From positions 1 to 64,000 of the forward strand of contig DATLUO010000140.1 of the NCBI GenBank assembly GCA_035533075.1: a DNA stretch of 64,000 bases. Reading direction: 5' to 3'. The translations under genes and the position numbers were made by a program. Under the pieces are notes generated by a model. It worked only from the letters and a program-made list of their open reading frames with translations. It was not told the DNA's origin and did not search any database. Of this stretch, positions 1 to 64,000 are shown one piece after another (position 1 is the first letter of the stretch; every line of letters starts with the position of its first letter). This DNA comes from Pirellulales bacterium. GTDB lineage: Bacteria > Planctomycetota > Planctomycetia > Pirellulales > JAICIG01.

Positions 1-1
1 C

Positions 2-148
2 CATGAACCTTTGAACTACGAAAGCATGCTCGCCTTTCGCCGAGTGTCCCGCCTTCTGCCCAAAGATGTTCCGATCATTCTCGAAACGCCCGTCGCGGCG
101 GCGAGAATCGAGAAAGAGCTCGAAAAGGTCGGCTGGCTGATTGAGTGA
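2..148 (+). CDS. C-terminal end of a probable sugar phosphate isomerase/epimerase (partial)
   Basis: This is an open frame entering from the left edge and ending in TGA at 146-148, about 48 residues. The readable part (RVSRLLPKDVPIILETPV, then an E/K-rich helix ending GWLIE) looks like the last strand and helix of a TIM-barrel enzyme of the xylose isomerase-like/AP endonuclease 2 family, where a 'P-(V/I)-(I/V)-L-E' strand near the C-terminus is common. The start and active-site residues lie outside the window, so substrate and reaction cannot be given. The family link is inferred from this short tail only. A convergent, decayed gene overlaps its last bases on the other strand. Confidence 0.45.
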   Translation, partial: HEPLNYESMLAFRRVSRLLPKDVPIILETPVAAARIEKELEKVGWLIE

Positions 149-540
149 CACTACAGTTCGCGACCGCCCGAACAGTTCCCGACCGCCCGAAGCGAATCGC
201 TGGATGACGTCTGAAGATGACGGCTTCGTGGAGGCCGCTCTTGCGCTGACGCTTGCGCATCCGCTCGATGGATTCGAGCCGAAAACCGAAGTGCCCGAAG
301 ATCGAGGCGAGAATCTCGTCGCTCGGCGGCCCGATCAAGCCCAGCTCTTCCGCCACGCTGCTCATTTCCCTCGTTGTCCTGGTATAGAGGTGCGGCCATA
401 CTTCGCGTCGCTGGTTGGAGTAGCGGAGCAACTGGCAGGTCCGGGTGGCCCTCGATCCATTGCCAACCCATTGCCGCGAGCTGCCGGCCGAAGGGCTTTT
501 CGACGACCTCAGATTCCCTATCAATGACGCTCGTTGTCAT
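75..540 (-). pseudogene. Remnant of a type I restriction enzyme R-subunit-like gene (hsdR-like), frameshifted
   Basis: The ATG at 540 overlaps the stop of the upstream gene by 4 bases, as expected of an operon member. The first ~40 residues (EVVEKPFGRQLAAMGWQWIE, then GHPDLP) match the usual beginning of HsdR-type subunits, where 'F-x-RQL-x-A-x-GWQW-x-EGDPDVP' precedes the nuclease domain. After about position 420 this frame becomes low-complexity arginine-rich sequence typical of a wrong frame. A second minus frame (down to 75) then looks protein-like (REMSSVAEELGLIGPPSDEI). A full HsdR is about 1000 residues, so at most a small, frame-shifted piece is left. HsdR identity is inferred from the N-terminus; the second half is not identified. 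Confidence 0.4.
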
Positions 541-1445
541 TCCCAGGCTGGTACGCTCAGCAAGACGTACCGAGGTTTGCCGCTGCCGACCTGAGTCGCC
601 ATCACCGAAATCTCTGTGGGCTGGTGCAGATGGCGGTTGATCGAGTCGGGATCGGCCACCCCTGGACCGACCTTGCCGCGAATCACTTCGCTCTCGGCGG
701 AGAGCCTGAACTCAAACCGCCGCGATTCCGGCAGCACGCCGAGAAACTCGCCGTGCAGCGTCTTTCGCTCCTCTCGCAGGTTTTCGCGGCTCAATCGCGC
801 CACGGCGCGGCGGACCTCGCCGACATCGCGAAAGCGTGAGGCCCGCTCGTTAAACTCCAGCGCGCAAACGGCTTCGTTCGAGGCAAGCAGCTCCAGGAAT
901 TCGCGGACCGCCGCAACGGCACGCGGATCAGCCGCCGACGCGGAATCGGCCAGGTCGTCGTCGCTGCCTCGCGTACCTTCCAACAAGCCCCGAACGATTT
1001 CAAGAGCTTGGCCCGCTGGGTTCTCGTCGCCGAAATCGAGCACATTGGGGCGATACTCCTCGAACTCGAAGCCGAACGATCCGACAGCAGTGCTCGTGAT
1101 CAACAATTGGCTGTCGGCACGATTGGGGACCGGCCCCATGGCGGCCAACGGCGCCGCAAGACCGGCGGCGACCTTGGCCACCGCGTCGGCAAATCGGTTG
1201 GCCGCCTGGCTGCCAAAGTCGGCGAAAATCCCTCGGCAGTCGAGCACCGGCCGACCGCCAAACGTGAGCACCGCCCGCGCGGGTCCGCGCCGCGGCGCCC
1301 CGCCCGCGGCGAGCCGCTCGTCAACTTCCTCCAAACGGGCCTCCAAGCCGGACCGATCGAGCACGTTCTCGCGCGGAATACCGGCCAGCATGCGCCGCAG
1401 GGCGGTCTGTTCGCTACGAAGCTGATTGTGTTCCTGAATGTTCAT
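537..1445 (-). CDS. Conserved-looking hypothetical protein, 302 aa, within the decayed RM operon
   Basis: No family was recognised. The ATG at 1445 overlaps the stop of the preceding gene (ATGA), and its own stop overlaps the next ATG at 540, so it was translated as part of one minus-strand operon. The protein begins with a coiled-coil-like stretch (residues ~1-50: EHNQLRSEQTALRRML, then GLEARLEEVDERL). It continues with a mixed alpha/beta region containing RAVLTFGGRPVLDCRGIFAD, and ends without a membrane segment or signal peptide, so it is probably cytoplasmic. The frame is intact over its full length, in contrast to the RM pieces around it. It always travels here with the DUF6932-like protein upstream, which suggests the two act together; this is inference from context. 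Confidence 0.7.
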   Translation of the reverse strand: MNIQEHNQLRSEQTALRRMLAGIPRENVLDRSGLEARLEEVDERLAAGGAPRRGPARAVLTFGGRPVLDCRGIFADFGSQAANRFADAVAKVAAGLAAPLAAMGPVPNRADSQLLITSTAVGSFGFEFEEYRPNVLDFGDENPAGQALEIVRGLLEGTRGSDDDLADSASAADPRAVAAVREFLELLASNEAVCALEFNERASRFRDVGEVRRAVARLSRENLREERKTLHGEFLGVLPESRRFEFRLSAESEVIRGKVGPGVADPDSINRHLHQPTEISVMATQVGSGKPRYVLLSVPAWE

Positions 1446-2038
1446 GGCGTAGCTCCCGTCGGCGGGGCCGCACTCAGATAGGCGGCCGCCGTGCCGTCTT
1501 CCACGAAGGCCAAATCAATTGTCAAGTAGCCCTTCCACCGCGCGTCGCGCCGGTGCGACCACATGCTGTACCAATAGGTGCTTCTTTCAATAAGCCGGTC
1601 CGCAGCCGTCGCCAGGTCCACCAGATAGGCATCCATATTATAGACATTTTTGAACGCCAGGCGTTCATCCTTCGTGCGCGGAAAAAGGCCCGGATTTCGG
1701 GCTTGGATTTCAAGCTGCGTGGCCCCGGCGGGCAGGTGAAAAAAGGTCACCACGTCCAGGTCATTTGGGGCGCGGTCTTCCAGTAGCTCGATGTTCTCCA
1801 AAAAGCTGCCGTCGAGCCACTGGAATCCGCGCGTCAATCCCACCGCGTGCAATCGACTTCGATACCGCAGCAATCCGTCGAGAATGGCATGCCGCTGGGG
1901 CGATGTGTTGAACCGCAGCACCACCTCCGACAGAGAAACGAAGTACGGCGACCGCTCCGAGCTTGCCGGTCGTGTCGCGTCGATCGGCGGCAGAATGCCG
2001 GTTGCTGTCCACGGCGGTATGGCGACTCGCGACATCAC
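1442..2038 (-). CDS. DUF6932-like (nucleotidyltransferase-fold) protein
   Basis: 198 residues. The middle contains the pattern WLDGSFLENIELLEDRAPND followed by LDVVTFF. This resembles the 'G-S-F ... P-x-D-(I/L)-D-(V/L)-(V/L)' active-site signature of minimal nucleotidyltransferase-fold proteins grouped as DUF6932, in which the acidic residues bind metal. The C-terminal part (STYWYSMWSHRRDARWKGYL, then TIDL) is also typical of that group. The start is GTG 2038 or ATG 2035; GTG overlaps the stop of the preceding frame by 4 bases (GTGA), and its stop overlaps the next ATG. Such proteins often sit in restriction-modification and other defence islands. A role as a toxin-antitoxin or nucleotide-modifying partner of the 302-aa protein downstream is only a suggestion. 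Confidence 0.6.
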   Translation of the reverse strand: MMSRVAIPPWTATGILPPIDATRPASSERSPYFVSLSEVVLRFNTSPQRHAILDGLLRYRSRLHAVGLTRGFQWLDGSFLENIELLEDRAPNDLDVVTFFHLPAGATQLEIQARNPGLFPRTKDERLAFKNVYNMDAYLVDLATAADRLIERSTYWYSMWSHRRDARWKGYLTIDLAFVEDGTAAAYLSAAPPTGATP

Positions 2039-2256
2039 GCGCCCCCCGTTTCAATTTTCGCGGATACACGCATGCGGCCGCTCAGCAGATCGGCCATCAG
2101 GCCAGGCGACCGGTCGGCTTGAGCGACACAAATGTGACGCGGATGCCGGCAACCGATGACCTCCTGAACGTTGCTCACCCGATGCCCTCCGCCAAGCGCA
2201 CCGCGAGGTGCTTTCGCGCGCGTACCCGACGCAGGCAGGCGCAATGCAGCAGGCAA
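2035..2256 (-). pseudogene. Remnant of a type I RM specificity subunit (hsdS-like), C-terminal end only
   Basis: Only the last ~20 residues are recognisable: SPGLMADLLSGRMRVSAK matches the typical end of HsdS subunits ('L-K-x-G-L-M-(Q/A)-D-L-L-T/S-G-R-V-R-V'). There the conserved helix closes the second half of the specificity ring. Everything upstream in this frame looks non-coding, so both target-recognition domains are gone. The stop at 2035-2037 overlaps the GTG start of the DUF6932-like gene, so the operon joint downstream of hsdS is preserved. The piece is too short to function. Confidence 0.5.
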
Positions 2257-2621
2257 ACTAGCAGGTTGGGCGGTGAATGCAAGCGGGCGCGAGGCTTGCG
2301 TGGCAACATCCGTCGGCTTCCATATCGCTTGCCGTTGCGCGTCACCTGTTCGCCGCCGGCGGTCTCAGGCACCGATTCACCGAGCGCCTTGACCTCCACC
2401 ACGGCCCGCAGGTTGCCCGACTTGGCCTTGGCGAGGCCGAAATCGGGTCGCCCCGAGCCGGTGTCGGCCAGTTCCGCGGTCGCGCGGACGGCCGGATCAA
2501 GCTCCGCCCCGACGGCATTGAGCAGATTTTCCAGGGCCGCGCGGTAGGAAAGTTCCGGCGTGCCTCTTCTGCTCGCGCGGATTTCGAACAGGCGGTCGAG
2601 ATAGGCGGCAACCGGTTTCAC
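2175..2621 (-). pseudogene. Truncated N-terminus of a type ISP/IIG-like restriction-modification enzyme
   Basis: The GTG at 2621 overlaps the TGA of the upstream gene (GTGA). The first ~95 residues are typical of the N-terminal nuclease module of single-chain (type ISP-like) restriction-methylation enzymes: YLDRLFEIRASRRGTPELSY, NLLNAVGAELDP, then the putative PD-(D/E)xK site GRPDFGL ... AVVEVKAL and GGEQVTR. In the family, 800-1400 residues of methylase and target-recognition sequence follow. Here the frame degenerates after about position 2320 and stops at 2175, where the hsdS-like remnant begins. The sequence therefore appears to be a deletion joint between two RM genes. Not functional as a methyltransferase. 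Confidence 0.55.
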
Positions 2622-3184
2622 GTGGCGGCCTCCGGAGCAGGCTTGAGAAACTTGACGTAGGCCAACATGCCCATGCGGTCGACGGTAAAACGCACGAACG
2701 CCGGGTCGCGCTTCTGGAGCGTTTTGAGCAACTCCGCTCCCGGCGTAAGGGCGAGCAAGACCAGGCTGCGCGTGAGCGGCGAGTAAGTCCCTTTCCTGAT
2801 CAGCTCCAGCGACGTGCCGAGATAGGGATATCGCCGCCAACTGGCCTCTGCCAATTTGCCGGTGCGCGATGGAAGCCTCGCGTCGGCCAGGCAGACGTCC
2901 TGGATTTCCAAACGTACCGGTGCGCCGTTCGCCGGTTCGAGCACCGCATTACCCAAGTCGTGATACGAGCGGTGCGTAAGCCGGTTTGTCACGTACTCGC
3001 GCGTTTGAGCGTCGAGCGGGGACGAGACGACGACTCGTTTCGTGACACACTCGATGAGGCGTTTGCCGAGCGTTTCCAAGTTGCTGGTTTCGGTCTTGTT
3101 GACCAAGGCGCAAAGCGGCTTCAAATAGCCGAGCCGTTGCATGGTTCGGTTGGCCGAATCAAGCACGCGAATGCGTTTGGCCAT
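2618..3184 (-). CDS. Hypothetical protein, 188 aa, first intact gene of the RM-derived operon
   Basis: No family was recognised. From the ATG at 3184 (MAKRIRVLDSANRTMQRLGY) the frame runs to a stop that overlaps the GTG of the truncated RM gene, so the two were translationally coupled. The sequence is a soluble alpha/beta protein with many basic residues, ending RMGMLAYVKFLKPAPEAAT. Position and coupling suggest an accessory protein of the former restriction-modification system. The same frame stays open upstream through an smpB remnant to a GTG at 3346, so a longer product with an SmpB-like N-terminus is possible. The ATG at 3184 is preferred because the sequence character changes there. Confidence 0.55.
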   Translation of the reverse strand: MAKRIRVLDSANRTMQRLGYLKPLCALVNKTETSNLETLGKRLIECVTKRVVVSSPLDAQTREYVTNRLTHRSYHDLGNAVLEPANGAPVRLEIQDVCLADARLPSRTGKLAEASWRRYPYLGTSLELIRKGTYSPLTRSLVLLALTPGAELLKTLQKRDPAFVRFTVDRMGMLAYVKFLKPAPEAAT

Positions 3185-3199
3185 GGTGAAGTCTGCTAC

Positions 3200-3367
3200 C
3201 CCTCGCTTCCGCCGCAAGGCCCGGGCGATGTCGCGTTGGACCGAGGCTTTCTTGATCCTCTCGCGCTTGTCGTGCAGTTTGCGGCCGCGGCAAATGCCCC
3301 TGAGCAGCTTCACGCGGCCCTGTTTGAAGTACATCTTCAGGGGCACCAGCGTGAGACCCAGTTCGAC
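3200..3367 (-). pseudogene. smpB: Stub of smpB (SsrA-binding protein), C-terminal third only
   Basis: The minus-strand frame reads VELGLTLVPLKMYFKQGRVK, then GRKLHDKRERIKKASVQRDI and ARALRRK. This is the conserved C-terminal part of SmpB, the protein that delivers tmRNA to stalled ribosomes ('G-x-TLVPLK-(L/M)-YFKNGR-x-K ... G-K-K-x-H/YDKRE ... R-D-I-x-R-A'). An in-frame TGA lies about 30 bases before this segment, and the first two thirds (the beta-barrel that binds tmRNA) are missing, so it cannot be a working smpB. No tmRNA gene was recognised nearby. The stub reads on without a stop into the 188-aa gene. smpB/ssrA loci are common integration sites for islands, which fits the RM island that follows. 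Confidence 0.7.
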
Positions 3368-3437
3368 CGTTGCGCGACCGTGTCGGAGAGTTCAGCCCGG
3401 TCTGGGAATTGCCGGGAAAGTAAGGATCTCATAGGGC

Positions 3438-4547
3438 CTATTCCATCCGCCGCCGAAAGAGCAGCGTGGCGGCTGAGAGCGTCACCGTCGCAATCACGGC
3501 CATCGGCCAGATGTAGGCCAGGGCGACCGCGGCGGGCATGTCTTTCAGAAACACGCCCTTCACCACCACCATGAAGTAACGGATTGGATTGGCGTAGCTG
3601 ACGTATTGCAGCCAGTCGGGCATGTTCTCGATCGGGCTGGCAAATCCGGAAAGCAGCATGGCCGGCACCATGAACACGAACCCTCCCAGAATCGCCTGCT
3701 GCTGCGTCTTGGCCAGGGCCGAGATGAACAACCCCACACCGATCACCGCGAACAAGTAGACGACCATGGCGGCATAGAGCAACGCGAGTGAGCCGTGCAG
3801 CGGCACGCGGAAGGCCAGCACACCCACCAAGATCATGCCCGACGCTTCGGCCACGCCGACCAAGAGCGCCGGCGCCGTCTTGCCGATAATGATCTCCGTG
3901 GGGCTGAGCGGCGAGACGAGAAGCTGCTCGAAGGTGCCCAGCTCGCGCTCGCGGGCCACGGAAAGCGCCGTCACCACCACGCCCATCAACGTCGTGAGAA
4001 TGGCCACCAGGCTGGGGACCGAGTGCCAGGTGCTCATCAGGTTGGGATTGAACCAGGTGCGGGCCACTACGACGCTGGCCGGCCGCGGAGTGCGCCGCCG
4101 CCGCGGAAGCTCGGCACTGTAAGCCTCGACGATCGCCGCCGAGTATCCGGCCACGAGTTGGGAAGCGTTCGAGCGCCGGCCGTCGAGCACAAGCTGCACC
4201 TTGGCCGGGCGGTTTGCCCACACCTCGCGCGAGAAGTCGGGCGGAATGTGCAGCACCATCAGCGCCTGCCGCGAGTCGATCACCTGGGCCATTTCCTCGT
4301 CGGACTTCAGATAGTCGATGCGGCTAAAGGTGGGGGCCCCTTCGAAGCGCGCAATCAGGTCGCGCGAGGCCGTGCCAGGATCGCGGTTGAGCACCGCCAT
4401 CCGCACGTTCTTGGCTTCCTCGGTGGCGGCGAAGCTGAAGATCAGCATCTGGAACAGCGGCGGCACGATCAGGATCACCCGGCTCTTGCGGTCGCGCCAC
4501 AGGGCCAGCAGCTCTTTGATTACCAGTGACGTCACGCGGTCGATCAT
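3438..4547 (-). CDS. ABC-2 type transporter permease (YbhR/YhhJ-like)
   Basis: 369 residues, inner membrane. Layout: one N-terminal membrane segment (residues ~23-41, VILIVPPLFQMLIFSFA), a ~130-residue extracytoplasmic domain, then five membrane segments in the C-terminal half. The family motif region is NPNLMSTWHSVPSLVAILTT ... VARERELGTFEQLLVSPLSP, where the 'E-x-G-T' turn contacts the ATPase. This is the DrrB/YhhJ arrangement of drug or polysaccharide/lipid exporters. It starts 5 bases after the stop of a second permease of the same family, so the two likely form a heterodimer. No ATP-binding subunit or HlyD-type partner is in the operon within the window; it must be supplied from elsewhere. 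Substrate unknown. Confidence 0.88.
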   Translation of the reverse strand: MIDRVTSLVIKELLALWRDRKSRVILIVPPLFQMLIFSFAATEEAKNVRMAVLNRDPGTASRDLIARFEGAPTFSRIDYLKSDEEMAQVIDSRQALMVLHIPPDFSREVWANRPAKVQLVLDGRRSNASQLVAGYSAAIVEAYSAELPRRRRTPRPASVVVARTWFNPNLMSTWHSVPSLVAILTTLMGVVVTALSVARERELGTFEQLLVSPLSPTEIIIGKTAPALLVGVAEASGMILVGVLAFRVPLHGSLALLYAAMVVYLFAVIGVGLFISALAKTQQQAILGGFVFMVPAMLLSGFASPIENMPDWLQYVSYANPIRYFMVVVKGVFLKDMPAAVALAYIWPMAVIATVTLSAATLLFRRRME

Positions 4548-4551
4548 GGCG

Positions 4552-5709
4552 TCACTCCAATCGCAGGCGTGTGGCCCGCATCAACAAGACGAACAGCACC
4601 GCTGCGAACGCCGCCAAGGCCAGCGTGTTGGGTACGAGCACGTCCGGCACGTCGCCCGCCAGAAAGAGCGTTTGCAGTGAGGGAACAAAATAACGGGCAG
4701 GCAAGATGTAGGTCAGGGCGCGAATCGGCAGCGGCATGCTGTCGATCTCGAAGATGAAGCCCGACAGCTCGAACGCCGGCAAAAAGGCCGCGATCAAGGC
4801 CGCCTGGCTGGCGGCGAACTGATTGCGGCTCACCGTCGAAATGAAGAGCCCCAACGGCAACATGGCCAGCAAGAAGGCCGCCGAAACGATCACCAAGGCA
4901 AGCACCGATCCGCGAAAGGGAACGTCGAACAGGATTACAGCCGCGGTGGCGGCCAGGCCCATCGCGGCCATGCCCAATGCAAAATAAGGCAGCAACTTGC
5001 CGAGCAGAAACTCCGCGCGGCTGATCGGCGTGGCCATCAGGGCTTCCATTGTGCCCCGCTCCCACTCGCGGGCCACGACCAGTGCCGTGAGCAGCGTGCC
5101 GATCAGGCTCATGATGATGGCCATCGAGCCGGGCACCAGGAAATTCTGGCTTCGCAGCTCCGGGTTGAACCAATACCGCGGCTCGACGCTGATCCGCGGA
5201 GTGATGGCCCGCGCGGCCAGCCCGACGCGCGAGAGCCTCTCTTCGGCGACCCAGGTGCTCCACACTCCTTGCACATAATAGGCCACCAGGCCGGCCGTGT
5301 TGGGTTCGCTGCCATCGACGATCGCCTGCACCGGCGCGGTCGCGCCGCCTCCCATGCGGTCGCCAAAATCGGACGCCAGCACCACAACCCCTTTCAGCCG
5401 TCCGGCAACCAGGTCGTTTTGGAACTGCCGCCGCGTGCGGGCAAGGTGAACGTGAAAGTAGGGCGAATTGCGAAATGCGGAGACGAGGCTTTCGGCCTCC
5501 GGCGTCGGTTGCTCGACGACCAGGCCGATTTCGACGCGCCGCAGGTCGAGCGACACGCCGTAGCCGAACAGAAACAGCAGGACCAGCGGCAACAGGCCGG
5601 CGATCAGGTAGCTGCTCGGATCGCGCACGATCTGCAGCGATTCTTTACGCACCAGTCCGGCCACGCGACGCAAACGGCCCCCATGCATGGTCGATTCCAA
5701 AACCATCAC
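4552..5709 (-). CDS. ABC-2 type transporter permease (YbhS/YhhJ-like)
   Basis: 385 residues from GTG 5709 (an ATG follows at 5706); the start overlaps the stop of the HEAT-repeat gene (GTGA), so translation is coupled. Layout: a membrane segment at ~35-55 (LIAGLLPLVLLFLFGYGVSL), an extracytoplasmic domain with NPELRSQNFLVPGSMAIIMS at its end, then five membrane helices. The coupling turn is AREWERGTMEALMATPISRA. It resembles the 3438-4547 protein in length and order, and the two are adjacent in one operon, as ybhS-ybhR are in Escherichia coli. That suggests a heterodimeric export channel. The usual ATPase gene is not beside it. Confidence 0.88.
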   Translation of the reverse strand: MMVLESTMHGGRLRRVAGLVRKESLQIVRDPSSYLIAGLLPLVLLFLFGYGVSLDLRRVEIGLVVEQPTPEAESLVSAFRNSPYFHVHLARTRRQFQNDLVAGRLKGVVVLASDFGDRMGGGATAPVQAIVDGSEPNTAGLVAYYVQGVWSTWVAEERLSRVGLAARAITPRISVEPRYWFNPELRSQNFLVPGSMAIIMSLIGTLLTALVVAREWERGTMEALMATPISRAEFLLGKLLPYFALGMAAMGLAATAAVILFDVPFRGSVLALVIVSAAFLLAMLPLGLFISTVSRNQFAASQAALIAAFLPAFELSGFIFEIDSMPLPIRALTYILPARYFVPSLQTLFLAGDVPDVLVPNTLALAAFAAVLFVLLMRATRLRLE

Positions 5710-6569
5710 TCACCGGCTTGTAGATGCGCCAGGGCCGTGCGCGCCGAGTCGCGTACCACGCTATTCGTATCGCGTGTCGCGGCACTGAGGTCAGCGAGCG
5801 CTATTTCGGCTTCGGAGCCGAACTTTTCAATCGCACCAATGGCATAAATTCGCACGTTCGCTTCAGGATCCCCCCTAAGCAACTTGGCCAGGGCCGGCAG
5901 CGACAATTTCGGCAACGATCGCTGACAACCGAGAGACCTTGCCGCCCTCCAACGGACGTCCTTGTCAGAATCGGCCAGCGCCTTGATTAATGCCGGCACG
6001 GCGCGGTCGGCATACTTCTTGAAATACTCCAGCGCCATGGCGGCCCCAAAGCGCGTGTCAACTTCTTCCGCAGAAAGTGCCGCAATGAGTGGCGCTACGG
6101 ACTTTTCCCCGATTTCACTCAAGGCAAGTGCCGCAAAAGTCGTCCTCCGGCCCAAGCGCAGTGCCAAAGGTCCAGACAACGACGTTGCCCGGCGTGCCGG
6201 TGCTAGCCGCTCAATGAGCGCCGGGATAGCGGGACTTGCCCTATCGCCGAGAATGCGAAGCGCGGACAGCGACTGCGAAAGCGCCTGGTAATCATCCATT
6301 TGTTCGGCCATCTCTTCGGTAAGATGCGGCGGCACTTGGAATCGTTTGATTAGCAAGGGCAGTGCGTCCGCACCTATCGCCCGGATTGCCTCGGTCGCCA
6401 GACGATCCTTCTCCATGTCGGGATATCGCCCGTACGCCAAGTCTTCGAGCCACGAATTGAGCGTCCTGCCCTGATAGACTGGCTCGGCAGCGTTCAGCGT
6501 CACGGACCACATCAGCATCGTCGAAACGGCGGCGAAACATGTCGAGAGTCGGGCGGTTTCAAACATCAT
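5706..6569 (-). CDS. Secreted HEAT-repeat protein
   Basis: 287 residues. The N-terminus has a signal peptide (hydrophobic core ~residues 10-25, ending SVTLNAAEP). The rest is helical HEAT/PBS-lyase-type repeats, seen as recurring blocks such as DALPLLIKRF, SPAIPALIERL, SVAPLIAALSAEEVDTRFGA, RAVPALIKALADSDKDVRWR and SLPALAKLLRGDPEANVRIY, each ~37 residues apart. Repeat proteins like this act as binding scaffolds, and planctomycetes encode many secreted ones. An AGGAG lies 3 bases before the ATG at 6569 and 6 before the ATG at 6566; the second has the better spacing. It is coupled to the ABC-2 permease downstream, but a functional link is only inferred. Confidence 0.8.
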   Translation of the reverse strand: MMFETARLSTCFAAVSTMLMWSVTLNAAEPVYQGRTLNSWLEDLAYGRYPDMEKDRLATEAIRAIGADALPLLIKRFQVPPHLTEEMAEQMDDYQALSQSLSALRILGDRASPAIPALIERLAPARRATSLSGPLALRLGRRTTFAALALSEIGEKSVAPLIAALSAEEVDTRFGAAMALEYFKKYADRAVPALIKALADSDKDVRWRAARSLGCQRSLPKLSLPALAKLLRGDPEANVRIYAIGAIEKFGSEAEIALADLSAATRDTNSVVRDSARTALAHLQAGE

Positions 6570-6580
6570 CAGCTCCTGAC

Positions 6581-6964
6581 CTACGGATTTCTGGGGAAAC
6601 GCGGATGCAACAAGTCCTCGAGAACCTCGTGGGCCGGCCGGTTTTCAAATTCAGCAAGTTTATGAATTGCTTCGACGGTTCTTTCCGCGTAATCGTCGAG
6701 CCGTTCATGCACCGGCACGATTAATTGCCGCAGTGAATCGCGTGGGTTTTGGTAGACTGTGATTCTCCCCTCAATGTCGACGACGTGCTGCCATCCAAGG
6801 CGCTCCGCATAGCCTCGGACCGCTCGCGGCGACACCAGACGCACGGTCTCCAACGGCAAGCCCTTTAGCAGCACGGCAACTACCTCGAGAGGGTTCAGGA
6901 TACTGCGCAAGTGGCGAAAACCAAAGTCTGCCTGCTGAGTGTGCCGAGTGCCCGAGTGCTGCAC
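6581..6964 (-). CDS. Small conserved hypothetical protein (type seen with TA or VapBC-like loci)
   Basis: Up to 127 residues. The confident part begins near residue 40 (ETVRLVSPRAVRGYAERLGW) and continues VVDIEGRITVYQNPRDSLRQ and EFENRPAHEVLEDLL. Proteins with this plan ('RGYA-x-x-x-GW ... G-x-I-x-V-Y/F-x-x-P ... L-x-Q-L-x-V-P ... E-x-R-x-x-x-E-V-L-x-D-L') are widespread small cytoplasmic proteins of unknown role. The first ~35 residues are less typical. A GTG about 40 codons in, with GGAG 3 bases upstream, could be the real start, so the start is uncertain. The stop lies 11 bases before the start of the HEAT-repeat gene, which makes this the first gene of the operon running to 3438. Confidence 0.6.
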   Translation of the reverse strand: MQHSGTRHTQQADFGFRHLRSILNPLEVVAVLLKGLPLETVRLVSPRAVRGYAERLGWQHVVDIEGRITVYQNPRDSLRQLIVPVHERLDDYAERTVEAIHKLAEFENRPAHEVLEDLLHPRFPRNP

Positions 6965-7067
6965 GAGCTAGACGCGATGCCCAGGCGATGGTAGCGTAAA
7001 AGGGAGGTCGCTTCGCTTTCGCGGCCATTGTCGCTCAACGTTGACGGCCAAGGCAAGGGTCGCGAGC

Positions 7068-7478
7068 ATGCCGCTTCTCGAGTTTACCGTCCCTGGACCT
7101 CCCGTGTCGCATCAATCGAGAAACAAGGCGGCCTTGGCCCTTTGGAAGGCGGCCGTTCGCACGGAGGCTGCCAGGCGATGGGGTGCAAACCGGCCGCTCA
7201 TGGGCAAGCTGAAGTGTACGATCATTTACTTTCACGAAGACGACTGGCCTTCACTCGACGACGATAATATGGTCAAACCGGTCCGCGACGCCTTGAACGG
7301 CCTGGTCTACGAGGATGACCGCCAGATCACTTACTCCGAGACGGTACAATATCCCATTGAGGCGCCGATTATGATTCGACGTGGGTCGGCGGTTTTGCTG
7401 GCAGCGTCTTCCGTGGGCGACGCATTCGTCTATGTCCGCATCGAAGACGCCCCGCAGGTTTTGCAAATTCCCGGATAA
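7068..7478 (+). CDS. RusA-family crossover junction endodeoxyribonuclease-like protein
   Basis: 136 residues from ATG 7068 (a TTG at 7041 would add nine unlikely residues). The RusA signature is clear: TVPGPPVSHQSRN at the N-terminus and DWPSLDDDNMVKPVRDALNG followed by LVYEDDRQI in the middle. In RusA these aspartates bind Mg2+ and the lysine supports catalysis when Holliday junctions are cut. RusA proteins are usually phage-derived resolvases. Here the gene lies 10 bases upstream of a nuclease/HEPN-like gene instead of in a phage replication block, so a defence or repair role is possible. The C-terminal ~35 residues (AFVYVRIEDAPQVLQIPG) go beyond the catalytic core. Confidence 0.8.
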   Translation: MPLLEFTVPGPPVSHQSRNKAALALWKAAVRTEAARRWGANRPLMGKLKCTIIYFHEDDWPSLDDDNMVKPVRDALNGLVYEDDRQITYSETVQYPIEAPIMIRRGSAVLLAASSVGDAFVYVRIEDAPQVLQIPG

Positions 7479-7488
7479 GGAGGAAACG

Positions 7489-8142
7489 ATGGTCAGCCAC
7501 GACAGTCTCGCCCAGGTCGTCAACGAGTATCAGGATGAAGGCTATCAGGTCATCGTCGCTCCGGACCCGAGCCAACTGCCCGCATTCGTTTCCGGGTTTC
7601 CCGTAGATTTGCTCGCGTCCAGAGGCGGTGAGCATGTCATCGTGGAAGTCAAGCGCAATCAACGTGCGCTGCAACAGGACCCGCGGATCCAAGAGCGGGC
7701 ACAGGTTGTCAACTCGCAGCCGAATTGGAGGTTTGATCTGGTCGTGCTCGAGCGTCAAAACTTCCTCGAAAAGTTCGCCGACGACGCGCGACAACCGTCC
7801 GTGGACGAGATTGTGGAAATGCTGAACCGTGCGGAATCGACGGCGCGTGCCGGCGATCTCAATGCGGGCTACCTGCTCGCTTGGGCCGGGCTGGAGGCGG
7901 CAATGAGGCGGGCGGTTAGCGACGCCAACCGGTACGGCCGGATCGCCCCGCTGGGCTTGTTGGGCAATTTGTATTCCAACGGCATTCTGTCGCGCGAGGA
8001 ATACGATGACTTGAAGCGGGCATACGCGATTCGCACCCAGTTGGCGCATGGCCTGGTGCCGACGGCGGCGAATGGCGTCCCGATCGACCGGCTGATTGCA
8101 ACTGCCCGCAACCTGTTGACGGTGGGAAATGCCCGAAGCTAA
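7489..8142 (+). CDS. Restriction endonuclease-like (AHJR type) protein with a HEPN-like C-terminal half
   Basis: 217 residues. A strong AAGGAGG lies 5 bases upstream of ATG 7489, which fixes this start over longer in-frame options. Residues ~1-95 carry a PD-(D/E)xK-type pattern: FPVDLLASRGGEHVIVEVKR (D ... E-V-K), like the small AHJR/Archaeal Holliday junction resolvase-related endonucleases. The second half is all-helical: LLAWAGLEAAMRRAVSDANR and YAIRTQLAHGL, whose R-x4-H spacing is the HEPN RNase signature. The upstream gene is RusA-like and only 10 bases away, so the two are likely co-translated. Convergent with the next gene; the two stop codons overlap (8139-8142). Function as a toxin or defence nuclease is inferred. 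Confidence 0.65.
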   Translation: MVSHDSLAQVVNEYQDEGYQVIVAPDPSQLPAFVSGFPVDLLASRGGEHVIVEVKRNQRALQQDPRIQERAQVVNSQPNWRFDLVVLERQNFLEKFADDARQPSVDEIVEMLNRAESTARAGDLNAGYLLAWAGLEAAMRRAVSDANRYGRIAPLGLLGNLYSNGILSREEYDDLKRAYAIRTQLAHGLVPTAANGVPIDRLIATARNLLTVGNARS

Positions 8143-9251
8143 CCGTCGCCGTTTCGTTTTCTCCCCGTCATCTCCAACACGCAAATCACCGTGATCGTCG
8201 AGAGCACTTGCAGCACGACGACGACGGCACCGACGGCGTCGACCTGGTGCAGCAGCAATCCGGCCAGGCCGCAGGTAGCCGTGGTCAGGTAGATGGTAAG
8301 CACGGCTTGGCCTTTGGTCATGCCCAGCTCCACGAGTCGGTGCGAAAAATGGTTCTTGTCGCCTTCGAAGGGGCTTCGGCCCTGACGCAGACGGATGATG
8401 ACCACCGTGATCGTGTCGTAGAGCGGCACCGCCAGGATGCACAACGGCGCCAGAATGGTGTGCGGCGGCAGGTTGCCGCCGGTGAATGTGGCCATGCTCG
8501 TGGCCGTGGCCAGGCAGTATCCGACCAGGTAACTGCCGGCGTCGCCCATGAACAGCCGCGCCGGCGGACGATTGTGCCACAAAAAGCCGACGAGCGAGCC
8601 GGCCAGCACCAGCAGAAACCCGGCCACGAAAAGCTGCGGCGCCCGCGTCACAGGGTCGGGCGTGGTCAGCAGCACGATCACCAGCATCGCCGCCGCGATG
8701 GCCGCCACGCCCGCCGACAGGCCGTCCATATTGTCGAGCATGTTGAATGAGTTGATCAGCCCCACGATCCAGAGCACGCTCAGCGGCATCGTGATCCACG
8801 CGTGATCGAGGATATAGAGCGACAGCCGCCATCCTTCCCACCGCCAAACCAATGCCGACGCCACCGCCGTTTGCACGGCCAGCCGCCACCGCCAATCCAG
8901 CCCGCGGCGATCGTCGATCAGCCCTAACACCACCAGCACAGCTCCTCCCGCCAGCAGAAACCAGAGCTTCGGCGCCTGACTCAGCAAGCCGGGCACATGC
9001 GTCGCGATGAACGGCGGCAATGGCAAACGGCCGGACACCAGCAGCAAGGCCAGATAACCGCAGGCCAGCGGCGCGACGATGCCCGTGAACACCGCCAGTC
9101 CGCCGCCCAGCGGAGTGGCCACGCTGTGGACCTTGCGATGGCCTGGGCGGTCGACCAGCCCCCAGCGCGGCGCCCAGCGGCGCACCAGATAGGCCACGGC
9201 CAGCGACACAAGCAGGCTTGGCAACGATGCCCCCAGAATCAGCCAGGTCAC
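8139..9251 (-). CDS. UDP-sugar:undecaprenyl-phosphate glycosyl-1-phosphate transferase (WecA/MraY family)
   Basis: 370 residues, inner membrane, about ten hydrophobic helices. It transfers a sugar-1-phosphate from a UDP-sugar to a polyprenyl phosphate to start surface glycan synthesis. Family landmarks: VDRPGHRKVHS (~33-43), the Mg2+-binding DD (113-114), NSFNMLDNMDG (~167-177), MGDAGS (235-240) and the WecA-type loop NHFSHRL (~300-306). The last favours the WecA/TagO branch over MraY (no pentapeptide-specific loop). Likely substrate is UDP-GlcNAc or a related sugar, by family. Start GTG 9251 overlaps the stop of the DUF4416 gene (GTGA). It ends tail-to-tail with the nuclease/HEPN-like gene. 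Confidence 0.88.
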   Translation of the reverse strand: MTWLILGASLPSLLVSLAVAYLVRRWAPRWGLVDRPGHRKVHSVATPLGGGLAVFTGIVAPLACGYLALLLVSGRLPLPPFIATHVPGLLSQAPKLWFLLAGGAVLVVLGLIDDRRGLDWRWRLAVQTAVASALVWRWEGWRLSLYILDHAWITMPLSVLWIVGLINSFNMLDNMDGLSAGVAAIAAAMLVIVLLTTPDPVTRAPQLFVAGFLLVLAGSLVGFLWHNRPPARLFMGDAGSYLVGYCLATATSMATFTGGNLPPHTILAPLCILAVPLYDTITVVIIRLRQGRSPFEGDKNHFSHRLVELGMTKGQAVLTIYLTTATCGLAGLLLHQVDAVGAVVVVLQVLSTITVICVLEMTGRKRNGDG

Positions 9252-9796
9252 GCGCGTCGGGCCTCCCGAATGCGGCGCTGCCAGTCGTCACGCAATCGCA
9301 AAAAGAAGTCCTGAAAATCGGGCCGGCGATAGTCGGGGTAGGTCCAATCGCGATGCTGCCAGCGCCCGTCGCGAAAGTAGAGCGTCACCTCGCCGTAGAT
9401 GCCCTCGCCCAAATACAGTCGGTGCGAATGGTCTTTGGTCGAAGCCAGCACCAGCTTGGCCACCGTCAAGTAGCCGGGGTCGAGATTCAACGGCCGCGGC
9501 TCCGCGTGCCGGGCGAGCCGGGCGTATTCCTGCTCCCAGTCGCCCGTCTCAAGCTTGATCTGCGGCAGCCGGGCAGGGTCGATCGGCCGCTCGAATGCCA
9601 AAAACTGCTTCAGCAGGCCCTCCCCCATCGTGGATCGGTAGTAATCGGTCTCGGTGAAGGCGAAGGCTTGGCTGCGGTCGGCGATGGGACTCCAGGCCCG
9701 GCTGCTGCGATCGGCCGCCCAGTCGAGGGCCTCCGGATAGCGGCTGACAACGGCCATGATCAGCAAAACCGGCGGTTGCGTGGTGGCTCGGCCCAT
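9248..9796 (-). CDS. DUF4416 family protein
   Basis: 182 residues, soluble. It matches the DUF4416 plan from end to end: an N-terminal strand PPVLLIMAVVS, FTETDYYRSTMGEGLLKQFL, LPQIKLETGDWE, the strongly conserved LNLDPGYLTVAKLVLASTKD followed by HSHRLYLGEGIYGEVTLYF, and WTYPDYRRPDFQDFF. The biochemical role of this family is not established. It is found in deltaproteobacteria, planctomycetes and thermophiles. It is translationally coupled to the WecA-like gene, so a link to cell-envelope glycan synthesis is possible but unproven. No clear ribosome binding site precedes the ATG at 9796. Confidence 0.85.
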   Translation of the reverse strand: MGRATTQPPVLLIMAVVSRYPEALDWAADRSSRAWSPIADRSQAFAFTETDYYRSTMGEGLLKQFLAFERPIDPARLPQIKLETGDWEQEYARLARHAEPRPLNLDPGYLTVAKLVLASTKDHSHRLYLGEGIYGEVTLYFRDGRWQHRDWTYPDYRRPDFQDFFLRLRDDWQRRIREARRA

Positions 9797-9941
9797 GATG
9801 ATTTATGATCGTAACTTGCTAGGCTGAAACAAGATCACGCAACGGAAAGCAATTTCGGGCTTGCGGCAAGGGGCGGCTTGCTTTACGAATACGCAATCCC
9901 TTGCCTGCCACAGGCCAGCGGCGCGAGTCGCCGCCGTCGCA

Positions 9942-12900
9942 TCAAAAACTTTCGACCGTCACGGCCATCACCACCGGGGCGGTGTGGTCGGGGCCTTTGA
10001 CCAGCTCGATCCGCTCGATCGCGTCGCGGCGGGCGGGGTGGATGGCGAAGTAGCGGATTTGTTGGTTGCGGAGCATGAAGGCCAGCTTCGACTTGGGCAC
10101 CTCGAAGCGGCCGATGTAGTCGGCAAAGTGCTCGCCGTTGCGCAGCGCGTGCTCCTCCGTTTCGCCGTCGGCGTAGTGCAGCCGCACGATCAACGACACG
10201 CTGCCGCCCTTCAGCTCGCCCTGCGCTCCCCAGCCGCTCACGCCGCTGAGGAAATGGACCGCCTTGGCCGGCGCGTTGTACACCAGGCTCACCGACTTGG
10301 GCATCGTCGGCGGGAACTTGCCGGTGGGGCCATAAAGCATCACGGCGTTCGGCACGCGGTCGCCCTGCGGGTCGACAAGCTGGAAGGGCACGCCCTCGAA
10401 CGTCTTCGGCGACCAGTCCGGGAAAATCAGCCGCTCGGCGCCGGCCTCCTTGCTGTAGAACATGCCCTGCGTGCTGACGATCGTCGCCACGCGGCCCAGA
10501 TCGAGCGGCATGAATTGCCCGCGTTGCGTGAGAAACTCCAGCAGATTGACGATCGCCTCCGGCGGCACCTGCTTCTCAAACCCTTCGGGCATGAGCGACT
10601 TCGTCGAAGCCACGAGTTCCTCGATGTTCTCGCGGAGCACGGGGTGCCGCTTGGCTTCGGCGTCGATGAGCTCGATGGCGGTCTTCGTTTCGCCGGCCAA
10701 CAGGCCGTTGAGCACGCGGCCGTCGTCGGTGAGCACGGTGTAGACGCGATAGTTGCCTTCGACGTTGCGGCTGGGGTCGATGATGTGCGTGAGCAGCTCG
10801 GCCTTGGGATGCACGGCCATGCCGGTCAGGTCGGGGCCGATGCGGTTCCCTTCGCCGCTGTGCGTATGGCACTTCAGGCACTGCTGCTTGAACACCTCTT
10901 TGCCGGCCGCGGCATCGCCGCTCTTCTTGGCCAGCGGCAAAAGCTCGTCGAGCACCTTCTGGCGGTCGGGACTCGGCAATCCTTTGTCGCGGGCGAGTAC
11001 CTCCTTGGCCCGCTTGGCGATCTCGCGATCGGGATGCGCGGCGAGCGCCTGTTTCTGATCGAGCGTCAGGTCGGCCAACTGCAACTTGCCCTCGGCCAGC
11101 CCGTCGAGAAACGCGCGCGTCAACGTCGGCCGGCCGAGCAGTACGCGGACCGCCGATCTTTTGGCCGCCGGGGTGAGCACGCCGAACTTTTCGACTAGCG
11201 CCGTGCCGACGTCCTTCGATTCGCTTTGCGCCAGGGCATCGATCAAACCGGCGGAAACGTCGGGCGGAGTGCGCGGCGAGACGATGAGTTCCACCAGCGG
11301 TCCGATCACGTCCGATTGGCCGCCGCGGAAGTCGACAAGCTGCCGGGCGGCCGCAATGCGTTTGTCTTCGCCGAGTTTTTCGTCTCCCACGGCCGCCGTG
11401 AGCGATTGGGCGATTTCGTCGGCGTACTTCTGGAATGTCTCGTTGCCCCAAGCGGTAACGAGCTTGACGAGCTGACCCTGCGGGCCGGTGGCAAGCCGCG
11501 GCAAGATGTTGGCCAGGGCCTTCTCGGCCTCCGCGCTGAGGGCGACTTTTTGGTTTTTCGGCCATCCTTTGGCCAGCCCGGCGATGATCGTCTCGGCCAA
11601 TCGCGGATCGGCGCGGTCGAGCGTCACCAGCAGCGAGTTCACAGAATCGGTCGGCCCACCGCGGGCATAGTGCTCGGCGACGATGGACACCGCCCTTCTG
11701 TAGGGAACGCCCTCCGTGGCGTTCCGCGGGGTGGACGCACCGCCTGGTCCCGGAACGCCACGGAGGGCGTTCCCTACAGAAGCGGGAGGCATCGTCGTCG
11801 TGGCCACCTCCGCGAGAAACGCCCGATCGTGCCTGGCCGCGGCGGCCGTGGCGGCGTCGGGCAACCATTTGTCGAAGAGGTTCTCTGGCCGGAAAAGCAT
11901 GGCGGCAATCGCCCGACCGGCTTTCGTGCTGGCCGGCATCTCCGATAGCGCCAACAGGGCCGCCAGCCGCACCTGAGCGTCGTCGTCGGCAAGCACGCCG
12001 CACGCCAAGATTGCGTCGAGCGATTCTCGGCTTGGCGGCAGCACCGCCACAGCGTTTCGCCGCACGCCGGCCGATGCGTGTCGCATCGCGCCCACCGTCG
12101 CAGCCAGTGCGTCCGAATTCACACCGCCAAGAACTCCCAAGCCCTGCAACGTCCACAAAGCATGAATGGCCGCGGTGTTCAGGCCAAGCTCGTCCACATC
12201 GGGATCTTTCACCAGGTCGAGCAACTGCGGCACCACGTCTTGCTCGCCCCGTTCGACCAGCAGCCGCTGGGCATGCCGTCGCCAGAACAGGTTCGAGTGC
12301 CGCAACGTCTCGACCAGTTCGCCGGCCGTCGCGTCGGCAAGCGAAAACGGCCGATGCCGCGGGGCCGCCGAGTAGACAACCCGATAGATGCGGCCGTGCC
12401 GCTTGTCGCGCAGCTCGGTCTCGTAGGCGCCGCCCTTGCCGGTCTTAAACCCGGCGGGCGTCGGATTGTGCTGCACGATGTAGTTGTACCAGTCGATCAC
12501 CCACACGTGCCCGTCAGGCCCGACCTCCGCCATGATCGGCGCGCTCCACTCGTCGTCGCTCCCCAGCAGGTTGAACGGATTGGTGGAGTGGAAACCGGCG
12601 CCGTCGGGCATCAGGGCAAAGGTGCCCACGAGGTGCCCGGTGCCGTCCGTGACAAAGGCCGTGCGGTTCCAATAGTTTTGCGGATACTCGCGGGCCGTGT
12701 AGAGCGCGTGGCCGGCGGCCGCGGTGTAGCCGCCGTGCTGATCGACCTGGCGGATTTTTTCCGTCGGCGGGTGGAAGAGATAGGTGTCGGCGATGCCGTT
12801 CAACTGGCCGGCCGACCAGCCGCGCACGCCTTCATAGTAGCGGTTGGCGACCGGCAGATATTCGCTCGGATTGCGGTTGGCCGTCGAGCCGAACACCGTC

Positions 12901-14363
12901 CCCTCTTCGCTGAAACCGATGCCCCAGGTATTGTTGTTCGTCGAGCGCAGAAACTCCAGCTTCGAGCCGTCGGGCCTCAAGCGATAAAAGCCCTGGCCGA
13001 AGCGGTGGTGCTCGCCGCCCACCTCGCCGTAGAAGCCCGAATAGCCGACCATGCCCCAAATCCAGTTGTCGAAGCCGTATTGCAGATTGCTCGGCCCGGC
13101 GTGCGTGTCGCGCGTGTTCCAGCCGGTGAACAGTACTTGCCGCACGTCGGCCTTGTCGTCGCCGTCGGTGTCTTTGAGAAACAGCGTGTCGGGCGCCTGC
13201 TGCACGATCACGCCGCCGCGAGCGAAAGTAAGGCTGGTGGGAATGCTCAGCTTGTCGGCGAAGACGGTAAACTTGTCTGCCCGACCGTCGCCGTCGGTGT
13301 CTTCACAAATCTTGATGCGGTCGCGGCCCTCGCCTTCGGGCTTGAGTTCGTTGGGATAGTCGTAGGTCTCGGCGATCCACAGCCGGCCGCGCTCGTCCCA
13401 ATTCATGGCGATCGGCTTGACGATGTCCGGTTCGGCCGCGAACAGCCGCACCTCGAAGCCGACCGGCGTCGTGAAGTGTTTCATCGACTCCTCCGGACCG
13501 AGCGGTTTCTGCATCTTGGTGATCGGCTCGCCCATCGTGCCCCACTTCTCGCTGGGCGGATAGTAGGGGACGTTGGCTTCGACGTATTCGAACGGCTTTA
13601 CGTCGTTTCGCCGGGCGGTCATTTCGGGCACGGTCAGCGGCGGATAGGGGGCGACTTGCTCAGGGTCGCGGCCGACGGCCCAGCGGATGCCGCGCTCCAT
13701 CAGGTTCTGAAAGCCCGGATGTCCCCAGGTGCGTTCGTCGTGTCCCCAGGCGGTGTAGAAGACGCGGCCTTTGCCGTGCGTGCGAATCCACGTCCACGGC
13801 TCGCGGCCTTCGGCATCGACGCGATAGGAGAGCACTTCGCGGTCCTTGGTATTGTGCAAATGATGCACGTAACTTTCGTCCCAGCTCCCGAAGCCGCCAT
13901 AACCTTTGAACAGCGGATGATCGGGCCGGGCGACCACTTCGCTGAACACGCCCGTCCCATGACGCTCGAACTGTGCGCCGATCAACTCCACGATCTTGGC
14001 CGAGTTGCGAAAGCAATAGGAGGCGCAGTGCAGCGGCACAAAGCCGTGTCCGGCGGCGACGTAGTCGATGAGGGCCCGCTCCTGTTCCGGCTCGATGCGG
14101 TCGATGTTGGCATAGAGCAGCAGAGCGTCGTAGTTTGCCAGCGTGCCGGCCTTGAGATCGCCGACATTCTCGGTGTACGCAAGGTCGATCCCGCGTCGAG
14201 CGAGCACCGGCTCGATTTGGCGGAAGCGGTCGGCCGGGCGGTGGTGCCCTTGGTCGCCGAGAAACAGCACTTTGATTCGCGGCGACTCACCCGCCCGAGC
14301 AAGCGGGCCGATTGTCAACGACGCAAAGAGGGTAACGAAAAGGGAAAGTAAGCGTGAGGTCAT
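9942..14363 (-). CDS. Giant secreted PVC-type membrane-bound dehydrogenase with ThuA, HEAT repeats and cytochrome c domain
   Basis: 1473 residues. A signal peptide (~1-24, ending LARAGE) is followed by a ThuA/GATase1-like domain (~28-230: VLFLGDQGHHRPADR, HGFVPLHCASYCF). Then comes a PVC-type dehydrogenase beta-propeller (~290-690, with several calcium-binding-like DTDGDGRADKF stretches), helical HEAT repeats (~700-1110), a cytochrome c domain with one CLKCH heme site (C1162-H1166) and a carbohydrate-binding-like C-terminal domain (~1275-1473). The planctomycete family is thought to oxidise sugars or sugar derivatives in the periplasm; substrate unknown. A GGAG lies 6 bases before ATG 14363. 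A palindromic repeat (11696-11781) is read through in frame and adds about 30 residues (VGNALRGVPGPGG ... PRNATEGVPYRR) within the HEAT region. Confidence 0.92.
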   Translation of the reverse strand: MTSRLLSLFVTLFASLTIGPLARAGESPRIKVLFLGDQGHHRPADRFRQIEPVLARRGIDLAYTENVGDLKAGTLANYDALLLYANIDRIEPEQERALIDYVAAGHGFVPLHCASYCFRNSAKIVELIGAQFERHGTGVFSEVVARPDHPLFKGYGGFGSWDESYVHHLHNTKDREVLSYRVDAEGREPWTWIRTHGKGRVFYTAWGHDERTWGHPGFQNLMERGIRWAVGRDPEQVAPYPPLTVPEMTARRNDVKPFEYVEANVPYYPPSEKWGTMGEPITKMQKPLGPEESMKHFTTPVGFEVRLFAAEPDIVKPIAMNWDERGRLWIAETYDYPNELKPEGEGRDRIKICEDTDGDGRADKFTVFADKLSIPTSLTFARGGVIVQQAPDTLFLKDTDGDDKADVRQVLFTGWNTRDTHAGPSNLQYGFDNWIWGMVGYSGFYGEVGGEHHRFGQGFYRLRPDGSKLEFLRSTNNNTWGIGFSEEGTVFGSTANRNPSEYLPVANRYYEGVRGWSAGQLNGIADTYLFHPPTEKIRQVDQHGGYTAAAGHALYTAREYPQNYWNRTAFVTDGTGHLVGTFALMPDGAGFHSTNPFNLLGSDDEWSAPIMAEVGPDGHVWVIDWYNYIVQHNPTPAGFKTGKGGAYETELRDKRHGRIYRVVYSAAPRHRPFSLADATAGELVETLRHSNLFWRRHAQRLLVERGEQDVVPQLLDLVKDPDVDELGLNTAAIHALWTLQGLGVLGGVNSDALAATVGAMRHASAGVRRNAVAVLPPSRESLDAILACGVLADDDAQVRLAALLALSEMPASTKAGRAIAAMLFRPENLFDKWLPDAATAAAARHDRAFLAEVATTTMPPASVGNALRGVPGPGGASTPRNATEGVPYRRAVSIVAEHYARGGPTDSVNSLLVTLDRADPRLAETIIAGLAKGWPKNQKVALSAEAEKALANILPRLATGPQGQLVKLVTAWGNETFQKYADEIAQSLTAAVGDEKLGEDKRIAAARQLVDFRGGQSDVIGPLVELIVSPRTPPDVSAGLIDALAQSESKDVGTALVEKFGVLTPAAKRSAVRVLLGRPTLTRAFLDGLAEGKLQLADLTLDQKQALAAHPDREIAKRAKEVLARDKGLPSPDRQKVLDELLPLAKKSGDAAAGKEVFKQQCLKCHTHSGEGNRIGPDLTGMAVHPKAELLTHIIDPSRNVEGNYRVYTVLTDDGRVLNGLLAGETKTAIELIDAEAKRHPVLRENIEELVASTKSLMPEGFEKQVPPEAIVNLLEFLTQRGQFMPLDLGRVATIVSTQGMFYSKEAGAERLIFPDWSPKTFEGVPFQLVDPQGDRVPNAVMLYGPTGKFPPTMPKSVSLVYNAPAKAVHFLSGVSGWGAQGELKGGSVSLIVRLHYADGETEEHALRNGEHFADYIGRFEVPKSKLAFMLRNQQIRYFAIHPARRDAIERIELVKGPDHTAPVVMAVTVESF
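11696..11781. repeat. Palindromic repeat inserted in frame inside the PVC dehydrogenase gene
   Basis: Two 31-base arms (11696-11726 and 11751-11781) are perfect inverted repeats; each carries the core TAGGGAACGCCCTCCGTGGC or its complement. They are separated by a 24-base loop. The element is read through by the surrounding gene without a stop. A related, diverged copy lies at 60969-61067 in an intergenic region, so this is a dispersed family and not part of the enzyme's ancestral sequence. Confidence 0.85.
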
Positions 14364-15271
14364 GATGTACTCCGGGCGTTCGACAGGAGATTTCGATTAT
14401 AGCTTTCGCAAAACGGTTCCGCATCCGTGGCGACCGCCTCGGTCTCGCATTTGCTTGCGGAAAACAACGGCCCTCAGCGTGCGCTGCGTGTTGCAACGTG
14501 TTTCCGCATGGCCAGTTGCAGGCACGCGCCAACGCATCACGAGTCTAGCGCCGAACCGGCTTGTGATGCTCCGTTCGCCTTCCACGGTCTTTGCAAATTT
14601 GCAAAGACCGAAAAACGTGCTGGATTTCGTTACTATCCCCTCACACGAGTGGCATCGATAGCCGTGCCGTGATTTAAGCACCGCGACTGGCCCGGCGGGA
14701 AGCACTGCGATGGTCGGCGGGCAAGGGCCTGCTGCCCGTGGGTGCAAATTTGCACCCGTGGGAAAAAGACGGCGATTTGCTTGTCTCGTACCTCATCAGA
14801 ACGGGCGCCGCTTCGGCTGCGGAAGCTCCCCTGTGGGCGGATGCCAGTCGCCGCGCCAACCCCTTGAGTTTCCGCGCAAACTGGCTTGGGAGGTGCTTTT
14901 TTGGCGGACGTCCGCTCGACGGCTTTTGCAAATTTGCAAAAGCCGCGAAACGCGAGGGATTTGGGCATTCCGTACTCCATCCGTGGGGAACCGTCGCCGG
15001 GGCTTCCCTGAAGCGGAACCGGAACCATCGAACCGTCGCCGTTGATTGCGGACCGCAGTCCAGGTGTTAAACTAAAAAGGGTGCGGTTTCTTGCCGTACT
15101 GCCACACACAATAGCGGACGGCCGAGGACGTGCGGCGCAACAGGGCGGCGATTATCCACGCGGAGCCCAACAGCGACGCGGCCCACACGACGAGCAAACC
15201 GATGGCCTGAAATCCGCGGTCGCCGAAGACGGCGACGAGTGTTGAATCATGCTGGATAAAGGCGGCGGCGG
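14364..15271. repeat. Intergenic region with three palindromes built on the core GCAAATTTGC
   Basis: No convincing gene was found in these ~900 bases. It holds three perfect palindromes centred on GCAAATTTGC: 14585-14610 (26 bases, arms CGGTCTTTGCAAA), 14740-14757 (18 bases, arms GGGTGCAAA) and 14920-14945 (26 bases, arms CGGCTTTTGCAAA). Each is followed by a loosely conserved tail of the form GAAAAA-n-GGATTT-n-TCTCGTA. The outer arm bases differ between copies but stay complementary. Two more copies lie at 61072-61099 and 61648-61674. The spacer also separates the divergent starts at 14363 (minus) and 15272 (plus), so promoters for both genes should be here, but none could be assigned with confidence. 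Confidence 0.75.
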
Positions 15272-15970
15272 ATGACGCTGGCGGTGAAGGTGGAGGGGCT
15301 GACGGTCAACCAAGTCGCCGAGAGGTTCGGAGTCAGCACGACGACCGTTCACAATGCCTGCGTGAAGGATTTCGCCGCTTACGAGGCGCTGCTTGAGCCG
15401 CGTGGCAAGAAGCGGTCGGAGCAACACCGGCGGATTGCGATGGCGGTGCGAAAGGAGGTTCTTACCGTGACGGCGGCGGCCGAGAAGTTTCATGTCGCGA
15501 CGAACCACGTAAGAATGGCCTGCGCCGAACATGGCGCCCAACCGCGCGTAGCGCAGCCCACATCCAATGTCAGGATGCTCCAAATCGTGGCGGACATTGC
15601 GCGAGGCAAGTCGAGAAAGCAGATCTGCGACGAGCGGTGCTTGAGCCGCGAACGCGTCCGTCAGATCAAGGACAAAGCGGAAGCCGCCGGAAGCATCAAG
15701 TCGCATTTCGCGGCAGCTCTCCGCCGCTGCCGCAAGGCCAACGGACTCACGCAAGCCGACGCGGCGGCGATCGCCGGGATCGGCCAGACACACTGGTCCG
15801 CTTACGAGTCGGGCTCATCGACGAACCCCAGTTTGGATCACATCATCGCGATGGCCGCCGCGCTCGGCGTCAAGGTCAGCGAATTGCTGGACAGCCCGCC
15901 GGCGCCTGATGCCACCGCGATGCTTCGCCACGAACGGGAAATCGACCCGAAACGGAATCAAAACGCCTAA
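15272..15970 (+). CDS. Multi-helix-turn-helix regulator with C-terminal XRE/Cro domain
   Basis: 232 residues from ATG 15272; an in-frame TAA 15 bases upstream rules out a longer protein. Four DNA-binding-like units are visible in order: LTVNQVAERFGVSTTTVHNA (~10-30), LTVTAAAEKFHVATNHVRMA (~63-84), a third GKSRKQICDERCLSRERVRQ (~112-133) and a full XRE domain (~148-205: RCRKANGLTQADAAAIAGIG ... GSSTNPSLDHIIAMAAALGV). The first two are related to each other and resemble homeodomain-like/MerR-type HTHs, and the third resembles a sigma-70 region 4 HTH. No toxin or phage gene is adjacent. Which DNA it binds cannot be read from the sequence; the palindromes on both sides (14585-14945, 16125-16154) are candidates. 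Confidence 0.75.
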   Translation: MTLAVKVEGLTVNQVAERFGVSTTTVHNACVKDFAAYEALLEPRGKKRSEQHRRIAMAVRKEVLTVTAAAEKFHVATNHVRMACAEHGAQPRVAQPTSNVRMLQIVADIARGKSRKQICDERCLSRERVRQIKDKAEAAGSIKSHFAAALRRCRKANGLTQADAAAIAGIGQTHWSAYESGSSTNPSLDHIIAMAAALGVKVSELLDSPPAPDATAMLRHEREIDPKRNQNA

Positions 15971-16124
15971 AGGCGGCATTCTCAAGCATCGCGATGGAGT
16001 CACCGTTGCATCGAGCGAGAATCGCATCCTCAAGCCCCTCTCGAACGGCACAATCTGTGCAGCTCCGGCCTGCGCACACGTGCCGCTCGCCTGTTTCGTT
16101 GCTGGCCGCGAAAAGTACAGCGAT

Positions 16125-16154
16125 TTTCCATCCGCAACCGGTTGCGGATGGAAA
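16125..16154. promoter_or_regulatory. Perfect 30-base palindrome between two convergent genes
   Basis: TTTCCATCCGCAACC (16125-16139) is followed directly by its exact reverse complement with no loop. It lies between the stop of the multi-HTH regulator (15970) and the stop of the BatA/VWA gene (16182). It could be a bidirectional terminator, although there is no spacer for an RNA loop and no T-tract, or a binding site for a dimeric regulator. Confidence 0.5.
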
Positions 16155-16181
16155 TGCAGGATTCTTGAGCAGTCAAAAACC

Positions 16182-18377
16182 TTACGCCGCCCGCCGTCCC
16201 AGCCAGCTTGCCAGGCCGGTCTCGACCAGCAGCAAGGCTAAAGCGGCGTAGAGCAGCCAATGGTGCAGGGCATATTGCCGCACGATGGCCGAACTTGGCT
16301 CCTCGGCGGCAACCCGGCCGTCGAACGCTTCGAAATCGACGCCGGGCCAAACGTCGTCGCGCAGGTCATCGAGAGTGATGCGCGTTAAATCGCTCTCCGC
16401 CGTATCGACGTTGGCCGCATACAGCTCGTGCTTCGCCAACGGCGGGACAAAATCAACGCCGTACATGCCGCTGCGGTCGACGCCCTCGAAGGTCCAATGG
16501 CTCGCACCGTCGTCGGCCACCGCCCGCACCGCCTGCGGCTCTCCCACGGGCGGCTCGATGGTGACCAACAGTTCGCCGCCGCCGGCGATCGTGCCTGAAA
16601 GCGTCTGGCCGACCTTCAGACTACGTTCTTCAAGCCGGCCCCGCACGGCCGCGGCCACGAGTTCCTGCACGACGGGCACATAACTCGGCCACATGGGCCA
16701 GCCGGTCCAGGACGCGTCGGCAGTCGTCGCCACCACGATCGAGCGGCCCGCGCCGACGCGACGCTCCACAATCGCGGCATCCCCGGTCGTGAACGCCAGC
16801 GCCACCTTGGACGGTTCTTCCGGCTGCAGCTTGATGTATTGATAGGTGGGCGTGGTGAGCAGGCCCGCCCGGTCGCGCCCGCGGAAGGGGGCCACGATCG
16901 GATGCTGGTAGCCGAGCGCGTTGAAAAGATACGGCTCGTCGCGATTCAAGGGCGCCGGCTGGCCCAGCTTCGCCGCTAGCAACTGGACGCCGTCGTCCTC
17001 GGCCGCCAATTGCTGATTGTAATTCTCCGGCCGCACCTGATCGCCCAGAAACACGACCAACCCGCCGCCGCCGCGCACGTAGGCGTCGAGGAGGCGCGCT
17101 TCGCCCGCCGTAAACTGGGCCACGTTGCAAAGGAACACGCAATCGTATTGATCGATATCGGTTTCCAGCAATGCCCGCTCCGTCATGACTTCGGGCTGGA
17201 TGACCGAGCGCTCGTCGGTCGGCCCGTTGGGCGCCAGCGCCACCACCAAATAATCGGTGGCCCCCTGAAAATCGCCGCCCGCCGGCTTGCCGTTGATGCA
17301 CAGCACCCGCAGATGACTGACGACGGGCAGTGCCAGCCAACGATGGTTGTCGACATCCAACGAGTCGCCCGCCGCGCGGATCTCGACCGTGTGGTCGCCC
17401 GGCGTATCGAAGCGGTAGTTGAGCGCCGTCGTCGCCGAACCGTTGGCCGGCAGATCGACGCGCGACTCGCCCGCGCGGCGGCCATCGACGAACAGCTCGA
17501 CGGGCTGGCGGGGCCGCTGCTGACGCCCGAAGTTGTGCAGATCGGCTTCCAGCGGAGTGTCGCGGGCCAGTGCGGCGTACGGCTCCAGCGGCCGCAGCCC
17601 GGTGACGGCGATGTTTTCCGCGCCGTCTTGCCCCAGGTCGGCCACCACCAGCGTTGCCGACGCCGCCAATCGCTCGCTACGGGCGCGAAAGTCGGATACA
17701 GCGGTCGCCCCGCGCAGGTCGGGCATCCACGTGTTGCGGCCCAGATCGGTGAGGAAATAGACTTCGTCGTGGGCCAGCCGCGGGTATTCGCGATGGGCCG
17801 CCGTCAGCACCTGCTCGACCTTCGCCAGCGTGCCCGGCAGATCGGCATCGGCATCGAGTACGCGCACGTTTTGGAGTTCTTCGAGAAAATCCTGCCGCTC
17901 GAAGACCGGCGTGCCGACGACGACACGCGGCGGAGACGCCAGCAGCAAGAGCGTAAAGCCATCGCCCTGGCTGCTGTCGTCGACGATTCGCTTGGCCAGC
18001 TCGCGGGCGCGGTCGAAGCGGCTCTTGTCGTTGTTGACGTACGCCATCGAATAGGACGCATCGAGCACCAGCACTTTGTGCGTGCGTCCGCCCGACATGA
18101 GCTTCAGCCCGGCCTGCGTGAAATAAGGCTCGGCCAGCGCCAACACGACCAGGACCACCAGCAGCGTGCGCACGGCCAGCAGCAGCCACTGCTCGATGCG
18201 AATTCGGCGGGCGTTTTTGCGGACGGCGGCCAGCAGATATTGCATCGCGGCCCATTGCGTCTCGCGATAGCGCCGCCGCGAAAGCAGATGGATGATCAAC
18301 GGCGCCGCCGCGGCCGCCAACCACGCCAGCATGGCGGGATGGTTGAAGAAGGCCAGGAGCAGGAAGGGCGGCGGCAT
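16182..18377 (-). CDS. BatA/VWA domain membrane protein (aerotolerance operon-like)
   Basis: 731 residues. N-terminal BatA domain with a membrane helix (~13-32, LAWLAAAAAPLIIHLLSRRR) and the typical RETQWAAMQYLLAAVRKNAR. A second helix (~65-83) is followed by a VWA domain (D106-x-S-x-S in LDASYSMAY), a GATase1-like region (~420-560), and a last membrane helix (WLLYAALALLLVETGLASWL). This is the plan of planctomycete BatA-like proteins, thought to work with MoxR ATPases and other VWA proteins at the inner membrane; no moxR gene is in the window. The ATG at 18377 fits the family start. The frame stays open upstream only because short repeats (18433-18533) are stop-free there. Confidence 0.85.
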   Translation of the reverse strand: MPPPFLLLAFFNHPAMLAWLAAAAAPLIIHLLSRRRYRETQWAAMQYLLAAVRKNARRIRIEQWLLLAVRTLLVVLVVLALAEPYFTQAGLKLMSGGRTHKVLVLDASYSMAYVNNDKSRFDRARELAKRIVDDSSQGDGFTLLLLASPPRVVVGTPVFERQDFLEELQNVRVLDADADLPGTLAKVEQVLTAAHREYPRLAHDEVYFLTDLGRNTWMPDLRGATAVSDFRARSERLAASATLVVADLGQDGAENIAVTGLRPLEPYAALARDTPLEADLHNFGRQQRPRQPVELFVDGRRAGESRVDLPANGSATTALNYRFDTPGDHTVEIRAAGDSLDVDNHRWLALPVVSHLRVLCINGKPAGGDFQGATDYLVVALAPNGPTDERSVIQPEVMTERALLETDIDQYDCVFLCNVAQFTAGEARLLDAYVRGGGGLVVFLGDQVRPENYNQQLAAEDDGVQLLAAKLGQPAPLNRDEPYLFNALGYQHPIVAPFRGRDRAGLLTTPTYQYIKLQPEEPSKVALAFTTGDAAIVERRVGAGRSIVVATTADASWTGWPMWPSYVPVVQELVAAAVRGRLEERSLKVGQTLSGTIAGGGELLVTIEPPVGEPQAVRAVADDGASHWTFEGVDRSGMYGVDFVPPLAKHELYAANVDTAESDLTRITLDDLRDDVWPGVDFEAFDGRVAAEEPSSAIVRQYALHHWLLYAALALLLVETGLASWLGRRAA

Positions 18378-18378
18378 G

Positions 18379-18540
<162 letters not shown>

Positions 18541-18551
18541 CCCGAACCCTC

Positions 18552-19574
18552 TCACGCTCCAATATACTTGGCATAGACGCTCCGGGCGGTGGCGATGTCG
18601 TCCGTGCCGCCGATGATGGCGCGGCCATCAGGAAAGATGGTTAGCGTGAAGCCGCCGACCTCCAACCGCAATAGAAAAGGATTCCGTGTGAGACGACCGA
18701 CGCCCGACAGCTTTTGAGCCAGCGCATCGAGCGAGACGGCGGCGCGGCCGGGCTGAGCGAGCTGCACGGCGTTGCGGCCACAGAGCACGGCGGTGTGCGA
18801 GCCGCGCTCGCCCGACAACCACTCGAACTTTCGCCGCACGCAAGTGGGGCAATCGGACCCTTCGCGCAGGCCGCGGGCCTTCATCGCCAGAAAGCGGTTC
18901 TCCCACAGGTCGATCACCAGCAGCGACCGCTGCACCGCCTCTCGCCGTCCGGCAAGAATTTTGATGGCCTCGGTGGCCTGAATCGACGCGATCACGTTGA
19001 CGATCGGGCCGAGAATGCCCGCCGTATCGCACGTTTCCGTGGTTCCCGGCGGCGGCGCTTCGGTGATCAGGCAGCGGAGGCAAGGCGTTTCGCCGGGCAG
19101 AATCGTCATGGTCTGGCCCCCCGCCCCGATCGACCCACCGTAGACCCAGGGGATGCCCAGCTTGACCGCCGCGTCGTTGATCAGAAAGCGGGTCTCGAAG
19201 TTGTCGGTGCCGTCGACCAGGCAATCGACGCCTTCCAACAATCGCTCGATGTTCGTCGCGTCCACATCAGCCACGATCGGCTCGATTTCGATTTCGGAAT
19301 TGATCCTGCGCAGCTTGTTTGCGGCGGCGATCGCCTTGGGCAAGTTCGCCGCCACGTCGTCTTCATCGAACAAGACTTGCCGTTGCAAATTGCTCGTCTC
19401 GACAAAATCGCGATCGACGATCCGCAGCTTGCCGACGCCCGCCCGTGCCAGCGTGTTGGCCAGCACGCTGCCCAGCGCTCCGCAGCCGCAGACCAGCACC
19501 CGGCTGGCCAGCAGGCGACGTTGCCCGTCGTCGCCCAGTGGGGCAAAGCGGATTTGGCGGGAGTAACGGTCCAT
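18552..19574 (-). CDS. ThiF/MoeB-family E1-like adenylyltransferase
   Basis: 340 residues from ATG 19574 (a TTG two codons earlier is less likely). Adenylates the C-terminal glycine of a ubiquitin-like sulphur carrier (ThiS or MoaD type) for thiamine or molybdopterin synthesis, by family. Visible features: ATP-binding GCGALGS (~30-36), the DRDFVETSNLQRQVLFDEDD block (~56-75), a D-G-T-D-N-F strand, the putative catalytic cysteine in TETCDTAG, and four zinc cysteines in CLRC and CPTC. The C-terminal ~80 residues resemble the extra domain that follows in some planctomycete MoeB-like proteins. moaC is in the same window (58337) but far away. Whether it serves ThiS or MoaD cannot be decided here. 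Confidence 0.88.
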   Translation of the reverse strand: MDRYSRQIRFAPLGDDGQRRLLASRVLVCGCGALGSVLANTLARAGVGKLRIVDRDFVETSNLQRQVLFDEDDVAANLPKAIAAANKLRRINSEIEIEPIVADVDATNIERLLEGVDCLVDGTDNFETRFLINDAAVKLGIPWVYGGSIGAGGQTMTILPGETPCLRCLITEAPPPGTTETCDTAGILGPIVNVIASIQATEAIKILAGRREAVQRSLLVIDLWENRFLAMKARGLREGSDCPTCVRRKFEWLSGERGSHTAVLCGRNAVQLAQPGRAAVSLDALAQKLSGVGRLTRNPFLLRLEVGGFTLTIFPDGRAIIGGTDDIATARSVYAKYIGA

Positions 19575-19631
19575 GCGCAATTTTGGATTTTGGATTTTGG
19601 ATTTTGGATTGCCAAGCGAACAACGATCAAT

Positions 19632-20528
19632 CTACACAACGTAGCCCGTGAAGTCGCCTCGGCCGGCCAGGTCGCGCTGCAAACCGTCGCACTCGCGACG
19701 GACATCGGCCAGATCGTCGCCCCAGTCGGCGGCGCGCTGAGCGACGACGGGCACATGGATCTTGTTCGCCTGGGCGGCGATCGCATCGGCCGAGGCGCCT
19801 TCGCAGATCACAACGTCGGCCCACGGACTTGGCGCGAAATCGGCCTCGGGGCCGCAGCGTTCCGCCAAGAGCAGATTGCGGGCCGTGCTGCGCGTGCTGG
19901 CTTCCAACAATTGGCCGGAGGCGAGCACCGCGCCGGCCACCGCCGGCCAACATGCCAATCGTCGCAACTCGTTGTCAACCTGCTCGCGGCATTCAGTCAT
20001 GTCTGCGATCAGAACCACGCCAAGCCGGCTGGCATCGCGGCAAAGCTCGTCGCCCGGTTGTTCGACGAGCATGGCCAGGTCGTTGGCTCTCCATTCGGCG
20101 ATCGGCCGCTCGGCCACTTCGCGAACATCCGCGGCCCGCACCACCCACGGCCGCCTTTCCCACACCAGCCGCCGCTGGCGAACGCCCAGCGGCCGAATGC
20201 CGAAGCTTCGCGTAACGGCGGCCAGTAATTCCCCGCCGCATCGCAGCTCGATTTCCGCCGCATAAAGAAACGGCAGTTCTTGCGACCAAAAGCACGGATC
20301 GGGCACGATCGCCTCGGTCAGCAACGGCGACGGTCCCGGAGCGGCGGGTGGTCGCCGTGGGGCGAAGGGGATGGTCGCCCGCAGCGTCTGCGAGTATTCA
20401 CACGTCGGTCCAACGACGCGACCGATCAAGGCGCAGCCCGGCGGCAAATCCGTGTCGGCCAGCCGCGCGTAGACCCGCGCCTCGGCATGGTTGGCGTCGC
20501 CAAAAAAAATGTCCAAGTCTGAGAGCAT
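19632..20528 (-). CDS. Conserved hypothetical protein, 298 aa
   Basis: No named family was recognised. Residues ~15-130 form a beta-rich stretch that ends with VPDPCFWSQELPFLYAAEIE and FGIRPLGVRQRRLVWERRPW. This resembles the N-terminal beta-sandwich of glycoside hydrolase family 2 enzymes, where 'P-x-x-W-(T/S)-x-x-x-P-x-L-Y-x-x-x-V-x-L' and 'FG-x-R' are standard. Residues ~130-298 follow like a degenerate TIM barrel (ANDLAMLVEQPGDELCRDAS, VVLIADMTECREQVDNELRR) without the paired catalytic glutamates. It may be a catalytically inactive glycosidase-like protein; this is inference. No signal peptide. Upstream neighbour is divergent (20627); the spacer 20529-20626 should hold both promoters. Confidence 0.65.
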   Translation of the reverse strand: MLSDLDIFFGDANHAEARVYARLADTDLPPGCALIGRVVGPTCEYSQTLRATIPFAPRRPPAAPGPSPLLTEAIVPDPCFWSQELPFLYAAEIELRCGGELLAAVTRSFGIRPLGVRQRRLVWERRPWVVRAADVREVAERPIAEWRANDLAMLVEQPGDELCRDASRLGVVLIADMTECREQVDNELRRLACWPAVAGAVLASGQLLEASTRSTARNLLLAERCGPEADFAPSPWADVVICEGASADAIAAQANKIHVPVVAQRAADWGDDLADVRRECDGLQRDLAGRGDFTGYVV

Positions 20529-20626
20529 CTTCGCCAGTCTTGTATCCCACTCTCGTTATCGTACACTACCAAACACAGCCGCGGGAATCCGCAATTCGCC
20601 GAAAGGGCACCTCAAGGTACGCCGAT

Positions 20627-21622
20627 ATGAAAACGACGCCGTTTCTCTGTTTGTTGTATGGTGCCCTGTTGGCCGGGGCCGCCGCGGCTGCCGATAAGCC
20701 GCAGACCAAACCGACGCCGTCCAAACCGGCGGCGCCAAGCACCGCCGCCCGCCAACCCGCCCCCAGCCGGGCCGACGACGAAAAGACGTTGCGAACGCTG
20801 GCGGCCGATTTTGTCAAAGCATTCAACGAACAAGACGCCAAAGCCATCGCCGCGCAGTTCGCCCCACAGGCGGAAATGGTCGACTTGGAGGGCAACGTCG
20901 TGCAGGGACGCGAAGCCATCGAAAAGTCGTATGCCGAGCACTTCGAAGAGCCGTTGCTGACCATCGCCGTCGAAATCGAATCACTGCGGTTCGTCGGCGA
21001 CAACCTGGCCATCGAAGACGGGCAGCTCGTGCTGACCAGCGAAGACCACGATCTGACGCTTCGCACCCGATACAGCACGGTCCACGTCCGCGAAGGCGGC
21101 CGCTGGCTGGTGGCCAGCTCGCGCGACGTGGTCAACCCCAACGATCGCGTGCCGCCGCACGAGCACCTGGAGCAGCTCGCGTGGCTGGTCGGCGATTGGG
21201 TCGAGGAAGGAGGCGACTCGATCGTCGCCACTTCCTGCCGCTGGGACGAGAACAAGAACTTCCTGCTCAGCGAATACACGGTCCAGGTGGCCGGCCAAAT
21301 TACGATGAGCGGCACGCAGCGCATCGGCTGGGACCCGCTCACCCGGCAGATCAAGACCTGGACCTTCGACGGCGACGGCGGATATGGCGAAGGTTTTTGG
21401 CACCGCGACGGCGACCGCTGGCTCGTCAAGCTCGAAGGCGTTTCGGCCGACGGCCGCGCCGGATCGGTGACGCAGATCCACACTCGCGTCAACGACCACA
21501 CGCGCACCTGGCGGGCCGTCGATCGCATGCTTGGCGGCGAGCCGCTGGCCGACATCAACGAAATCACGGTGGTCCGCCGGGCGCCCAAACCCAAACAGCC
21601 GCCGGCCCAGAGCGGCAAATGA
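20627..21622 (+). CDS. Secreted SnoaL-like (DUF4440/SgcJ-type) protein
   Basis: 331 residues from ATG 20627. Signal peptide with hydrophobic core LCLLYGALLAGAAAAA, then a Pro/Ala-rich linker (~25-48), a SnoaL-like cone domain (~50-165: LRTLAADFVKAFNEQDAKAI, then AQFAPQAEMVDLEGNVVQGR), and a second beta-rich domain (~180-320: LAWLVGDWVEEGGD ... RIGWDPLTRQIKTWTF), like the lipocalin-type DUF1579 proteins. SnoaL folds bind small molecules or act as isomerases/hydrolases, but no catalytic residues can be assigned here. This two-domain secreted form is common in planctomycetes. The upstream spacer is divergent with the 298-aa gene. Confidence 0.8.
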   Translation: MKTTPFLCLLYGALLAGAAAAADKPQTKPTPSKPAAPSTAARQPAPSRADDEKTLRTLAADFVKAFNEQDAKAIAAQFAPQAEMVDLEGNVVQGREAIEKSYAEHFEEPLLTIAVEIESLRFVGDNLAIEDGQLVLTSEDHDLTLRTRYSTVHVREGGRWLVASSRDVVNPNDRVPPHEHLEQLAWLVGDWVEEGGDSIVATSCRWDENKNFLLSEYTVQVAGQITMSGTQRIGWDPLTRQIKTWTFDGDGGYGEGFWHRDGDRWLVKLEGVSADGRAGSVTQIHTRVNDHTRTWRAVDRMLGGEPLADINEITVVRRAPKPKQPPAQSGK

Positions 21623-21689
21623 GATGCGGCCTTTGCCATCAGCCTAAACGGGCGGCAATTTCACCGACACGGAACCACAAAGATGACTC

Positions 21690-23201
21690 ATGAACCCAAA
21701 ACTCGATCGCCTTGACGTTGCTGCGATTCTTTGTGTTGCGTTGGCTTCCGGAACCGCCTTCGCCCACGGTGGCGGTGGAGGAGGATTTCACGGCGGTGGT
21801 GGCTTTCACGGTGGCGGCGCGGGAGGCTGGCACGGCGGTGGTGGAATCGCAGGCGGTGGATGGCACGGCGGTGGAATGCCGGGCGGCGGAATGCCGGGCG
21901 GCGGTCACGGGGGCGGCTTTGAACATTTCGGGGGTTTCGGCGGCATGGCCAACGCGCCGATGGCCGGACACTTGCCCGGCACCACGCACTTTCCGGGTGC
22001 GGGGCTTGGATTCGTGCCCGGTTTTCCCGCCCACAGACCCGCAACGGTCGGCGGATTCGGTCACGGAGCTGGTTGGGCGGGCGGTATTCCAGGCCACGGA
22101 TTAGGCTGGGAGGGCGGCGTGCCGGGTGCGGCCGGCCATTGGGCGAACGCTCATCCTTATTCCTGGTACAACGGCCATTGGCACGATCACTGGCATGGCA
22201 ATGGCTTTGGCGGCTACGGGGGCGGTTGGGGATATCCGCTTGGCTGGGGAATGACCGGCTGGGGGATGGGCAGTCTTTGGTATCAGAGCGGCTACATGCC
22301 GTACTACAATCCGTACTACAACGCCGCCGCCGGCGGATGGAACTATGCTCAGCCGATCCCTGCTCCCGCCATCGCCACCGCGCCGGCCGCCATCCCGCCC
22401 GCGCCGGGCCTGGCCGACGCGGCCAATCCCAACGTCGATGCCGCCATCGAACGGTTTCGGATGGGCGAATTCGCCGATGCGCTGGTGCTGATCGACGGCG
22501 TCATTCAGGCCCAGCCCTCCGACGCCGCCGCGCACGAGCTGCGCGCGCTGATCCAGTTCGCGATGCAGGACTACGCCGGGGCGGCGGCCACCATCCATGC
22601 GGTGCTGGCCATCGGTCCCGGCTGGGACTGGACCACGCTGAGCAGCATCTATTCCGACATGCGGGTTTACATGGGGCAATTGCAGGCCCTGGAAGTCTAC
22701 GTTGACGATCATCCCCGGCAGGCCGACGCGCGGTTCTTATTGGCCTATCACTACCTGACCGCGGGCCACACCGATGCCGCGACCGCTCAACTCCAGCGCG
22801 TGGTGAGCCTGATGCCCGATGACAAGTTGGCCGCCGAGTTGTTGCGGATGGTGGGCGGGAAGGGCACTGCGCCGCAGGTCGCCGCGCAACCGGCGCCGCG
22901 TGCGGACGTGCCGCCGGTCGATCCGGCCGCACTGGATGGCAACTGGCACGCCCGCCGCGACGACGGAGCGCGGTTCGGCCTGACCCTCTCGCCCGACACA
23001 TCGTTTATCTGGAAGTTTTCTCAACAGCAGCAGACGCAAACCATTTCGGGCAACTACAGCATCGACAACGGGCTGCTGATTCTGCGCGGCACGAGCGGCG
23101 GCGCGATGGTCGGCCAGGTGAGCGCGGCCGACGGCGACCGCTTTATCTTCAAGCCGCGGGGCGGCCCGGCCGACGATCCGGGCTTGACGTTTACGCGGTA
23201 A
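21690..23201 (+). CDS. Secreted Gly/His-rich protein with TPR-like region
   Basis: 503 residues. Signal peptide (~1-25, AAILCVALASGTAFAHGG), then about 190 residues of low-complexity Gly-His-Trp-Tyr repeats (GGGGFHGGG, GGGWHGGGMPGGG, NPYYN), a Pro/Ala linker, a TPR-like helical region (~250-395: FRMGEFADALVLIDGVIQAQ ... ARFLLAYHYLTAGHTDAATA), and a C-terminal beta domain (~415-503, LDGNWHARRDDGARFGLTLS). The His-rich part could bind metal. Similar proteins are frequent in planctomycete genomes, with no known role. It ends 28 bases before a MITE-like element. Confidence 0.8.
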   Translation: MNPKLDRLDVAAILCVALASGTAFAHGGGGGGFHGGGGFHGGGAGGWHGGGGIAGGGWHGGGMPGGGMPGGGHGGGFEHFGGFGGMANAPMAGHLPGTTHFPGAGLGFVPGFPAHRPATVGGFGHGAGWAGGIPGHGLGWEGGVPGAAGHWANAHPYSWYNGHWHDHWHGNGFGGYGGGWGYPLGWGMTGWGMGSLWYQSGYMPYYNPYYNAAAGGWNYAQPIPAPAIATAPAAIPPAPGLADAANPNVDAAIERFRMGEFADALVLIDGVIQAQPSDAAAHELRALIQFAMQDYAGAAATIHAVLAIGPGWDWTTLSSIYSDMRVYMGQLQALEVYVDDHPRQADARFLLAYHYLTAGHTDAATAQLQRVVSLMPDDKLAAELLRMVGGKGTAPQVAAQPAPRADVPPVDPAALDGNWHARRDDGARFGLTLSPDTSFIWKFSQQQQTQTISGNYSIDNGLLILRGTSGGAMVGQVSAADGDRFIFKPRGGPADDPGLTFTR

Positions 23202-23228
23202 TTACGGCTCTTTTCTGTCCTAGTTCAG

Positions 23229-23457
23229 TATACTTCACGCGGCCGAGAATGAAACGTTTTGCCGCAAGGAAAAGCGCGGTGGCTGGGGCAGAGCTTGGCC
23301 AGATAGCGGCTGGTGCCTTCAACAGCGTGACGGCCAAGCGATGCCCCGGTGCGTCCAACCGGGGCATCGCCTGGCCGCCGAGATGAACGGAGTGCCAGCC
23401 TCCACCGGCCCAGGCTCTGCCCCACCCACCGCCGATGTCTCGGCCGCGTGAAGTATA
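23229..23457. mobile_element. MITE-like palindromic element, copy 1 (229 bp)
   Basis: The ends are perfect 20-base terminal inverted repeats beginning TATACTTCACGCGGCCGAGA. Inside, further inverted segments pair (GGCTGGGGCAGAGCTTGGCC with a matching part near the right end, and two CCCGGTGC-like arms around the centre), so nearly the whole element folds into one hairpin. It carries no coding sequence. A second copy is at 34548-34779 and a lone end at 55971-55987. It lies between two convergent genes. Confidence 0.8.
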
Positions 23458-23496
23458 GATGCGCCCGCGTCACCTCGTTGCCACCCTTCACGTCCG

Positions 23497-26214
23497 TTAC
23501 GACGGTCCCGCCGCTTCCGGCTCCAGACCGTCGAGCCGCTTGCGGACCAGCACCACGTCGCCGGCCAAGCTGTGATCCAGCTCGAAGCCGCGGTCGCGGA
23601 AAATGGCCAGCATGCGAGTGTTGTCGCGCATGGTCTCGGCCGTGATGCGGCGGAGCTGCCAGTCGCGTGCGATCTCCAAGCTGTAATCGGTCAGCAGTCC
23701 GCCCAATCCGCGCGACTGCCAACGGTCGCCCACCAACAGCGCATACTCCGCCTGCTGGTGATCGGGATCCGCCACCAGCCGTGCCACGCCGGCCAGCTTC
23801 TGCACGCCGTCGACCTCCAATTCCGCCACAATCGCCAGCTCGCGGTCGTAGTCGAGGTAGCAGAAGCGGGTCGCCATTTCGTGCGTGACTTCCTTCAAGA
23901 AGCCGCGGAAGCGCGACCAAAGCGATTCGGGCGAGCAACTCGCCAGCAACTCGTGCCAGAGCGGCTCGTCTTCCGGCTTGATCGGACGGAACACGGCCTC
24001 TCCGCCGTCGGTCAGCGTCACGCGGCGCACGTACTGCTCCGGATACGGCCGGATGGCCAAGTGGCTGAACGGCCGCGGCGCCGCGTTCATCCGCTGGCGA
24101 TCGATCACCATCCGCGCATCGAGCGCCAGCACCTCTTGCGGCGTGACCAGCAGCGGATTGACGTCGATCTCGACGATCTCCGGAAAATCGGCCACCAGAT
24201 AAGAGAACCGCATGATGACGTCGATCAGCCGATCGACCTCGACCGCCGGCCGGCCCCGATAGCCGTTCAACAGCGGCCACGACCGCAGCGATTCGAGCAT
24301 CCGCGTGGCCAGCCGCTCGTTCAAGGGCGGCAGGCCCAAGGCCCGGTCCTGAAACAACTCCGCCGTCACGCCGCCCGCTCCGACCATGATCACCGCCCCA
24401 AACACCGGATCTTGCTTGGCGCCGAGAATCAACTCCACGCCGTCGGGCGCCGCCATCATCCGTTCGACCGTCACGCCCTCGATGCGGGCCTCCGGCCGAC
24501 GCTGACGGGCGGCCAGCGTGACGCGTTCATACGCCGCCCGCACCTGGTCCTGGTTGGCCAGGTTCAGGGCCACCCCGCCCACGTCGGTCTTGTGCGTGAT
24601 GTCAGGCGACGCGATCTTCAGCACCACCGGATAGCCCACCAGATTCGCCACCTTGACCGCTTCGTCGGCGTCGCGGGCACGCAACGGCAAGGTGGTGGGA
24701 ATGCCGTAGGCGTCGAGCAGCTCTTTCGAATCGTCCTCCGAGAGAATGTCTTGCCCCTTCGAAGCCAGGTCGTGAAAGCGGCCGCGGGCCGACGGGCGGT
24801 CGAGCTTGAACGTCAGCGGAACTTCGCGAGGCGTCTCGTAAAGCGTTTCCAGGTTCTTGGCATATCGGATGAGATACATGAAGGCACGGATGGCATGTAC
24901 CGGCGTGGCGTAGGTCGGCACGCCCACGTCGTTGAGCAACCGCACGCCCTCGCGCACCGAGGGGCCGCCCATCCACACCGCCAGCACCGGCTTGTGAAAC
25001 CGTGACGCGACTTCGCCCACTGCCCGTGCGGTGCCGGTGGGATCGGTCATGGCCTGGGGCGTGAGCATGACCAGCGCCGCGTCGACGTCGCCGTCGCGCA
25101 GCACCAACTCGAGCGCTTTCGCCAGGCGTTCAGGCGGCGCGTCGCCGAGCACGTCGACCGGATTGCCGTGCGACCAGAACGAAGGAAGCACGTCGTCAAG
25201 CTTGGCCCGCAAATCGTCGGAGAGCGTGGCCAGCGTCCCCTGCCGGGCCAGCAGGGCGTCGGTGGCCATCACGCCCGGACCACCGGCGTTGGTGACAATG
25301 GCCAGCCGCGGCCCCTTGGGAATGTGCTTTCGCGCGAGCAGCTCGGCACAATCGAACAGGTCGTCGACTTGCGTGACGCGCACCGCACCGGCGCGTTCCA
25401 GCGCGGCGTCGTAGACGGCGTCGACGCCGGCCATCGCTCCCGTGTGCGAAGCGGCGGCCTTGGCCGACTGCGGGAAGCGGCCCGCCTTGTAGACCACGAT
25501 CGGCTTGGAGCGGGCAAAGGCCCGCGCGGCCGACATGAATTGCCGGGCGTCGGTGATCGACTCGATGTAGAGCACGATCGACCGGGTGGCCGGGTCGGCG
25601 CCGAAATAGTCGATCAGGTCGCCGACGCCCACGTCGAGCATGTTGCCGATCGAGACGAAGTTGGAGAAGCCGATGTTCTCGTCGAGCGCCCAATCGAGCA
25701 CCGACGTACACAAGGCGCCCGACTGCGAGAGAAAGGCGACATGGCCCGCCTTGGGCATGGTCGAGGCGAAACTGGCGTTCAGCCCAATCTGCGGGGCGAT
25801 CACGCCCAGGCAGTTCGGGCCGATGATCCGCAAACCTTCGTAGCGCTCGGCTTCGCGGCGAATCTCCTCTTCCAGCGCGCGGCCTTCCGGTCCCACTTCG
25901 CGAAACCCGGCGGAGAGAATCACAATGCCCCGCGTGCCGGCCTCGCCGCACTCGCGCACCACGCCGGGCACCGTGGGCGCCGGCGTGCAGATCACGGCCA
26001 GATCGGGCGGAGGCGAGAGCTGGCCGACGTGGGCCACGGCAGGCACGCCCTGCACGCTCGACTGCTTGGGATTGACCGCATGGACGGCCCCGCCGAAACC
26101 GAAGCTGAGTAGATTGTGCAAGACCGTATGGCCGACCTTGCCCGGCTGTTCGCTGGCGCCAATCACGGCCACGCTCTTCGGACGGAAAATCTTGTCGAGA
26201 TTATGAACGGGCAC
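23497..26214 (-). CDS. Acetate-CoA ligase (ADP-forming)-like protein fused to a GNAT acetyltransferase (Pat/YfiQ type)
   Basis: 905 residues. GTG 26214 is preceded by CAGGAGA at 7 bases, so it is preferred over the in-frame start 24 codons upstream. Domain order: CoA-binding Rossmann domain (~10-105, SVAVIGASEQPGKVGHTVLH), succinyl-CoA ligase-like domains (~125-440, FLSQSGALCTSVLDWA, with the ASHTGAMAG loop), an ATP-grasp domain (~480-700, VVLKIASPDITHKTDVGGVA), and a C-terminal GNAT domain (~725-895, LLVGDRWQSRGLGGLLTDYS). This is the architecture of protein lysine acetyltransferases Pat/YfiQ, whose ligase part is often regulatory and which acetylate acyl-CoA synthetases. Whether the ligase half is active cannot be told. 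Confidence 0.9.
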   Translation of the reverse strand: MPVHNLDKIFRPKSVAVIGASEQPGKVGHTVLHNLLSFGFGGAVHAVNPKQSSVQGVPAVAHVGQLSPPPDLAVICTPAPTVPGVVRECGEAGTRGIVILSAGFREVGPEGRALEEEIRREAERYEGLRIIGPNCLGVIAPQIGLNASFASTMPKAGHVAFLSQSGALCTSVLDWALDENIGFSNFVSIGNMLDVGVGDLIDYFGADPATRSIVLYIESITDARQFMSAARAFARSKPIVVYKAGRFPQSAKAAASHTGAMAGVDAVYDAALERAGAVRVTQVDDLFDCAELLARKHIPKGPRLAIVTNAGGPGVMATDALLARQGTLATLSDDLRAKLDDVLPSFWSHGNPVDVLGDAPPERLAKALELVLRDGDVDAALVMLTPQAMTDPTGTARAVGEVASRFHKPVLAVWMGGPSVREGVRLLNDVGVPTYATPVHAIRAFMYLIRYAKNLETLYETPREVPLTFKLDRPSARGRFHDLASKGQDILSEDDSKELLDAYGIPTTLPLRARDADEAVKVANLVGYPVVLKIASPDITHKTDVGGVALNLANQDQVRAAYERVTLAARQRRPEARIEGVTVERMMAAPDGVELILGAKQDPVFGAVIMVGAGGVTAELFQDRALGLPPLNERLATRMLESLRSWPLLNGYRGRPAVEVDRLIDVIMRFSYLVADFPEIVEIDVNPLLVTPQEVLALDARMVIDRQRMNAAPRPFSHLAIRPYPEQYVRRVTLTDGGEAVFRPIKPEDEPLWHELLASCSPESLWSRFRGFLKEVTHEMATRFCYLDYDRELAIVAELEVDGVQKLAGVARLVADPDHQQAEYALLVGDRWQSRGLGGLLTDYSLEIARDWQLRRITAETMRDNTRMLAIFRDRGFELDHSLAGDVVLVRKRLDGLEPEAAGPS

Positions 26215-26288
26215 GGGATGGTCTCCTGCGGTGAAGTTTGGGTCCTGTTTGTCCTGACGCCTGCCGCCTGAAACCTGACGCCTCAAAA

Positions 26289-26329
26289 CGGTGGGCCGGC
26301 GCTCGCAAGCTCGCTGGTCCCACCCTACC
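26289..26329. repeat. Palindromic repeat of the GGTGGGACCAGCG family
   Basis: Imperfect palindrome with arms GGTGGGCCGGCG and CGCTGGTCCCACC around a 10-base loop (CTCGCAAGCT). It sits between the sugar ABC permease and the acyl-CoA ligase gene. Other copies: 33240-33278, 33294-33329, 36088-36130, 58136-58175. Confidence 0.8.
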
Positions 26330-26364
26330 TCGAATGCCGAACTCGTTTGTCAAATCCAGCAGGT

Positions 26365-27318
26365 CTAACGTCCGCCGCCTTTCTCCGCGCGGCGACGCAA
26401 GAACTCGTCGAGCAGCGCCCCCAAGAGCAGCGCGCCGCCAATCACCGTGTATTCCAACGAGGAGGCGACTTTCCACATTTGCGTGAAGGTGGGCAGGATG
26501 CGGATGATAGCGGCTCCGATCAGGATGCCCAGCACGCTTCCCTCGCCGCCCCGCAAACTGCATCCTCCCAGCACGGCGCCGGCGATCGCATACAACTCGA
26601 AGAAGTTGCCCGTGCTGCTCGGCTGCACCGAGTTCTCCTCCATCAGAAACAATACCGAGAAAAAAGCCGCCAGCGTCGAACACAGCACGTAAGCCAGAAT
26701 GCGGTAGCGGTCGGTCGGCACGCCCGCATATCGGGCGGCCTGCTCGTTGCTGCCGATGGCATACAGGTAGCGTCCGTGGATGCTGAAGTGCAGAAAGACC
26801 GTGGCCACCGCCGCCAATGCGAGAAAAATGACCAACGACATCGGCAGCCCCAGCAGGTCGCGGCTTTTGGCCAGCCAATACTTCCACTCCGGAAACGCGT
26901 TGCCCAGTCCCTGCACTTTGTCGCCGGCCAGCCAGCGGGCGGCGCCGCGATAAATGAACAATCCGCACAGCGTCACCACAAACGCCTGCACCCTCAGCTT
27001 GGTGACAACCAGCCCGTTCATCAGCCCGATGGCCGCCCCCGTGGCGAGCACCGCCGCCGTGGCCGCGGCGGGATGCCAGTGCAAACGCACCAGCAACAGG
27101 GCCATGATCGTGGCGCAAAAGCCCACCACCGAACCGATCGAGAGGTCGATGCCGCCGCTGATGATGAGCATGCCCGCTCCCAGGCTGATGATGCCGTACA
27201 GGCCGGTCCGCTTGCCGAGATTCAGATGGTTGCTGAGCGAGCGAGCGCTCTCGTCGGCCGCCAGCATCGCCACGTAAAGGACCACCAGGAAGGCGGTCAG
27301 GCCCAAAAGCTTTTTCAT
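26365..27318 (-). CDS. Sugar ABC transporter permease (RbsC-like)
   Basis: 317 residues from ATG 27318, inner membrane, about nine hydrophobic helices. The BPD_transp_2 family pattern is clear: ISLGAGMLIISGGIDLSIGS (~44-64), FVVTLCGLFIYRGAARWL, IYAIGSNEQAARYAGVPTD-like segment (~190-210, ATPase-coupling loop), and AIAGAVLGGCSLRGGEGSVL (~250-270). It forms the transmembrane channel of a ribose/xylose-type importer with the ATPase upstream (ATGA overlap 27315-27318) and the binding protein before it. The operon order is binding protein, ATPase, permease. Confidence 0.92.
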   Translation of the reverse strand: MKKLLGLTAFLVVLYVAMLAADESARSLSNHLNLGKRTGLYGIISLGAGMLIISGGIDLSIGSVVGFCATIMALLLVRLHWHPAAATAAVLATGAAIGLMNGLVVTKLRVQAFVVTLCGLFIYRGAARWLAGDKVQGLGNAFPEWKYWLAKSRDLLGLPMSLVIFLALAAVATVFLHFSIHGRYLYAIGSNEQAARYAGVPTDRYRILAYVLCSTLAAFFSVLFLMEENSVQPSSTGNFFELYAIAGAVLGGCSLRGGEGSVLGILIGAAIIRILPTFTQMWKVASSLEYTVIGGALLLGALLDEFLRRRAEKGGGR

Positions 27319-28907
27319 TCGCGAGATTCGCCTCCGGTGGCAAGCTGCATGATCGCTTCTTCGGTCATAAGTTCTCGGCCCAGTCCGCCCGCCAGCTGGC
27401 CCTGGTGCATGACGAGCACGCGGTCGCTGACGCCCAGAACCTCCTCCAGGTCGCTGGAGATCATCAGCACGCCGAGGCCTTGGTCGGCCAGCTCGCGCAT
27501 CAAGGCGTAAATCTCGGCTTTGGCGCCCACGTCGATGCCGCGCGTCGGTTCGTCGAGAATCAGCAGCCGGCAGGCACGCGCCAGCCATTTGGCGATCACG
27601 ATCTTCTGCTGGTTTCCGCCGCTCAGCAAGCCCGACCGCTGCTCGACGTGCGGCGTGCGGATGTTCAGCCGCTGGCGCATCGTATCGGCCAGCTCGCGCT
27701 CGGCGCGTCGCGCCACCAGGCCCCAATGATTCAGGCGGTCCAGTGAGGGGAGGCTGATATTCTCTTTGACGCTCATCGCCAACAGCAGACCCTGGCTGCG
27801 GCGGTCTTCCGGTACGAGGAACACTCCGGCCGCAATCGCGTCGGCGGGCGAGCGCGTGCGAACGAGCTTGCCATCCACGGCGATCGTACCGCCCAGCAAC
27901 GGACGAACGCCGAAGATCGCTTCGGCCAGTTCCGTGCGTCCGGCGCCCATCAGGCCCGCCATGCCTACGATCTCGCCGCCGTGAATCGCAAAGTCGATCG
28001 GCCGCCGCTGCGCCGGTTCGACGACAAGTCCACGGGCTTCAAACACCGGCTTGTGGTGTAGGCGTCCCGCCTGCGCGACGACAGGCGGGACGCCTAAACC
28101 TGAAGCAAGAGCAGGCGGGACGCCTGCACCACAAGGGGCGCGATGAAAGAACTGCTTGACGTCGCGGCCGACCATCAACCGCACGATGGCGTCGTGCGAG
28201 ATTTCGTCGCGCGTCAGCTCGCCCGCGTTGCGGCCGTCGCGCAGCACCGTCACGCGATCGGCAATCGCCCGCACCTCGGCCAGCCGGTGCGAAATGTATA
28301 GAATGCTCACGCCGTCGTGTTTCAAGTCACGAATCACCTCGAACAAACGGTCGGTCTCGCGCTGCGTCAGGCTGCTGGTCGGTTCGTCCATGATCAGCAC
28401 GCGGCTTTTCAAGGAAACCGCCCGTGCGATCTCGACAAGCTGCTGCTGCCCGATCGACAAACGCGAGACGGGCGTCTGCGGCGAACAATCGAGTCCCAGC
28501 CGTTCGATCACGGCCACCGCGTCGGAGTAGATGCTGCGGCGGATCAACCCCAGCGGTCCGCCCCAACGCGGCTCGCGGCCCAGGAACAAATTGCCCGCCA
28601 CGTCCAGGCTCTCGGCCAGGTTCAGTTCTTGATGGATCAGCGTGATGCCCAGCCGCTGGGCGGCTTCGACCGTGCCGATTTCGACGGGGCTGCCGTCGAG
28701 CAAGATTTCGCCGGCGTCGGGCGTATAAACTCCGCCCAGGATCTTCATCAACGTCGATTTGCCGGCGCCGTTCTCGCCCACGACGCACAGTGTTTCGCCG
28801 CGGTCCAGACGCAGGCCGACCTGCTGCAAGGCGCGGACGCCGGGAAACGATTTGGAGATGCCGGCCGCCTCAACCAGCGGCGGGGCACTGTGGGCCGTGC
28901 TCGTCAC
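27315..28907 (-). CDS. Sugar ABC transporter ATP-binding protein, two ATPase domains (RbsA/MglA-like)
   Basis: 530 residues. GTG 28907 with AGGAG 6 bases upstream, just after the stop of the binding-protein gene, is the likely start. First ATPase domain: Walker A GENGAGKST (~44-52), signature LSIGQQQLVEIARA, Walker B RVLIMDEPTSSL. Second: degenerate Walker A GLMGAGRTEL, as usual in this family, signature LSGGNQQKIVIAKW, and LLILDEPTRGIDVG. It energises uptake of a pentose or similar sugar. Between the domains lies a 28-30-residue insert (GAGVPPALASGLGVPPVVAQ, then AGRLHH) encoded by a palindromic repeat at 28050-28136. It sits in the linker and should not disturb either ATPase fold. Confidence 0.92.
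   Translation of the reverse strand: MTSTAHSAPPLVEAAGISKSFPGVRALQQVGLRLDRGETLCVVGENGAGKSTLMKILGGVYTPDAGEILLDGSPVEIGTVEAAQRLGITLIHQELNLAESLDVAGNLFLGREPRWGGPLGLIRRSIYSDAVAVIERLGLDCSPQTPVSRLSIGQQQLVEIARAVSLKSRVLIMDEPTSSLTQRETDRLFEVIRDLKHDGVSILYISHRLAEVRAIADRVTVLRDGRNAGELTRDEISHDAIVRLMVGRDVKQFFHRAPCGAGVPPALASGLGVPPVVAQAGRLHHKPVFEARGLVVEPAQRRPIDFAIHGGEIVGMAGLMGAGRTELAEAIFGVRPLLGGTIAVDGKLVRTRSPADAIAAGVFLVPEDRRSQGLLLAMSVKENISLPSLDRLNHWGLVARRAERELADTMRQRLNIRTPHVEQRSGLLSGGNQQKIVIAKWLARACRLLILDEPTRGIDVGAKAEIYALMRELADQGLGVLMISSDLEEVLGVSDRVLVMHQGQLAGGLGRELMTEEAIMQLATGGESRE
28050..28136. repeat. In-frame palindromic repeat (GGCGTCCCGCCTGC family) inside the sugar ABC ATPase gene
   Basis: The left arm (28051-28074, core AGGCGTCCCGCCTGC) and right arm (28111-28135, core GCAGGCGGGACGCCT) are inverted, and a third partial arm (28079-28097) lies between. 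The ~87-base element keeps the reading frame open and encodes the linker GAGVPPALA ... AGRLHH. No other copy was seen in the window. Confidence 0.8.
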
Positions 28908-28918
28908 GCGCGCTCCTG

Positions 28919-29956
28919 CTATTCTTTCAGCCGCCGCAGCTCGTCGTGGAACGCTTCGACGTTGTCGCACTTGATGACCTTATAGTCGATGAACAATTCC
29001 CCACCGGCGGGCACGACCGACTTGTCGCCCTGCGCCAGGCTGTTGAGCATCTTGACGGCCTGATATCCGAACTCGAACGGCTGCTGCACGATGGTGCCGA
29101 AGATTTGGCCCTCTTTGATTCCTTCCAGCGTCTCTTCGTTCTCGTCGAATCCGACCAGCTTGACCTTGCCCGCCAGCCCCTGGTCTTTGACGGCGGCCAG
29201 CAGGGCCGGCGGATTGTAGGCCCACAAGCCGACCAGGCAGAGACTTTCCGGATCCTTGCCATGCTGCACCAGGGCGTCTTCCGCCTTATTCTTGCAGACT
29301 TCTTGCTTGGCGTCGTCGGTGAAGGTGTCGATCAGCGTAAATCTGCCCAGCTCCGGACCCTCGGCATGCTCCTTTCCGGCCAGCTCGTCGAGCACACCTT
29401 GGCGGCGGTCGATGGCGTTCTGGGCGTCCATGCTGCCGACGAAAATCGCCAGGCGTCCGCCGTCGGGCAGGGCCTCTTCGACCAACCGGCCGGCGGCCTT
29501 GCCGGCCTCGTAGTTGTTGGTGCCCAAAAAGCAGAGCCGCTTGCTCCCCGCGGGCAAATCGCTGTCCTGCGTGATGAGCGGCACCTTTTCGGCCACTTCG
29601 TCGAGAAACTCGGCCTGGTTCGCGGGATCGATCGGGCTGATGGCGATGCCTTGAACGCCCTGCACCAACAAATCTTCAATGATCTGGCGTTGCTCGGCGG
29701 CCGAGCCTTGCGGCGGCATGCGAAACTCGACCGTCACGTTCAGATCCTTGGCCGCCTTCTCGGTTCCCTTCTTGGCAATGGTCCAGAATTCGTAAGGATT
29801 GTTGGTGACGAAGGCCACGCTGGGCGTTTGGCTCGCCGTCGCTGTTGCCGGGCCGGTGGGTGAATTTGCCGGTTTGCCTGAGCTGGTGGCGCTGTTGCCT
29901 GAGCAGCCAAGCGTGCCGGCGGTCAGAATAAGGAACAGATACGTGCATCGTCGCAT
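28919..29956 (-). CDS. Sugar-binding lipoprotein of the ABC importer (RbsB-like)
   Basis: 345 residues. N-terminal lipobox LTAGTLGC, so it is anchored to the membrane by a lipidated cysteine at residue 18. A Ser/Thr/Pro linker is followed by a periplasmic-binding-protein type 1 fold: VAFVTNNPYEFWTIAKKGTE (~47-66), QRQIIEDLLVQGVQGIAISP, VPLITQDSDLPAGSKRLCFL, KLVGFDENEETLEGIKEGQI, GTIVQQPFEFGYQAVKML. The residues that contact the sugar in RbsB-like proteins lie in these strands. It is the first gene of the three-gene importer, transcribed with the ATPase and permease. Ribose is the commonest ligand in the family, but the ligand here is not known. Confidence 0.9.
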   Translation of the reverse strand: MRRCTYLFLILTAGTLGCSGNSATSSGKPANSPTGPATATASQTPSVAFVTNNPYEFWTIAKKGTEKAAKDLNVTVEFRMPPQGSAAEQRQIIEDLLVQGVQGIAISPIDPANQAEFLDEVAEKVPLITQDSDLPAGSKRLCFLGTNNYEAGKAAGRLVEEALPDGGRLAIFVGSMDAQNAIDRRQGVLDELAGKEHAEGPELGRFTLIDTFTDDAKQEVCKNKAEDALVQHGKDPESLCLVGLWAYNPPALLAAVKDQGLAGKVKLVGFDENEETLEGIKEGQIFGTIVQQPFEFGYQAVKMLNSLAQGDKSVVPAGGELFIDYKVIKCDNVEAFHDELRRLKE

Positions 29957-30196
29957 GGCGAGGCTCCCTGAAACCTGGGCGGGCGAATATTGGATGACGG
30001 TTGAGAGTCGTCATCATAATCGGCGAAACGGCCGTCCGCCACGCTGAAACTCCGCGCCCTGCGTTACCCCACAATCTCGAATGGCTCCGAACAGACCACC
30101 GCCTGCGCCATGCGGTACAGGCGGCCCAAGGCTTCTCGTTGGCACCGCGGGCAGAATCAGGCTAAACTTGCCAAAGAACATCAGGATCGCAAACGA

Positions 30197-31390
30197 ATGA
30201 TCGAACGAGTTCGGATCGAGAATTACAAGGCACTGCGCGACATCACAATCGACTTGACGCCCGTCCATGTCCTGATTGGACCGAACGACTCCGGCAAGAC
30301 GAGCGTGCTGGAGGCGATTGCGGCGCTTTGCCGTAGCACCGATCATCAGTTGAATCATGCGTTTGTTGGAGCGTGGGAGGGTAGAAGCCTTGTTTGGAAA
30401 CGACAGGCCGAGTTGCTTGTCGTGCTTACCGCCGCGGTCGAAGATGTGTCGGGTGCGTTCGAGTATAGCCTCTCCGTCCGTTTTCCAATGGCGGACCGAA
30501 ATGTAGTGGTTGAGCGTGAAGCAGTCCGCATGGACGCGAACCAGCACGAAATCGAAATTCAACCTGGACGCGGGCATCCTCGCTCGGGCGTGTTTACGTG
30601 GGAAACCAGTCCCACAGCCATACCGGATGACAAACGGCAAGCGACCGAGCGCGTGTTCGCTGCACTGGCGGGAGTGCATTACTACCGCTGGAGCCCCGGA
30701 TTCCTCGCTTTGCCCGTCGCGCCGGACTCGAAGCGGAGGTTTCGCATGGAGGCGTCAGGCTTTGGGCTGGCGCTTTGCCTCGACGACATTCTGGGATTCG
30801 ACCGCGACCGCTTTATCGCATTGGAACAGCGCTTCAAGGCGATTTTCCCGCAGGTGCGTTCGATTAAGCTCATGCCCGAGCCCGCCTTTCGCGCTCCTGC
30901 CGACGACCCTGAACAAGTTCCGCAGTTGAATCGCGCCGATGGCAAGGGTATCTACTTCGAGCTATCCGAGCGCGGACAACTGGTGGCGGCTTCGCAGGTA
31001 TCGGACGGCATGCTGCTCGTGCTGGCCTATCTCACGGTCCTTTATTTGCCACAGCCACCCCGAGTGGTGCTGGTGGAAGAACCGGAAAACGGCATCCACC
31101 CCAAGCGCCTGCAGGACGTGCTTTCGATCTTGCGCGACTTGGTGAAGGAGCAGGCGCAATCGCAAGTGATTTTGACCACGCACTCGCCCTATGTCGTCGA
31201 TCTATTTCAGCCCGACGAGGTTACACTTTGCCAGAAGTCGGCCGACGGCTCGGTTGCCGTACGCCGGCTTTCCGAAAGTCAGGCAGTCCGCGAGCAACTC
31301 GATGTCTTCACGCTTGGAGAAATCTGGACCGCCGAGGGCGATGAAGGGCTTGCCCGGCAGGCAGCAGACGTTACGGACGCCGTGCCATGA
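30197..31390 (+). CDS. AAA ATPase of the AAA_15/AAA_21 (OLD-like) group, two-gene defence candidate
   Basis: 397 residues from ATG 30197. ABC/SMC-type ATPase: an N-terminal MIERVRIENYKALRDITIDL strand set, Walker A GPNDSGKTS (~28-36), a long insertion (~70-240) in place of the coiled coil, a signature-like SQVSDGMLLVLAYLTV, Walker B VVLVEEPENGIHPKRL (~310-325) and the H-loop ILTTHSPYVVDLF. Such ATPases pair with TOPRIM or other nucleases in OLD, Gabija, PARIS and related anti-phage systems. The next gene overlaps it by 4 bases (ATGA) and encodes a DUF4276-like protein. That pairing points to defence against phage or plasmids; inferred, not shown. Confidence 0.85.
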   Translation: MIERVRIENYKALRDITIDLTPVHVLIGPNDSGKTSVLEAIAALCRSTDHQLNHAFVGAWEGRSLVWKRQAELLVVLTAAVEDVSGAFEYSLSVRFPMADRNVVVEREAVRMDANQHEIEIQPGRGHPRSGVFTWETSPTAIPDDKRQATERVFAALAGVHYYRWSPGFLALPVAPDSKRRFRMEASGFGLALCLDDILGFDRDRFIALEQRFKAIFPQVRSIKLMPEPAFRAPADDPEQVPQLNRADGKGIYFELSERGQLVAASQVSDGMLLVLAYLTVLYLPQPPRVVLVEEPENGIHPKRLQDVLSILRDLVKEQAQSQVILTTHSPYVVDLFQPDEVTLCQKSADGSVAVRRLSESQAVREQLDVFTLGEIWTAEGDEGLARQAADVTDAVP

Positions 31391-31959
31391 AGGTATTACT
31401 CGTATCCGAGGGAAAGCACGAGTTGAGCGGTTCCTTGGAAACGCTTGTCCGCCGACTCTCATCGCTCAAGCTGGAGGTGGATCACGACCGAGTAAGCCGG
31501 GGCGACATCCACGCGCACCACGGAAAGGGGCAAGGGTTCTTCAAACGTGCCCTTCGTTGGATGCTCGAAGCGCGCAAGCGCGGTTACGAAGCTCTCGTCC
31601 TCGTCGTCGATGAGGACGGACAGGCCGAGCGGGTGAAAGAGATGACGGCGGCTCAGGAGTCGTCGCTGATTGCCTTCCGCCGGGCACTTGGCATCGCCGT
31701 CCGGACCTTTGATGCCTGGATGCTGGCGGACGAGAAGGCTTTATCGTCTATTCTAGGAGGCGAAATCGAGCGACAACCGTCGCCGGAAGGAATTCACAAT
31801 CCGAAGCAAGTGTGTATGAAGCTCCGCGATGAATGCAAAGCCGACCTTGCGCAGAGCGAGATGTACGCCAAGTTGGCCGAAGCCATCGAGCTGCCAATCC
31901 TTGAGCAGCGATGTGCAAGAGGATTCGCGCCCTTCGCTCATCGCGTAAAAACCCTGTGA
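31387..31959 (+). CDS. DUF4276/TOPRIM-like partner of the AAA ATPase
   Basis: 190 residues, start overlapping the ATPase stop (ATGA). The acidic motifs of the DUF4276 group are visible: LLVSEGKHEL (~4-13, the conserved glutamate), ALVLVVDEDGQAERV (~70-84, D-x-D) and RTFDAWMLADEKAL (~105-118). DUF4276 proteins are predicted metal-dependent nucleases with a TOPRIM-like fold and are found with AAA ATPases in defence islands. With the ATPase it forms a compact two-gene module, resembling OLD or PARIS with the subunits on separate chains. It ends 25 bases before a housekeeping-type dipeptidase gene, with no toxin or integrase beside it. Confidence 0.75.
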   Translation: MKVLLVSEGKHELSGSLETLVRRLSSLKLEVDHDRVSRGDIHAHHGKGQGFFKRALRWMLEARKRGYEALVLVVDEDGQAERVKEMTAAQESSLIAFRRALGIAVRTFDAWMLADEKALSSILGGEIERQPSPEGIHNPKQVCMKLRDECKADLAQSEMYAKLAEAIELPILEQRCARGFAPFAHRVKTL

Positions 31960-31984
31960 GTTATCCCGAACGACTGTAAACCGC

Positions 31985-33220
31985 ATGAAACCTCATCTGC
32001 ACCTGGTCGTTTCTCTCACGCTGGCCGTCGCCTGTGTGGCGATAGCGGCAGGTGCCGAACCGGCCTCCGACAAACCGCCCGTCATCGTGACCGAACGGGC
32101 ATGGCAGATCCACCGAGACTCCCCGGTGTTCGACGGCCACAACGACCTGCCGTGGAGATTGCGAGACGAGTTCGGCGGCTCGCTGGACAAGTGCGATCTT
32201 TCTCAGCCGCAGCCCCGCTTGCAGACCGACATTCCGCGCCTGCGACGAGGCGGCGTCGGGGCGCAGTTCTGGTCGGTCTATGTGCCGGCCGAGACGAGCC
32301 AGTCGGGCACCGCCCTGCGCGATACCCTGGAGCAGATCGACCTGGTCTACCAGATCGTCGCCCGCTATCCCGAAACGTTCGAGCTGGCACTGACCGCCGA
32401 CGACGTCGAGCGAATTCACCGGCAGGGAAAAATCGCCTCGTTGATCGGCGTCGAAGGCGGGCATTCAATCCAAGAATCGTTGGGCGCGTTGCGGCAGCTC
32501 TACAAGCTCGGCGCACGCTACATGACGCTCACCCACAGCGACACGCTGTCGTGGGCCGATTCGGCCACCGACGACGCCAAACACGGCGGACTGACGCCCT
32601 TCGGCGAAGAAGTGGTGCGCGAGATGAACCGCCTGGGGATGCTGGTCGACATCTCGCACGTTTCGGCCGATACGATGCGCGACGCGCTGCGGGTGTCGCG
32701 GGCGCCGATCATCGCCTCGCATTCGTCGGCCTATGCCATCGCGCCGCATCGCCGCAACGTGCCCGACGACGTGCTCGTCGGCCTGCGCGACAACGGCGGC
32801 GTGGTGATGGTCAACTTTTTCTCGGGCTTTGTCGTGCCCGAAGCCGCTCGTCGCAGGGCCGACTTTCTGGAAGTCCGCCGCGAACTGAAGGCCCGGTTTC
32901 CCGACAAGGCCGACTACGAAGCCGCCGTCGAACGCTGGGACAACGCCCATCCGATCTCGCCCGGAACGGTGCGGACGGTGGTGGACCATATCGAGCACAT
33001 CGCGAAGGTGGCGGGCATCGACCACGTCGGCCTCGGTTCCGACTACGACGGCGTCTCGATGGTGCCCAAGCAACTCGAAAACGTTTCCTGCTATCCCTAT
33101 CTCACGCAGGAGTTATTGGACCGCGGCTATGACGAAGCGGCGATCAGGAAGATTTTGGGCGGCAACATGCTTCGCGTCCTTCGCCGGGCGGAAGAAGTCG
33201 CCCGCCAACCGGCAGGCTGA
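31985..33220 (+). CDS. Membrane dipeptidase (peptidase family M19), secreted
   Basis: 411 residues. Signal peptide (~1-24: VVSLTLAVACVAIAAGA). Metal ligands of family M19 are in place: DGHNDLPWRL (~49-58, H-x-D), EGGHSIQ (the bridging glutamate), SHSSAYA and HVGLGSDYDG (the conserved Asp). These zinc enzymes cleave dipeptides, including D-amino-acid containing ones, outside the cytoplasm. The likely role is peptide scavenging. The gene is unlikely to belong to the AAA module upstream. It is followed by two head-to-head palindromes before a convergent gene. Confidence 0.92.
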   Translation: MKPHLHLVVSLTLAVACVAIAAGAEPASDKPPVIVTERAWQIHRDSPVFDGHNDLPWRLRDEFGGSLDKCDLSQPQPRLQTDIPRLRRGGVGAQFWSVYVPAETSQSGTALRDTLEQIDLVYQIVARYPETFELALTADDVERIHRQGKIASLIGVEGGHSIQESLGALRQLYKLGARYMTLTHSDTLSWADSATDDAKHGGLTPFGEEVVREMNRLGMLVDISHVSADTMRDALRVSRAPIIASHSSAYAIAPHRRNVPDDVLVGLRDNGGVVMVNFFSGFVVPEAARRRADFLEVRRELKARFPDKADYEAAVERWDNAHPISPGTVRTVVDHIEHIAKVAGIDHVGLGSDYDGVSMVPKQLENVSCYPYLTQELLDRGYDEAAIRKILGGNMLRVLRRAEEVARQPAG

Positions 33221-33239
33221 CGATTGCTACACCGAACGT

Positions 33240-33329
33240 ACGGTGGGACCAGCGAGCTTGCGAGCGCTGGCCCACCGTTAGCGACGTCGATAGCGGTGGG
33301 CCGGCGCTCGCAAGCTCGCTGGTCCCACC
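33240..33329. repeat. Two palindromes of the GGTGGGACCAGCG family arranged head to head
   Basis: Copy one (33240-33278) reads GGTGGGACCAGCGAGCTTGC and onward; copy two (33294-33329) is its near reverse complement. Each folds alone, and the pair can form one long stem. The pair sits exactly between the convergent stops of the dipeptidase (33220) and the phosphotransferase-like gene (33339), so it may serve as a bidirectional transcription stop. Confidence 0.85.
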
Positions 33330-33338
33330 TTACGAGGG

Positions 33339-34361
33339 TCAAACGCCAAACGCCGTTTGACCGACGAGATGCTCCAACCGCGCCAGATTCGCATCGAGCC
33401 GCTCGCAGATCGCGGCCCGGTTTTCAAACTCGCGGCCCTCCAGGTAAATCCATTCCAGCCAACTCATGCCCGAAAGCAACACGTTCGAGCGGTCGAACGC
33501 CGTGACCAGCAGCGCCTCGCCCGACGAAAGCGGACGGACCGAGTCGTAGGCGTTGAGGGCTTCGAGCCAGGCCGCGCTGTCGTCGCCGCACAGACTGCCC
33601 AGCAGCCGGGCGACGTCGGTGGCCACCGAGTCGACGCGCAGGGCCCCAAAGTCGATCAGCCCGCTCACCTCGTCGCCGACAAAGAGCACATGGTCGTGCC
33701 AGATGTCGCGGATGCATGGTTCCAGCGAAGCCTGGATGGGGAGGGCCTGCCGCAACACGTCGGCCACCGCTTCGGCGGCACGGGCAAAAAGCGGCACGAG
33801 CCTTCGGGCACGCTCGGCCATCTCCGGCCAGTCGCCCGCGGTAATGGCGGCCGAAACCTGTACCAGCCTGGCGTCATTCCAGACTTCCAGACGCTTCAGC
33901 CGGCTCCGCAGGCCCGGGGCCGTGCCCGGACCACGATGCGGCAACGGAAAGCTGGCGGCCGCCTGATGAAAACCGGCCAAGGCGGTGGCGGCGGCGCGCA
34001 GCCGGGCCAACGACGGCGAGCGGTGATAGTCGGCCTCACCCGGCAGCCAGGGAGTCAGCTCCCAGAGGTGCCCGGCCTCGCAAACGTATCCCGCGAGGGT
34101 GCGGGTTTCCAGCGGCAGCGGCACAAGGCCAAAGCCTTCCTGATGGACGTGCCACAGCACCGCCTGGATGAACTCAAGCTGCTGCCGGTCGGGGTGTTCG
34201 CGCGGCCAGCGACGCAGGCACAAGACGCCGGCCTGGGCAGAGACGCGCCAGAAGCGTGCCCCGCTGAAGCCCCCGGCCGAAGCCAGCGGCTCGATGCGCA
34301 GCGGCTGGCAATCGGCCCCATAGGCCGCAAGCACTCGCCGGCAGGCATGTTCGTCGGCCAT
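33339..34361 (-). CDS. Aminoglycoside phosphotransferase-fold (APH/choline kinase-like) protein
   Basis: 340 residues from ATG 34361; GAGGAG precedes it only 1 base away, so an upstream start (34385) is possible. The kinase-like fold is shown by SAGGFSGARFWRV (nucleotide loop, ~25-37), CLRRWP (lysine-bearing strand replaced by an R-R pair), then the catalytic loop IRDIWHDHVLFVGDEVSGLI followed by DFGALRVDSVATDVARLLGS (D-F-G metal-binding equivalent). This corresponds to APH and related small-molecule kinases. The 'phosphotransferase enzyme family' is common in planctomycetes, with unknown substrate. No resistance context is present. Confidence 0.75.
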   Translation of the reverse strand: MADEHACRRVLAAYGADCQPLRIEPLASAGGFSGARFWRVSAQAGVLCLRRWPREHPDRQQLEFIQAVLWHVHQEGFGLVPLPLETRTLAGYVCEAGHLWELTPWLPGEADYHRSPSLARLRAAATALAGFHQAAASFPLPHRGPGTAPGLRSRLKRLEVWNDARLVQVSAAITAGDWPEMAERARRLVPLFARAAEAVADVLRQALPIQASLEPCIRDIWHDHVLFVGDEVSGLIDFGALRVDSVATDVARLLGSLCGDDSAAWLEALNAYDSVRPLSSGEALLVTAFDRSNVLLSGMSWLEWIYLEGREFENRAAICERLDANLARLEHLVGQTAFGV

Positions 34362-34916
34362 ACTCCTCACGTTCCTGAAAACCATCGCCGCGGCCGATCG
34401 CGCCACGAAATTACACCGCTACTTAGGATACTTTCGGCAGGTCGATGCCGCGGGCAGCGGCGAGCGCCGCGCCGCTCGGCAATTCAGCCGTAAACCGCCC
34501 CGCCTCCGATCTTTACCGGCTGCAACGCGGGTAGTCTAGGGCGTCTTTATACTTCACGCGGCCGAAAATGAGGGATTTTTCCGCGAGCAAAAGCGGTGGC
34601 TGGGGCAGAGCTTGGCCAGATAGCGGCTGGCGCCCATCAACGGCGTGGCGGCCAAGCGATGCCCCGGTTGGACGCACCGGGGCATCGTCTGGCCGCCGAG
34701 ATGAACGCAGTGCCAGCCTTCACGTGGCCAGACTCTGCCCCAGCCACCCCCAATGTCTCATTCTCGGCCGCGTGAAGTAGAACCACCGCGACTTTGCCGG
34801 CCTTGCCTGGGCAATCGCGAGCGTGCGGGTGGTGGAGGATGGCCTTCCTAGACTGTCCAGGCTCGTTTTGAGGGCCAGGAACCAGCGGCTTGCTGGAGCG
34901 ATTGGACATCGGAGTT
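34362..34916. other. Non-coding spacer holding MITE-like element copy 2
   Basis: No gene was recognised. Apart from the element at 34548-34779, the spacer holds no other feature I could identify. Confidence 0.6.
34548..34779. mobile_element. MITE-like palindromic element, copy 2 (232 bp)
   Basis: Left end TATACTTCACGCGGCCGAAA and right end TTCTCGGCCGCGTGAAGTA are inverted repeats with one or two changes. The internal arms (GGCTGGGGCAGAGCTTGGCC with CTCTGCCCCAGCC; GATGCCCCGGT with ACCGGGGCATC) pair, so the element is one long hairpin. It aligns along its length with 23229-23457, including ATGCCCCGG and GGCCGCCGAGATGAACG. No open frame. It would need an outside transposase. Confidence 0.8.
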
Positions 34917-36020
34917 TCACTCCCCGAAGCGCCGCAGGCGGTAGAGCATCAGGCCGTGGACGGCGTGATAGAGCCCGCCGCACTCGACCGGCAGGTCGGC
35001 CGTCTCTTCCAACAGGCCGCAGAGATAGGTCGCGGCACGCGTCACCCAGGGCTGACGCAATTCGTCGCCCGTCGCCGCCAGGCAGACGAACTCCAGCACG
35101 TGACCGGTGGTGTTGAGCCGCAGGCCGATGTCGGCCGAGCTGCTGGACCGCTGGAAATAGTTGGTCGAAAAACCGCCGTCGGGCTGCTGATATTCACGCG
35201 CGTCGGCCAGGGCCTGCTTGACCTTCTCGTCGGCCACCTGCCAGATGCCCGCCAGCTTGCCGCCTTCGACGAGATGGCGGTTCAGAGTCGAGGCGATGCC
35301 GTACATGCGGTGCGTGCCGCCGCAAGTGCTGCTGGCCAGGTCCTGCTTGCACTCCAGCTCGAGCAGCCGCTCGATCGACCACTCGCTGCCGTCGCGGGCC
35401 TGCCACTTCGAATCGAGCGGCAGGTACACGCTGAACGCCATCAGCGTCCAAGTGGCTTCCATGCCTTCGCGCACGTCCCATTGGGCTTGAGTGACCATGT
35501 CGTGGATGGTGAACTCCTGCCCGCGCACGTTGATCTTGGCGTCGAGCGGCACGTCGCACTGGGCGAAATAACCGAGCCACTGATCGTCGTGCCCCTCGCC
35601 GCTTTTGCTCCCCGGCTCCTCGACGTCCTTGAGTCCCTTCTCGCCCGGCACAAGCTGCCAGCCACGCATCTGCCCGCCGTCGAACAGCCACTCGATGCCC
35701 GGCACCAGCTTGCCGTTGTCGTTGAGTTGTAGCGAGTCACCGTAGGCCAGCATGCCGTGGATGATTTGCCAGGCGTTGTTCACCTGCGGACTCATGTGCC
35801 GCTTGCCTGTCAACTCGATCACGTTGTCGAGCCGGTCACGCAGCGTTTTATCGTCGGGCAGGCTGGGCAAAGCGGCCACTGCCGATGGCGTGGCATCGAC
35901 GTCATTTAGGGCATGCGACGCCTGGCTGGTCGTGTCGGAGCACCCGGAGAGTGTCGGAAGCAAGAGCGCGATGGCCAGCGGCACGGCTGACGGTCGGCAG
36001 AGGGAAGTCGTAGAGGGCAT
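34917..36020 (-). CDS. Lipoprotein with terpene-cyclase-like (squalene/prenyltransferase-like) helical fold
   Basis: 367 residues from ATG 36020. Signal peptide with lipobox-like LLLPTLSGCS (cysteine ~27). The mature part is rich in helix pairs such as NAWQIIHGMLAYGDS, IHDMVTQAQWDVREGMEATW, REYQQPDGGFSTNYFQR and NTTGHVLEFVCLAATGDELR. This is the pattern of alpha-alpha toroid proteins related to prenyltransferases and squalene cyclases. The QQPDGGFS motif resembles the QW repeat. Planctomycete homologues are conserved but uncharacterised. A palindromic repeat lies just upstream (36088-36130); the frame stays open through it, but the signal peptide shows where the real start is. Confidence 0.7.
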   Translation of the reverse strand: MPSTTSLCRPSAVPLAIALLLPTLSGCSDTTSQASHALNDVDATPSAVAALPSLPDDKTLRDRLDNVIELTGKRHMSPQVNNAWQIIHGMLAYGDSLQLNDNGKLVPGIEWLFDGGQMRGWQLVPGEKGLKDVEEPGSKSGEGHDDQWLGYFAQCDVPLDAKINVRGQEFTIHDMVTQAQWDVREGMEATWTLMAFSVYLPLDSKWQARDGSEWSIERLLELECKQDLASSTCGGTHRMYGIASTLNRHLVEGGKLAGIWQVADEKVKQALADAREYQQPDGGFSTNYFQRSSSSADIGLRLNTTGHVLEFVCLAATGDELRQPWVTRAATYLCGLLEETADLPVECGGLYHAVHGLMLYRLRRFGE

Positions 36021-36087
36021 GGGCGCGAAGATGTTTGAAAGCGTAACCGAAGAATCGGGGGGAACAGGTTTGGACCGCCGGGCGGAT

Positions 36088-36130
36088 GTAGGGTGGGCCG
36101 GCGCTCGCAAGCTCGCTGGTCCCATCCTAC
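36088..36130. repeat. Palindromic repeat of the GGTGGGACCAGCG family, between divergent genes
   Basis: Arms GTAGGGTGGGCCGGCG and CGCTGGTCCCATCCTAC flank the loop CTCGCAAGCT. Unlike the other copies, it lies in a divergent spacer (36020 minus, 36254 plus), so it cannot be a terminator for neighbours here. Confidence 0.75.
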
Positions 36131-36253
36131 GGAAGATACCACACGATTTGCCATCGCTCCAGCCGACTGGGCACTTTGGCTAATTCGGGTTAAGTGTGTA
36201 GGCGGAGACCGCCGATAAACGATCTGAGTCGCTACGGACAGGATTCGAGCATA

Positions 36254-37345
36254 ATGAATGATCGGCGGCGATTGATGACGCTTTCGGTATCGGTTTTGAC
36301 CATCGTGTCGTTGGGCGCGGTCGGCATCACCGCTTTATACCTTCTGCCGCTGGGCGATCGAGGCGTTGCCGCGCCGGTGGCAAAAAACCTCTGGCTGGCG
36401 CTGGGCAGCACCGCGGTTTTCGTCTTCGCCGGCGCCACGCTGCTGCTGCGAATCAGCCAGCCCTTGCTGCGGCGGTTGGAAGAAACCGAACGGCAGCTTC
36501 GGGCACTCGTGGTCACGCTCGAGGCCAAGGCCGGCGACCTGGCGCGGACCAACCAGGAACTCGACGACTTTACCTACGTCGCCTCGCACGACCTGAAAGA
36601 ACCGTTGCGCGGCATCAGCGCCTACTGCGATATTTTGCTGGATGAATATCGCGACAAGCTCGACGACAACGGGCGACGAATGATGACGACGCTCGTCGAT
36701 CTCTGCGGCCGGTTGAGCCACCTCATTGACGACCTGCTCGCCTTCTGCCGGGCAGGCCGAACGCCCGAAGCAACCGACCTCGATCTCGACGAAGTGCTCG
36801 ACGAAGTGTTGGTGACCCTCGGGCCGGCCATCGACGCGCGCGGCGGCCGCGTGCGGCGGCTGAATCGTTTGCCGGTGGTCCACGGCGATGCGACGCTCTT
36901 GGGCATGGTGCTGCAAAACCTGATTTCCAACGGGCTGAAGTTCAACGACAGCGCTTCTCCGACCGTGGAAGTCGAGGTGCTGGATGGCCAGCGACCGACC
37001 ATCGTGGTGCGCGACAACGGCATCGGCATCGAACCCCGCCATCACGAGGCGGTGTTCGCGATGTTCCGGCGACTCCACGCGCGAAACAAGTATGAAGGGA
37101 CGGGCGCGGGACTGTCGATTGCCCGGAAGGTTGTCGAAAACCACGGTGGCCGGATGTGGCTGGAGTCGCAGCCGGGAGAAGGATCGGCGTTCTTCTTTAC
37201 GCTGCCCGTGGCGGTAGGCGCAGAACAGAAAGCGGAAAAGGGGAATTGCAAATTGCAAATTGCAAATTGCGAATTGGCCATTTCGAGCGCTCAGAATCGA
37301 GAAGCGGAACTCGCTGCCGCTTACGTCTCAACGCCTATCGCCTAA
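36254..37345 (+). CDS. Membrane sensor histidine kinase
   Basis: 363 residues from ATG 36254. Two membrane helices (~8-33 and ~45-66) enclose a very short extracytoplasmic loop, so it probably senses an internal or membrane signal. A coiled linker is followed by HisKA with phospho-accepting H112 in ASHDLKEPLRG, then HATPase_c (N box NLISNGLKFND, G1 DNGIGIEP, G2 GTGAGLSIARKVVENHGG). The catalytic core ends near residue 320. The last ~40 residues (CKLQIANCELAISS) come from the AATTGCA short repeat and are not part of the kinase fold. The next gene begins 10 bases downstream and encodes the likely partner. Confidence 0.9.
   Translation: MNDRRRLMTLSVSVLTIVSLGAVGITALYLLPLGDRGVAAPVAKNLWLALGSTAVFVFAGATLLLRISQPLLRRLEETERQLRALVVTLEAKAGDLARTNQELDDFTYVASHDLKEPLRGISAYCDILLDEYRDKLDDNGRRMMTTLVDLCGRLSHLIDDLLAFCRAGRTPEATDLDLDEVLDEVLVTLGPAIDARGGRVRRLNRLPVVHGDATLLGMVLQNLISNGLKFNDSASPTVEVEVLDGQRPTIVVRDNGIGIEPRHHEAVFAMFRRLHARNKYEGTGAGLSIARKVVENHGGRMWLESQPGEGSAFFFTLPVAVGAEQKAEKGNCKLQIANCELAISSAQNREAELAAAYVSTPIA
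37244..37275. repeat. Period-7 repeat inside the kinase C-terminus
   Basis: AATTGCAAATTGCAAATTGC with a period of 7 bases continues the reading frame of the kinase and encodes NCKLQIANCE. The repeat is also at 41222-41262 and 18512-18531. Confidence 0.8.
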
Positions 37346-37354
37346 CGCCTTCAA

Positions 37355-38515
37355 ATGCTCCAGCAAACCGCCAGCCCTGTGCGACCGCGTGCCATGTCGG
37401 CGCCGCCGATGACGGTGCTGGTGGCCGACGACAGCCGGCCCGACCGCGATTATTTGGCATGGCAACTGCGTCGGGCGCTGCGGCCCCAACCGACGATTCT
37501 GGAAGCCGAATCGTCGGCCGAAGCATTGAGCATTCTGGCCCGCCGGCCGGTCGACGTGGTGTTGGTCGATTATTTGTTGCCCGACATGAACGGCCTCGAC
37601 TTGCTCAGCCGAATTGTCGAACGTGCCACGGGCACGGCCGTCGTGTTCATGTCGGGTCAAGGCAACGAACGCGTGGCGGCCGAAGCCATCAAACGCGGCG
37701 CGCACGATTATTTCGTCAAGCAAAGCCTGAACGGCGAGGAGTTGGGGCAGGCCCTTCGATTGGCCGTGAGCGACGGTCGAAACGACCGTGAAGAACGGGC
37801 CAGTTCGCAGCGTCTGCACCGGGCGCATCACGAGCTCGACCACTTTGTGCGCGCGCTGTCGCACGATATGAACGCCAACTTCATGTTGCTCGACCACTCC
37901 TTTCGCGAGCTGCGTCGGTCATACAGCCGGGCGCCGCTCAAGGGCCTGACCGACGGGTTTTCGCACGTAGACGCTTGCCTGAAACAGTCGCGTCGCTTTC
38001 TGGAAGACCTCGTCACGTTGGCCCGCACCGGCAGCGTCAGCATGGATCCGGCCCGCGTCGAGCTGGCGAAGCTCGTCGACGAAGTCTTGTTCGAACAGCG
38101 AGAGCTGCTCGAAGACCGCCGCGTGCAGGCCGAGCGTGATGGCACGCTGCCGGCCGTCTGGTGCAATGAAGGCCGCGTCAAGCAGGTGATCACCAATCTT
38201 CTCCGCAACGCCGTGCGGCACGGCTGCGACAAGCACTCGCCCCAGGTCACCGTGTCGCACATCGCCCCGCGCGACGGCGACGCGCGGTTCGTCTGGCTGA
38301 CAGTCCACGACAACGGGCCGGGAATACCGGTGGAGTCCCGAGAAGAGATTTTTGTACCGGGGCGGCGCTTGCCCGGTGCCCACGAGTCGGGCAGCGGCAT
38401 GGGCCTGGCGATTGTCCGCAAGATTGTGGAGCACTACGACGGCAAGGTGTTTGTCGATCCTCAGTGTTCGCAAGGGACGACGTTCGTGGTCATGCTGCCG
38501 AGAGGCGAGGCCTAG
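37355..38515 (+). CDS. Response regulator fused to a histidine kinase
   Basis: 386 residues. ATG 37355 lies 10 bases after the sensor kinase stop; a second ATG at 37394 is possible. N-terminal receiver domain (~20-135) with phospho-acceptor D72 in VDVVLVDYLLPDMNG and the switch lysine in DYFVKQS. Then a HisKA-like segment with histidine ~170 in FVRALSHDMNANF, and HATPase_c (NLLRNAVRHG, DNGPGIPVES, GSGMGLAIVRKIVEHYDG). It is likely phosphorylated by the upstream membrane kinase and relays the signal by its own kinase domain; there is no DNA-binding domain. The target protein is not in the window. Confidence 0.88.
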   Translation: MLQQTASPVRPRAMSAPPMTVLVADDSRPDRDYLAWQLRRALRPQPTILEAESSAEALSILARRPVDVVLVDYLLPDMNGLDLLSRIVERATGTAVVFMSGQGNERVAAEAIKRGAHDYFVKQSLNGEELGQALRLAVSDGRNDREERASSQRLHRAHHELDHFVRALSHDMNANFMLLDHSFRELRRSYSRAPLKGLTDGFSHVDACLKQSRRFLEDLVTLARTGSVSMDPARVELAKLVDEVLFEQRELLEDRRVQAERDGTLPAVWCNEGRVKQVITNLLRNAVRHGCDKHSPQVTVSHIAPRDGDARFVWLTVHDNGPGIPVESREEIFVPGRRLPGAHESGSGMGLAIVRKIVEHYDGKVFVDPQCSQGTTFVVMLPRGEA

Positions 38516-38561
38516 CCGTCGTCGACGGGCCAAAGCTGCATTTGATCGCGGGCGTGCGGTC

Positions 38562-38957
38562 CTAATATCCCTTGGGAGGCTTTTTGCTGCGCGGCTTCTT
38601 GTTGTTGGCCGCGTTCGGTTCAGCGGCCTTGAGTGCCTGATCGAGCTTCTCGACGACTGACACGTTCGGCGAATGCGTGGCCCGTTCCAGCCGGTCGAGC
38701 GTTTCCACACGAACTCCGGCGCGGCTGGCCAACTCGGCTTGCGACCAGCCCAGCGCCCGACGCGATCGGATCAGGTCGCGGGCCAGGATGATACGCGCGG
38801 TCTCGATGGCCGGATAGTTGCCGTTCGGCAGAGCTGGGGGCAATTCCGGCTCGATCGGTTCACCCACCAAGCGCGCAAATTCCACTTCGGGCAAGATCAC
38901 GAAACGTTCGCCGCCCAAGGTCACGGTCTGAATAACCGGGGATTCACTCATCGTCAT
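38562..38957 (-). CDS. XRE-family antitoxin (HigA-like)
   Basis: 131 residues from ATG 38957 (an ATG at 38951 overlaps the toxin stop more neatly). The C-terminal half holds an XRE helix-turn-helix: LIRSRRALGWSQAELASRAG and VETLDRLERATHSPNVSVVE. The tail is lysine/proline rich (KKPRSKKPPKGY). The N-terminal ~60 residues (GGERFVILPEVEFARLVGEP) may bind the toxin. It follows the RelE-like toxin gene with an overlapping start, the toxin-first order typical of HigBA. Autoregulation is expected by family, but no operator was identified. Confidence 0.8.
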   Translation of the reverse strand: MTMSESPVIQTVTLGGERFVILPEVEFARLVGEPIEPELPPALPNGNYPAIETARIILARDLIRSRRALGWSQAELASRAGVRVETLDRLERATHSPNVSVVEKLDQALKAAEPNAANNKKPRSKKPPKGY

Positions 38958-39237
38958 AGAAGCCATCGCGGTGTCCGATTTTTTCGACAATTAAAACTTC
39001 GGGCACGGCCGGTTGATCCTCCTGTGCCGGCTGGCCCGGTTGAACGTAAAACTGAAGGCGGTAGTCGCCGGTGCGAGCGCGGTATCGCCCCGCCAGCGGG
39101 CCCGACAGCGCTTTGACCCCGCTCACAGCGGGCCAGTTCCGCAATCGCTCCAGCACCTTTACGACACGCGCTTGGATTGGTTTGGGCAGCTTTGCCAACT
39201 GTTCGCGCGCCACCGGCGTCAACTGGACAATGGCCAT
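38944..39237 (-). CDS. RelE/ParE-family toxin (HigB-like)
   Basis: 97 residues. The RelE fold is recognised by the start VQLTPVAREQLAKLPKPIQA, the central LSGPLAGRYRARTGDYRLQF (the conserved G-x-(Y/W)-R-x-R-x-G-x-Y-R-x-x-Y segment) and VLIVEKIGHRDGFYD at the end (the conserved H-R near the C-terminus). Such toxins cleave mRNA at the ribosome, or inhibit gyrase in the ParE branch. It is encoded directly before its XRE antitoxin, whose start overlaps this stop, so the pair is one operon. No mobile element was seen at its ends. Confidence 0.85.
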   Translation of the reverse strand: MAIVQLTPVAREQLAKLPKPIQARVVKVLERLRNWPAVSGVKALSGPLAGRYRARTGDYRLQFYVQPGQPAQEDQPAVPEVLIVEKIGHRDGFYDDE

Positions 39238-39274
39238 GATCCAGTATCCGTTCGGCTTGATTCGGGTGTCAAGA

Positions 39275-40006
39275 TCACGGCAACTCGCGCAGCCGCAGGT
39301 GCTTGAATTCCACCGGAGCGCCTTCCGACTCGAGGCAAAGATAACCGCTCGGCGGCTGGCAGCCGGTGCCGCCGGAAACCTCCTCGCCGTTGACCCACAA
39401 CCGCACTTCGCCGTTGATCGCCCGCACGTAGTAGTGGTTCCACTGGCCGACGCCCTTCGTGAGCTGCTTGCGCGGAAAGCTGCGGTCGCCGTTGGGCGAC
39501 TTCGGCTCGAAGGGCGTCATCTTGGCGCCGCCCGTGGGAAACACGTCGCCGTTGGTCGTGAACCAGTCGGGCTTCTTGCCGGTCCGCTTTTCGTATTGCT
39601 CGGCAAAGCCGTGATCGAGCACCTGCACTTCGATGCCGTGCGGCAGCTTGCCCGGCGGAAGTCCGCTGAGCGACTCTTCGCTTCCCCAAACAAACACACC
39701 CGAATTGCCGCCCGACTGCAGATGCCGCCACTCGACGACCAACTCGAAATTGGTGTAGGGCTTTTGACTGCGGACGACTCCCACGGGTTTGCCCGTGCAG
39801 TGGACCACGCCGTCCTTCCACGACCACGTTTCGGGGTCGCAGTTGACGTTCGTAAAATCGCTCTCGCCCAACTCCTTCCATCCCGGTCCCCTGCCGTCGA
39901 TGCAGGCCCTGGGCAAAGCGGCCTCGTCGTCAGCCGGTGCCAGCGAAGCGTTCCCCAGCATTGCGACGACAAGGCAGACCGCGAGATGATGGCAGGCTGG
40001 CTTCAT
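39275..40006 (-). CDS. Secreted DUF1080 (3-keto-disaccharide hydrolase-like) protein
   Basis: 243 residues from ATG 40006. Signal peptide (AVCLVVAMLGNASLAPAD). The rest is the concanavalin-like DUF1080 fold: CDPETWSWKDGVVHCTGKPV, NFELVVEWRHLQSGGNSGVF, VWGSEE, HGIEVQVLDHGFA, DVFPTGGAKMTPFEPKSPNG, GQWNHYYVRAINGEVRLWVN and GYLCLESEGAPVEFKHLRLR. Family members hydrolyse 3-keto-glycosides and are abundant in planctomycetes. The preceding gene's stop overlaps an upstream GTG of this frame (40015-40018), so the FG-GAP protein and this enzyme are one operon and probably act together on polysaccharide-derived sugars. Confidence 0.9.
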   Translation of the reverse strand: MKPACHHLAVCLVVAMLGNASLAPADDEAALPRACIDGRGPGWKELGESDFTNVNCDPETWSWKDGVVHCTGKPVGVVRSQKPYTNFELVVEWRHLQSGGNSGVFVWGSEESLSGLPPGKLPHGIEVQVLDHGFAEQYEKRTGKKPDWFTTNGDVFPTGGAKMTPFEPKSPNGDRSFPRKQLTKGVGQWNHYYVRAINGEVRLWVNGEEVSGGTGCQPPSGYLCLESEGAPVEFKHLRLRELP

Positions 40007-40014
40007 TGGCTCAC

Positions 40015-41202
40015 TCACTCCCGAACTTGCTGGAAATAATTCACACCCTTCTTATTGGATGTGACCACATCGAGCAGGCCATCGCCGTTCACGTCGGCGA
40101 TCTCGAACTGCGTGCCCACGCCGCTGTCGTGGTCGAACGGGTGGGGCGTCCAGGTGGGCTTGCCGCCGGGCCGCGAAAACTCGAACCAGTACATCACGGC
40201 CGGCGCGTCGGGGTCGACGTCGCCCTTGGGCCCGTGCGCCCACCAGCGCTTGCCGGTGACGAAGTCGGGCAGGCCGTCGCCGTTGATGTCGGCCATCGCC
40301 AAGGCGTGCGTCTGCGAAAAGCCGCGGTCGATCTCGTGCGTCTTGAAGCCGTCGGGCGTCTGCTCGTGCCACCAGATGCCCACCGCATGCGCGGCCGAAC
40401 TGAGCACGTCGTTGTCGCCGTCGCCGTCAAAATCGTAGACGTGCATCTGCGCGCAGTTCTCGCCCAGCTTCGCCGGATGGAAGGCCCATTCTTCGGCCGC
40501 GGCGTCGGCCGGCGATTCCCACCAGCCGTCGATGACGAGCACGTCGTTGCGGCCGTCGCTATTGATGTCGCCGACGCCGAGTCCGTGCGTGAACTTGTTG
40601 GTGCAGGGCGCCGCGGCCGCCGAAATGGCGCGCACCGGCCACGGCCGATCGACCGGCCGGCCGCGATGGACGATGCCCATGCGTCGCAACGGCCCCTCAA
40701 CGTCTTTGGGATCGGGCGAGAAGGCACACACCAGCTCGCGTCGGCCGTCGCCGTCGACGTCGAGATAGGTCGGGCTTTCGTTGTTCGTGACCGGCGTGAC
40801 GACGTGTTTCTTCCAGGCGCCGCCGGCGGTCTGCGGGTTCTCGAACCACCACGTCTGCTGACCCGGAAAATCCACGACGATCAGATCGGTCCAGCCATCG
40901 CCGTTCAGGTCGTCGGCGAAGTTGCAAAAGCTGTGGCTATAGCCGTGCGGATCGTATTCCTCGGCCTTTTCGGCGATGGTCCGCATTTGCCAGTCGGGCG
41001 CGGCGTAATAGACGCTGCCGGCCGAAATGTCGGGCCGACCGTCGTGGTTGAAATCGCCGACCGACGTTCCCTCGCTGCGGAACTTGGCATCGAGCTGCGT
41101 GCGTTTGAAGCCGATCTTGGGCTTGGCGCCTTCGGCGGCAGCCGATGCGGCGAGGGCGAACAGAAGGAGAAGCGAGACCGCAAGGCAACGGGGGTGAATC
41201 AT
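40015..41202 (-). CDS. Secreted FG-GAP/VCBS repeat beta-propeller protein
   Basis: 395 residues from ATG 41202. Signal peptide (CLAVSLLLLFALAASAAAEG). About seven calcium-binding-like repeats follow: FNHDGRPDI, LNGDGWTDLIV, VDGDGRRELV, INSDGRNDVLV, FDGDGDNDVLS, INGDGLPDFV, VNGDGLLDVV, at ~45-60-residue spacing, as in an integrin-type propeller. Exported; probably ligand or carbohydrate binding. It is co-transcribed with the DUF1080 gene. The frame extends upstream through a period-7 repeat (41222-41262), but the signal peptide marks the real start. Confidence 0.88.
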   Translation of the reverse strand: MIHPRCLAVSLLLLFALAASAAAEGAKPKIGFKRTQLDAKFRSEGTSVGDFNHDGRPDISAGSVYYAAPDWQMRTIAEKAEEYDPHGYSHSFCNFADDLNGDGWTDLIVVDFPGQQTWWFENPQTAGGAWKKHVVTPVTNNESPTYLDVDGDGRRELVCAFSPDPKDVEGPLRRMGIVHRGRPVDRPWPVRAISAAAAPCTNKFTHGLGVGDINSDGRNDVLVIDGWWESPADAAAEEWAFHPAKLGENCAQMHVYDFDGDGDNDVLSSAAHAVGIWWHEQTPDGFKTHEIDRGFSQTHALAMADINGDGLPDFVTGKRWWAHGPKGDVDPDAPAVMYWFEFSRPGGKPTWTPHPFDHDSGVGTQFEIADVNGDGLLDVVTSNKKGVNYFQQVRE

Positions 41203-41221
41203 GGATATACCAATTTGGGGG

Positions 41222-41262
41222 AAATTGCAAATTGCAAATTGCAAATTGCAAATTTGCAATTG
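41222..41262. repeat. Period-7 repeat AAATTGC
   Basis: Five to six units of AAATTGC in tandem (AAATTGCAAATTGCAAATTG and onward), ending in a small palindrome GCAAATTTGCAATTG. It lies in the 5' spacer of the FG-GAP gene and keeps a reading frame open. Confidence 0.85.
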
Positions 41263-41278
41263 CCTGACGCCTTAAATT

Positions 41279-42328
41279 CTACCCTGCCGCCACCGGAGGC
41301 GATACTCCCAACGTCTGACACGTTTCCGTAAGCTGCCGCCAGGTGGTTTCATCGAGCTCGATGCCCTCGGCCAGTCGGCGCTGGCGGTTGAGGGCTTCGA
41401 TTTCGCCCGGTATGAGGATCTTTCCGTCGGCGGTGACGGTTCGCGCCCCCTTGACGAACTCGATGTACGTTCGCACTTCGTTTTGAAAACCGTCGTTGTC
41501 GACAAACCGGGCCGGGTCGAGATAGATCGAGAGCATGCCGTTGGAGAGCCGCGTGACGCCGGGCCGGGTGCAGCCGCCGCCCGTGAGCGCGCCGCCGAGC
41601 ACTTCGGCCAGCATGCCCAGGGCATAGCCTTTGTGCGCGCCGAAGGGAAGAATTGCCCCCGGCGGCGGACCATAGAACACGCGCGGGTCGTCGGTCGGAT
41701 TTCCTTCGGGGTCGATGATCGATCCGGCGGGCACGCGGTCGCCGCGGTGCAGGGCCACGCGGATTTTTCCTTCGGCGATGGCGCTCGTTGAAATATCGAC
41801 CACGAGCGGCCAGGTTCCGACCCTGGGCACGCCGGCCGCAATGGGGTTGGCCGACAGCCGCCGGTCGATGCCGCCAAAGGGCGCGACGAGGTTGCCGGCC
41901 CCGCTGGTATTGACGAAGTGCAAAGAAACGAGGTTGGCATCGGCGGCCAGCGTGGGCCAATCGCCGATGCGTCCCAGGTGGCCGCAGTTGCGCAGTGCGA
42001 TCACCGAGACGCCGCGCGTCCGGGCCTTGTCGATGCCCCGTTTTACGGCGGCCTCGCCGATCGTTTGCCCGAAGCCGAAATTGCCGTCCAGCACGGCCAG
42101 CGTGTCGGTTTCCATGACCACGGTCGGCTTTTGGTTGGCCAGCACTTTTCCGTCCCGCAGCCAGGCCACATAGCTGGCCACGCGGATGACGCCGTGCGAG
42201 TCGTGTCCGACGAGATTGGACTCGACGAGATAATGGGCGATGCGTTCCTCTTCCGGCGGACGGCAGCCGGCGGCGGCAAAGACTTCGCGAACGGTCTGTT
42301 TCAGGCGATCGGCGGGAATGCGTGGCAT
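41279..42328 (-). CDS. Ldh family oxidoreductase (malate/L-lactate/ureidoglycolate dehydrogenase type)
   Basis: 349 residues from ATG 42328. NAD(P)-dependent 2-hydroxyacid dehydrogenase of the Ldh_2 family. Key blocks: VESNLVGHDSHGVIRV (~28-43, with the catalytic His of the GHxSHG motif), GKVLANQKPTVVMETDTLAV, ARTRGVSVIALRNCGHLGRI, VSLHFVNTSGAG, DISTSAIAEGKIRVAL and ILPFGAHKGYALGMLAEVLG (K-G-x-x-L loop). The family has no classical Rossmann fold. Substrate could be malate, sulpholactate, ureidoglycolate or a sugar acid; it cannot be told here. Divergent from the octaheme cytochrome gene. Confidence 0.9.
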   Translation of the reverse strand: MPRIPADRLKQTVREVFAAAGCRPPEEERIAHYLVESNLVGHDSHGVIRVASYVAWLRDGKVLANQKPTVVMETDTLAVLDGNFGFGQTIGEAAVKRGIDKARTRGVSVIALRNCGHLGRIGDWPTLAADANLVSLHFVNTSGAGNLVAPFGGIDRRLSANPIAAGVPRVGTWPLVVDISTSAIAEGKIRVALHRGDRVPAGSIIDPEGNPTDDPRVFYGPPPGAILPFGAHKGYALGMLAEVLGGALTGGGCTRPGVTRLSNGMLSIYLDPARFVDNDGFQNEVRTYIEFVKGARTVTADGKILIPGEIEALNRQRRLAEGIELDETTWRQLTETCQTLGVSPPVAAG

Positions 42329-42537
42329 GGCAGGTAGGTTGTAGACGGCAGACGGGAGACGGACCGACAAGAGCAATGTAGCCGACTTCTCGACCATGAT
42401 CGAGTGCTCGGCGGGGCAAAGCAGCCCCCTTTTGCCCACGCGTGGATAAAATCGGGGACGCCATGCTTGGTGGTTCGCGCTGCCACTTGGCGATTGTATG
42501 CTTGATTCGAGACTCAGATCTCGGAATTGCCGTCATA

Positions 42538-44508
42538 ATGATTGCCGACCATTTTGTGCGAGGTGTGTCGTTCCGCCGAGTTGGGGCTTGCTGCGCCGCG
42601 CTCGTCTGTGTGGCAACGGGCCTGACTGCCAGTTGGTGGTTGTCGTCGGACCGTCCGCCTCCACGAAACGAAGATTCGGCACCCTCAGTTCCGTCAATTG
42701 ACGGTTTGCCGAAAACCGTGACGAACGGTGGATATGTCTCGTCCTCCGCCTGCCGATCTTGTCATCCGCGGCAGCATGCCAGTTGGCAGCGGACGTTCCA
42801 TCGACGGATGACGCAGCCCGCCTACGTCGACGCCGTGTTGGCGCCGTTCAAGGGCGAAGAGGTTTCTGTGGGCGATTGGACGTTGCGAATGACGCGGCGC
42901 GGCGACCAGTTTTGGGTTGAACGGCGGTCAGGTTCCCCGGCAACGGATGAGACTGGGCCGACGGACGAGACTGGGCCGACGGAAACGCGCCGCATCGTCA
43001 TGACCACGGGTTCTCATCACATGCAGGGCTACTGGGTGCGCCGAGACGGAAGCAATATCCTCGATCAATTCCCGTTGATGTGGCTGCTGGAAGAGGACGG
43101 TCGCGGCCGCTGGGTGCCACGTATCGACTGCTTCTTGACCCCTCCCGGCAGCCCGTCCGGCGCGCCCCTCGGTCCGACGCCCTGGAACACGACCTGGAAC
43201 ATGAATTGTGTCGCTTGTCACAGCGTCAATGGCGTGCCTGGAGTCGTACCGCGGGCCGAGGTCGCCGAGGATCAAATTGCCCAGACCGCCGATACGACGG
43301 TTGCCGAATTGGGCATCGCCTGTGAAGCGTGTCACGGTCCGGGACAAGCCCATATCGCAGCGTACAAAAACGTATCGGGCACGCGGCCCGCTGCCGCGAA
43401 CAGGCCGGTTGATGCCGCGATCGTCAATCCCAAACTCCTGAAGCCCGAACGCTCCGCTCAGGTATGCGGCCAATGCCACGGGATCTTTCAGTACGCCGAC
43501 ACGCAATTCTTTGCAGATTGGTTCCAATTTGGCCGCGATTATCGACCTGGCGGCGATTTAAGCGAGAAGCTGATCACGGACTCGCCTTCTTACCTTCCAC
43601 GCGCGGAATTGAAGTCGATCTTGCACCATCGGCCGGCGTTTGACCAATCGACCTCCTGGCCCGATCGCATGGTGCGCGTCGCTCGCGAGTACAACGGGCT
43701 GGTGGAATCGGCCTGCTATCAGCGAGGCGGCATGACGTGCCTGGATTGCCACTCGATGCACGACAGCGACCCCAACGACCAGTTGGCCGCCGGAATGGAC
43801 ACCAACGAAGCCTGCTACCGCTGCCATTCGTCGTACCGCCGACAGAGCGAGACGCACAGTCATCACCCGGCCAATTCGACCGGCAGCATATGCTACAACT
43901 GTCACATGCCGCACACCACGTATACCTTATTGAAGGGCATCCGCAGCCACCAGATCAGCAGCCCGAATATGGCTGCGACACTGGCTACCGGCCGGCCGAA
44001 CGCCTGCAACCTTTGTCATCTCGACCAGACGCTGGCATGGAGCGCGGAGAAGCTTTCCCAGTGGTATGGTCAGAAACCGGTTCAACTCGATGAGGACCAG
44101 CAGGGCATTTCGGCTGCCGTTTTGTGGATGTTGCGGGGCGATGCCGTTCAGCGGGCGCTCGTGGCCTGGTCGTGCGGGTGGCCAGCGGCGCGTGAGGCTT
44201 CCGGCGAGGACTGGCTGCCGCCATATTTGGCGTGGCTGTTGGAGGATCCCTACTCGGCGGTCCGGCTGATCGCCGACCGTTCGTTGAAAAAGCTGGGCTA
44301 TGATCTCGACTACGACTTTTTGGCGCCGGCGGACATGCGCGGCGCCGCGCGGCGCGAGGCGCTCGAGCGCTGGCGACGGCGCGTGGCCGACTCCCATCAC
44401 GGTTTTCCATCTCACGTGCTCCTGGACCAGGAGCGACGTTTGCGAGACGACGAGGTCGAGCGGCTCATTCGCACGCGCGACGACCGCCCGCTGTCGATCA
44501 CCGAGTAG
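42538..44508 (+). CDS. Multiheme cytochrome c (eight CxxCH sites), secreted
   Basis: 656 residues from ATG 42538. An N-terminal membrane anchor or signal (ACCAALVCVATGLTASWWLS) is followed by eight heme-binding motifs in order: CRSCH, CVACH, CEACH, CGQCH, CLDCH, CYRCH, CYNCH and CNLCH. Distal His ligands are plentiful (HHMQGYWV, SHHPANS). The C-terminal ~180 residues are heme-free and helical (HEAT-like: AVRLIADRSLKKLGYD). This resembles planctomycete 'multiheme cytochrome/TPR' redox proteins related to the octaheme NrfA/HAO-like cytochrome group, but the motifs of those enzymes (CxxCK, Tyr crosslink) are absent. Electron donor and acceptor are unknown. A short tandem repeat encodes TDETGPTDETGPTE (~140-155). 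Confidence 0.9.
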   Translation: MIADHFVRGVSFRRVGACCAALVCVATGLTASWWLSSDRPPPRNEDSAPSVPSIDGLPKTVTNGGYVSSSACRSCHPRQHASWQRTFHRRMTQPAYVDAVLAPFKGEEVSVGDWTLRMTRRGDQFWVERRSGSPATDETGPTDETGPTETRRIVMTTGSHHMQGYWVRRDGSNILDQFPLMWLLEEDGRGRWVPRIDCFLTPPGSPSGAPLGPTPWNTTWNMNCVACHSVNGVPGVVPRAEVAEDQIAQTADTTVAELGIACEACHGPGQAHIAAYKNVSGTRPAAANRPVDAAIVNPKLLKPERSAQVCGQCHGIFQYADTQFFADWFQFGRDYRPGGDLSEKLITDSPSYLPRAELKSILHHRPAFDQSTSWPDRMVRVAREYNGLVESACYQRGGMTCLDCHSMHDSDPNDQLAAGMDTNEACYRCHSSYRRQSETHSHHPANSTGSICYNCHMPHTTYTLLKGIRSHQISSPNMAATLATGRPNACNLCHLDQTLAWSAEKLSQWYGQKPVQLDEDQQGISAAVLWMLRGDAVQRALVAWSCGWPAAREASGEDWLPPYLAWLLEDPYSAVRLIADRSLKKLGYDLDYDFLAPADMRGAARREALERWRRRVADSHHGFPSHVLLDQERRLRDDEVERLIRTRDDRPLSITE

Positions 44509-44656
44509 CGGTCTGGCTGTCGCCACCGCATCCGATCAAGTAAAGTTAAGATCTATCCAGCGCAGCGAACGGTTGGCAAAATACAACCGGCTGCTGGCGA
44601 TCGAAGAGGAATTGCAAGTCTCAAAGTAACGTTCGCACAAAAAGGAGTGGTTTACC

Positions 44657-45493
44657 ATGTTGGCCGAACGCGCACGGATCGTTTGGCGAGAAGTCGCCGT
44701 CCTCGTTTCAGCCGTTGTTCTCACGTCGGTCCCGCGGCCTCTCTTGGCGGAGGAGTCGGCGAAAAGACCGTATCTGGCCTTGAACGCAAGACTGACGGAG
44801 CGGTTCCAGGTACACATCGCTCCAGCCTACCGGCCAATCCACGTCAAGGAGGAAACATGGTCGTTCAAAGCGGCGCCGGTCAACGCGGACGACCTCGATG
44901 ATTACGTGCCCATTTTGTCCGAGGAGTTCTTTCTCTATCCGGTGGAATTCATCAATGCCGTCAACCTCAGGCGAATCGTGCTCTGCACTCGGCTTATGAA
45001 CGGCGATACGGAGGCGGGTGGACTTGCCGACTTAACCAACCGCACAATCTACTTGAATGTGTCGGTCTCGAATGACGGATACCTGCGAGGTGCGTTCCAC
45101 CACGAATTGTTTCACTTGGCTGACGACGCGCAGGGGAGACGGAACTTTGACGATGAAGAGTGGTCGTCGCACAATCCGCCGGGATTTGATTACAGGGGCG
45201 GACCATGGTCGATGCTCGCCAACAGCCTTTCCGATACAGCGGTGCCCGGCTTTGTTAGCGAATATGCGCTCACCGCCGTTCACGAAGACAAGGCCGAACT
45301 GTTCTCGCGGCTGATGGTGTTGGGAGGAGAATTAGAGGAATGCGCTGCAAGTGACTCGTTCTTGAGAGGCAAAATCGAAACGATGAAATGCCGTCTTTAT
45401 GGCTTCTGCCCAAAAATCGACGAAGGCTTTTGGGAGTCGGCAAAACGGCAGGGGTTGCCGGATCGCATTGCCATTGCGGCTGGCCGAGACTGA
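44657..45493 (+). CDS. Putative secreted zinc metalloprotease (HExxH zincin)
   Basis: 278 residues; AAGGAG 9 bases upstream of ATG 44657. Signal peptide (VAVLVSAVVLTSVPRPLLA). The active-site helix RGAFHHELFHLADD (H149-E150-x-x-H153) fits HExxH zinc peptidases, and the later HEDKAELFSRLM could supply the third ligand (E). No named family beyond 'putative zinc-binding metallopeptidase' is claimed. The frame is full length and begins with a good ribosome binding site. It is downstream of the octaheme cytochrome gene by ~150 bases; co-transcription is possible. Confidence 0.7.
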   Translation: MLAERARIVWREVAVLVSAVVLTSVPRPLLAEESAKRPYLALNARLTERFQVHIAPAYRPIHVKEETWSFKAAPVNADDLDDYVPILSEEFFLYPVEFINAVNLRRIVLCTRLMNGDTEAGGLADLTNRTIYLNVSVSNDGYLRGAFHHELFHLADDAQGRRNFDDEEWSSHNPPGFDYRGGPWSMLANSLSDTAVPGFVSEYALTAVHEDKAELFSRLMVLGGELEECAASDSFLRGKIETMKCRLYGFCPKIDEGFWESAKRQGLPDRIAIAAGRD

Positions 45494-45536
45494 GTAATCG
45501 GCCATGCCGCAGAGAAGGCCGATGAAATCATCCGGG

Positions 45537-46505
45537 CTAGCGGCCATCGGGCGTCAGCAAGTGACTTTGTTTGAGCCAATCGGCGGCGCGCTGCGGCCAG
45601 GTGTTGACGTTTTGGCCGGTGTCGCGCATGCCGTAGCCGTGGCCGCCGGTGGCGTACAAGTGCAACTCGGCCGGCACGCCCGCCTTCCGCAACTCGGTCG
45701 CAATGTGCAGGCTGCTGAAGACGGTCACCGGATCATCCCAGGCGTGGACCAAAAACGTCGGCGGGGCGTTCTTGCCGATCGTGACGTCTTCCCGCATCTT
45801 CGTCGGCTCTCCCTTCTTCTCGAAGTACGCCGGATAAATCAGCAGTGCGAAGTCGGGCCGAAACGATACCTGATCGATCTCGTCGATCGGCGGGTACTGG
45901 CGATCGGCCAGGTAGGAGGTCAAACCGGCCGTCTCGCCGCCGGCCGAAAAACCCAGGATGCCGATCCGCCGCGGATCCAGTTCCCATTCCTTCGCCTTGG
46001 AGCGGACCAGACTGACCGCCCGCTGCGCGTCTTGCACGGCGGCCAACCAGCGCTTTCCGTCCGGAGTGCGGGTGGGAACGCGATACTTCAACACGATGCC
46101 CGTCACGCCCAGCGTGGTCAACCATTCGGCGGCTTCGGTTCCTTCGTGGTTCAGCGCGAGAATGTGATGCCCTCCTCCGGGACATATGATCACGGCCGTG
46201 CCGGTGTCTTTGTCTTTCGCGGGGCGGTACAACGACACGGTCGGAATCGAGACGTTCGTCAGCCGAATGATCGGCTTCCCGCCCGGATCTTTCTGGCCGG
46301 GCTGGGTGGTGTCCTGTTCCGGCGGCAGTTCCTTGGTTTCTCCCGGCGGTTTGCCCGGCCAGATCGGCTGCACCAGGGAAGGTTTCGTTTCTTCGGCCTG
46401 AAGCGATCTCATCGGGGACGAAGCGACGAACGCAAATAAGAACGCGGACCAACTGGCAAGCAGTTTCGCCAGCGGCATGGCAACTCGGTTTGGCAGTACA
46501 GGCAT
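45537..46505 (-). CDS. Secreted alpha/beta hydrolase (BD-FAE/esterase-like)
   Basis: 322 residues from ATG 46505 (ATG 46478 or TTG 46526 are alternatives). Signal peptide (LLASWSAFLFAFVASS). The fold is seen from TAVIICPGGGHHILALNHEG (oxyanion-hole HG-like GGG, ~95-115), GFSAGG (catalytic Ser), VHAWDDPVT (catalytic Asp) and ATGGHGYGMRD (catalytic His). This is the acetylxylan esterase/'BD-FAE' group that removes acyl groups from plant or algal polysaccharides. That fits the other carbohydrate-related secreted proteins in the window. Divergent from the hybrid kinase gene. Confidence 0.85.
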   Translation of the reverse strand: MPVLPNRVAMPLAKLLASWSAFLFAFVASSPMRSLQAEETKPSLVQPIWPGKPPGETKELPPEQDTTQPGQKDPGGKPIIRLTNVSIPTVSLYRPAKDKDTGTAVIICPGGGHHILALNHEGTEAAEWLTTLGVTGIVLKYRVPTRTPDGKRWLAAVQDAQRAVSLVRSKAKEWELDPRRIGILGFSAGGETAGLTSYLADRQYPPIDEIDQVSFRPDFALLIYPAYFEKKGEPTKMREDVTIGKNAPPTFLVHAWDDPVTVFSSLHIATELRKAGVPAELHLYATGGHGYGMRDTGQNVNTWPQRAADWLKQSHLLTPDGR

Positions 46506-46634
46506 GGTTTTGGTTCCAAGGTTCAACTTTAAGACAATACCCTGAACTGGCGCCGCTGGAAAGCCGCGGGGCGATGTGCGAAGATAATCGGCAACAGCCC
46601 AGTCGCGCCATGCACGCCCCTAACCTCCCCTTCG

Positions 46635-49600
46635 ATGAGCGACATCCTCGACCTCGTCAGCAGCCTTTTCGACCAGAGCGACGATGCTGTTTGTCTGGCC
46701 ACGCTACACACCGAGTTGTTCTATCTGAACCCGGCCGGCCGGCAGTTACTGGGCATCGAAGCGGAGACCGGTTTTGCGGGTACGCGGCTGCGCGACGTGT
46801 ACAGCGACGAAACGCGCGACCGGCTGCGGGCGGACGCTTTTCCCACGGTCCGCGCCAGCGGGCGTTGGTCGGGCAACGGGCAAATGCGGCGATCGGGCAC
46901 CGACGTACCGATCGACGTCCACATCACGGCATTTCTGGTGCAGCATCCCCGCAAAGACAAACCAGTCTGCCTGGCCCTGGTGCATCGCACGTCGGGCGAC
47001 CTTCAGCGGGCGGTCGAGGCCGAGTCGCTGCGCCGGGCGGTCGTGGAATCGTCGATCGATCCGATCGTGGCCGTCAACCACGAAGGCCTCGTCACGGAGT
47101 TCAATCCCGCCGCCGAGCGGGTGTTCCGCCGCCGGCGGGCCGAGGTGCTGGGCCGCCGGTCCGACGACATTCTGTTTCCGCCGCCCGACGCCGGAGGCGA
47201 GCCGGAACGCGTGGAGCGGCACGTGGCTGCGGGCGAGGGCTCGATGCTGGGCCGCCGCACCGAAGTGGTGGCCATGCGCGCCGGAGGCCAGACGTTTCCG
47301 GCCGAGATGGCCATGACCATCAGCCGCGCTCAGGGCAAGGCGGTGTTCACGTTCTTCTTCCGCGATATCAGCGAGCGGAAGCGCACCGAGCAGGCCCTGC
47401 GCGACTCCGAGGCGCTCTACCACTCGCTGGTCGAGAACCTGCCCATGAACGTCTTTCGCAAAGACGAGCAGGGCCGGTTCACCTTCGCCAACCGGTTGTT
47501 TTGCGAAACGCTGGCGGTGCGCAACGAGCAGGTGATCGGCAAGACCGATTTCGACTTTTACCAGGCCGAGCTGGCGGAAAAGTACCGCCGCGATGACGAG
47601 CACGTGCTGGAAACGGGCCAGGTCTTGGAAGCGGTCGAAGAACATCGCAAGGCCGACGGCAGCAAGATCTATGTGCAGGTGTTCAAGACGCCCGTCCGCG
47701 ACGCCGACGGACGCACCGTGGGCACGCAGTGCATGTTCTGGGACGTGACGGCCCGCAAACAGACCGAAGAGGCGCTGCGCGAAAGCCAGCAGCGGCTGCA
47801 ATCGATCCTCGACAACGCGCGGGCGGTGATCTACGTCAAGGGCATCGACGGCCGCTATGTGCTGGTCAACCGGCTGTTCGAGTCGCTGTTTCACATCCGC
47901 CGCGGCGAAGCGCTCGGCAAAAGCGATCTCGATTTGTTCCCCCCGGAAATGGCCGAGGCCTTCCGCGCCAACGATCAGCGCGTGCTGGCCGCGGGGGCGC
48001 CGTTGCAATTCGAAGAAGTCGCTCCGCACGACGACGGCGCCCATACCTATATCTCCACCAAGTTTTTGCTCTACGACTCCAGCGGCGTGCCGCACGCGCT
48101 GTGCGGCATCTCCACCGACATCACCGAGCGGAAGCATGCCGAAGTCGAATTGCAAAAGGCCAAGGAGGCGGCCGAAGCCGCCAGCATGGCCAAGAGCGTG
48201 TTTCTGGCCAACATGAGCCACGAAATCCGCACGCCCATGAATGGCATCATCGGCATGACCGAGCTGGTGCTCGACACTCCGCTCAGCCCCGAGCAGCGCG
48301 AGTATCTGAAGCTGGTCAAAGAGTCGGCCGATTCGCTGCTGACCGTCATCAACGACGTGCTCGACTTCTCCAAGGTCGAGGCCGGCAAGCTCGACCTGGT
48401 GGAAATCCCCTTCGCCTTGCGAGACACGCTGGGCGACACCATGAAGTCGCTGGCGTTCCGGGCTCACACCAAGGGGCTGGAGCTGGCCTGCCACGTGGCG
48501 GCCGATGTGCCCGACTACGTCACTGGCGACTCCGGCCGCTTGCGGCAAGTGCTCACGAACCTGGTGGGCAACGCCGTCAAGTTCACCGACCAGGGCGAGG
48601 TGGTGGTCGACGTCCAGCGTCAGCCGGCCGAGGGCGAGGGGCTGGAATTGCACTTCTGCATCGCCGACACGGGCATCGGCGTGCCGGCCGAAAAGCAAGC
48701 AATGATCTTCGAGGCCTTCGAGCAGGCCGACAGCTCGACCACGCGGCGCTATGGCGGCACGGGACTGGGGCTGGCAATCGCCCGCAAGCTGATCGAAATG
48801 ATGGGCGGCCGCGTGTGGCTGGAAAGCGAGGAAGGCAAAGGGAGCCGGTTTCACTTCACCGTTCGCGTCTCGCCTGCCCAGCGGCCGCCGACGCAACTCC
48901 GCGTCGAGCCGGCCACACTTCTCGACCTGCCGGTGTTGATCGTCGACGACAACGCGACGAACCGACGCATCCTCGTCGAGATGTTGCAAAACTGGCGGAT
49001 GCGTCCCACGGCGGTCGAAGGCGGCCGGGCGGCTCTGAGCGCGATGCGGCAAGCGGCCGACGACGGCCGGCCGTTCTCGCTGGTGCTGCTCGACGCGAAC
49101 ATGCCCGACGTCGACGGCTTTCAATTGGCCGACGAGATCAACCGCCATCCGCAGTTGGCGGGCGCGACGATCATGATGCTCACCTCGGGCGACCGCCCGG
49201 ACGACGTGCGTCGTTGCCGGCAGCTTGGCATCGCGTCGTATCTGATGAAGCCGGTCAAGCAGTCTGAACTGTTCGACGCCATCGTGGGCGCGCTCGGCAG
49301 CCGGTCCGCAGCCGGTCCGCCCGCGGAAGAGCCGGTGGTCGCTCCACCGGGCCGGCACCTGCGGGTGCTGCTGGCCGAAGACAGCGTAGTCAACCAGAAG
49401 CTGGCGGTGTATCTGTTGGAGAAGTGGGGCCATCAGGTCACCGTGGCGAACAACGGCCACGAAGCGGTGGCGCGGGCCGAAGCCGGGCCGTTCGACCTGG
49501 TGCTGATGGATGTGCAGATGCCGGAGATGGACGGGCTGGAAGCCACGGCGATCATTCGCCGCCGCGAAGCCGCGGCGGGCGCTCACGTGCCGATCGTGGC

Positions 49601-50093
49601 CATGACGGCGCACGCGATGGTGGGCGACCGCGAGCGGTGTCTCGAATCGGGCATGGACGACTATCTCTCGAAACCGATCCGCGCGCGCGAGCTGTTGGCG
49701 GTGATCGAGCAGGTGATTGCCGGCGGGCAAAAGCCGCTCGACGGCGATTCGGAGCCGAGCGCCATCGACTGGGCGGCGGCGATCGACCGACTGCAAGGCG
49801 ATCGCGAGCTGATGGCGGAGTTGGTGGCGGTGATTCACCAGGAGGCCCCGCGACTCTTGGCGGAGGTGCGCGAGGCGGTCGAGCGCGGTGACGCCGCGGC
49901 GTTGAAGCTGGCCGCCCATACGCTCAAAGGCTCGCTCGGCAACTTTGCCGCAGCCAAGGCGGTCGAGGCCGCCAATCGGCTGGAGTTGATGGGCAAACAG
50001 AGCGACCTGAGCGAAGCCCCGCAGGCGCTTGCCGCACTCCAGCGCGAGCTCGACCGCTTTATGCCCGAACTCGAAGCCTGGAACCGGCGGTAA
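46635..50093 (+). CDS. Hybrid sensor histidine kinase: PAS x4, HisKA, HATPase, two receivers, Hpt
   Basis: 1152 residues, cytoplasmic (no membrane helix). Domain order: PAS 1 (~5-118), PAS 2 (~135-255), PAS 3 (~262-380), PAS 4 (~385-505). Then HisKA with H529 in NMSHEIRTPMNGI, HATPase_c (~620-745, DTGIGVPAEKQ and GGTGLGLAIARKLIEMMGG), receiver 1 (~775-895, D820), receiver 2 (~910-1030, D959) and a C-terminal Hpt (H1095 in LAAHTLKGSLGNF). This is a complete internal phosphorelay of the BarA/ArcB type ending in an Hpt that hands the phosphate to a separate response regulator; none is adjacent. The PAS domains probably bind redox or small-molecule ligands. Confidence 0.95.
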   Translation: MSDILDLVSSLFDQSDDAVCLATLHTELFYLNPAGRQLLGIEAETGFAGTRLRDVYSDETRDRLRADAFPTVRASGRWSGNGQMRRSGTDVPIDVHITAFLVQHPRKDKPVCLALVHRTSGDLQRAVEAESLRRAVVESSIDPIVAVNHEGLVTEFNPAAERVFRRRRAEVLGRRSDDILFPPPDAGGEPERVERHVAAGEGSMLGRRTEVVAMRAGGQTFPAEMAMTISRAQGKAVFTFFFRDISERKRTEQALRDSEALYHSLVENLPMNVFRKDEQGRFTFANRLFCETLAVRNEQVIGKTDFDFYQAELAEKYRRDDEHVLETGQVLEAVEEHRKADGSKIYVQVFKTPVRDADGRTVGTQCMFWDVTARKQTEEALRESQQRLQSILDNARAVIYVKGIDGRYVLVNRLFESLFHIRRGEALGKSDLDLFPPEMAEAFRANDQRVLAAGAPLQFEEVAPHDDGAHTYISTKFLLYDSSGVPHALCGISTDITERKHAEVELQKAKEAAEAASMAKSVFLANMSHEIRTPMNGIIGMTELVLDTPLSPEQREYLKLVKESADSLLTVINDVLDFSKVEAGKLDLVEIPFALRDTLGDTMKSLAFRAHTKGLELACHVAADVPDYVTGDSGRLRQVLTNLVGNAVKFTDQGEVVVDVQRQPAEGEGLELHFCIADTGIGVPAEKQAMIFEAFEQADSSTTRRYGGTGLGLAIARKLIEMMGGRVWLESEEGKGSRFHFTVRVSPAQRPPTQLRVEPATLLDLPVLIVDDNATNRRILVEMLQNWRMRPTAVEGGRAALSAMRQAADDGRPFSLVLLDANMPDVDGFQLADEINRHPQLAGATIMMLTSGDRPDDVRRCRQLGIASYLMKPVKQSELFDAIVGALGSRSAAGPPAEEPVVAPPGRHLRVLLAEDSVVNQKLAVYLLEKWGHQVTVANNGHEAVARAEAGPFDLVLMDVQMPEMDGLEATAIIRRREAAAGAHVPIVAMTAHAMVGDRERCLESGMDDYLSKPIRARELLAVIEQVIAGGQKPLDGDSEPSAIDWAAAIDRLQGDRELMAELVAVIHQEAPRLLAEVREAVERGDAAALKLAAHTLKGSLGNFAAAKAVEAANRLELMGKQSDLSEAPQALAALQRELDRFMPELEAWNRR

Positions 50094-50286
50094 GGTTTCG
50101 ACCTGCCGACCAGTTTCAGCGGCAATCGGCCGCCGAGCCTAAGCCCGGCCAACTCCCCAGCCGCGGCGCCATCGAGGTCAAGTTGGCACTGCCGCAACCT
50201 GTTCGAGGCAATGGTCCGGCGACGAAATCGGCCAAACACGCCGAGCATGCCAAAGACCTCAAGATCGCCGCACCATTGGGAACACC

Positions 50287-51516
50287 CTACCTCACGATGG
50301 GCACGATGCGCTTGGCGGTCAGGTGCTGCGCTTGACGTTCGGGCATATAGCCCAGGCTGCCGTTGATGCCGACGTCCTGGTTCAAATACCGCCGAAGATT
50401 CACGCCGGGAGCGGGCGAGACGTAGGCCGACACGCGGCCTGCGGCGTCGACCAGCGCGAACTGCGGCAACCGCGGATCGAGCGACGAAAGCTGCGTCAAG
50501 CGGCCCACGCCGTCGTAGCGCAGCGGTGACAAGGCGGCAACTGGCGACGTTCCCGCGGCCGGTCCGGCCACGGCGCGGTCCGAGCGATGCCGACCGGCCG
50601 GCACATCCATCACCGCCAGATAGCGGTGCTGGATGTCGGCGAATTTGTCGATCTTCCGCAACACTCTGCGAATGCGGCCGCGCTCGAGCGCCGTCTCGGA
50701 GCGCTCGATCGCTTCCTCGGCCTCGCGACGAAGAAGCGTCAGATCCCACTGGGGAGGATCCGCCGTCACCATCGCCGACAACGCCAGGTCGAGGTCTTCG
50801 GCTTCTTCCTTCAGGTCCGCCTTGGGCTGACGCTCTTCGCTCCGGAGACGCTGCACGCGGCCATCGTCGTCCGCTTCGGGGGCAAGGGCGTCGTCTTCCG
50901 GCTCGTCGTCGATCTTGGGCGGCGGCGCGGCACGGCGCGACCTGCGCTTGGCCGCGGAGCCCGACCCCGGCCCGTCATGCGACGCCTGACGGACCCAGCG
51001 GTCGCGCTTCTTTTCGTTGGGTTCCTCGATCTGCCGCTCGAGCTGATGGGCCGGGATCCAGCGGAATTCGCCCGTCGGCGGCGCGATTTTGTACCACGCT
51101 CGGGCGATGCCCCCCGATTCAATCTCCTGGGCTTCGAGAATCCGGACCTGGTCGCCGTCGTTGAGGCGTACCTGGATGACGTCCCGCATATTGCTGAAGG
51201 CGCTGCCCACACGCACGGCGACGTGATTGCCCGTCACCACGCCGATGTTTCCTTGCCGCGGCTCGACGAAGTCGGCCGAGACCCAGCTAAAGGCGTCGTC
51301 GGGCGGACGGACGGCATACCATCCGCCGGGACCGTGCCGAACGACTTCGACTTGCTGTCCGCGACGGAGCCTGGCGACGGGGTAATAGGCCTCGCCCGGT
51401 CCGCTGCGAAGATAGGCCTCGGACGCGGTAACGAAGGTCGTGTAGGGAAACGGCTCGGCCCAGGCCGGCGCCGCGCAGCAAGCGACGCAGGCCGCGATCG
51501 CCAGGCGAAGCGTCAT
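50287..51516 (-). CDS. Secreted protein with two SH3-like domains
   Basis: 409 residues. Signal peptide (LAIAACVACCAAPAWAEP). Bacterial SH3 domain 1 (~28-90: ASEAYLRSGPGEAYYPVARL, then RRGQQVEVVRHGPGGWYAVR) and domain 2 (~95-165: NHVAVRVGSAFSNMRDVIQV ... WYKIAPPTGEFRWIPAHQLE). Then a basic/acidic disordered region (~180-235) and a C-terminal helical part (~245-409) with no family recognised. SH3b domains often bind peptidoglycan. It lies just downstream of the two VWA genes on the same strand; the spacer to the giant VWA gene is 77 bases, so co-transcription is possible. Confidence 0.8.
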   Translation of the reverse strand: MTLRLAIAACVACCAAPAWAEPFPYTTFVTASEAYLRSGPGEAYYPVARLRRGQQVEVVRHGPGGWYAVRPPDDAFSWVSADFVEPRQGNIGVVTGNHVAVRVGSAFSNMRDVIQVRLNDGDQVRILEAQEIESGGIARAWYKIAPPTGEFRWIPAHQLERQIEEPNEKKRDRWVRQASHDGPGSGSAAKRRSRRAAPPPKIDDEPEDDALAPEADDDGRVQRLRSEERQPKADLKEEAEDLDLALSAMVTADPPQWDLTLLRREAEEAIERSETALERGRIRRVLRKIDKFADIQHRYLAVMDVPAGRHRSDRAVAGPAAGTSPVAALSPLRYDGVGRLTQLSSLDPRLPQFALVDAAGRVSAYVSPAPGVNLRRYLNQDVGINGSLGYMPERQAQHLTAKRIVPIVR

Positions 51517-51593
51517 CGCGCAGCCTCGTGTCGGAAGTGAGATGGAAGTGCAGCGGGCTTGTACCGAAAATCGGCGGGCCCCTCAAGGGCAGA

Positions 51594-54500
51594 TTAGAAA
51601 CCACCCAATCCTTTGCCGCCGGCGCCGCTGCCGCCGAAGCCGGAGGAGCCGCCGCCGCCACCGCTCGAACCACTGGCGCCAGTCACGTAGTTGAACGTGT
51701 TGACCTGCCCGATCGCGGAAAAGAAGGGGATCGGCGAGACCCGCACGTAGCGCCGGTCGGCCGAAATCACCGCGCTGGTGAACATCGATGCGCCTTGAGG
51801 CAGCGATATGATCACCGGCTGATAACCCGCCGCGCCGCGGAGGAAAAAGGGATTGTTGGGGTTGAGGCCGCGGGGAAGTTCGCCGGGCTGCTTGGCCCGC
51901 GAGCGGGCCATGCTGCCGGCCGCGCCGGGATCGTTCATGGCATTGAGCTGCGCGGCGAGTTGCCAGGTGACGGCGGCCTGATTGGCCACGGCGTTGACGA
52001 GCTGCTGTTGCTCCAGCGGCTCGGTCCGCCGGCCGTCCGTCAGATCGACCATGCAGACCGCCTCAGTGCCGCTCAGGTCGACCTGCTTGGTCATCTCCCC
52101 CTGTTTCTTGGACCAATAATGCCAGAAGACCTTGACGGTGACTTTGTCGGCGGTGACTTTTCCCCACACGCGCCGGACTCGAATGCGGTATTCGCCGCTG
52201 AACCCCTTGGGGCAGATATAGGCTTCTTGAGCCCCTTCGGCCTTCCGCTCTTCTTTTTTCGAGCGCGCCACCGAGTCGCCCAGCATGATTCCGCCCGACA
52301 GCGTGCGCGGCATACGGAAGGAGCAAACGGTGCCCCCCGGCTCCTCCACCAGCAGGTCGACGTCGGCCTCGCCGGTCCACGAGACGATCACCACCAGATC
52401 GCGGACCAGGGCCTCCTTGACCTCTTTTTCATATTGCTCGGCCTCTTCGGTTCGGTTTTCCGATTTCAGCCGTGCCAGCGTGGCCTCGGCCACGTTGACG
52501 CCGCTGTCCCATATATCGATCTGCTTGTTGGGCCAGGGCTGGCTGAGGATGCCGATGGTGGCCCACTTGATGGCGTCCAGATCGTCGAGCTTCTGAGCGA
52601 GCTGCAGGCCAAAAATGTAGGGGTCCGGCCACGCCGGCAGTCCCTTGCTGAGCTGCCGAAAGAGCTGCAAGGCCCGCTTGTCGAGTCCCAGGCGGCTCAT
52701 ATATTGCGCCAAGTACATGACCTCGATCGGATTGCTGGCGAAGTCGAGTGCCGAGAGCAACACGCGCTCGATCTCCTCGGGATCGCGCTGATCTGCCTGC
52801 AACGCCAGTGCCAGGGCCTCGTACATCCAAGGCTGGCCTTGCTTGTTCCGCAAGGCGGCGTAGAGCAATCCGATCACGTGATCGAACTTGCGGCCCTTCA
52901 TCAGTTGGCGAACGGTTTCGCGCACCGAGGCTTCCGACGGGGCCTTGTCGCCCGTATGGGCGGCGAAGTAATCGTTCCACGCCGTGTCCGGATCGGCCCC
53001 TTCCTTGAATTCGATCTTGATCGGCTCGATTTTTTCGTTGCGGGGCCGCGGCTGACCGATTCCGGCAACGGGCTTCTTGGGCGCCTCGGCCCCGACCGGT
53101 CGCTTCGCCGCAGCTTTGCCGTTTGCGGCGGCGCCCTTGGCCCCGGCACCCTTGGACGTGTCGGCCGGCTTTGCGCCTTTGTCCTGCTTCTTCATCTTCA
53201 GGTCGTCCTTGACGGCGAAGGCGCGAAAGCCGGAGCGCTTTTCGGCGGGCACGTTAAACATGCCGCGGCCACCCATGCTTTGAACCGGGATCACCAGGTC
53301 GCCCACCGGGTAGACGCGGGTGCTCAACATGTTTTCCGCCTCGGTCTTGCTGGTGATCATCAGCACTTCGTTGCGGATCACGTAGGTCAAATCCAGCTCG
53401 CTCAGCAGCAGCTTGAGCGCCGAGCGGAGCGTAATGCCCTTGATGCTGCGGGTGATGGCCGTGTCGCTGGCGGTGCCGGCGTCGGCCAGGGCCTTTTCGT
53501 CGAGCTGGATTTCGATGCCGTGCCGCTGCTTGAGGTACTCGACCACGTCGCTCAGCGGCTGCTCGGCAAAGTCGATCTCCGTCGGCTCGTCGAGCGCTTG
53601 CAGAATCCTCATCTCGTTCGGGCCGTGCTCCAGCAGGTCGACCGCCTTGTACTTTTTGCGGCGCTCGGTGAGCAACTGCCAGACCTCGGGGTCGGGATAA
53701 ATGATCGGCGGCTCGTCGGCCGTGGGCACGTGCGAGAGCTCGATCTGGAACAAAGCGTCGACGAAGCCTTTTCGCCGCATGTCGAGCACGGCGTTGGTGT
53801 CGGCCTGATAGCCGAGCATGCGGGCCGTCAACTCCGCGCCTCGCAGGCCGGCCCTGCCGGGCAGCATCTCTTCGGCGATGTCGGCCAGCGCCTCGGCGTC
53901 GCGATAACGTTCTTCATCCATCAGCGCGCCGAAACGCGACATGATCTGGTCGACCTTCTCCTCTTGCAAGAAAAGCTCGCGGACGATTCGCTCGCGCGCC
54001 TCTCCTTCGGCAACGATCTGTTGCCGTTGCAAGGTCTGCTCTTCCTTCAAGATTGCCATGCGGTTCGCCGCTCGGAGGGTGGCCACGATCTTGCTGACGA
54101 GCTGCGCCCGCACTTCGGTGCTCAGTTCCGAGGCCTGCTGCACTTTGTCCATCAGCAGCTTGAGATCGTTGCGCGTCGCTTCGGGATCGAGGGCCATGCC
54201 GGCGTTGGCCTTGCTCAGGGCATTGTTCACCTCGGCGCGCAGGAAGCCTTCCACCACGCGGTTCTGCCGCTCAAGTTCGTTGAGCAACTCGCCGTCGGCC
54301 GCTTCGGCGGCAGCGCGGCCCGCGGGTGCCGGCGGCAGTTTTTCCGCCGGCGCCCGCTTCATGCTCAGATCGTTGCCGCCCTTTTGACGCACGCGCATTG
54401 CCGCGGCGCGCACGTTCGACGCCTCGACGTTCTCCGAATCGAGCTTTTCCGCCGCGTCGGCAAGCTGGGCGGCGTCGTTCGGTCGACCAAAAGCCAATGC

Positions 54501-55622
54501 CTGTTCTCCCAGCATCGCCAATGCCTGGGCGCCCAGATTCACGCGCCGCCGCAATTCGGCCAGTCCCACGCTGCCCACCGTCGGCAGGCCCAGGCCCTTG
54601 CCCGGCGAGATCGCCTCGACCACTCTCGCCAGGTAGGCGTTATCCGGCGACGATGCGCCGGGCGTCAGCTTCCATTCGAGCGTCACCAGTTTGCCGTTCA
54701 AGTCGCCGGTCAGCTTGATGGCCAAGGGCTGCTTTGCTTCGGCCGCCTTCGAGTCGAGAGAGCCCAAGAGGATGGTGTCGCGGTCGAACCGCAGGGGCGG
54801 CACCGGCCGGGGATAGGCCTGTTTGACCGCCTGGGGAAAATCGACGGCCGCGGGCCAGACGACGGCCGAGCGTGCGACGGCGGCCAGATAACGTCCGAAC
54901 TTGCGACCGTCGGAGCGATCGTCGTCGAAGACCACCATGCCGCCCGCATGGTTCGCCAACGCGGCCAACAACTCGCTGACCACGCGCGGGCCGATGGCAT
55001 AACTGTTGAAGGAAAGCCGGCTCTCGACCAATCGTTCCGTGAACTGCTTCAGATCGTCGAAGGTCAGCAAATTGGCGACGCTGAATCCATCGCCGATATA
55101 CAAGATGGAGCGAGTACGTCCCGCCTCGTCGCCGGCGGCCGCCACCTCCAACGCCGCATTGAGCGCGGCCCGCAGGTCGGTCGAACCCAATGGCACGCGG
55201 CGGTCCAGCGCGGCCAGCGCCCGTTGCATGGCCTCGCTCGACGGCGCGACTGGCAAATCGTTGAGCTTGACGGCGTTGACGTCAACCGCCACCAGCGCGG
55301 CCCGGTCGTTTGCCGACAAGCTGCCCAGTACGGTACGCAACGCTTCCAGCGCCTTGGCGCGATACGCGCCGATCTGGCTGGCCGAGGTATCGAAGAGCAC
55401 GATCAGATCGAGCGGCGCGGCGGTCGGCTGGGGCACCGACGGGGAGAGCTTCAGCGCGAAAAAGGTCGGCCCGCCAGGTTTGGCGAAGGTCTCCCATACC
55501 GAGGGCGTCGAAGGTTTTGCTTCGGCGCCCACAACATCTCTGACCATCGCCGCTTGCGCGCAAACGCCGACGACGGCGAGCGCGGCCAACCATGCCGATC
55601 GGGACCGACCAACGTGAGACAT
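51594..55622 (-). CDS. Giant secreted VWA protein with a secretin/TonB short N-terminal (STN)-like domain
   Basis: 1342 residues from ATG 55622. Signal peptide (AWLAALAVVGVCAQAA). VWA domain (~50-230, D-x-S-x-S in LIVLFDTSASQIGAY), a long helical region (~330-620, coiled-coil-like), an STN-like domain (~680-770: LSDVVEYLKQRHGIEIQLDE ... LRSALKLLLSELDLTYVIRN). Then a linker with repeated KGAG/AAANGKAAAKRP, a TPR-like part (~900-1060) and a C-terminal segment with a Gly/Ser tail (GGGGGSSGFGGSGAGGKG). STN domains normally sit in secretins and TonB receptors. Having one with a VWA domain suggests an envelope-spanning scaffold; function unknown. The next gene upstream is another VWA protein. Confidence 0.85.
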   Translation of the reverse strand: MSHVGRSRSAWLAALAVVGVCAQAAMVRDVVGAEAKPSTPSVWETFAKPGGPTFFALKLSPSVPQPTAAPLDLIVLFDTSASQIGAYRAKALEALRTVLGSLSANDRAALVAVDVNAVKLNDLPVAPSSEAMQRALAALDRRVPLGSTDLRAALNAALEVAAAGDEAGRTRSILYIGDGFSVANLLTFDDLKQFTERLVESRLSFNSYAIGPRVVSELLAALANHAGGMVVFDDDRSDGRKFGRYLAAVARSAVVWPAAVDFPQAVKQAYPRPVPPLRFDRDTILLGSLDSKAAEAKQPLAIKLTGDLNGKLVTLEWKLTPGASSPDNAYLARVVEAISPGKGLGLPTVGSVGLAELRRRVNLGAQALAMLGEQALAFGRPNDAAQLADAAEKLDSENVEASNVRAAAMRVRQKGGNDLSMKRAPAEKLPPAPAGRAAAEAADGELLNELERQNRVVEGFLRAEVNNALSKANAGMALDPEATRNDLKLLMDKVQQASELSTEVRAQLVSKIVATLRAANRMAILKEEQTLQRQQIVAEGEARERIVRELFLQEEKVDQIMSRFGALMDEERYRDAEALADIAEEMLPGRAGLRGAELTARMLGYQADTNAVLDMRRKGFVDALFQIELSHVPTADEPPIIYPDPEVWQLLTERRKKYKAVDLLEHGPNEMRILQALDEPTEIDFAEQPLSDVVEYLKQRHGIEIQLDEKALADAGTASDTAITRSIKGITLRSALKLLLSELDLTYVIRNEVLMITSKTEAENMLSTRVYPVGDLVIPVQSMGGRGMFNVPAEKRSGFRAFAVKDDLKMKKQDKGAKPADTSKGAGAKGAAANGKAAAKRPVGAEAPKKPVAGIGQPRPRNEKIEPIKIEFKEGADPDTAWNDYFAAHTGDKAPSEASVRETVRQLMKGRKFDHVIGLLYAALRNKQGQPWMYEALALALQADQRDPEEIERVLLSALDFASNPIEVMYLAQYMSRLGLDKRALQLFRQLSKGLPAWPDPYIFGLQLAQKLDDLDAIKWATIGILSQPWPNKQIDIWDSGVNVAEATLARLKSENRTEEAEQYEKEVKEALVRDLVVIVSWTGEADVDLLVEEPGGTVCSFRMPRTLSGGIMLGDSVARSKKEERKAEGAQEAYICPKGFSGEYRIRVRRVWGKVTADKVTVKVFWHYWSKKQGEMTKQVDLSGTEAVCMVDLTDGRRTEPLEQQQLVNAVANQAAVTWQLAAQLNAMNDPGAAGSMARSRAKQPGELPRGLNPNNPFFLRGAAGYQPVIISLPQGASMFTSAVISADRRYVRVSPIPFFSAIGQVNTFNYVTGASGSSGGGGGSSGFGGSGAGGKGLGGF

Positions 55623-55995
55623 CTGTATGACTCCAACAAGAAGTGTGCGCCGTCTGCACCGGGCCACTGGGATGCGCGGCGTAGGCGACGACCAAGCCTG
55701 ATCTCCGTCCGTGAAATTGTGCCGGACGAACACCCGTTAGTCTATTACATTGAGAACCGTTATGCCAACAAAAACGGACATTCCGGGGGCATATTTTTTC
55801 ATCGTCGCCCTTCCGCGTAAAGAGGGATTAAATTTGCCCGCGGCCCGGCCACCGGAACCCCTCGACTGGCGAGGTGGCCGATTCCGCCACCTGGCCTCGT
55901 TGCGGTTGACTCGCTTCGCCGGCCCGCCATGCCTTAAACCATGGCGGCTAAAGGAGTTGGCTTCGATCGATTCTCGGCCGCGTGAAGCTCTTGGT
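55623..55995. other. Spacer with hairpins and one end of the MITE-like element
   Basis: No gene found. It holds a hairpin with arms AGGTGGC and GCCACCT (55872-55892), a hairpin with arms CGCCATG and CATGGCG (55925-55946) and the sequence TTCTCGGCCGCGTGAAG (55971-55987), which equals the right terminal repeat of the MITE-like element. The hairpins lie just past the stop of the 55996-58077 gene (minus strand) and could end its transcript. The promoter of the giant VWA gene (start 55622) should also be in this stretch but was not identified. Confidence 0.55.
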
Positions 55996-58077
55996 TTAGA
56001 GATTCGGCACTTTGACGCTGCCGCGTCGAGGATCGTAGAAGGCTTCGATCAGTTCGACACCGAAGCCGCGGTGCAATTCCCATTCGGCACGAGCGGCATA
56101 GGGCGTCCCCGGATGCAGCCGGACGATTTCTTTCAGCAAAGTCGTGGCCCGCTCGAGGTCGGCTTTCGTCTTGTCGCCGGTGATCGTTTGCTTGCGGGTG
56201 CGAATGTCCCAGTGCGTGGTCGGCTTGTCGGTGCCCAACGGATTGGTGATTTCCTTGGGGTGCTTGACAAATTCCTCCAGATAGGCGGCGTATTCCTGGA
56301 TACGGATCCGATAGGCAATCACCTGCGCATACATCAGGTCGTAGCTGGCCTGCCAGCGAAAGCTTTGCTCCCGGCTGCGCAAGGGCTTCACCTTGTCGAG
56401 CATCTTCTCGGCCTGCAGCAGATACTCGTACATGCCAAGGGCCGTCTGGTGGTTTTCGGCGGCCGCCTTGGCAAACTCCTGCTGGTCGATCGGGAAGGTC
56501 ACCCGCACGGTGCAGTATTTCGACGACTTGGGGTTGTAGGGGTTCAGATCGATGATGATCTGCCAGAGCGTGCTGCGCAACTTGCTCTTGTCGCGCTGCT
56601 TGAGGTACTCGGCCCGCGAACTAAGGTCGGGCAAGTAGGGCCGCATCCGCTCCAGTTCATACTTGCGGTCGTCGCGGGCCACCAGGTTCACTTCGGGGCT
56701 GGGCAACATAAAGAACACGCCGCCCGTCTCCCGTGCCAACCGCACCTGCTCGTAGGGGCCGAAACCGCTGGGATGCGCGTCCCAGCGCCGCGTGAAGCCG
56801 TCGATTTGCAACTGTTCGGGCAAGGGCGTTTCCGGACCGCGATTGATCCGCAGCCAGAAGTGGATCTTGGTCTGCGGGTCGATCCAGCGCATGTGGGCGT
56901 AGGGGTATCCGAACACCGCCTCGCGGCCCAGCGCATACACGGCGCAACGCGTGTCGCGGGCCTCTTTGACGGCCGCCTCCAGGTTCTGAAAGCTGTCTTC
57001 TTCCTCGCCGCTTTCGTCGGTGACGAGGATCAACGCGAGCTGCCTCCTGCCCGACGTGGCGTACTTGTGGAAGGCCGAGATCGAGTACTGCACGGCGCTG
57101 CACATCATTTCCTTGCCCGTCTTGTCGATGGGCACCTCACCGATGGCGGTGCGGATGTCGTCGGCGTTGGCCGTGGGCTTGGGTGTGTGGATTTTGAACT
57201 CGGCCCCATAGCTGGTGACGGCGCCCATCAGTGCATCGCCGGCGGCGACATCTGCCAAGCCCAGTTCCTTATAGACGCGGTCGATGCGGTCGCGAATCTC
57301 CTGCTGATCGTCCTTCATGCTCTCCGACTGATCGAAGCACCAGATGACCAGCACTTTGCCTTTCGAGAGCATGTGCAGGATTTCGTGCGTGATGCGGTCC
57401 ATGGCCTCCTGATAGCTATCGACAATGGCCTGCGGCTCGCCGAGCGTTCCTTGCGGCACTTCCGCGTTGAACGCCGCCCCCGACGAGTTGAACTCGACCA
57501 GATCGCCGACATTCACCGACGGAGAGTCCGTCTCGGCCACCGTGCGGTCGATCGTCGGCTGCGAGACGCCCGCAATGGCCACGCTGCCCGCCGTGGTGGC
57601 GACGGGCGAAGAGCTGACCAAGGCCAGCGTCTTGGCCGGATCGATTTTCGTCTCCAGCACCTCGTTCAAGAGCTCGTCGGGGCGGTCGAGCACGGCGGCT
57701 TCGAGTTCGGCGAAATGAGGTTTGATGAGCTGAGGCAAGAACCACATGCCGAGCAGAATCAACAGAACCAGATGCACCGCCGCCGAAAAGCAGACGCCGG
57801 TACCGAAACGCATGGCCCAGGCCGGCAACCAGCGGCGCCGGCGGGATTCGGCCCCCTCGGCGGCAACCGCGGTCGGAGATGAAGAGGAAAGCGGTACAAC
57901 CGACGCCGACGCAGCCTTGCTCTCGGCGGCATCCGTCAACGGTTTGGCGACGCGCTCTTTTTTGCCGGCAGCAACGCGTGGCTTGGTCCGTGGTACGGCC
58001 GGCACCGGCGATGGCTCGTCCGCCGGTGAAGATCGCAACAGCCCCGAGCCCCCGTCGGCGTGTGCCTGCTCGCTCAT
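55996..58077 (-). CDS. Membrane-anchored VWA protein with TPR-like C-terminus
   Basis: 693 residues; GGGAGAG 6 bases before ATG 58077. A long cytoplasmic N-terminus (~1-85, Ala/Ser/Pro rich) precedes one membrane helix (~95-117: VCFSAAVHLVLLILLGMWFL). After it, a linker leads to a VWA domain (~240-460: KVLVIWCFDQSESMKDDQQE, with D-Q-S-x-S and the late LILVTDESGEE) and a helical C-terminus (~540-693) with TPR-like ATTLLKEIVRLHPGTPYAAR. It is the first gene of a VWA-VWA-SH3 series on this strand and is likely to work with them in the envelope. VWA domains usually bind proteins through a metal site, which is intact here. Confidence 0.85.
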   Translation of the reverse strand: MSEQAHADGGSGLLRSSPADEPSPVPAVPRTKPRVAAGKKERVAKPLTDAAESKAASASVVPLSSSSPTAVAAEGAESRRRRWLPAWAMRFGTGVCFSAAVHLVLLILLGMWFLPQLIKPHFAELEAAVLDRPDELLNEVLETKIDPAKTLALVSSSPVATTAGSVAIAGVSQPTIDRTVAETDSPSVNVGDLVEFNSSGAAFNAEVPQGTLGEPQAIVDSYQEAMDRITHEILHMLSKGKVLVIWCFDQSESMKDDQQEIRDRIDRVYKELGLADVAAGDALMGAVTSYGAEFKIHTPKPTANADDIRTAIGEVPIDKTGKEMMCSAVQYSISAFHKYATSGRRQLALILVTDESGEEEDSFQNLEAAVKEARDTRCAVYALGREAVFGYPYAHMRWIDPQTKIHFWLRINRGPETPLPEQLQIDGFTRRWDAHPSGFGPYEQVRLARETGGVFFMLPSPEVNLVARDDRKYELERMRPYLPDLSSRAEYLKQRDKSKLRSTLWQIIIDLNPYNPKSSKYCTVRVTFPIDQQEFAKAAAENHQTALGMYEYLLQAEKMLDKVKPLRSREQSFRWQASYDLMYAQVIAYRIRIQEYAAYLEEFVKHPKEITNPLGTDKPTTHWDIRTRKQTITGDKTKADLERATTLLKEIVRLHPGTPYAARAEWELHRGFGVELIEAFYDPRRGSVKVPNL

Positions 58078-58135
58078 GTCTACTCTCCCAAGGGTTACCG
58101 CCTAGTTTCAGTTTATCGCCGCTGGCCGCTGTGTG

Positions 58136-58240
58136 TAAGGTGGGCCAGCGAGCTTGCGAGCGCCGGCCCAGCCCTGATTTTGGATTTTCGATTTTGGATT
58201 TTGGATTGGCCCTAATCCAAAATCCGAAATCCAAAATACT
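58136..58240. repeat. Palindromic repeat (GGTGGGACCAGCG family) next to an inverted GATTTTGG array
   Basis: 58136-58175 is a copy of the GGTGGGCCAGCGAGCTTGCG palindrome. It is followed by GATTTTGGATTTTCGATTTT and, after a short loop, by the inverse CCAAAATCCGAAATCCAAAA (to 58240), so the array forms a hairpin. It occupies the divergent spacer between the VWA gene and moaC. Confidence 0.8.
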
Positions 58241-58336
58241 GGCTCCGGTTAATCCTGACCCTCGTTTACGGTTACGTTCATGCAAAGGACCGCCCCCTCG
58301 ACGCGGAGCAATACCGTCTTAAAATGGGGAAACCCA

Positions 58337-58813
58337 ATGGCCGATCTCACACATTTCGACGATCAAGGCGCCAGCCGCATGGTGGATGTCAGCGGCAAGG
58401 AAGCCACCGTGCGCATCGCCCGCGCCTCCGCTCGGGTGAGGATGGCCGCGGAAACGCTCGCGCTCATCCGCAATCGAGGCCTGGCCAAGGGCGACGTGCT
58501 CGAAGTCGCCCGGTTGGCCGGCATCATGGCCGCCAAGCAGACTCCGCAGTTGATTCCCCTCTGCCACCTGCTGCCGCTGGAAGCCGTGGACGTGGCGTTT
58601 TCGTTCCCCGACGACGTGACCGTGGCGATGGAAGCGACGGTGCGGGTTACGGCGAAGACGGGCGTGGAGATGGAAGCCATGGTCGCCGTGAGCGTCGCGG
58701 CCCTCACCATCTACGACATGTGCAAGGCCGTCGACCGCTCAATGACGATCGAGCGCGTGCGGTTGGAAGAGAAGTCGGGCGGCCGCAGCGGGCATTATCA
58801 GCGAGACGCATAG
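58337..58813 (+). CDS. moaC: Cyclic pyranopterin monophosphate synthase MoaC
   Basis: 158 residues from ATG 58337, with GGGGA 6 bases before it. It makes cyclic pyranopterin monophosphate, a precursor of molybdenum cofactor, with MoaA. The protein covers the family's full length and shows its hallmarks: [20 protein letters not shown] near the start, the [20 protein letters not shown] block, and the active-site stretch [20 protein letters not shown] followed by DMCKAVD. It is 12 bases upstream of the polyprenyl synthase gene, so they share an operon. The divergent neighbour is a VWA gene. A molybdopterin-type E1 enzyme (18552-19574) elsewhere in the window could serve the same cofactor. Confidence 0.95.
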
Positions 58814-58825
58814 GCAAGGAAATCT

Positions 58826-59830
58826 ATGAGCCAAACCGTGGTCCAGCCCGTGTCGGTGCCGCAACGCTTGAAGCTGCTCTACGAGCCGATCCGCGGCGAG
58901 TTGGCGCAGGTCGAAGAGATACTGCGGGCCGAAATCCGCAGCAGTTCGCCGGCCATCGACGAACTGGTCAAGCACGCCTTTCGCCTGGGGGGCAAACGCT
59001 TGCGGCCCGCCTTGCTGTTGCTGGCGGCCAAGGCCCTGGGGCCGGTGCGGCATGAGCACCTGGTGCTCTCGGCGGTGGTCGAAATGGTACACACCGCCAC
59101 GTTGGTTCACGACGACGTTCTCGACGAGGCCGCGGTCCGCCGCCACCTCGATACCGTCAACGCGCGTTGGAGCAACCAATCGAGCGTGCTCTTGGGCGAC
59201 TTTCTGTTCAGCCATGCGTTTTACCTGGCCAGCACGGTGGGGAGCACGTTTGCCTGCGAGATGATCGGCCGCTCGACAAACATTGTCTGCGAGGGCGAGT
59301 TGAGCCAGGTGGCCAACCGCGGCAACTTGGACCTGAGCGAGGACCAATACCTGCGGATCATCGAGGCCAAGACCGCGGAGTTGTGCGCCTGCTGTTGCCG
59401 CTTGGGCGCCCACTACGCTCAGGCTTCGCCGGAAGTGGCCGTGGCCATGGAGCGCTATGGCCGCCATCTGGGCATCGCCTTTCAAATCACCGACGACCTC
59501 TTGGATCTGGTGGGCGAAGAAGAAACCACCGGCAAGTCGTTGGGCAGCGACCTGGCGCAGCAGAAACTGACGCTGCCGCTGATCCGGCTCATTGCTGAGG
59601 CCCCCGGCGCGGAGCGCCGTCGGGTGCTGGCGTTGATTGAATCGTCCGGCGACCAGCAACGCCGTGAACTGCAGGAGTTGCTCGATCGCAGCGACGCACT
59701 GGAATACACGCGGAAGCGCGCGCAAGGCTATGCTCGTCGGGCGGTCGAGCAGCTTCGCATTTTGCCGCGCAGCCGCCAGCGCGCCGCATTGCGCAGGCTG
59801 GCTCGGTTTGTGCTGGAACGAAGCCAATAG
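58826..59830 (+). CDS. Polyprenyl diphosphate synthase (trans-type)
   Basis: 334 residues; AAGGAAATCT precedes ATG 58826. It condenses isopentenyl diphosphate onto allylic diphosphates to make the long side chain of a quinone. The first aspartate-rich motif is VEMVHTATLVHDDVLDEAAV (D-D-x-x-D), the second FQITDDLLD, and the lysine-rich start LGGKRLRP is intact. The residues before the first motif (H-T-A-T-L) match long-chain (C30-C50) synthases such as IspB/HepT. Chain length is not decided by sequence alone. It is co-transcribed with moaC. Its TAG at 59828-59830 is followed in the same frame by a thioredoxin-like fragment. Confidence 0.92.
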   Translation: MSQTVVQPVSVPQRLKLLYEPIRGELAQVEEILRAEIRSSSPAIDELVKHAFRLGGKRLRPALLLLAAKALGPVRHEHLVLSAVVEMVHTATLVHDDVLDEAAVRRHLDTVNARWSNQSSVLLGDFLFSHAFYLASTVGSTFACEMIGRSTNIVCEGELSQVANRGNLDLSEDQYLRIIEAKTAELCACCCRLGAHYAQASPEVAVAMERYGRHLGIAFQITDDLLDLVGEEETTGKSLGSDLAQQKLTLPLIRLIAEAPGAERRRVLALIESSGDQQRRELQELLDRSDALEYTRKRAQGYARRAVEQLRILPRSRQRAALRRLARFVLERSQ

Positions 59831-59968
59831 ACGCTCTATTTTCTCGACGTGGAAGGCCAGATTCGCTTCAAGTCGCTCGGTTCGCCGGGCGATGCCACGG
59901 TTGACAAGTGGGTCGAGACGTTGCTGGTCGAGGCCGGCGAGACGTTGCCGGAAACAGCGCAAGAGTGA
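59831..59968 (+). pseudogene. C-terminal stub of a TlpA/thioredoxin-like protein
   Basis: In the same frame as the polyprenyl synthase and directly after its stop, 45 codons read TLYFLDVEGQIRFKSLGSPG and then DATVDKWVETLLVEAGETL. This resembles the last strand and helix of TlpA/peroxiredoxin-like proteins ('(T/S)-(Y/F)-(L/V)-(I/L)-D-x-(E/D)-G-x-I-(R/V)-(Y/F)-K ... L-x-x-x-(L/V)-x-x-L'). There is no start codon or ribosome binding site and the CxxC half is missing, so it is a leftover of a rearrangement. A readthrough product is conceivable but unproven. Confidence 0.5.
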
Positions 59969-59980
59969 GTAGGTCGTTCC

Positions 59981-60235
59981 GCGCGAGGAAAGCCGTTTAC
60001 CTCGCCACCATGCGACGCGCGTGTCGCATCGGCGCGCGCTGCCGCAGACTACGGGCCGCCGGCAAAAGCGTCGCGCGCGACGCTTTGCCGACCGTAGCCC
60101 TTTCGCTCCGCGAGAGGAAAGCCGTTTACTCCGCCGCGCATGCGACACGCGTGTCGCCTCGGCAGGTGCTGCCGGAGACGAACGGGCCGCCGTCACTTTG
60201 GCCGCGCGCGGCCAAAGTGAGCGGCATGCCGAATG
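59981..60235. repeat. Tandem pair of ~129-bp units with covarying palindromes
   Basis: Unit 1 begins GCGCGAGGAAAGCCGTTTAC at 59981, and unit 2 begins GCGAGAGGAAAGCCGTTTAC at about 60110, both followed by CGCC and a GCGAC-n-GTCGC palindrome. Each unit then has a strong palindrome at the same place, but with different sequence: GCGTCGCGCGCGACGC in unit 1 (near 60068-60083) and a 26-base perfect one (CACTTTGGCCGCG and its complement, 60194-60219) in unit 2. The end of unit 2 is read as the C-terminus of the minus-strand gene 60126-60785. Confidence 0.75.
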
Positions 60236-60785
60236 GTGCCCCGCCGACGGTCGAATCGCAAACCATTATGCGCGAAAGCTTTACGCTTCCGCGACGGATA
60301 ACGCCGACCGGATTTGTGGCCCCGCTGACGTTCGTCTCCGTCGACCCTCCGCGGGCGATGCTCAGAAACCGCGGGTCGCCGTTCTGTTCGCGAACGGTCT
60401 GTTCGACGACGGTGGTCACGGGCAGGGCCTCGCCGCCGGCCGTGGCCTTGCGTCGGGCGGTGCGTTCTTTCTTGATTTCGCGGTTTTGGCGGCTGCGCGC
60501 GAAGCTGGCCATCGACTCATCCCACAGCGTCTCCCAGCGCCGCGCGCAGCGCAGCCGCAGGCTTTGGGCCAGGGGATGTTCGGGGTGGGCGGCGAGCCAG
60601 GCTTCGACACGCGCGGCGATTTGGGCGACTCGCTGCTGCGACAAGGCGTGTGCCGCGGCCACGTGCAGTTGCGTCTCGCCGCGCAGGATATGTTGTTCGT
60701 AGATTCCGCAATCGCGCTGGCTGGGCGGCCGTTCGTCCGCCGTCGTGCGTTTGACGGGTGGCTGCGTCTTTTCTCGCTTGGGCAT
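60126..60785 (-). CDS. Hypothetical protein, 219 aa, with a repeat-derived C-terminus
   Basis: Residues 1-~150 look like a genuine soluble protein: a lysine-rich start (MPKREKTQPPVKRTTADERP), a helix-turn-helix-like YEQHILRGETQLHVAAAHAL followed by SQQRVAQIAARVEAWLAAHP, then an Arg/Lys-rich helix (SRQNREIKKERTARRKA) and VTTVVEQTVREQNGDPRFLS. This resembles small planctomycete proteins with a possible DNA-binding or terminase-small-subunit-like fold; no family is claimed. The last ~35 residues (LTLAARGQSDGGPFVSGSTC, then RGDTRVACAAE) are encoded by the 129-bp tandem repeat unit and differ in character from the rest, so the original stop was probably upstream (near 60230) and was lost. Confidence 0.55.
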   Translation of the reverse strand: MPKREKTQPPVKRTTADERPPSQRDCGIYEQHILRGETQLHVAAAHALSQQRVAQIAARVEAWLAAHPEHPLAQSLRLRCARRWETLWDESMASFARSRQNREIKKERTARRKATAGGEALPVTTVVEQTVREQNGDPRFLSIARGGSTETNVSGATNPVGVIRRGSVKLSRIMVCDSTVGGAPFGMPLTLAARGQSDGGPFVSGSTCRGDTRVACAAE

Positions 60786-60968
60786 GGTGAAGGGTTCTCC
60801 GGGTTCGGGGGGGTTCAGGGTTCAGGGTTCAGGGTTCAGGGGCGCGTTTGCTTGTGAAAAATAAAAAGCAAGCGCGCCGCCTGGGCCGTTTAAGCTGGTA
60901 GGGGCCAGCGGTTTGCGGCGACACGCGAAAACATCGACGCCGACTTGTACAAGCGCGGAACCATCTGG

Positions 60969-61067
60969 CGGCTCTGTAGGGACCGGCCTCCGTGGCGTTG
61001 CGAGGCCGTGCGGGTTGGTGCCGACCCCGCTGCGCGGAACGCCACACCGGGCGTTCCCTACAGAGCG
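60969..61067. repeat. Second copy of the palindrome found inside the PVC gene
   Basis: Left arm near 60970-61001 (GCTCTGTAGGGACCGGCCTC and on) and right arm near 61033-61067 (CGGAACGCCACACCGGGCGT, then TCCCTACAGAGC). The arms match those at 11696-11781 at most positions, with several changes. Confidence 0.8.
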
Positions 61068-61311
61068 GCTGCCCGTCAGCGCAAATTTGGGCTGATGGGA
61101 AAAACCCGAGGGATTTCATCATCTCGTAGTTCCGAAGAGGGGATGAGCGATCAAGGGATGAGGGACGAGGGAAATGAAGTCGCGAGTTCGGCTTTGTGGG
61201 GCATTCCGCGGCCGTCCGGTTCTGCCTACTTGCACCCTACTCGCCGACTGGCTTGGGCACGTATCGTAGGCATCACGCTCCACCGTGATGGAACCTTTCG
61301 GCCGCGGATCC

Positions 61312-61407
61312 TGACAGAAAGATTACCTGGCAGAAAAATGGGGAACGCGGCCGCCGAGCGAGGTGCCATTGGATGGCTCATTTTTCTGTCAGGTAACCTT
61401 TCTGTCA
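61312..61407. repeat. Inverted repeat, 29-base arms, 38-base loop
   Basis: Left arm 61312-61340 (TGACAGAAAGATTACCTGGC, then AGAAAAATG) and right arm 61379-61407 are complementary at all but two positions. The loop has no coding sequence. It could be a terminator-like hairpin or the ends of a collapsed mobile element. Confidence 0.75.
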
Positions 61408-62084
61408 TCCGTCCTTTGAGCGGGGCATGGGTTCATCCCTGATCGCTCCTCTCTCATCATGTATGGAAACTGGCTTGCACCGCTCTGGCGACTGCCCCGT
61501 TCCCTGATCGCTCATCCCTCATCTCTCATCTTTATCCACAATTGCCTAATATATGCGCATAACATCGGCCCCATGCGTATAGATTAGGCAGTCCGCGCGG
61601 ATTGCCCTCCAATTAGGTATGAGACGATAAAAAACGCCGTGTTTGACCGGCTATTGCAAATTTGCAAAAGCCGTGGGCCGAGCTGCCGCGCTCGACCGCC
61701 GCGCGGCCCCGCTGCTCAATTCTTAGGCACGCATCCAGGGCTGCCACGAAGCCGCTAGGTTCGCCGGTCTGTCCCGGCGAGCCGCCATCAACCCCCTCCT
61801 GGCCAACTGGCTTGATCGGTGCTTTCCGGCGGCCACGTGGCAGGAACGAAAAGGGGAGCCACGGATGACACGGATGGGCACGGATCAAGACTCGGCCAGC
61901 ATCCTATCACGCCGCTGGCTTGGCTTGTTCCACTCGGGCCGCGCCGCGAAGACCCAAAACCCAAAACCCAAAACCCAAAACACAAAACCGCCGCCTTGTT
62001 CTTTCTCCGCCCCGCGTGCCTTATACTCTCGGCGTAGCTCTGCCGCCCCCAATCCCCAACCCCCAATCCCCAACCCCTTCCCCC

Positions 62085-64000
62085 GTGCCCCTCGAAGCCA
62101 AGCCGCTCTTCCGTCCCGACGTTCTCCGCACGCACCTGGCGGCCTTTCCGCTGCCCGACCGCGTCGAGACCGTCGCGCCCAAGCTGGGCCACTGGGCCGA
62201 GCTGCTCGCCTCGCGTCGCGCAGACAGCTTCAAAGAGCAGGAGATCTTGCCGGACTTTTTGACGGACTTCTTTTGCGGCCTATTGGGCTATTCTCGCCCG
62301 GCCGACGGGCAGCCGCGCTACACCATCTCCCGCGAGAAGCACGTCGAGGTCGACGGCAAGTTCGCCGACGCCGTGCTGGGCGATTTCAACGGCGAGGCAC
62401 GTTACCTGGTGGCCCTGGAAGGCAAAGGCCCGCGCGATCCGCTCGACCGCCCCTTTGCCGGCCGCCGCATGTCGGCCGTCGATCAAGCCTATCGCTACGC
62501 CATCAACCTGCCTTGCGACTGGATTGTGGTCACGTCGGTGCGTGAGACCCGCTTGTATTACAAGGGCGCCGACCAGCACACCTACGAGCGTTTCGACACC
62601 GAGCAGTTGGCCGACGACGCGGCGCACCTCAAGCGGTTCGTGTTCCTGCTGGGGGCCGAGCGGGTCGTACCGGCCGCCGGGCGATGCCATCTCTATTCGC
62701 TCTGGGACGAATCGCAACGGGTGGGCCGCGAACTGACGCGCGACTTTTACCAGCGTTACGCCGACATGCGGCAGAGCGCCTTCCAGGAACTTGCCCGTGA
62801 CAATCCCGACGCCCCGCGCGGCGACGTGCTGGCCGCCACGCAAAAGTTATTAGACCGCGTGCTCTTCTGCGCCTTCTGCGAAGACCGCGGCCTGTTGCCG
62901 ACCGAGACGATCCGCAAGGCCTACGAGCACCGCGACCCCTACCATCCGCGCCCCATCTGGGACAATTTCCGCGGCCTGTTCGACTCGATCAACGGCGGCA
63001 ACGCGGCATTGGGCATCCACGCCTACAACGGCGGGCTGTTCGCTCCCGACCCGCTGCTCGACCGTCTGCGCGTGTCCGACGCCGTGTGCGGCTCCTTTCG
63101 CGACTTGGGCGCCTACGACTATCGTCCCGCCTCGCAGGCCGCGCAATCGGCCGCCGGCAGCAGCCTGATCGACGTCGAGATTCTCGGGCACATTTTCGAG
63201 CAATCCATCAGCGATCTGGAAAAGCTGCGTAGTCAGTTGTCGGATGGTCCGTTGTCCGTGGTCAGTGGTCCGTTGGAGGAAGAGGGCAAGGAGGATGGGC
63301 TTCCCAGCCCGTCACCTCACGCGATGACGGCCAAAACGCCCCAAACTGCCCGGACACGCCGCAAAAAAGAGGGCGCCTTCTACACGCCGGCCTTCATCAC
63401 GCGGTACATCATCGAGCAAGCGTTGGGCGGGGTGTTGAAAGACCGTTTCGCGCGATTGCGCCGCGGTCACGAAGAATCGGCGGCCAAGAAGGGTCCTGCC
63501 CGAACGGCGTTGGCCGATCCGAACGTCTACAAGCTCGACGACTTGAAGCCGGCCGCGCGGGCGGCGCTGGTCAAGTTCTGGGAATCGTGGCAGGACGAGC
63601 TCGGTTCGATCCGGCTGTTGGACCCGGCCTGCGGTAGCGGCGCGTTCCTGATCGAAGCCTTCGACCAACTGCACGCCGCCTATCAGGCCTCGAACGACCG
63701 CCTCCAAGAGCTTCGCGGGCACCGCACGCTCTTCGACCTCGACAAGCGCATTTTGGAGAACAATCTCTACGGCGTCGACTTGAACGAAGAGGCGATCGAA
63801 ATCTGCCGCCTGAGCCTCTGGATCAAGACCGCCGAACGCGGCAAGGTTTTAACGAGCCTCGACCACACCATCCGCGTCGGCAACAGCGTGGTCGGCGACC
63901 CGGCGGTGCATGCAAAGGCTTTTGACTGGCATAGGGAATTCCCGGAAGTCTTCGCTGGCGGCGGCTTCGATGTGGTGGTCGGCAATCCCCCTTACATCCG
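62085..64000 (+). CDS. Type IIG restriction-modification enzyme, Eco57I-like (partial, continues past the window)
   Basis: At least 638 codons from GTG 62085; the 3' end is outside. N-terminal nuclease domain (~60-180): KEQEILPDFLTDFFCGLLGY, then KHVEVDGKFADAVLGDF and YLVALEGKGPRDPLDRPF, a PD-(D/E)xK pattern (D ... E-G-K). A helical spacer (~230-400) precedes the N6-adenine methylase with motif I LLDPACGSGAFLIEAFDQL (~515-533), ILENNLYGVDLNEEAIEICR, and the catalytic motif IV NPPY (634-637) right at the window edge. One chain cuts and methylates, so it protects its own DNA. The target-recognition domain lies beyond the edge. The start is a GTG that follows repeat sequence with no good ribosome binding site. 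Confidence 0.88.
   Translation, partial: MPLEAKPLFRPDVLRTHLAAFPLPDRVETVAPKLGHWAELLASRRADSFKEQEILPDFLTDFFCGLLGYSRPADGQPRYTISREKHVEVDGKFADAVLGDFNGEARYLVALEGKGPRDPLDRPFAGRRMSAVDQAYRYAINLPCDWIVVTSVRETRLYYKGADQHTYERFDTEQLADDAAHLKRFVFLLGAERVVPAAGRCHLYSLWDESQRVGRELTRDFYQRYADMRQSAFQELARDNPDAPRGDVLAATQKLLDRVLFCAFCEDRGLLPTETIRKAYEHRDPYHPRPIWDNFRGLFDSINGGNAALGIHAYNGGLFAPDPLLDRLRVSDAVCGSFRDLGAYDYRPASQAAQSAAGSSLIDVEILGHIFEQSISDLEKLRSQLSDGPLSVVSGPLEEEGKEDGLPSPSPHAMTAKTPQTARTRRKKEGAFYTPAFITRYIIEQALGGVLKDRFARLRRGHEESAAKKGPARTALADPNVYKLDDLKPAARAALVKFWESWQDELGSIRLLDPACGSGAFLIEAFDQLHAAYQASNDRLQELRGHRTLFDLDKRILENNLYGVDLNEEAIEICRLSLWIKTAERGKVLTSLDHTIRVGNSVVGDPAVHAKAFDWHREFPEVFAGGGFDVVVGNPPYI

Follow-up and report, generated by a model that had tools for sequence, protein, structure and literature searches.

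The parS-359 site of B. subtilis lies inside parB (spo0J) (PMC4442127), and parS1 of plasmid SCP1 lies within parB1 (PMC13245405). In T. thermophilus, parSm is found inside parBm and is a site for the gene's own product, with binding in vitro and foci reported (PMC4409726). The specificity of ParB and Noc depends on a few helix-turn-helix (HTH) residues that read a symmetric 16-bp site (Jalal et al., 2020; PMC7383237). The locus described here resembles the first three cases, with a ParB-family gene that carries a palindromic site for its own product, whose binding is here only predicted.

The starting point is a window, i.e. the whole 64,000-nt stretch of DNA analysed, from the 8.5-Mb draft genome G000. 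An initial annotation had described five palindromes there, and all five are present, at the reported positions or within a few bases of them. It is highly probable that a ParB-like protein has this palindrome as its two-fold symmetric site, embedded in the linker of its own gene, and that the dispersed copies are relics of that gene.

A palindrome in the linker of ParB-like genes

Genome G000 carries the intact ParB-like genes L048 (328 aa) and L049 (381 aa), which are 52-55% identical. In both, the palindrome is in frame and encodes T-x-x-A-N-L-H/Q-x-P. The intact genes L048, L049 and L066 (the ParB-like gene of the related genome G001, with other arms) and the shorter L051 each hold a perfect 26-bp palindrome in frame, and the arm pair differs in all four. 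The core of L051 is GTAAATTTAC, a symmetric double change from GCAAATTTGC, and its helix reads SEKSV in place of SxRSV. The palindrome falls in the linker that joins the N-terminal domain of ParB to the HTH, and the residues it encodes are predicted to be disordered (pLDDT <50 at 207-218 in the structure model of L049). The ParB fold is recognised through a Foldseek match to Spo0J (1vz0, E=1.7e-5) and through profile matches to Noc (2.6e-6), Spo0J (5e-6) and ParB-like PHROG families; with Pfam alone, the embedding protein stays below the cut-off. The arginine motif predicted to bind a nucleotide (CTP), DGRNR or DGRHR, is near-invariant in alignments A4 and A7. No parA is found beside the Sinorhizobium pMl3 gene, and none is recognised in the ORF lists of L048 and L049. 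On pMl3, a phage-like plasmid, the ParB-like part and its embedded site are fused to an MT-A70 methyltransferase (L079/L397). In the more distant planctomycete ParB-like genes L068 (genome G020) and L071 (genome G004), the linker holds inverted repeats with a 2-base spacer, GGAGACGA-AA-TCGTCTCC and GGAAAAATTTCC.

Viral contigs scanned with the planctomycete alignment gave no match, and a rhizobial query reached the phage ParB-like family. In the ParB-like genes of rhizobial phages, the corresponding position is occupied by GGGTCxGCAAATTTGCxGACCC, and compensatory changes give variants such as GCACATGTGC and GACAAATTTGTC. Phage genes further removed carry palindromes of quite another sequence there. 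The cores of these phage linkers are GCAAATTTGC, CCAATTGG, TCAATTGA, GGAAATTTCC or GTGAATTCAC. In a discovery set of 63 non-redundant phage and planctomycete genes, the mean best palindrome score of the linker is 8.75, against 4.60 for synonymous codon shuffles and 5.1/5.2 outside the linker of the same genes. Of 69 further genes, retrieved afterwards and used as a hold-out set, 39 reach a linker score of at least 8, versus 2 and 3 elsewhere in the gene. By this scoring, a sizeable minority of the phage genes has no clear linker palindrome, and it is absent from the Pseudomonas plasmid homologues.

The core GCAAATTTGC is translated in all three frames, as ANL, QIC or RKFA in different proteins, which indicates that the DNA is kept and not the peptide. 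It occurs exactly once in 22 of 27 phage contigs and, where embedded, is the only copy on the contig; three of the other contigs lack it and have sites with changed cores, and two have three copies. Since the embedded copy is usually the sole one in phages, the gene and its site travel as a unit.

Gene remnants in the window and the genome

The exact core GCAAATTTGC is found 68 times in G000, versus once for a reversed control. The initial annotation had held that both arms change together with pairing kept, and had proposed a covariance model and a genome search. Built from 61 copies, a 66-nt model spanning hairpin and tail was run against 197 genomes of the order. It recovers about 75 full-length copies from G000 and about 20 from G001, the one relative of the same family among them, and none from the remaining 195. 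An order-wide excess of GCAAATTTGC was rejected as the same element, the copies sampled in G018 and G020 having neither arms nor tail. The 61-copy alignment confirms the conserved complementarity: 91.5% of the arm cells are paired (71.7% when shuffled), 127 cells show double changes (44 when shuffled), and the covariation score is 0.541, against 0.200 when shuffled and at most 0.19 with slid partners. As the copies share related lineages, these counts are not of independent events.

Three copies do lie in the spacer at 14364-15271, as reported. The first is a perfect 26-bp palindrome, CGGTCTTTGCAAATTTGCAAAGACCG, at 14585..14610 on the forward strand (model R1 match at 14582-14646, 54.4 bits), and its tail at 14611..14647 on the reverse strand is a degenerate ParB-like coding relic, as judged by tblastn on sister copies. 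The second, GGGTGCAAATTTGCACCC, is a perfect 18-bp palindrome at 14740..14757 on the forward strand (R1 match at 14733-14797, 56.0 bits), and the antisense relic in its tail (14758..14797, reverse strand, within the R1 match) contains TCTCGTACC. The third, CGGCTTTTGCAAATTTGCAAAAGCCG, is again a perfect 26-bp palindrome, at 14920..14945 on the forward strand (R1 match at 14917-14981, 69.4 bits), with an antisense relic at 14946..14981 on the reverse strand as the tail in the same match. The fourth site (61072..61099, forward strand; R1 match at 61070-61135, 59.4 bits) is decayed. Its core reads GCAAATTTGG and is therefore broken in this copy. This site is the first end of a convergent relic pair of roughly 600 bp. 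The fifth site and its tail occupy 61611..61676 on the reverse strand (model R1, with a match of the tail-only model R2 at 61575-61645). The palindrome itself, at 61648-61673, has a single mismatch (A.A), and the region retains, in gene sense and with a broken frame, parts of the ANL-coding stretch. Next to it, at 61677..61735 on the forward strand, is a relic of the HTH-coding part, CTGCTCAATTCTTAGGCACG, which has a stop codon and is homologous to LLNVSxRS (compare the L031 and L049 genes). Searching the window for the core with at most one mismatch gives 10 matches versus 3.1 expected. A sixth exact GCAAATTTGC, at 41248, was discarded as a family member: it arises from one of two (TTGCAAA)n simple repeats, at 37240-37282 and 41219-41275.

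The tail that the initial annotation saw downstream of the palindromes is real, but it is part of a longer common sequence. It is the antisense of ..EVRDDKKHRETT.., which is ParB-like coding sequence, and on the opposite side of the palindrome are degenerate remains of the HTH-coding stretch. With tblastn, ParB-like remains with in-frame stops are found beside the palindromes, for example in L151 (7.7e-10), L159, L046 and L016, and the boundaries of the copies follow the homology with the ParB-like gene. A tail-only model, blind to the palindrome, gives 49 matches, 48 of them beside a known palindrome copy and the last interrupted by a contig end. The palindrome copies are fragments of the ParB-like gene, many of them with stop codons. 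Many have identical stops, which implies that the fragment multiplied after its coding ability was lost. In the planctomycete family, the gene would have decayed while its middle part, with the site, multiplied into about 75 copies that do not code for protein, the array at 14585-14945 among them. The copies in the window would then be stand-alone sites left by decayed copies of the gene.

The same dispersal can be read in the opposite direction, with a REP, MITE or other palindromic mobile repeat inserting into a ParB-like gene and then spreading, the copies in genes being insertions. The number of dispersed copies, the convergent pairing of some of them, at a distance of about 580 bp, in several related composites, and the multiplication of already stopped, non-coding copies would all suit such an element. 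This is nevertheless unlikely. The dispersed copies are flanked by ParB-like coding sequence, which makes the gene the source, and the palindrome-coded stretch is positionally homologous across phages, where it takes many unrelated sequences and matches the recognition helix of its own protein.

Several other features of the window deserve mention. A composite repeat of about 0.9-1.2 kb, at 60830-61760 and also in L016, L017, L026, L032 and L043, contains CTTGTGAAAAATAAAAA..CAAGCGCGCC, a GGAACGCCACGGAGGGCGTTCCCTACAGA hairpin block and two facing ParB-like relics about 580 bp apart. At 61530-61610, the relic tail has a second inverted repeat, TGCCTAAT..ATTAGGCA, which becomes TGCTCAAA..TTTGAGCA in other copies, a change that also looks compensatory. 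This pair suggested an integron attC, an idea that was dropped, as no cassette structure is seen. The motif CTGGCTTGG (14881, 61248 and 61915) accompanies many dispersed sites at distances of up to about 150 bp and can face either way. Directly beside the array begins a gene for a 232-aa protein (15272-15970) with several HTH segments and weak similarity to KorA/TrfB; a tie between the two is unsupported, with no homologue near other copies. A repeat of about 200 bp with internal inverted repeats is present twice (23229-23441 and 34548-34759; 83-98% identical in pieces), and GGTGGGCCGGCGCTCGCAAGCTCGCTGGTCC recurs at 26289, 33294 and 36091.

The recognition helix and its predicted half-site

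In the HTH recognition helix, L-N-V-S-x-X1-S-V-y-X2-A, two residues vary together with the embedded palindrome (helix positions are numbered from X1). When X2 is Arg, base 3 is C; with other residues it is A, rarely G. The tables for X2=Arg and C at -3 are 9/0/0/47 in the discovery set (p=1.3e-10) and 14/1/0/28 in the hold-out set (p=1.9e-10). For X1=Arg and GC at -5,-4 they are 44/0/1/11 (p=8e-11) and 26/0/3/14 (p=9e-9), so that the pattern of both residues is replicated in the hold-out genes. On a tree built with the linker and HTH columns left out, 8 residue changes and 8 base changes coincide; on the well-supported branches only, the independent pairs are few, and they agree in 3/3 and about 4/4 cases. 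When 64 protein columns are scanned without preselection, bases 3, 4, 5, 6 and 7 associate most strongly with helix positions +4, 0, 0, +3 and -1. Arg at 0 goes with GC in 93/93 cases, Arg at +4 with C in 26/26, Arg at +3 with G in 11/11, Gln at +3 with C in 10/10 and Arg at -1 with G in 16/18, and Ala or Phe at +3 goes mostly with T. These residue-base pairs make chemical sense. Through the Spo0J alignment, positions -1, 0, +3 and +4 align to R173, S174, A177 and N178 of Caulobacter ParB, where R173 and N178 contact parS (PMC7383237). It counts against this reading that in L205/L294 bases +-2 are changed and the helix is unchanged.

At least two intact G000 proteins have Arg as X1 and Thr as X2, and these are predicted to read exactly the GCAAATTTGC core, which is kept by 57 of 68 dispersed copies. 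In several copies of the window base 7 is T, and no intact G000 protein is predicted as their best reader.

From the location of the palindrome, its excess over synonymous shuffles, its covariation with the helix and the relic ancestry of its copies, we infer that the ParB-like protein binds the embedded parS-like or operator-like site. Each protein would bind, as a dimer, the duplex inside its own gene, with one HTH per half-site and AATT at the centre of the site. Helix position +4 would read base 3, position 0 bases 4-5, position +3 base 6 and position -1 base 7. Because the same helix reads each half, both arms would have to follow any shift in specificity, and the result is the compensatory change seen in the window.

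The initial annotation had taken this compensatory change as the mark of a selected hairpin, and had suggested a regulatory or structural RNA array or a REP-like element. Arm complementarity is indeed conserved. But the same palindrome stands in intact genes and its bases 3-7 each track one residue of the recognition helix, as expected of duplex DNA that a dimeric protein reads. The rival hairpin reading has a hairpin or cruciform selected in mRNA, antisense RNA or single-stranded DNA, the link to the protein being incidental. It draws on a complementarity that reaches +-12 with variable sequence, on perfect palindromes of 26-30 bp, longer than the usual 16-bp parS, and on at least 29 versions of the arms among the planctomycete copies. 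It is quite improbable, given the tracking of the helix and the form of the centre, which is even and loop-less in nearly all cases and whose bases change symmetrically (CAAATTTG to CACATGTG, GCAAATTTGC to GTAAATTTAC), as a hairpin loop does not require. The G.T wobbles in G000 (19 vs 14) have no clear strand bias and Rfam has no match in the window, and on these grounds, with the loop-less centre, the reading as an RNA array or REP element was rejected. An apparent excess of antisense wobbles in the rhizobial phages (A.C, at base 6) was set aside, since it is tied to Thr/Ile at helix +3.

Bases 8-12 are still symmetric (66-95% paired vs 28-46% shuffled), the symmetry stopping near base 13. 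No clear protein partner for them emerges from the 64-column scan, so the helix code covers only part of the palindrome; the rest could be due to a further DNA contact, to cruciforms or to symmetry arising by mutation. As an explanation of the whole palindrome, symmetrisation by mutation (template switching at quasi-palindromes) under no selection is very improbable: it would explain these symmetric but unconserved bases and the perfect arms of some relics, but it fails on the matching of bases 3-7 to the helix, on the fixed place in the gene and on the reuse of one core in three frames.

Meaning and relation to known systems

The best reading is thus an embedded cognate site, parS-like or operator-like, whose copies outlive and outnumber the gene in G000. 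Binding may serve partition, the loading of a ParB sliding clamp, or autoregulation. It is also fairly likely that a whole class of phage ParB-like genes is self-addressed, and that in the planctomycete family dozens of sites have become independent of the gene, maybe organising or regulating the host chromosome. With each such gene encoding a protein and holding, in the stretch for the disordered linker, the exact duplex that the protein would recognise, gene and site could move to new specificities jointly, within a single reading frame. A phage-type gene would in this way have a route for seeding a host chromosome with putative binding sites that survive it, and a DNA site would determine the amino acids of a coding sequence, whichever of the three frames it is read in. 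To infer a recognition code, one normally has to collect the proteins and their sites separately. Here each gene provides the two together, which makes natural protein-site pairs available in large numbers from no more than the sequence. The code predicts that changing X2 to Arg should shift AAATTT to CAATTG, and that changing X1 from Arg to Lys or Met should shift GC to GT or AC.

REP/BIME elements and the palindromic elements of Rickettsia are dispersed palindromes, some of them in coding sequence, as is the case here. Unlike them, the present element has as its source the gene that encodes its likely binder, and in its dispersed form it is found in one bacterial family only. In the open-licence literature, no paper was found on a systematic linker site in phage ParB-like genes, or on a code derived from it; in-gene parS sites are known singly, and the systematic linker site, the readable code and the dispersal of relics appear to be new. 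The present code agrees with the ParB/Noc code (PMC7383237) in that positions -1 and +4 correspond by alignment to R173 and N178, which make contacts there. In contrast to that code, the present one is read from the natural covariation of genes and their embedded sites, and it involves positions -1, 0, +3 and +4, bases 3-7 and an AATT centre. Finally, whereas parS-359, parSm and SCP1 parS1 are single cases, the site described here recurs at one fixed linker position throughout a large phage and planctomycete family. It is 22-30 bp long, and its cores do not match the canonical parS consensus TGTTTCACGTGAAACA but vary from gene to gene with the recognition helix.
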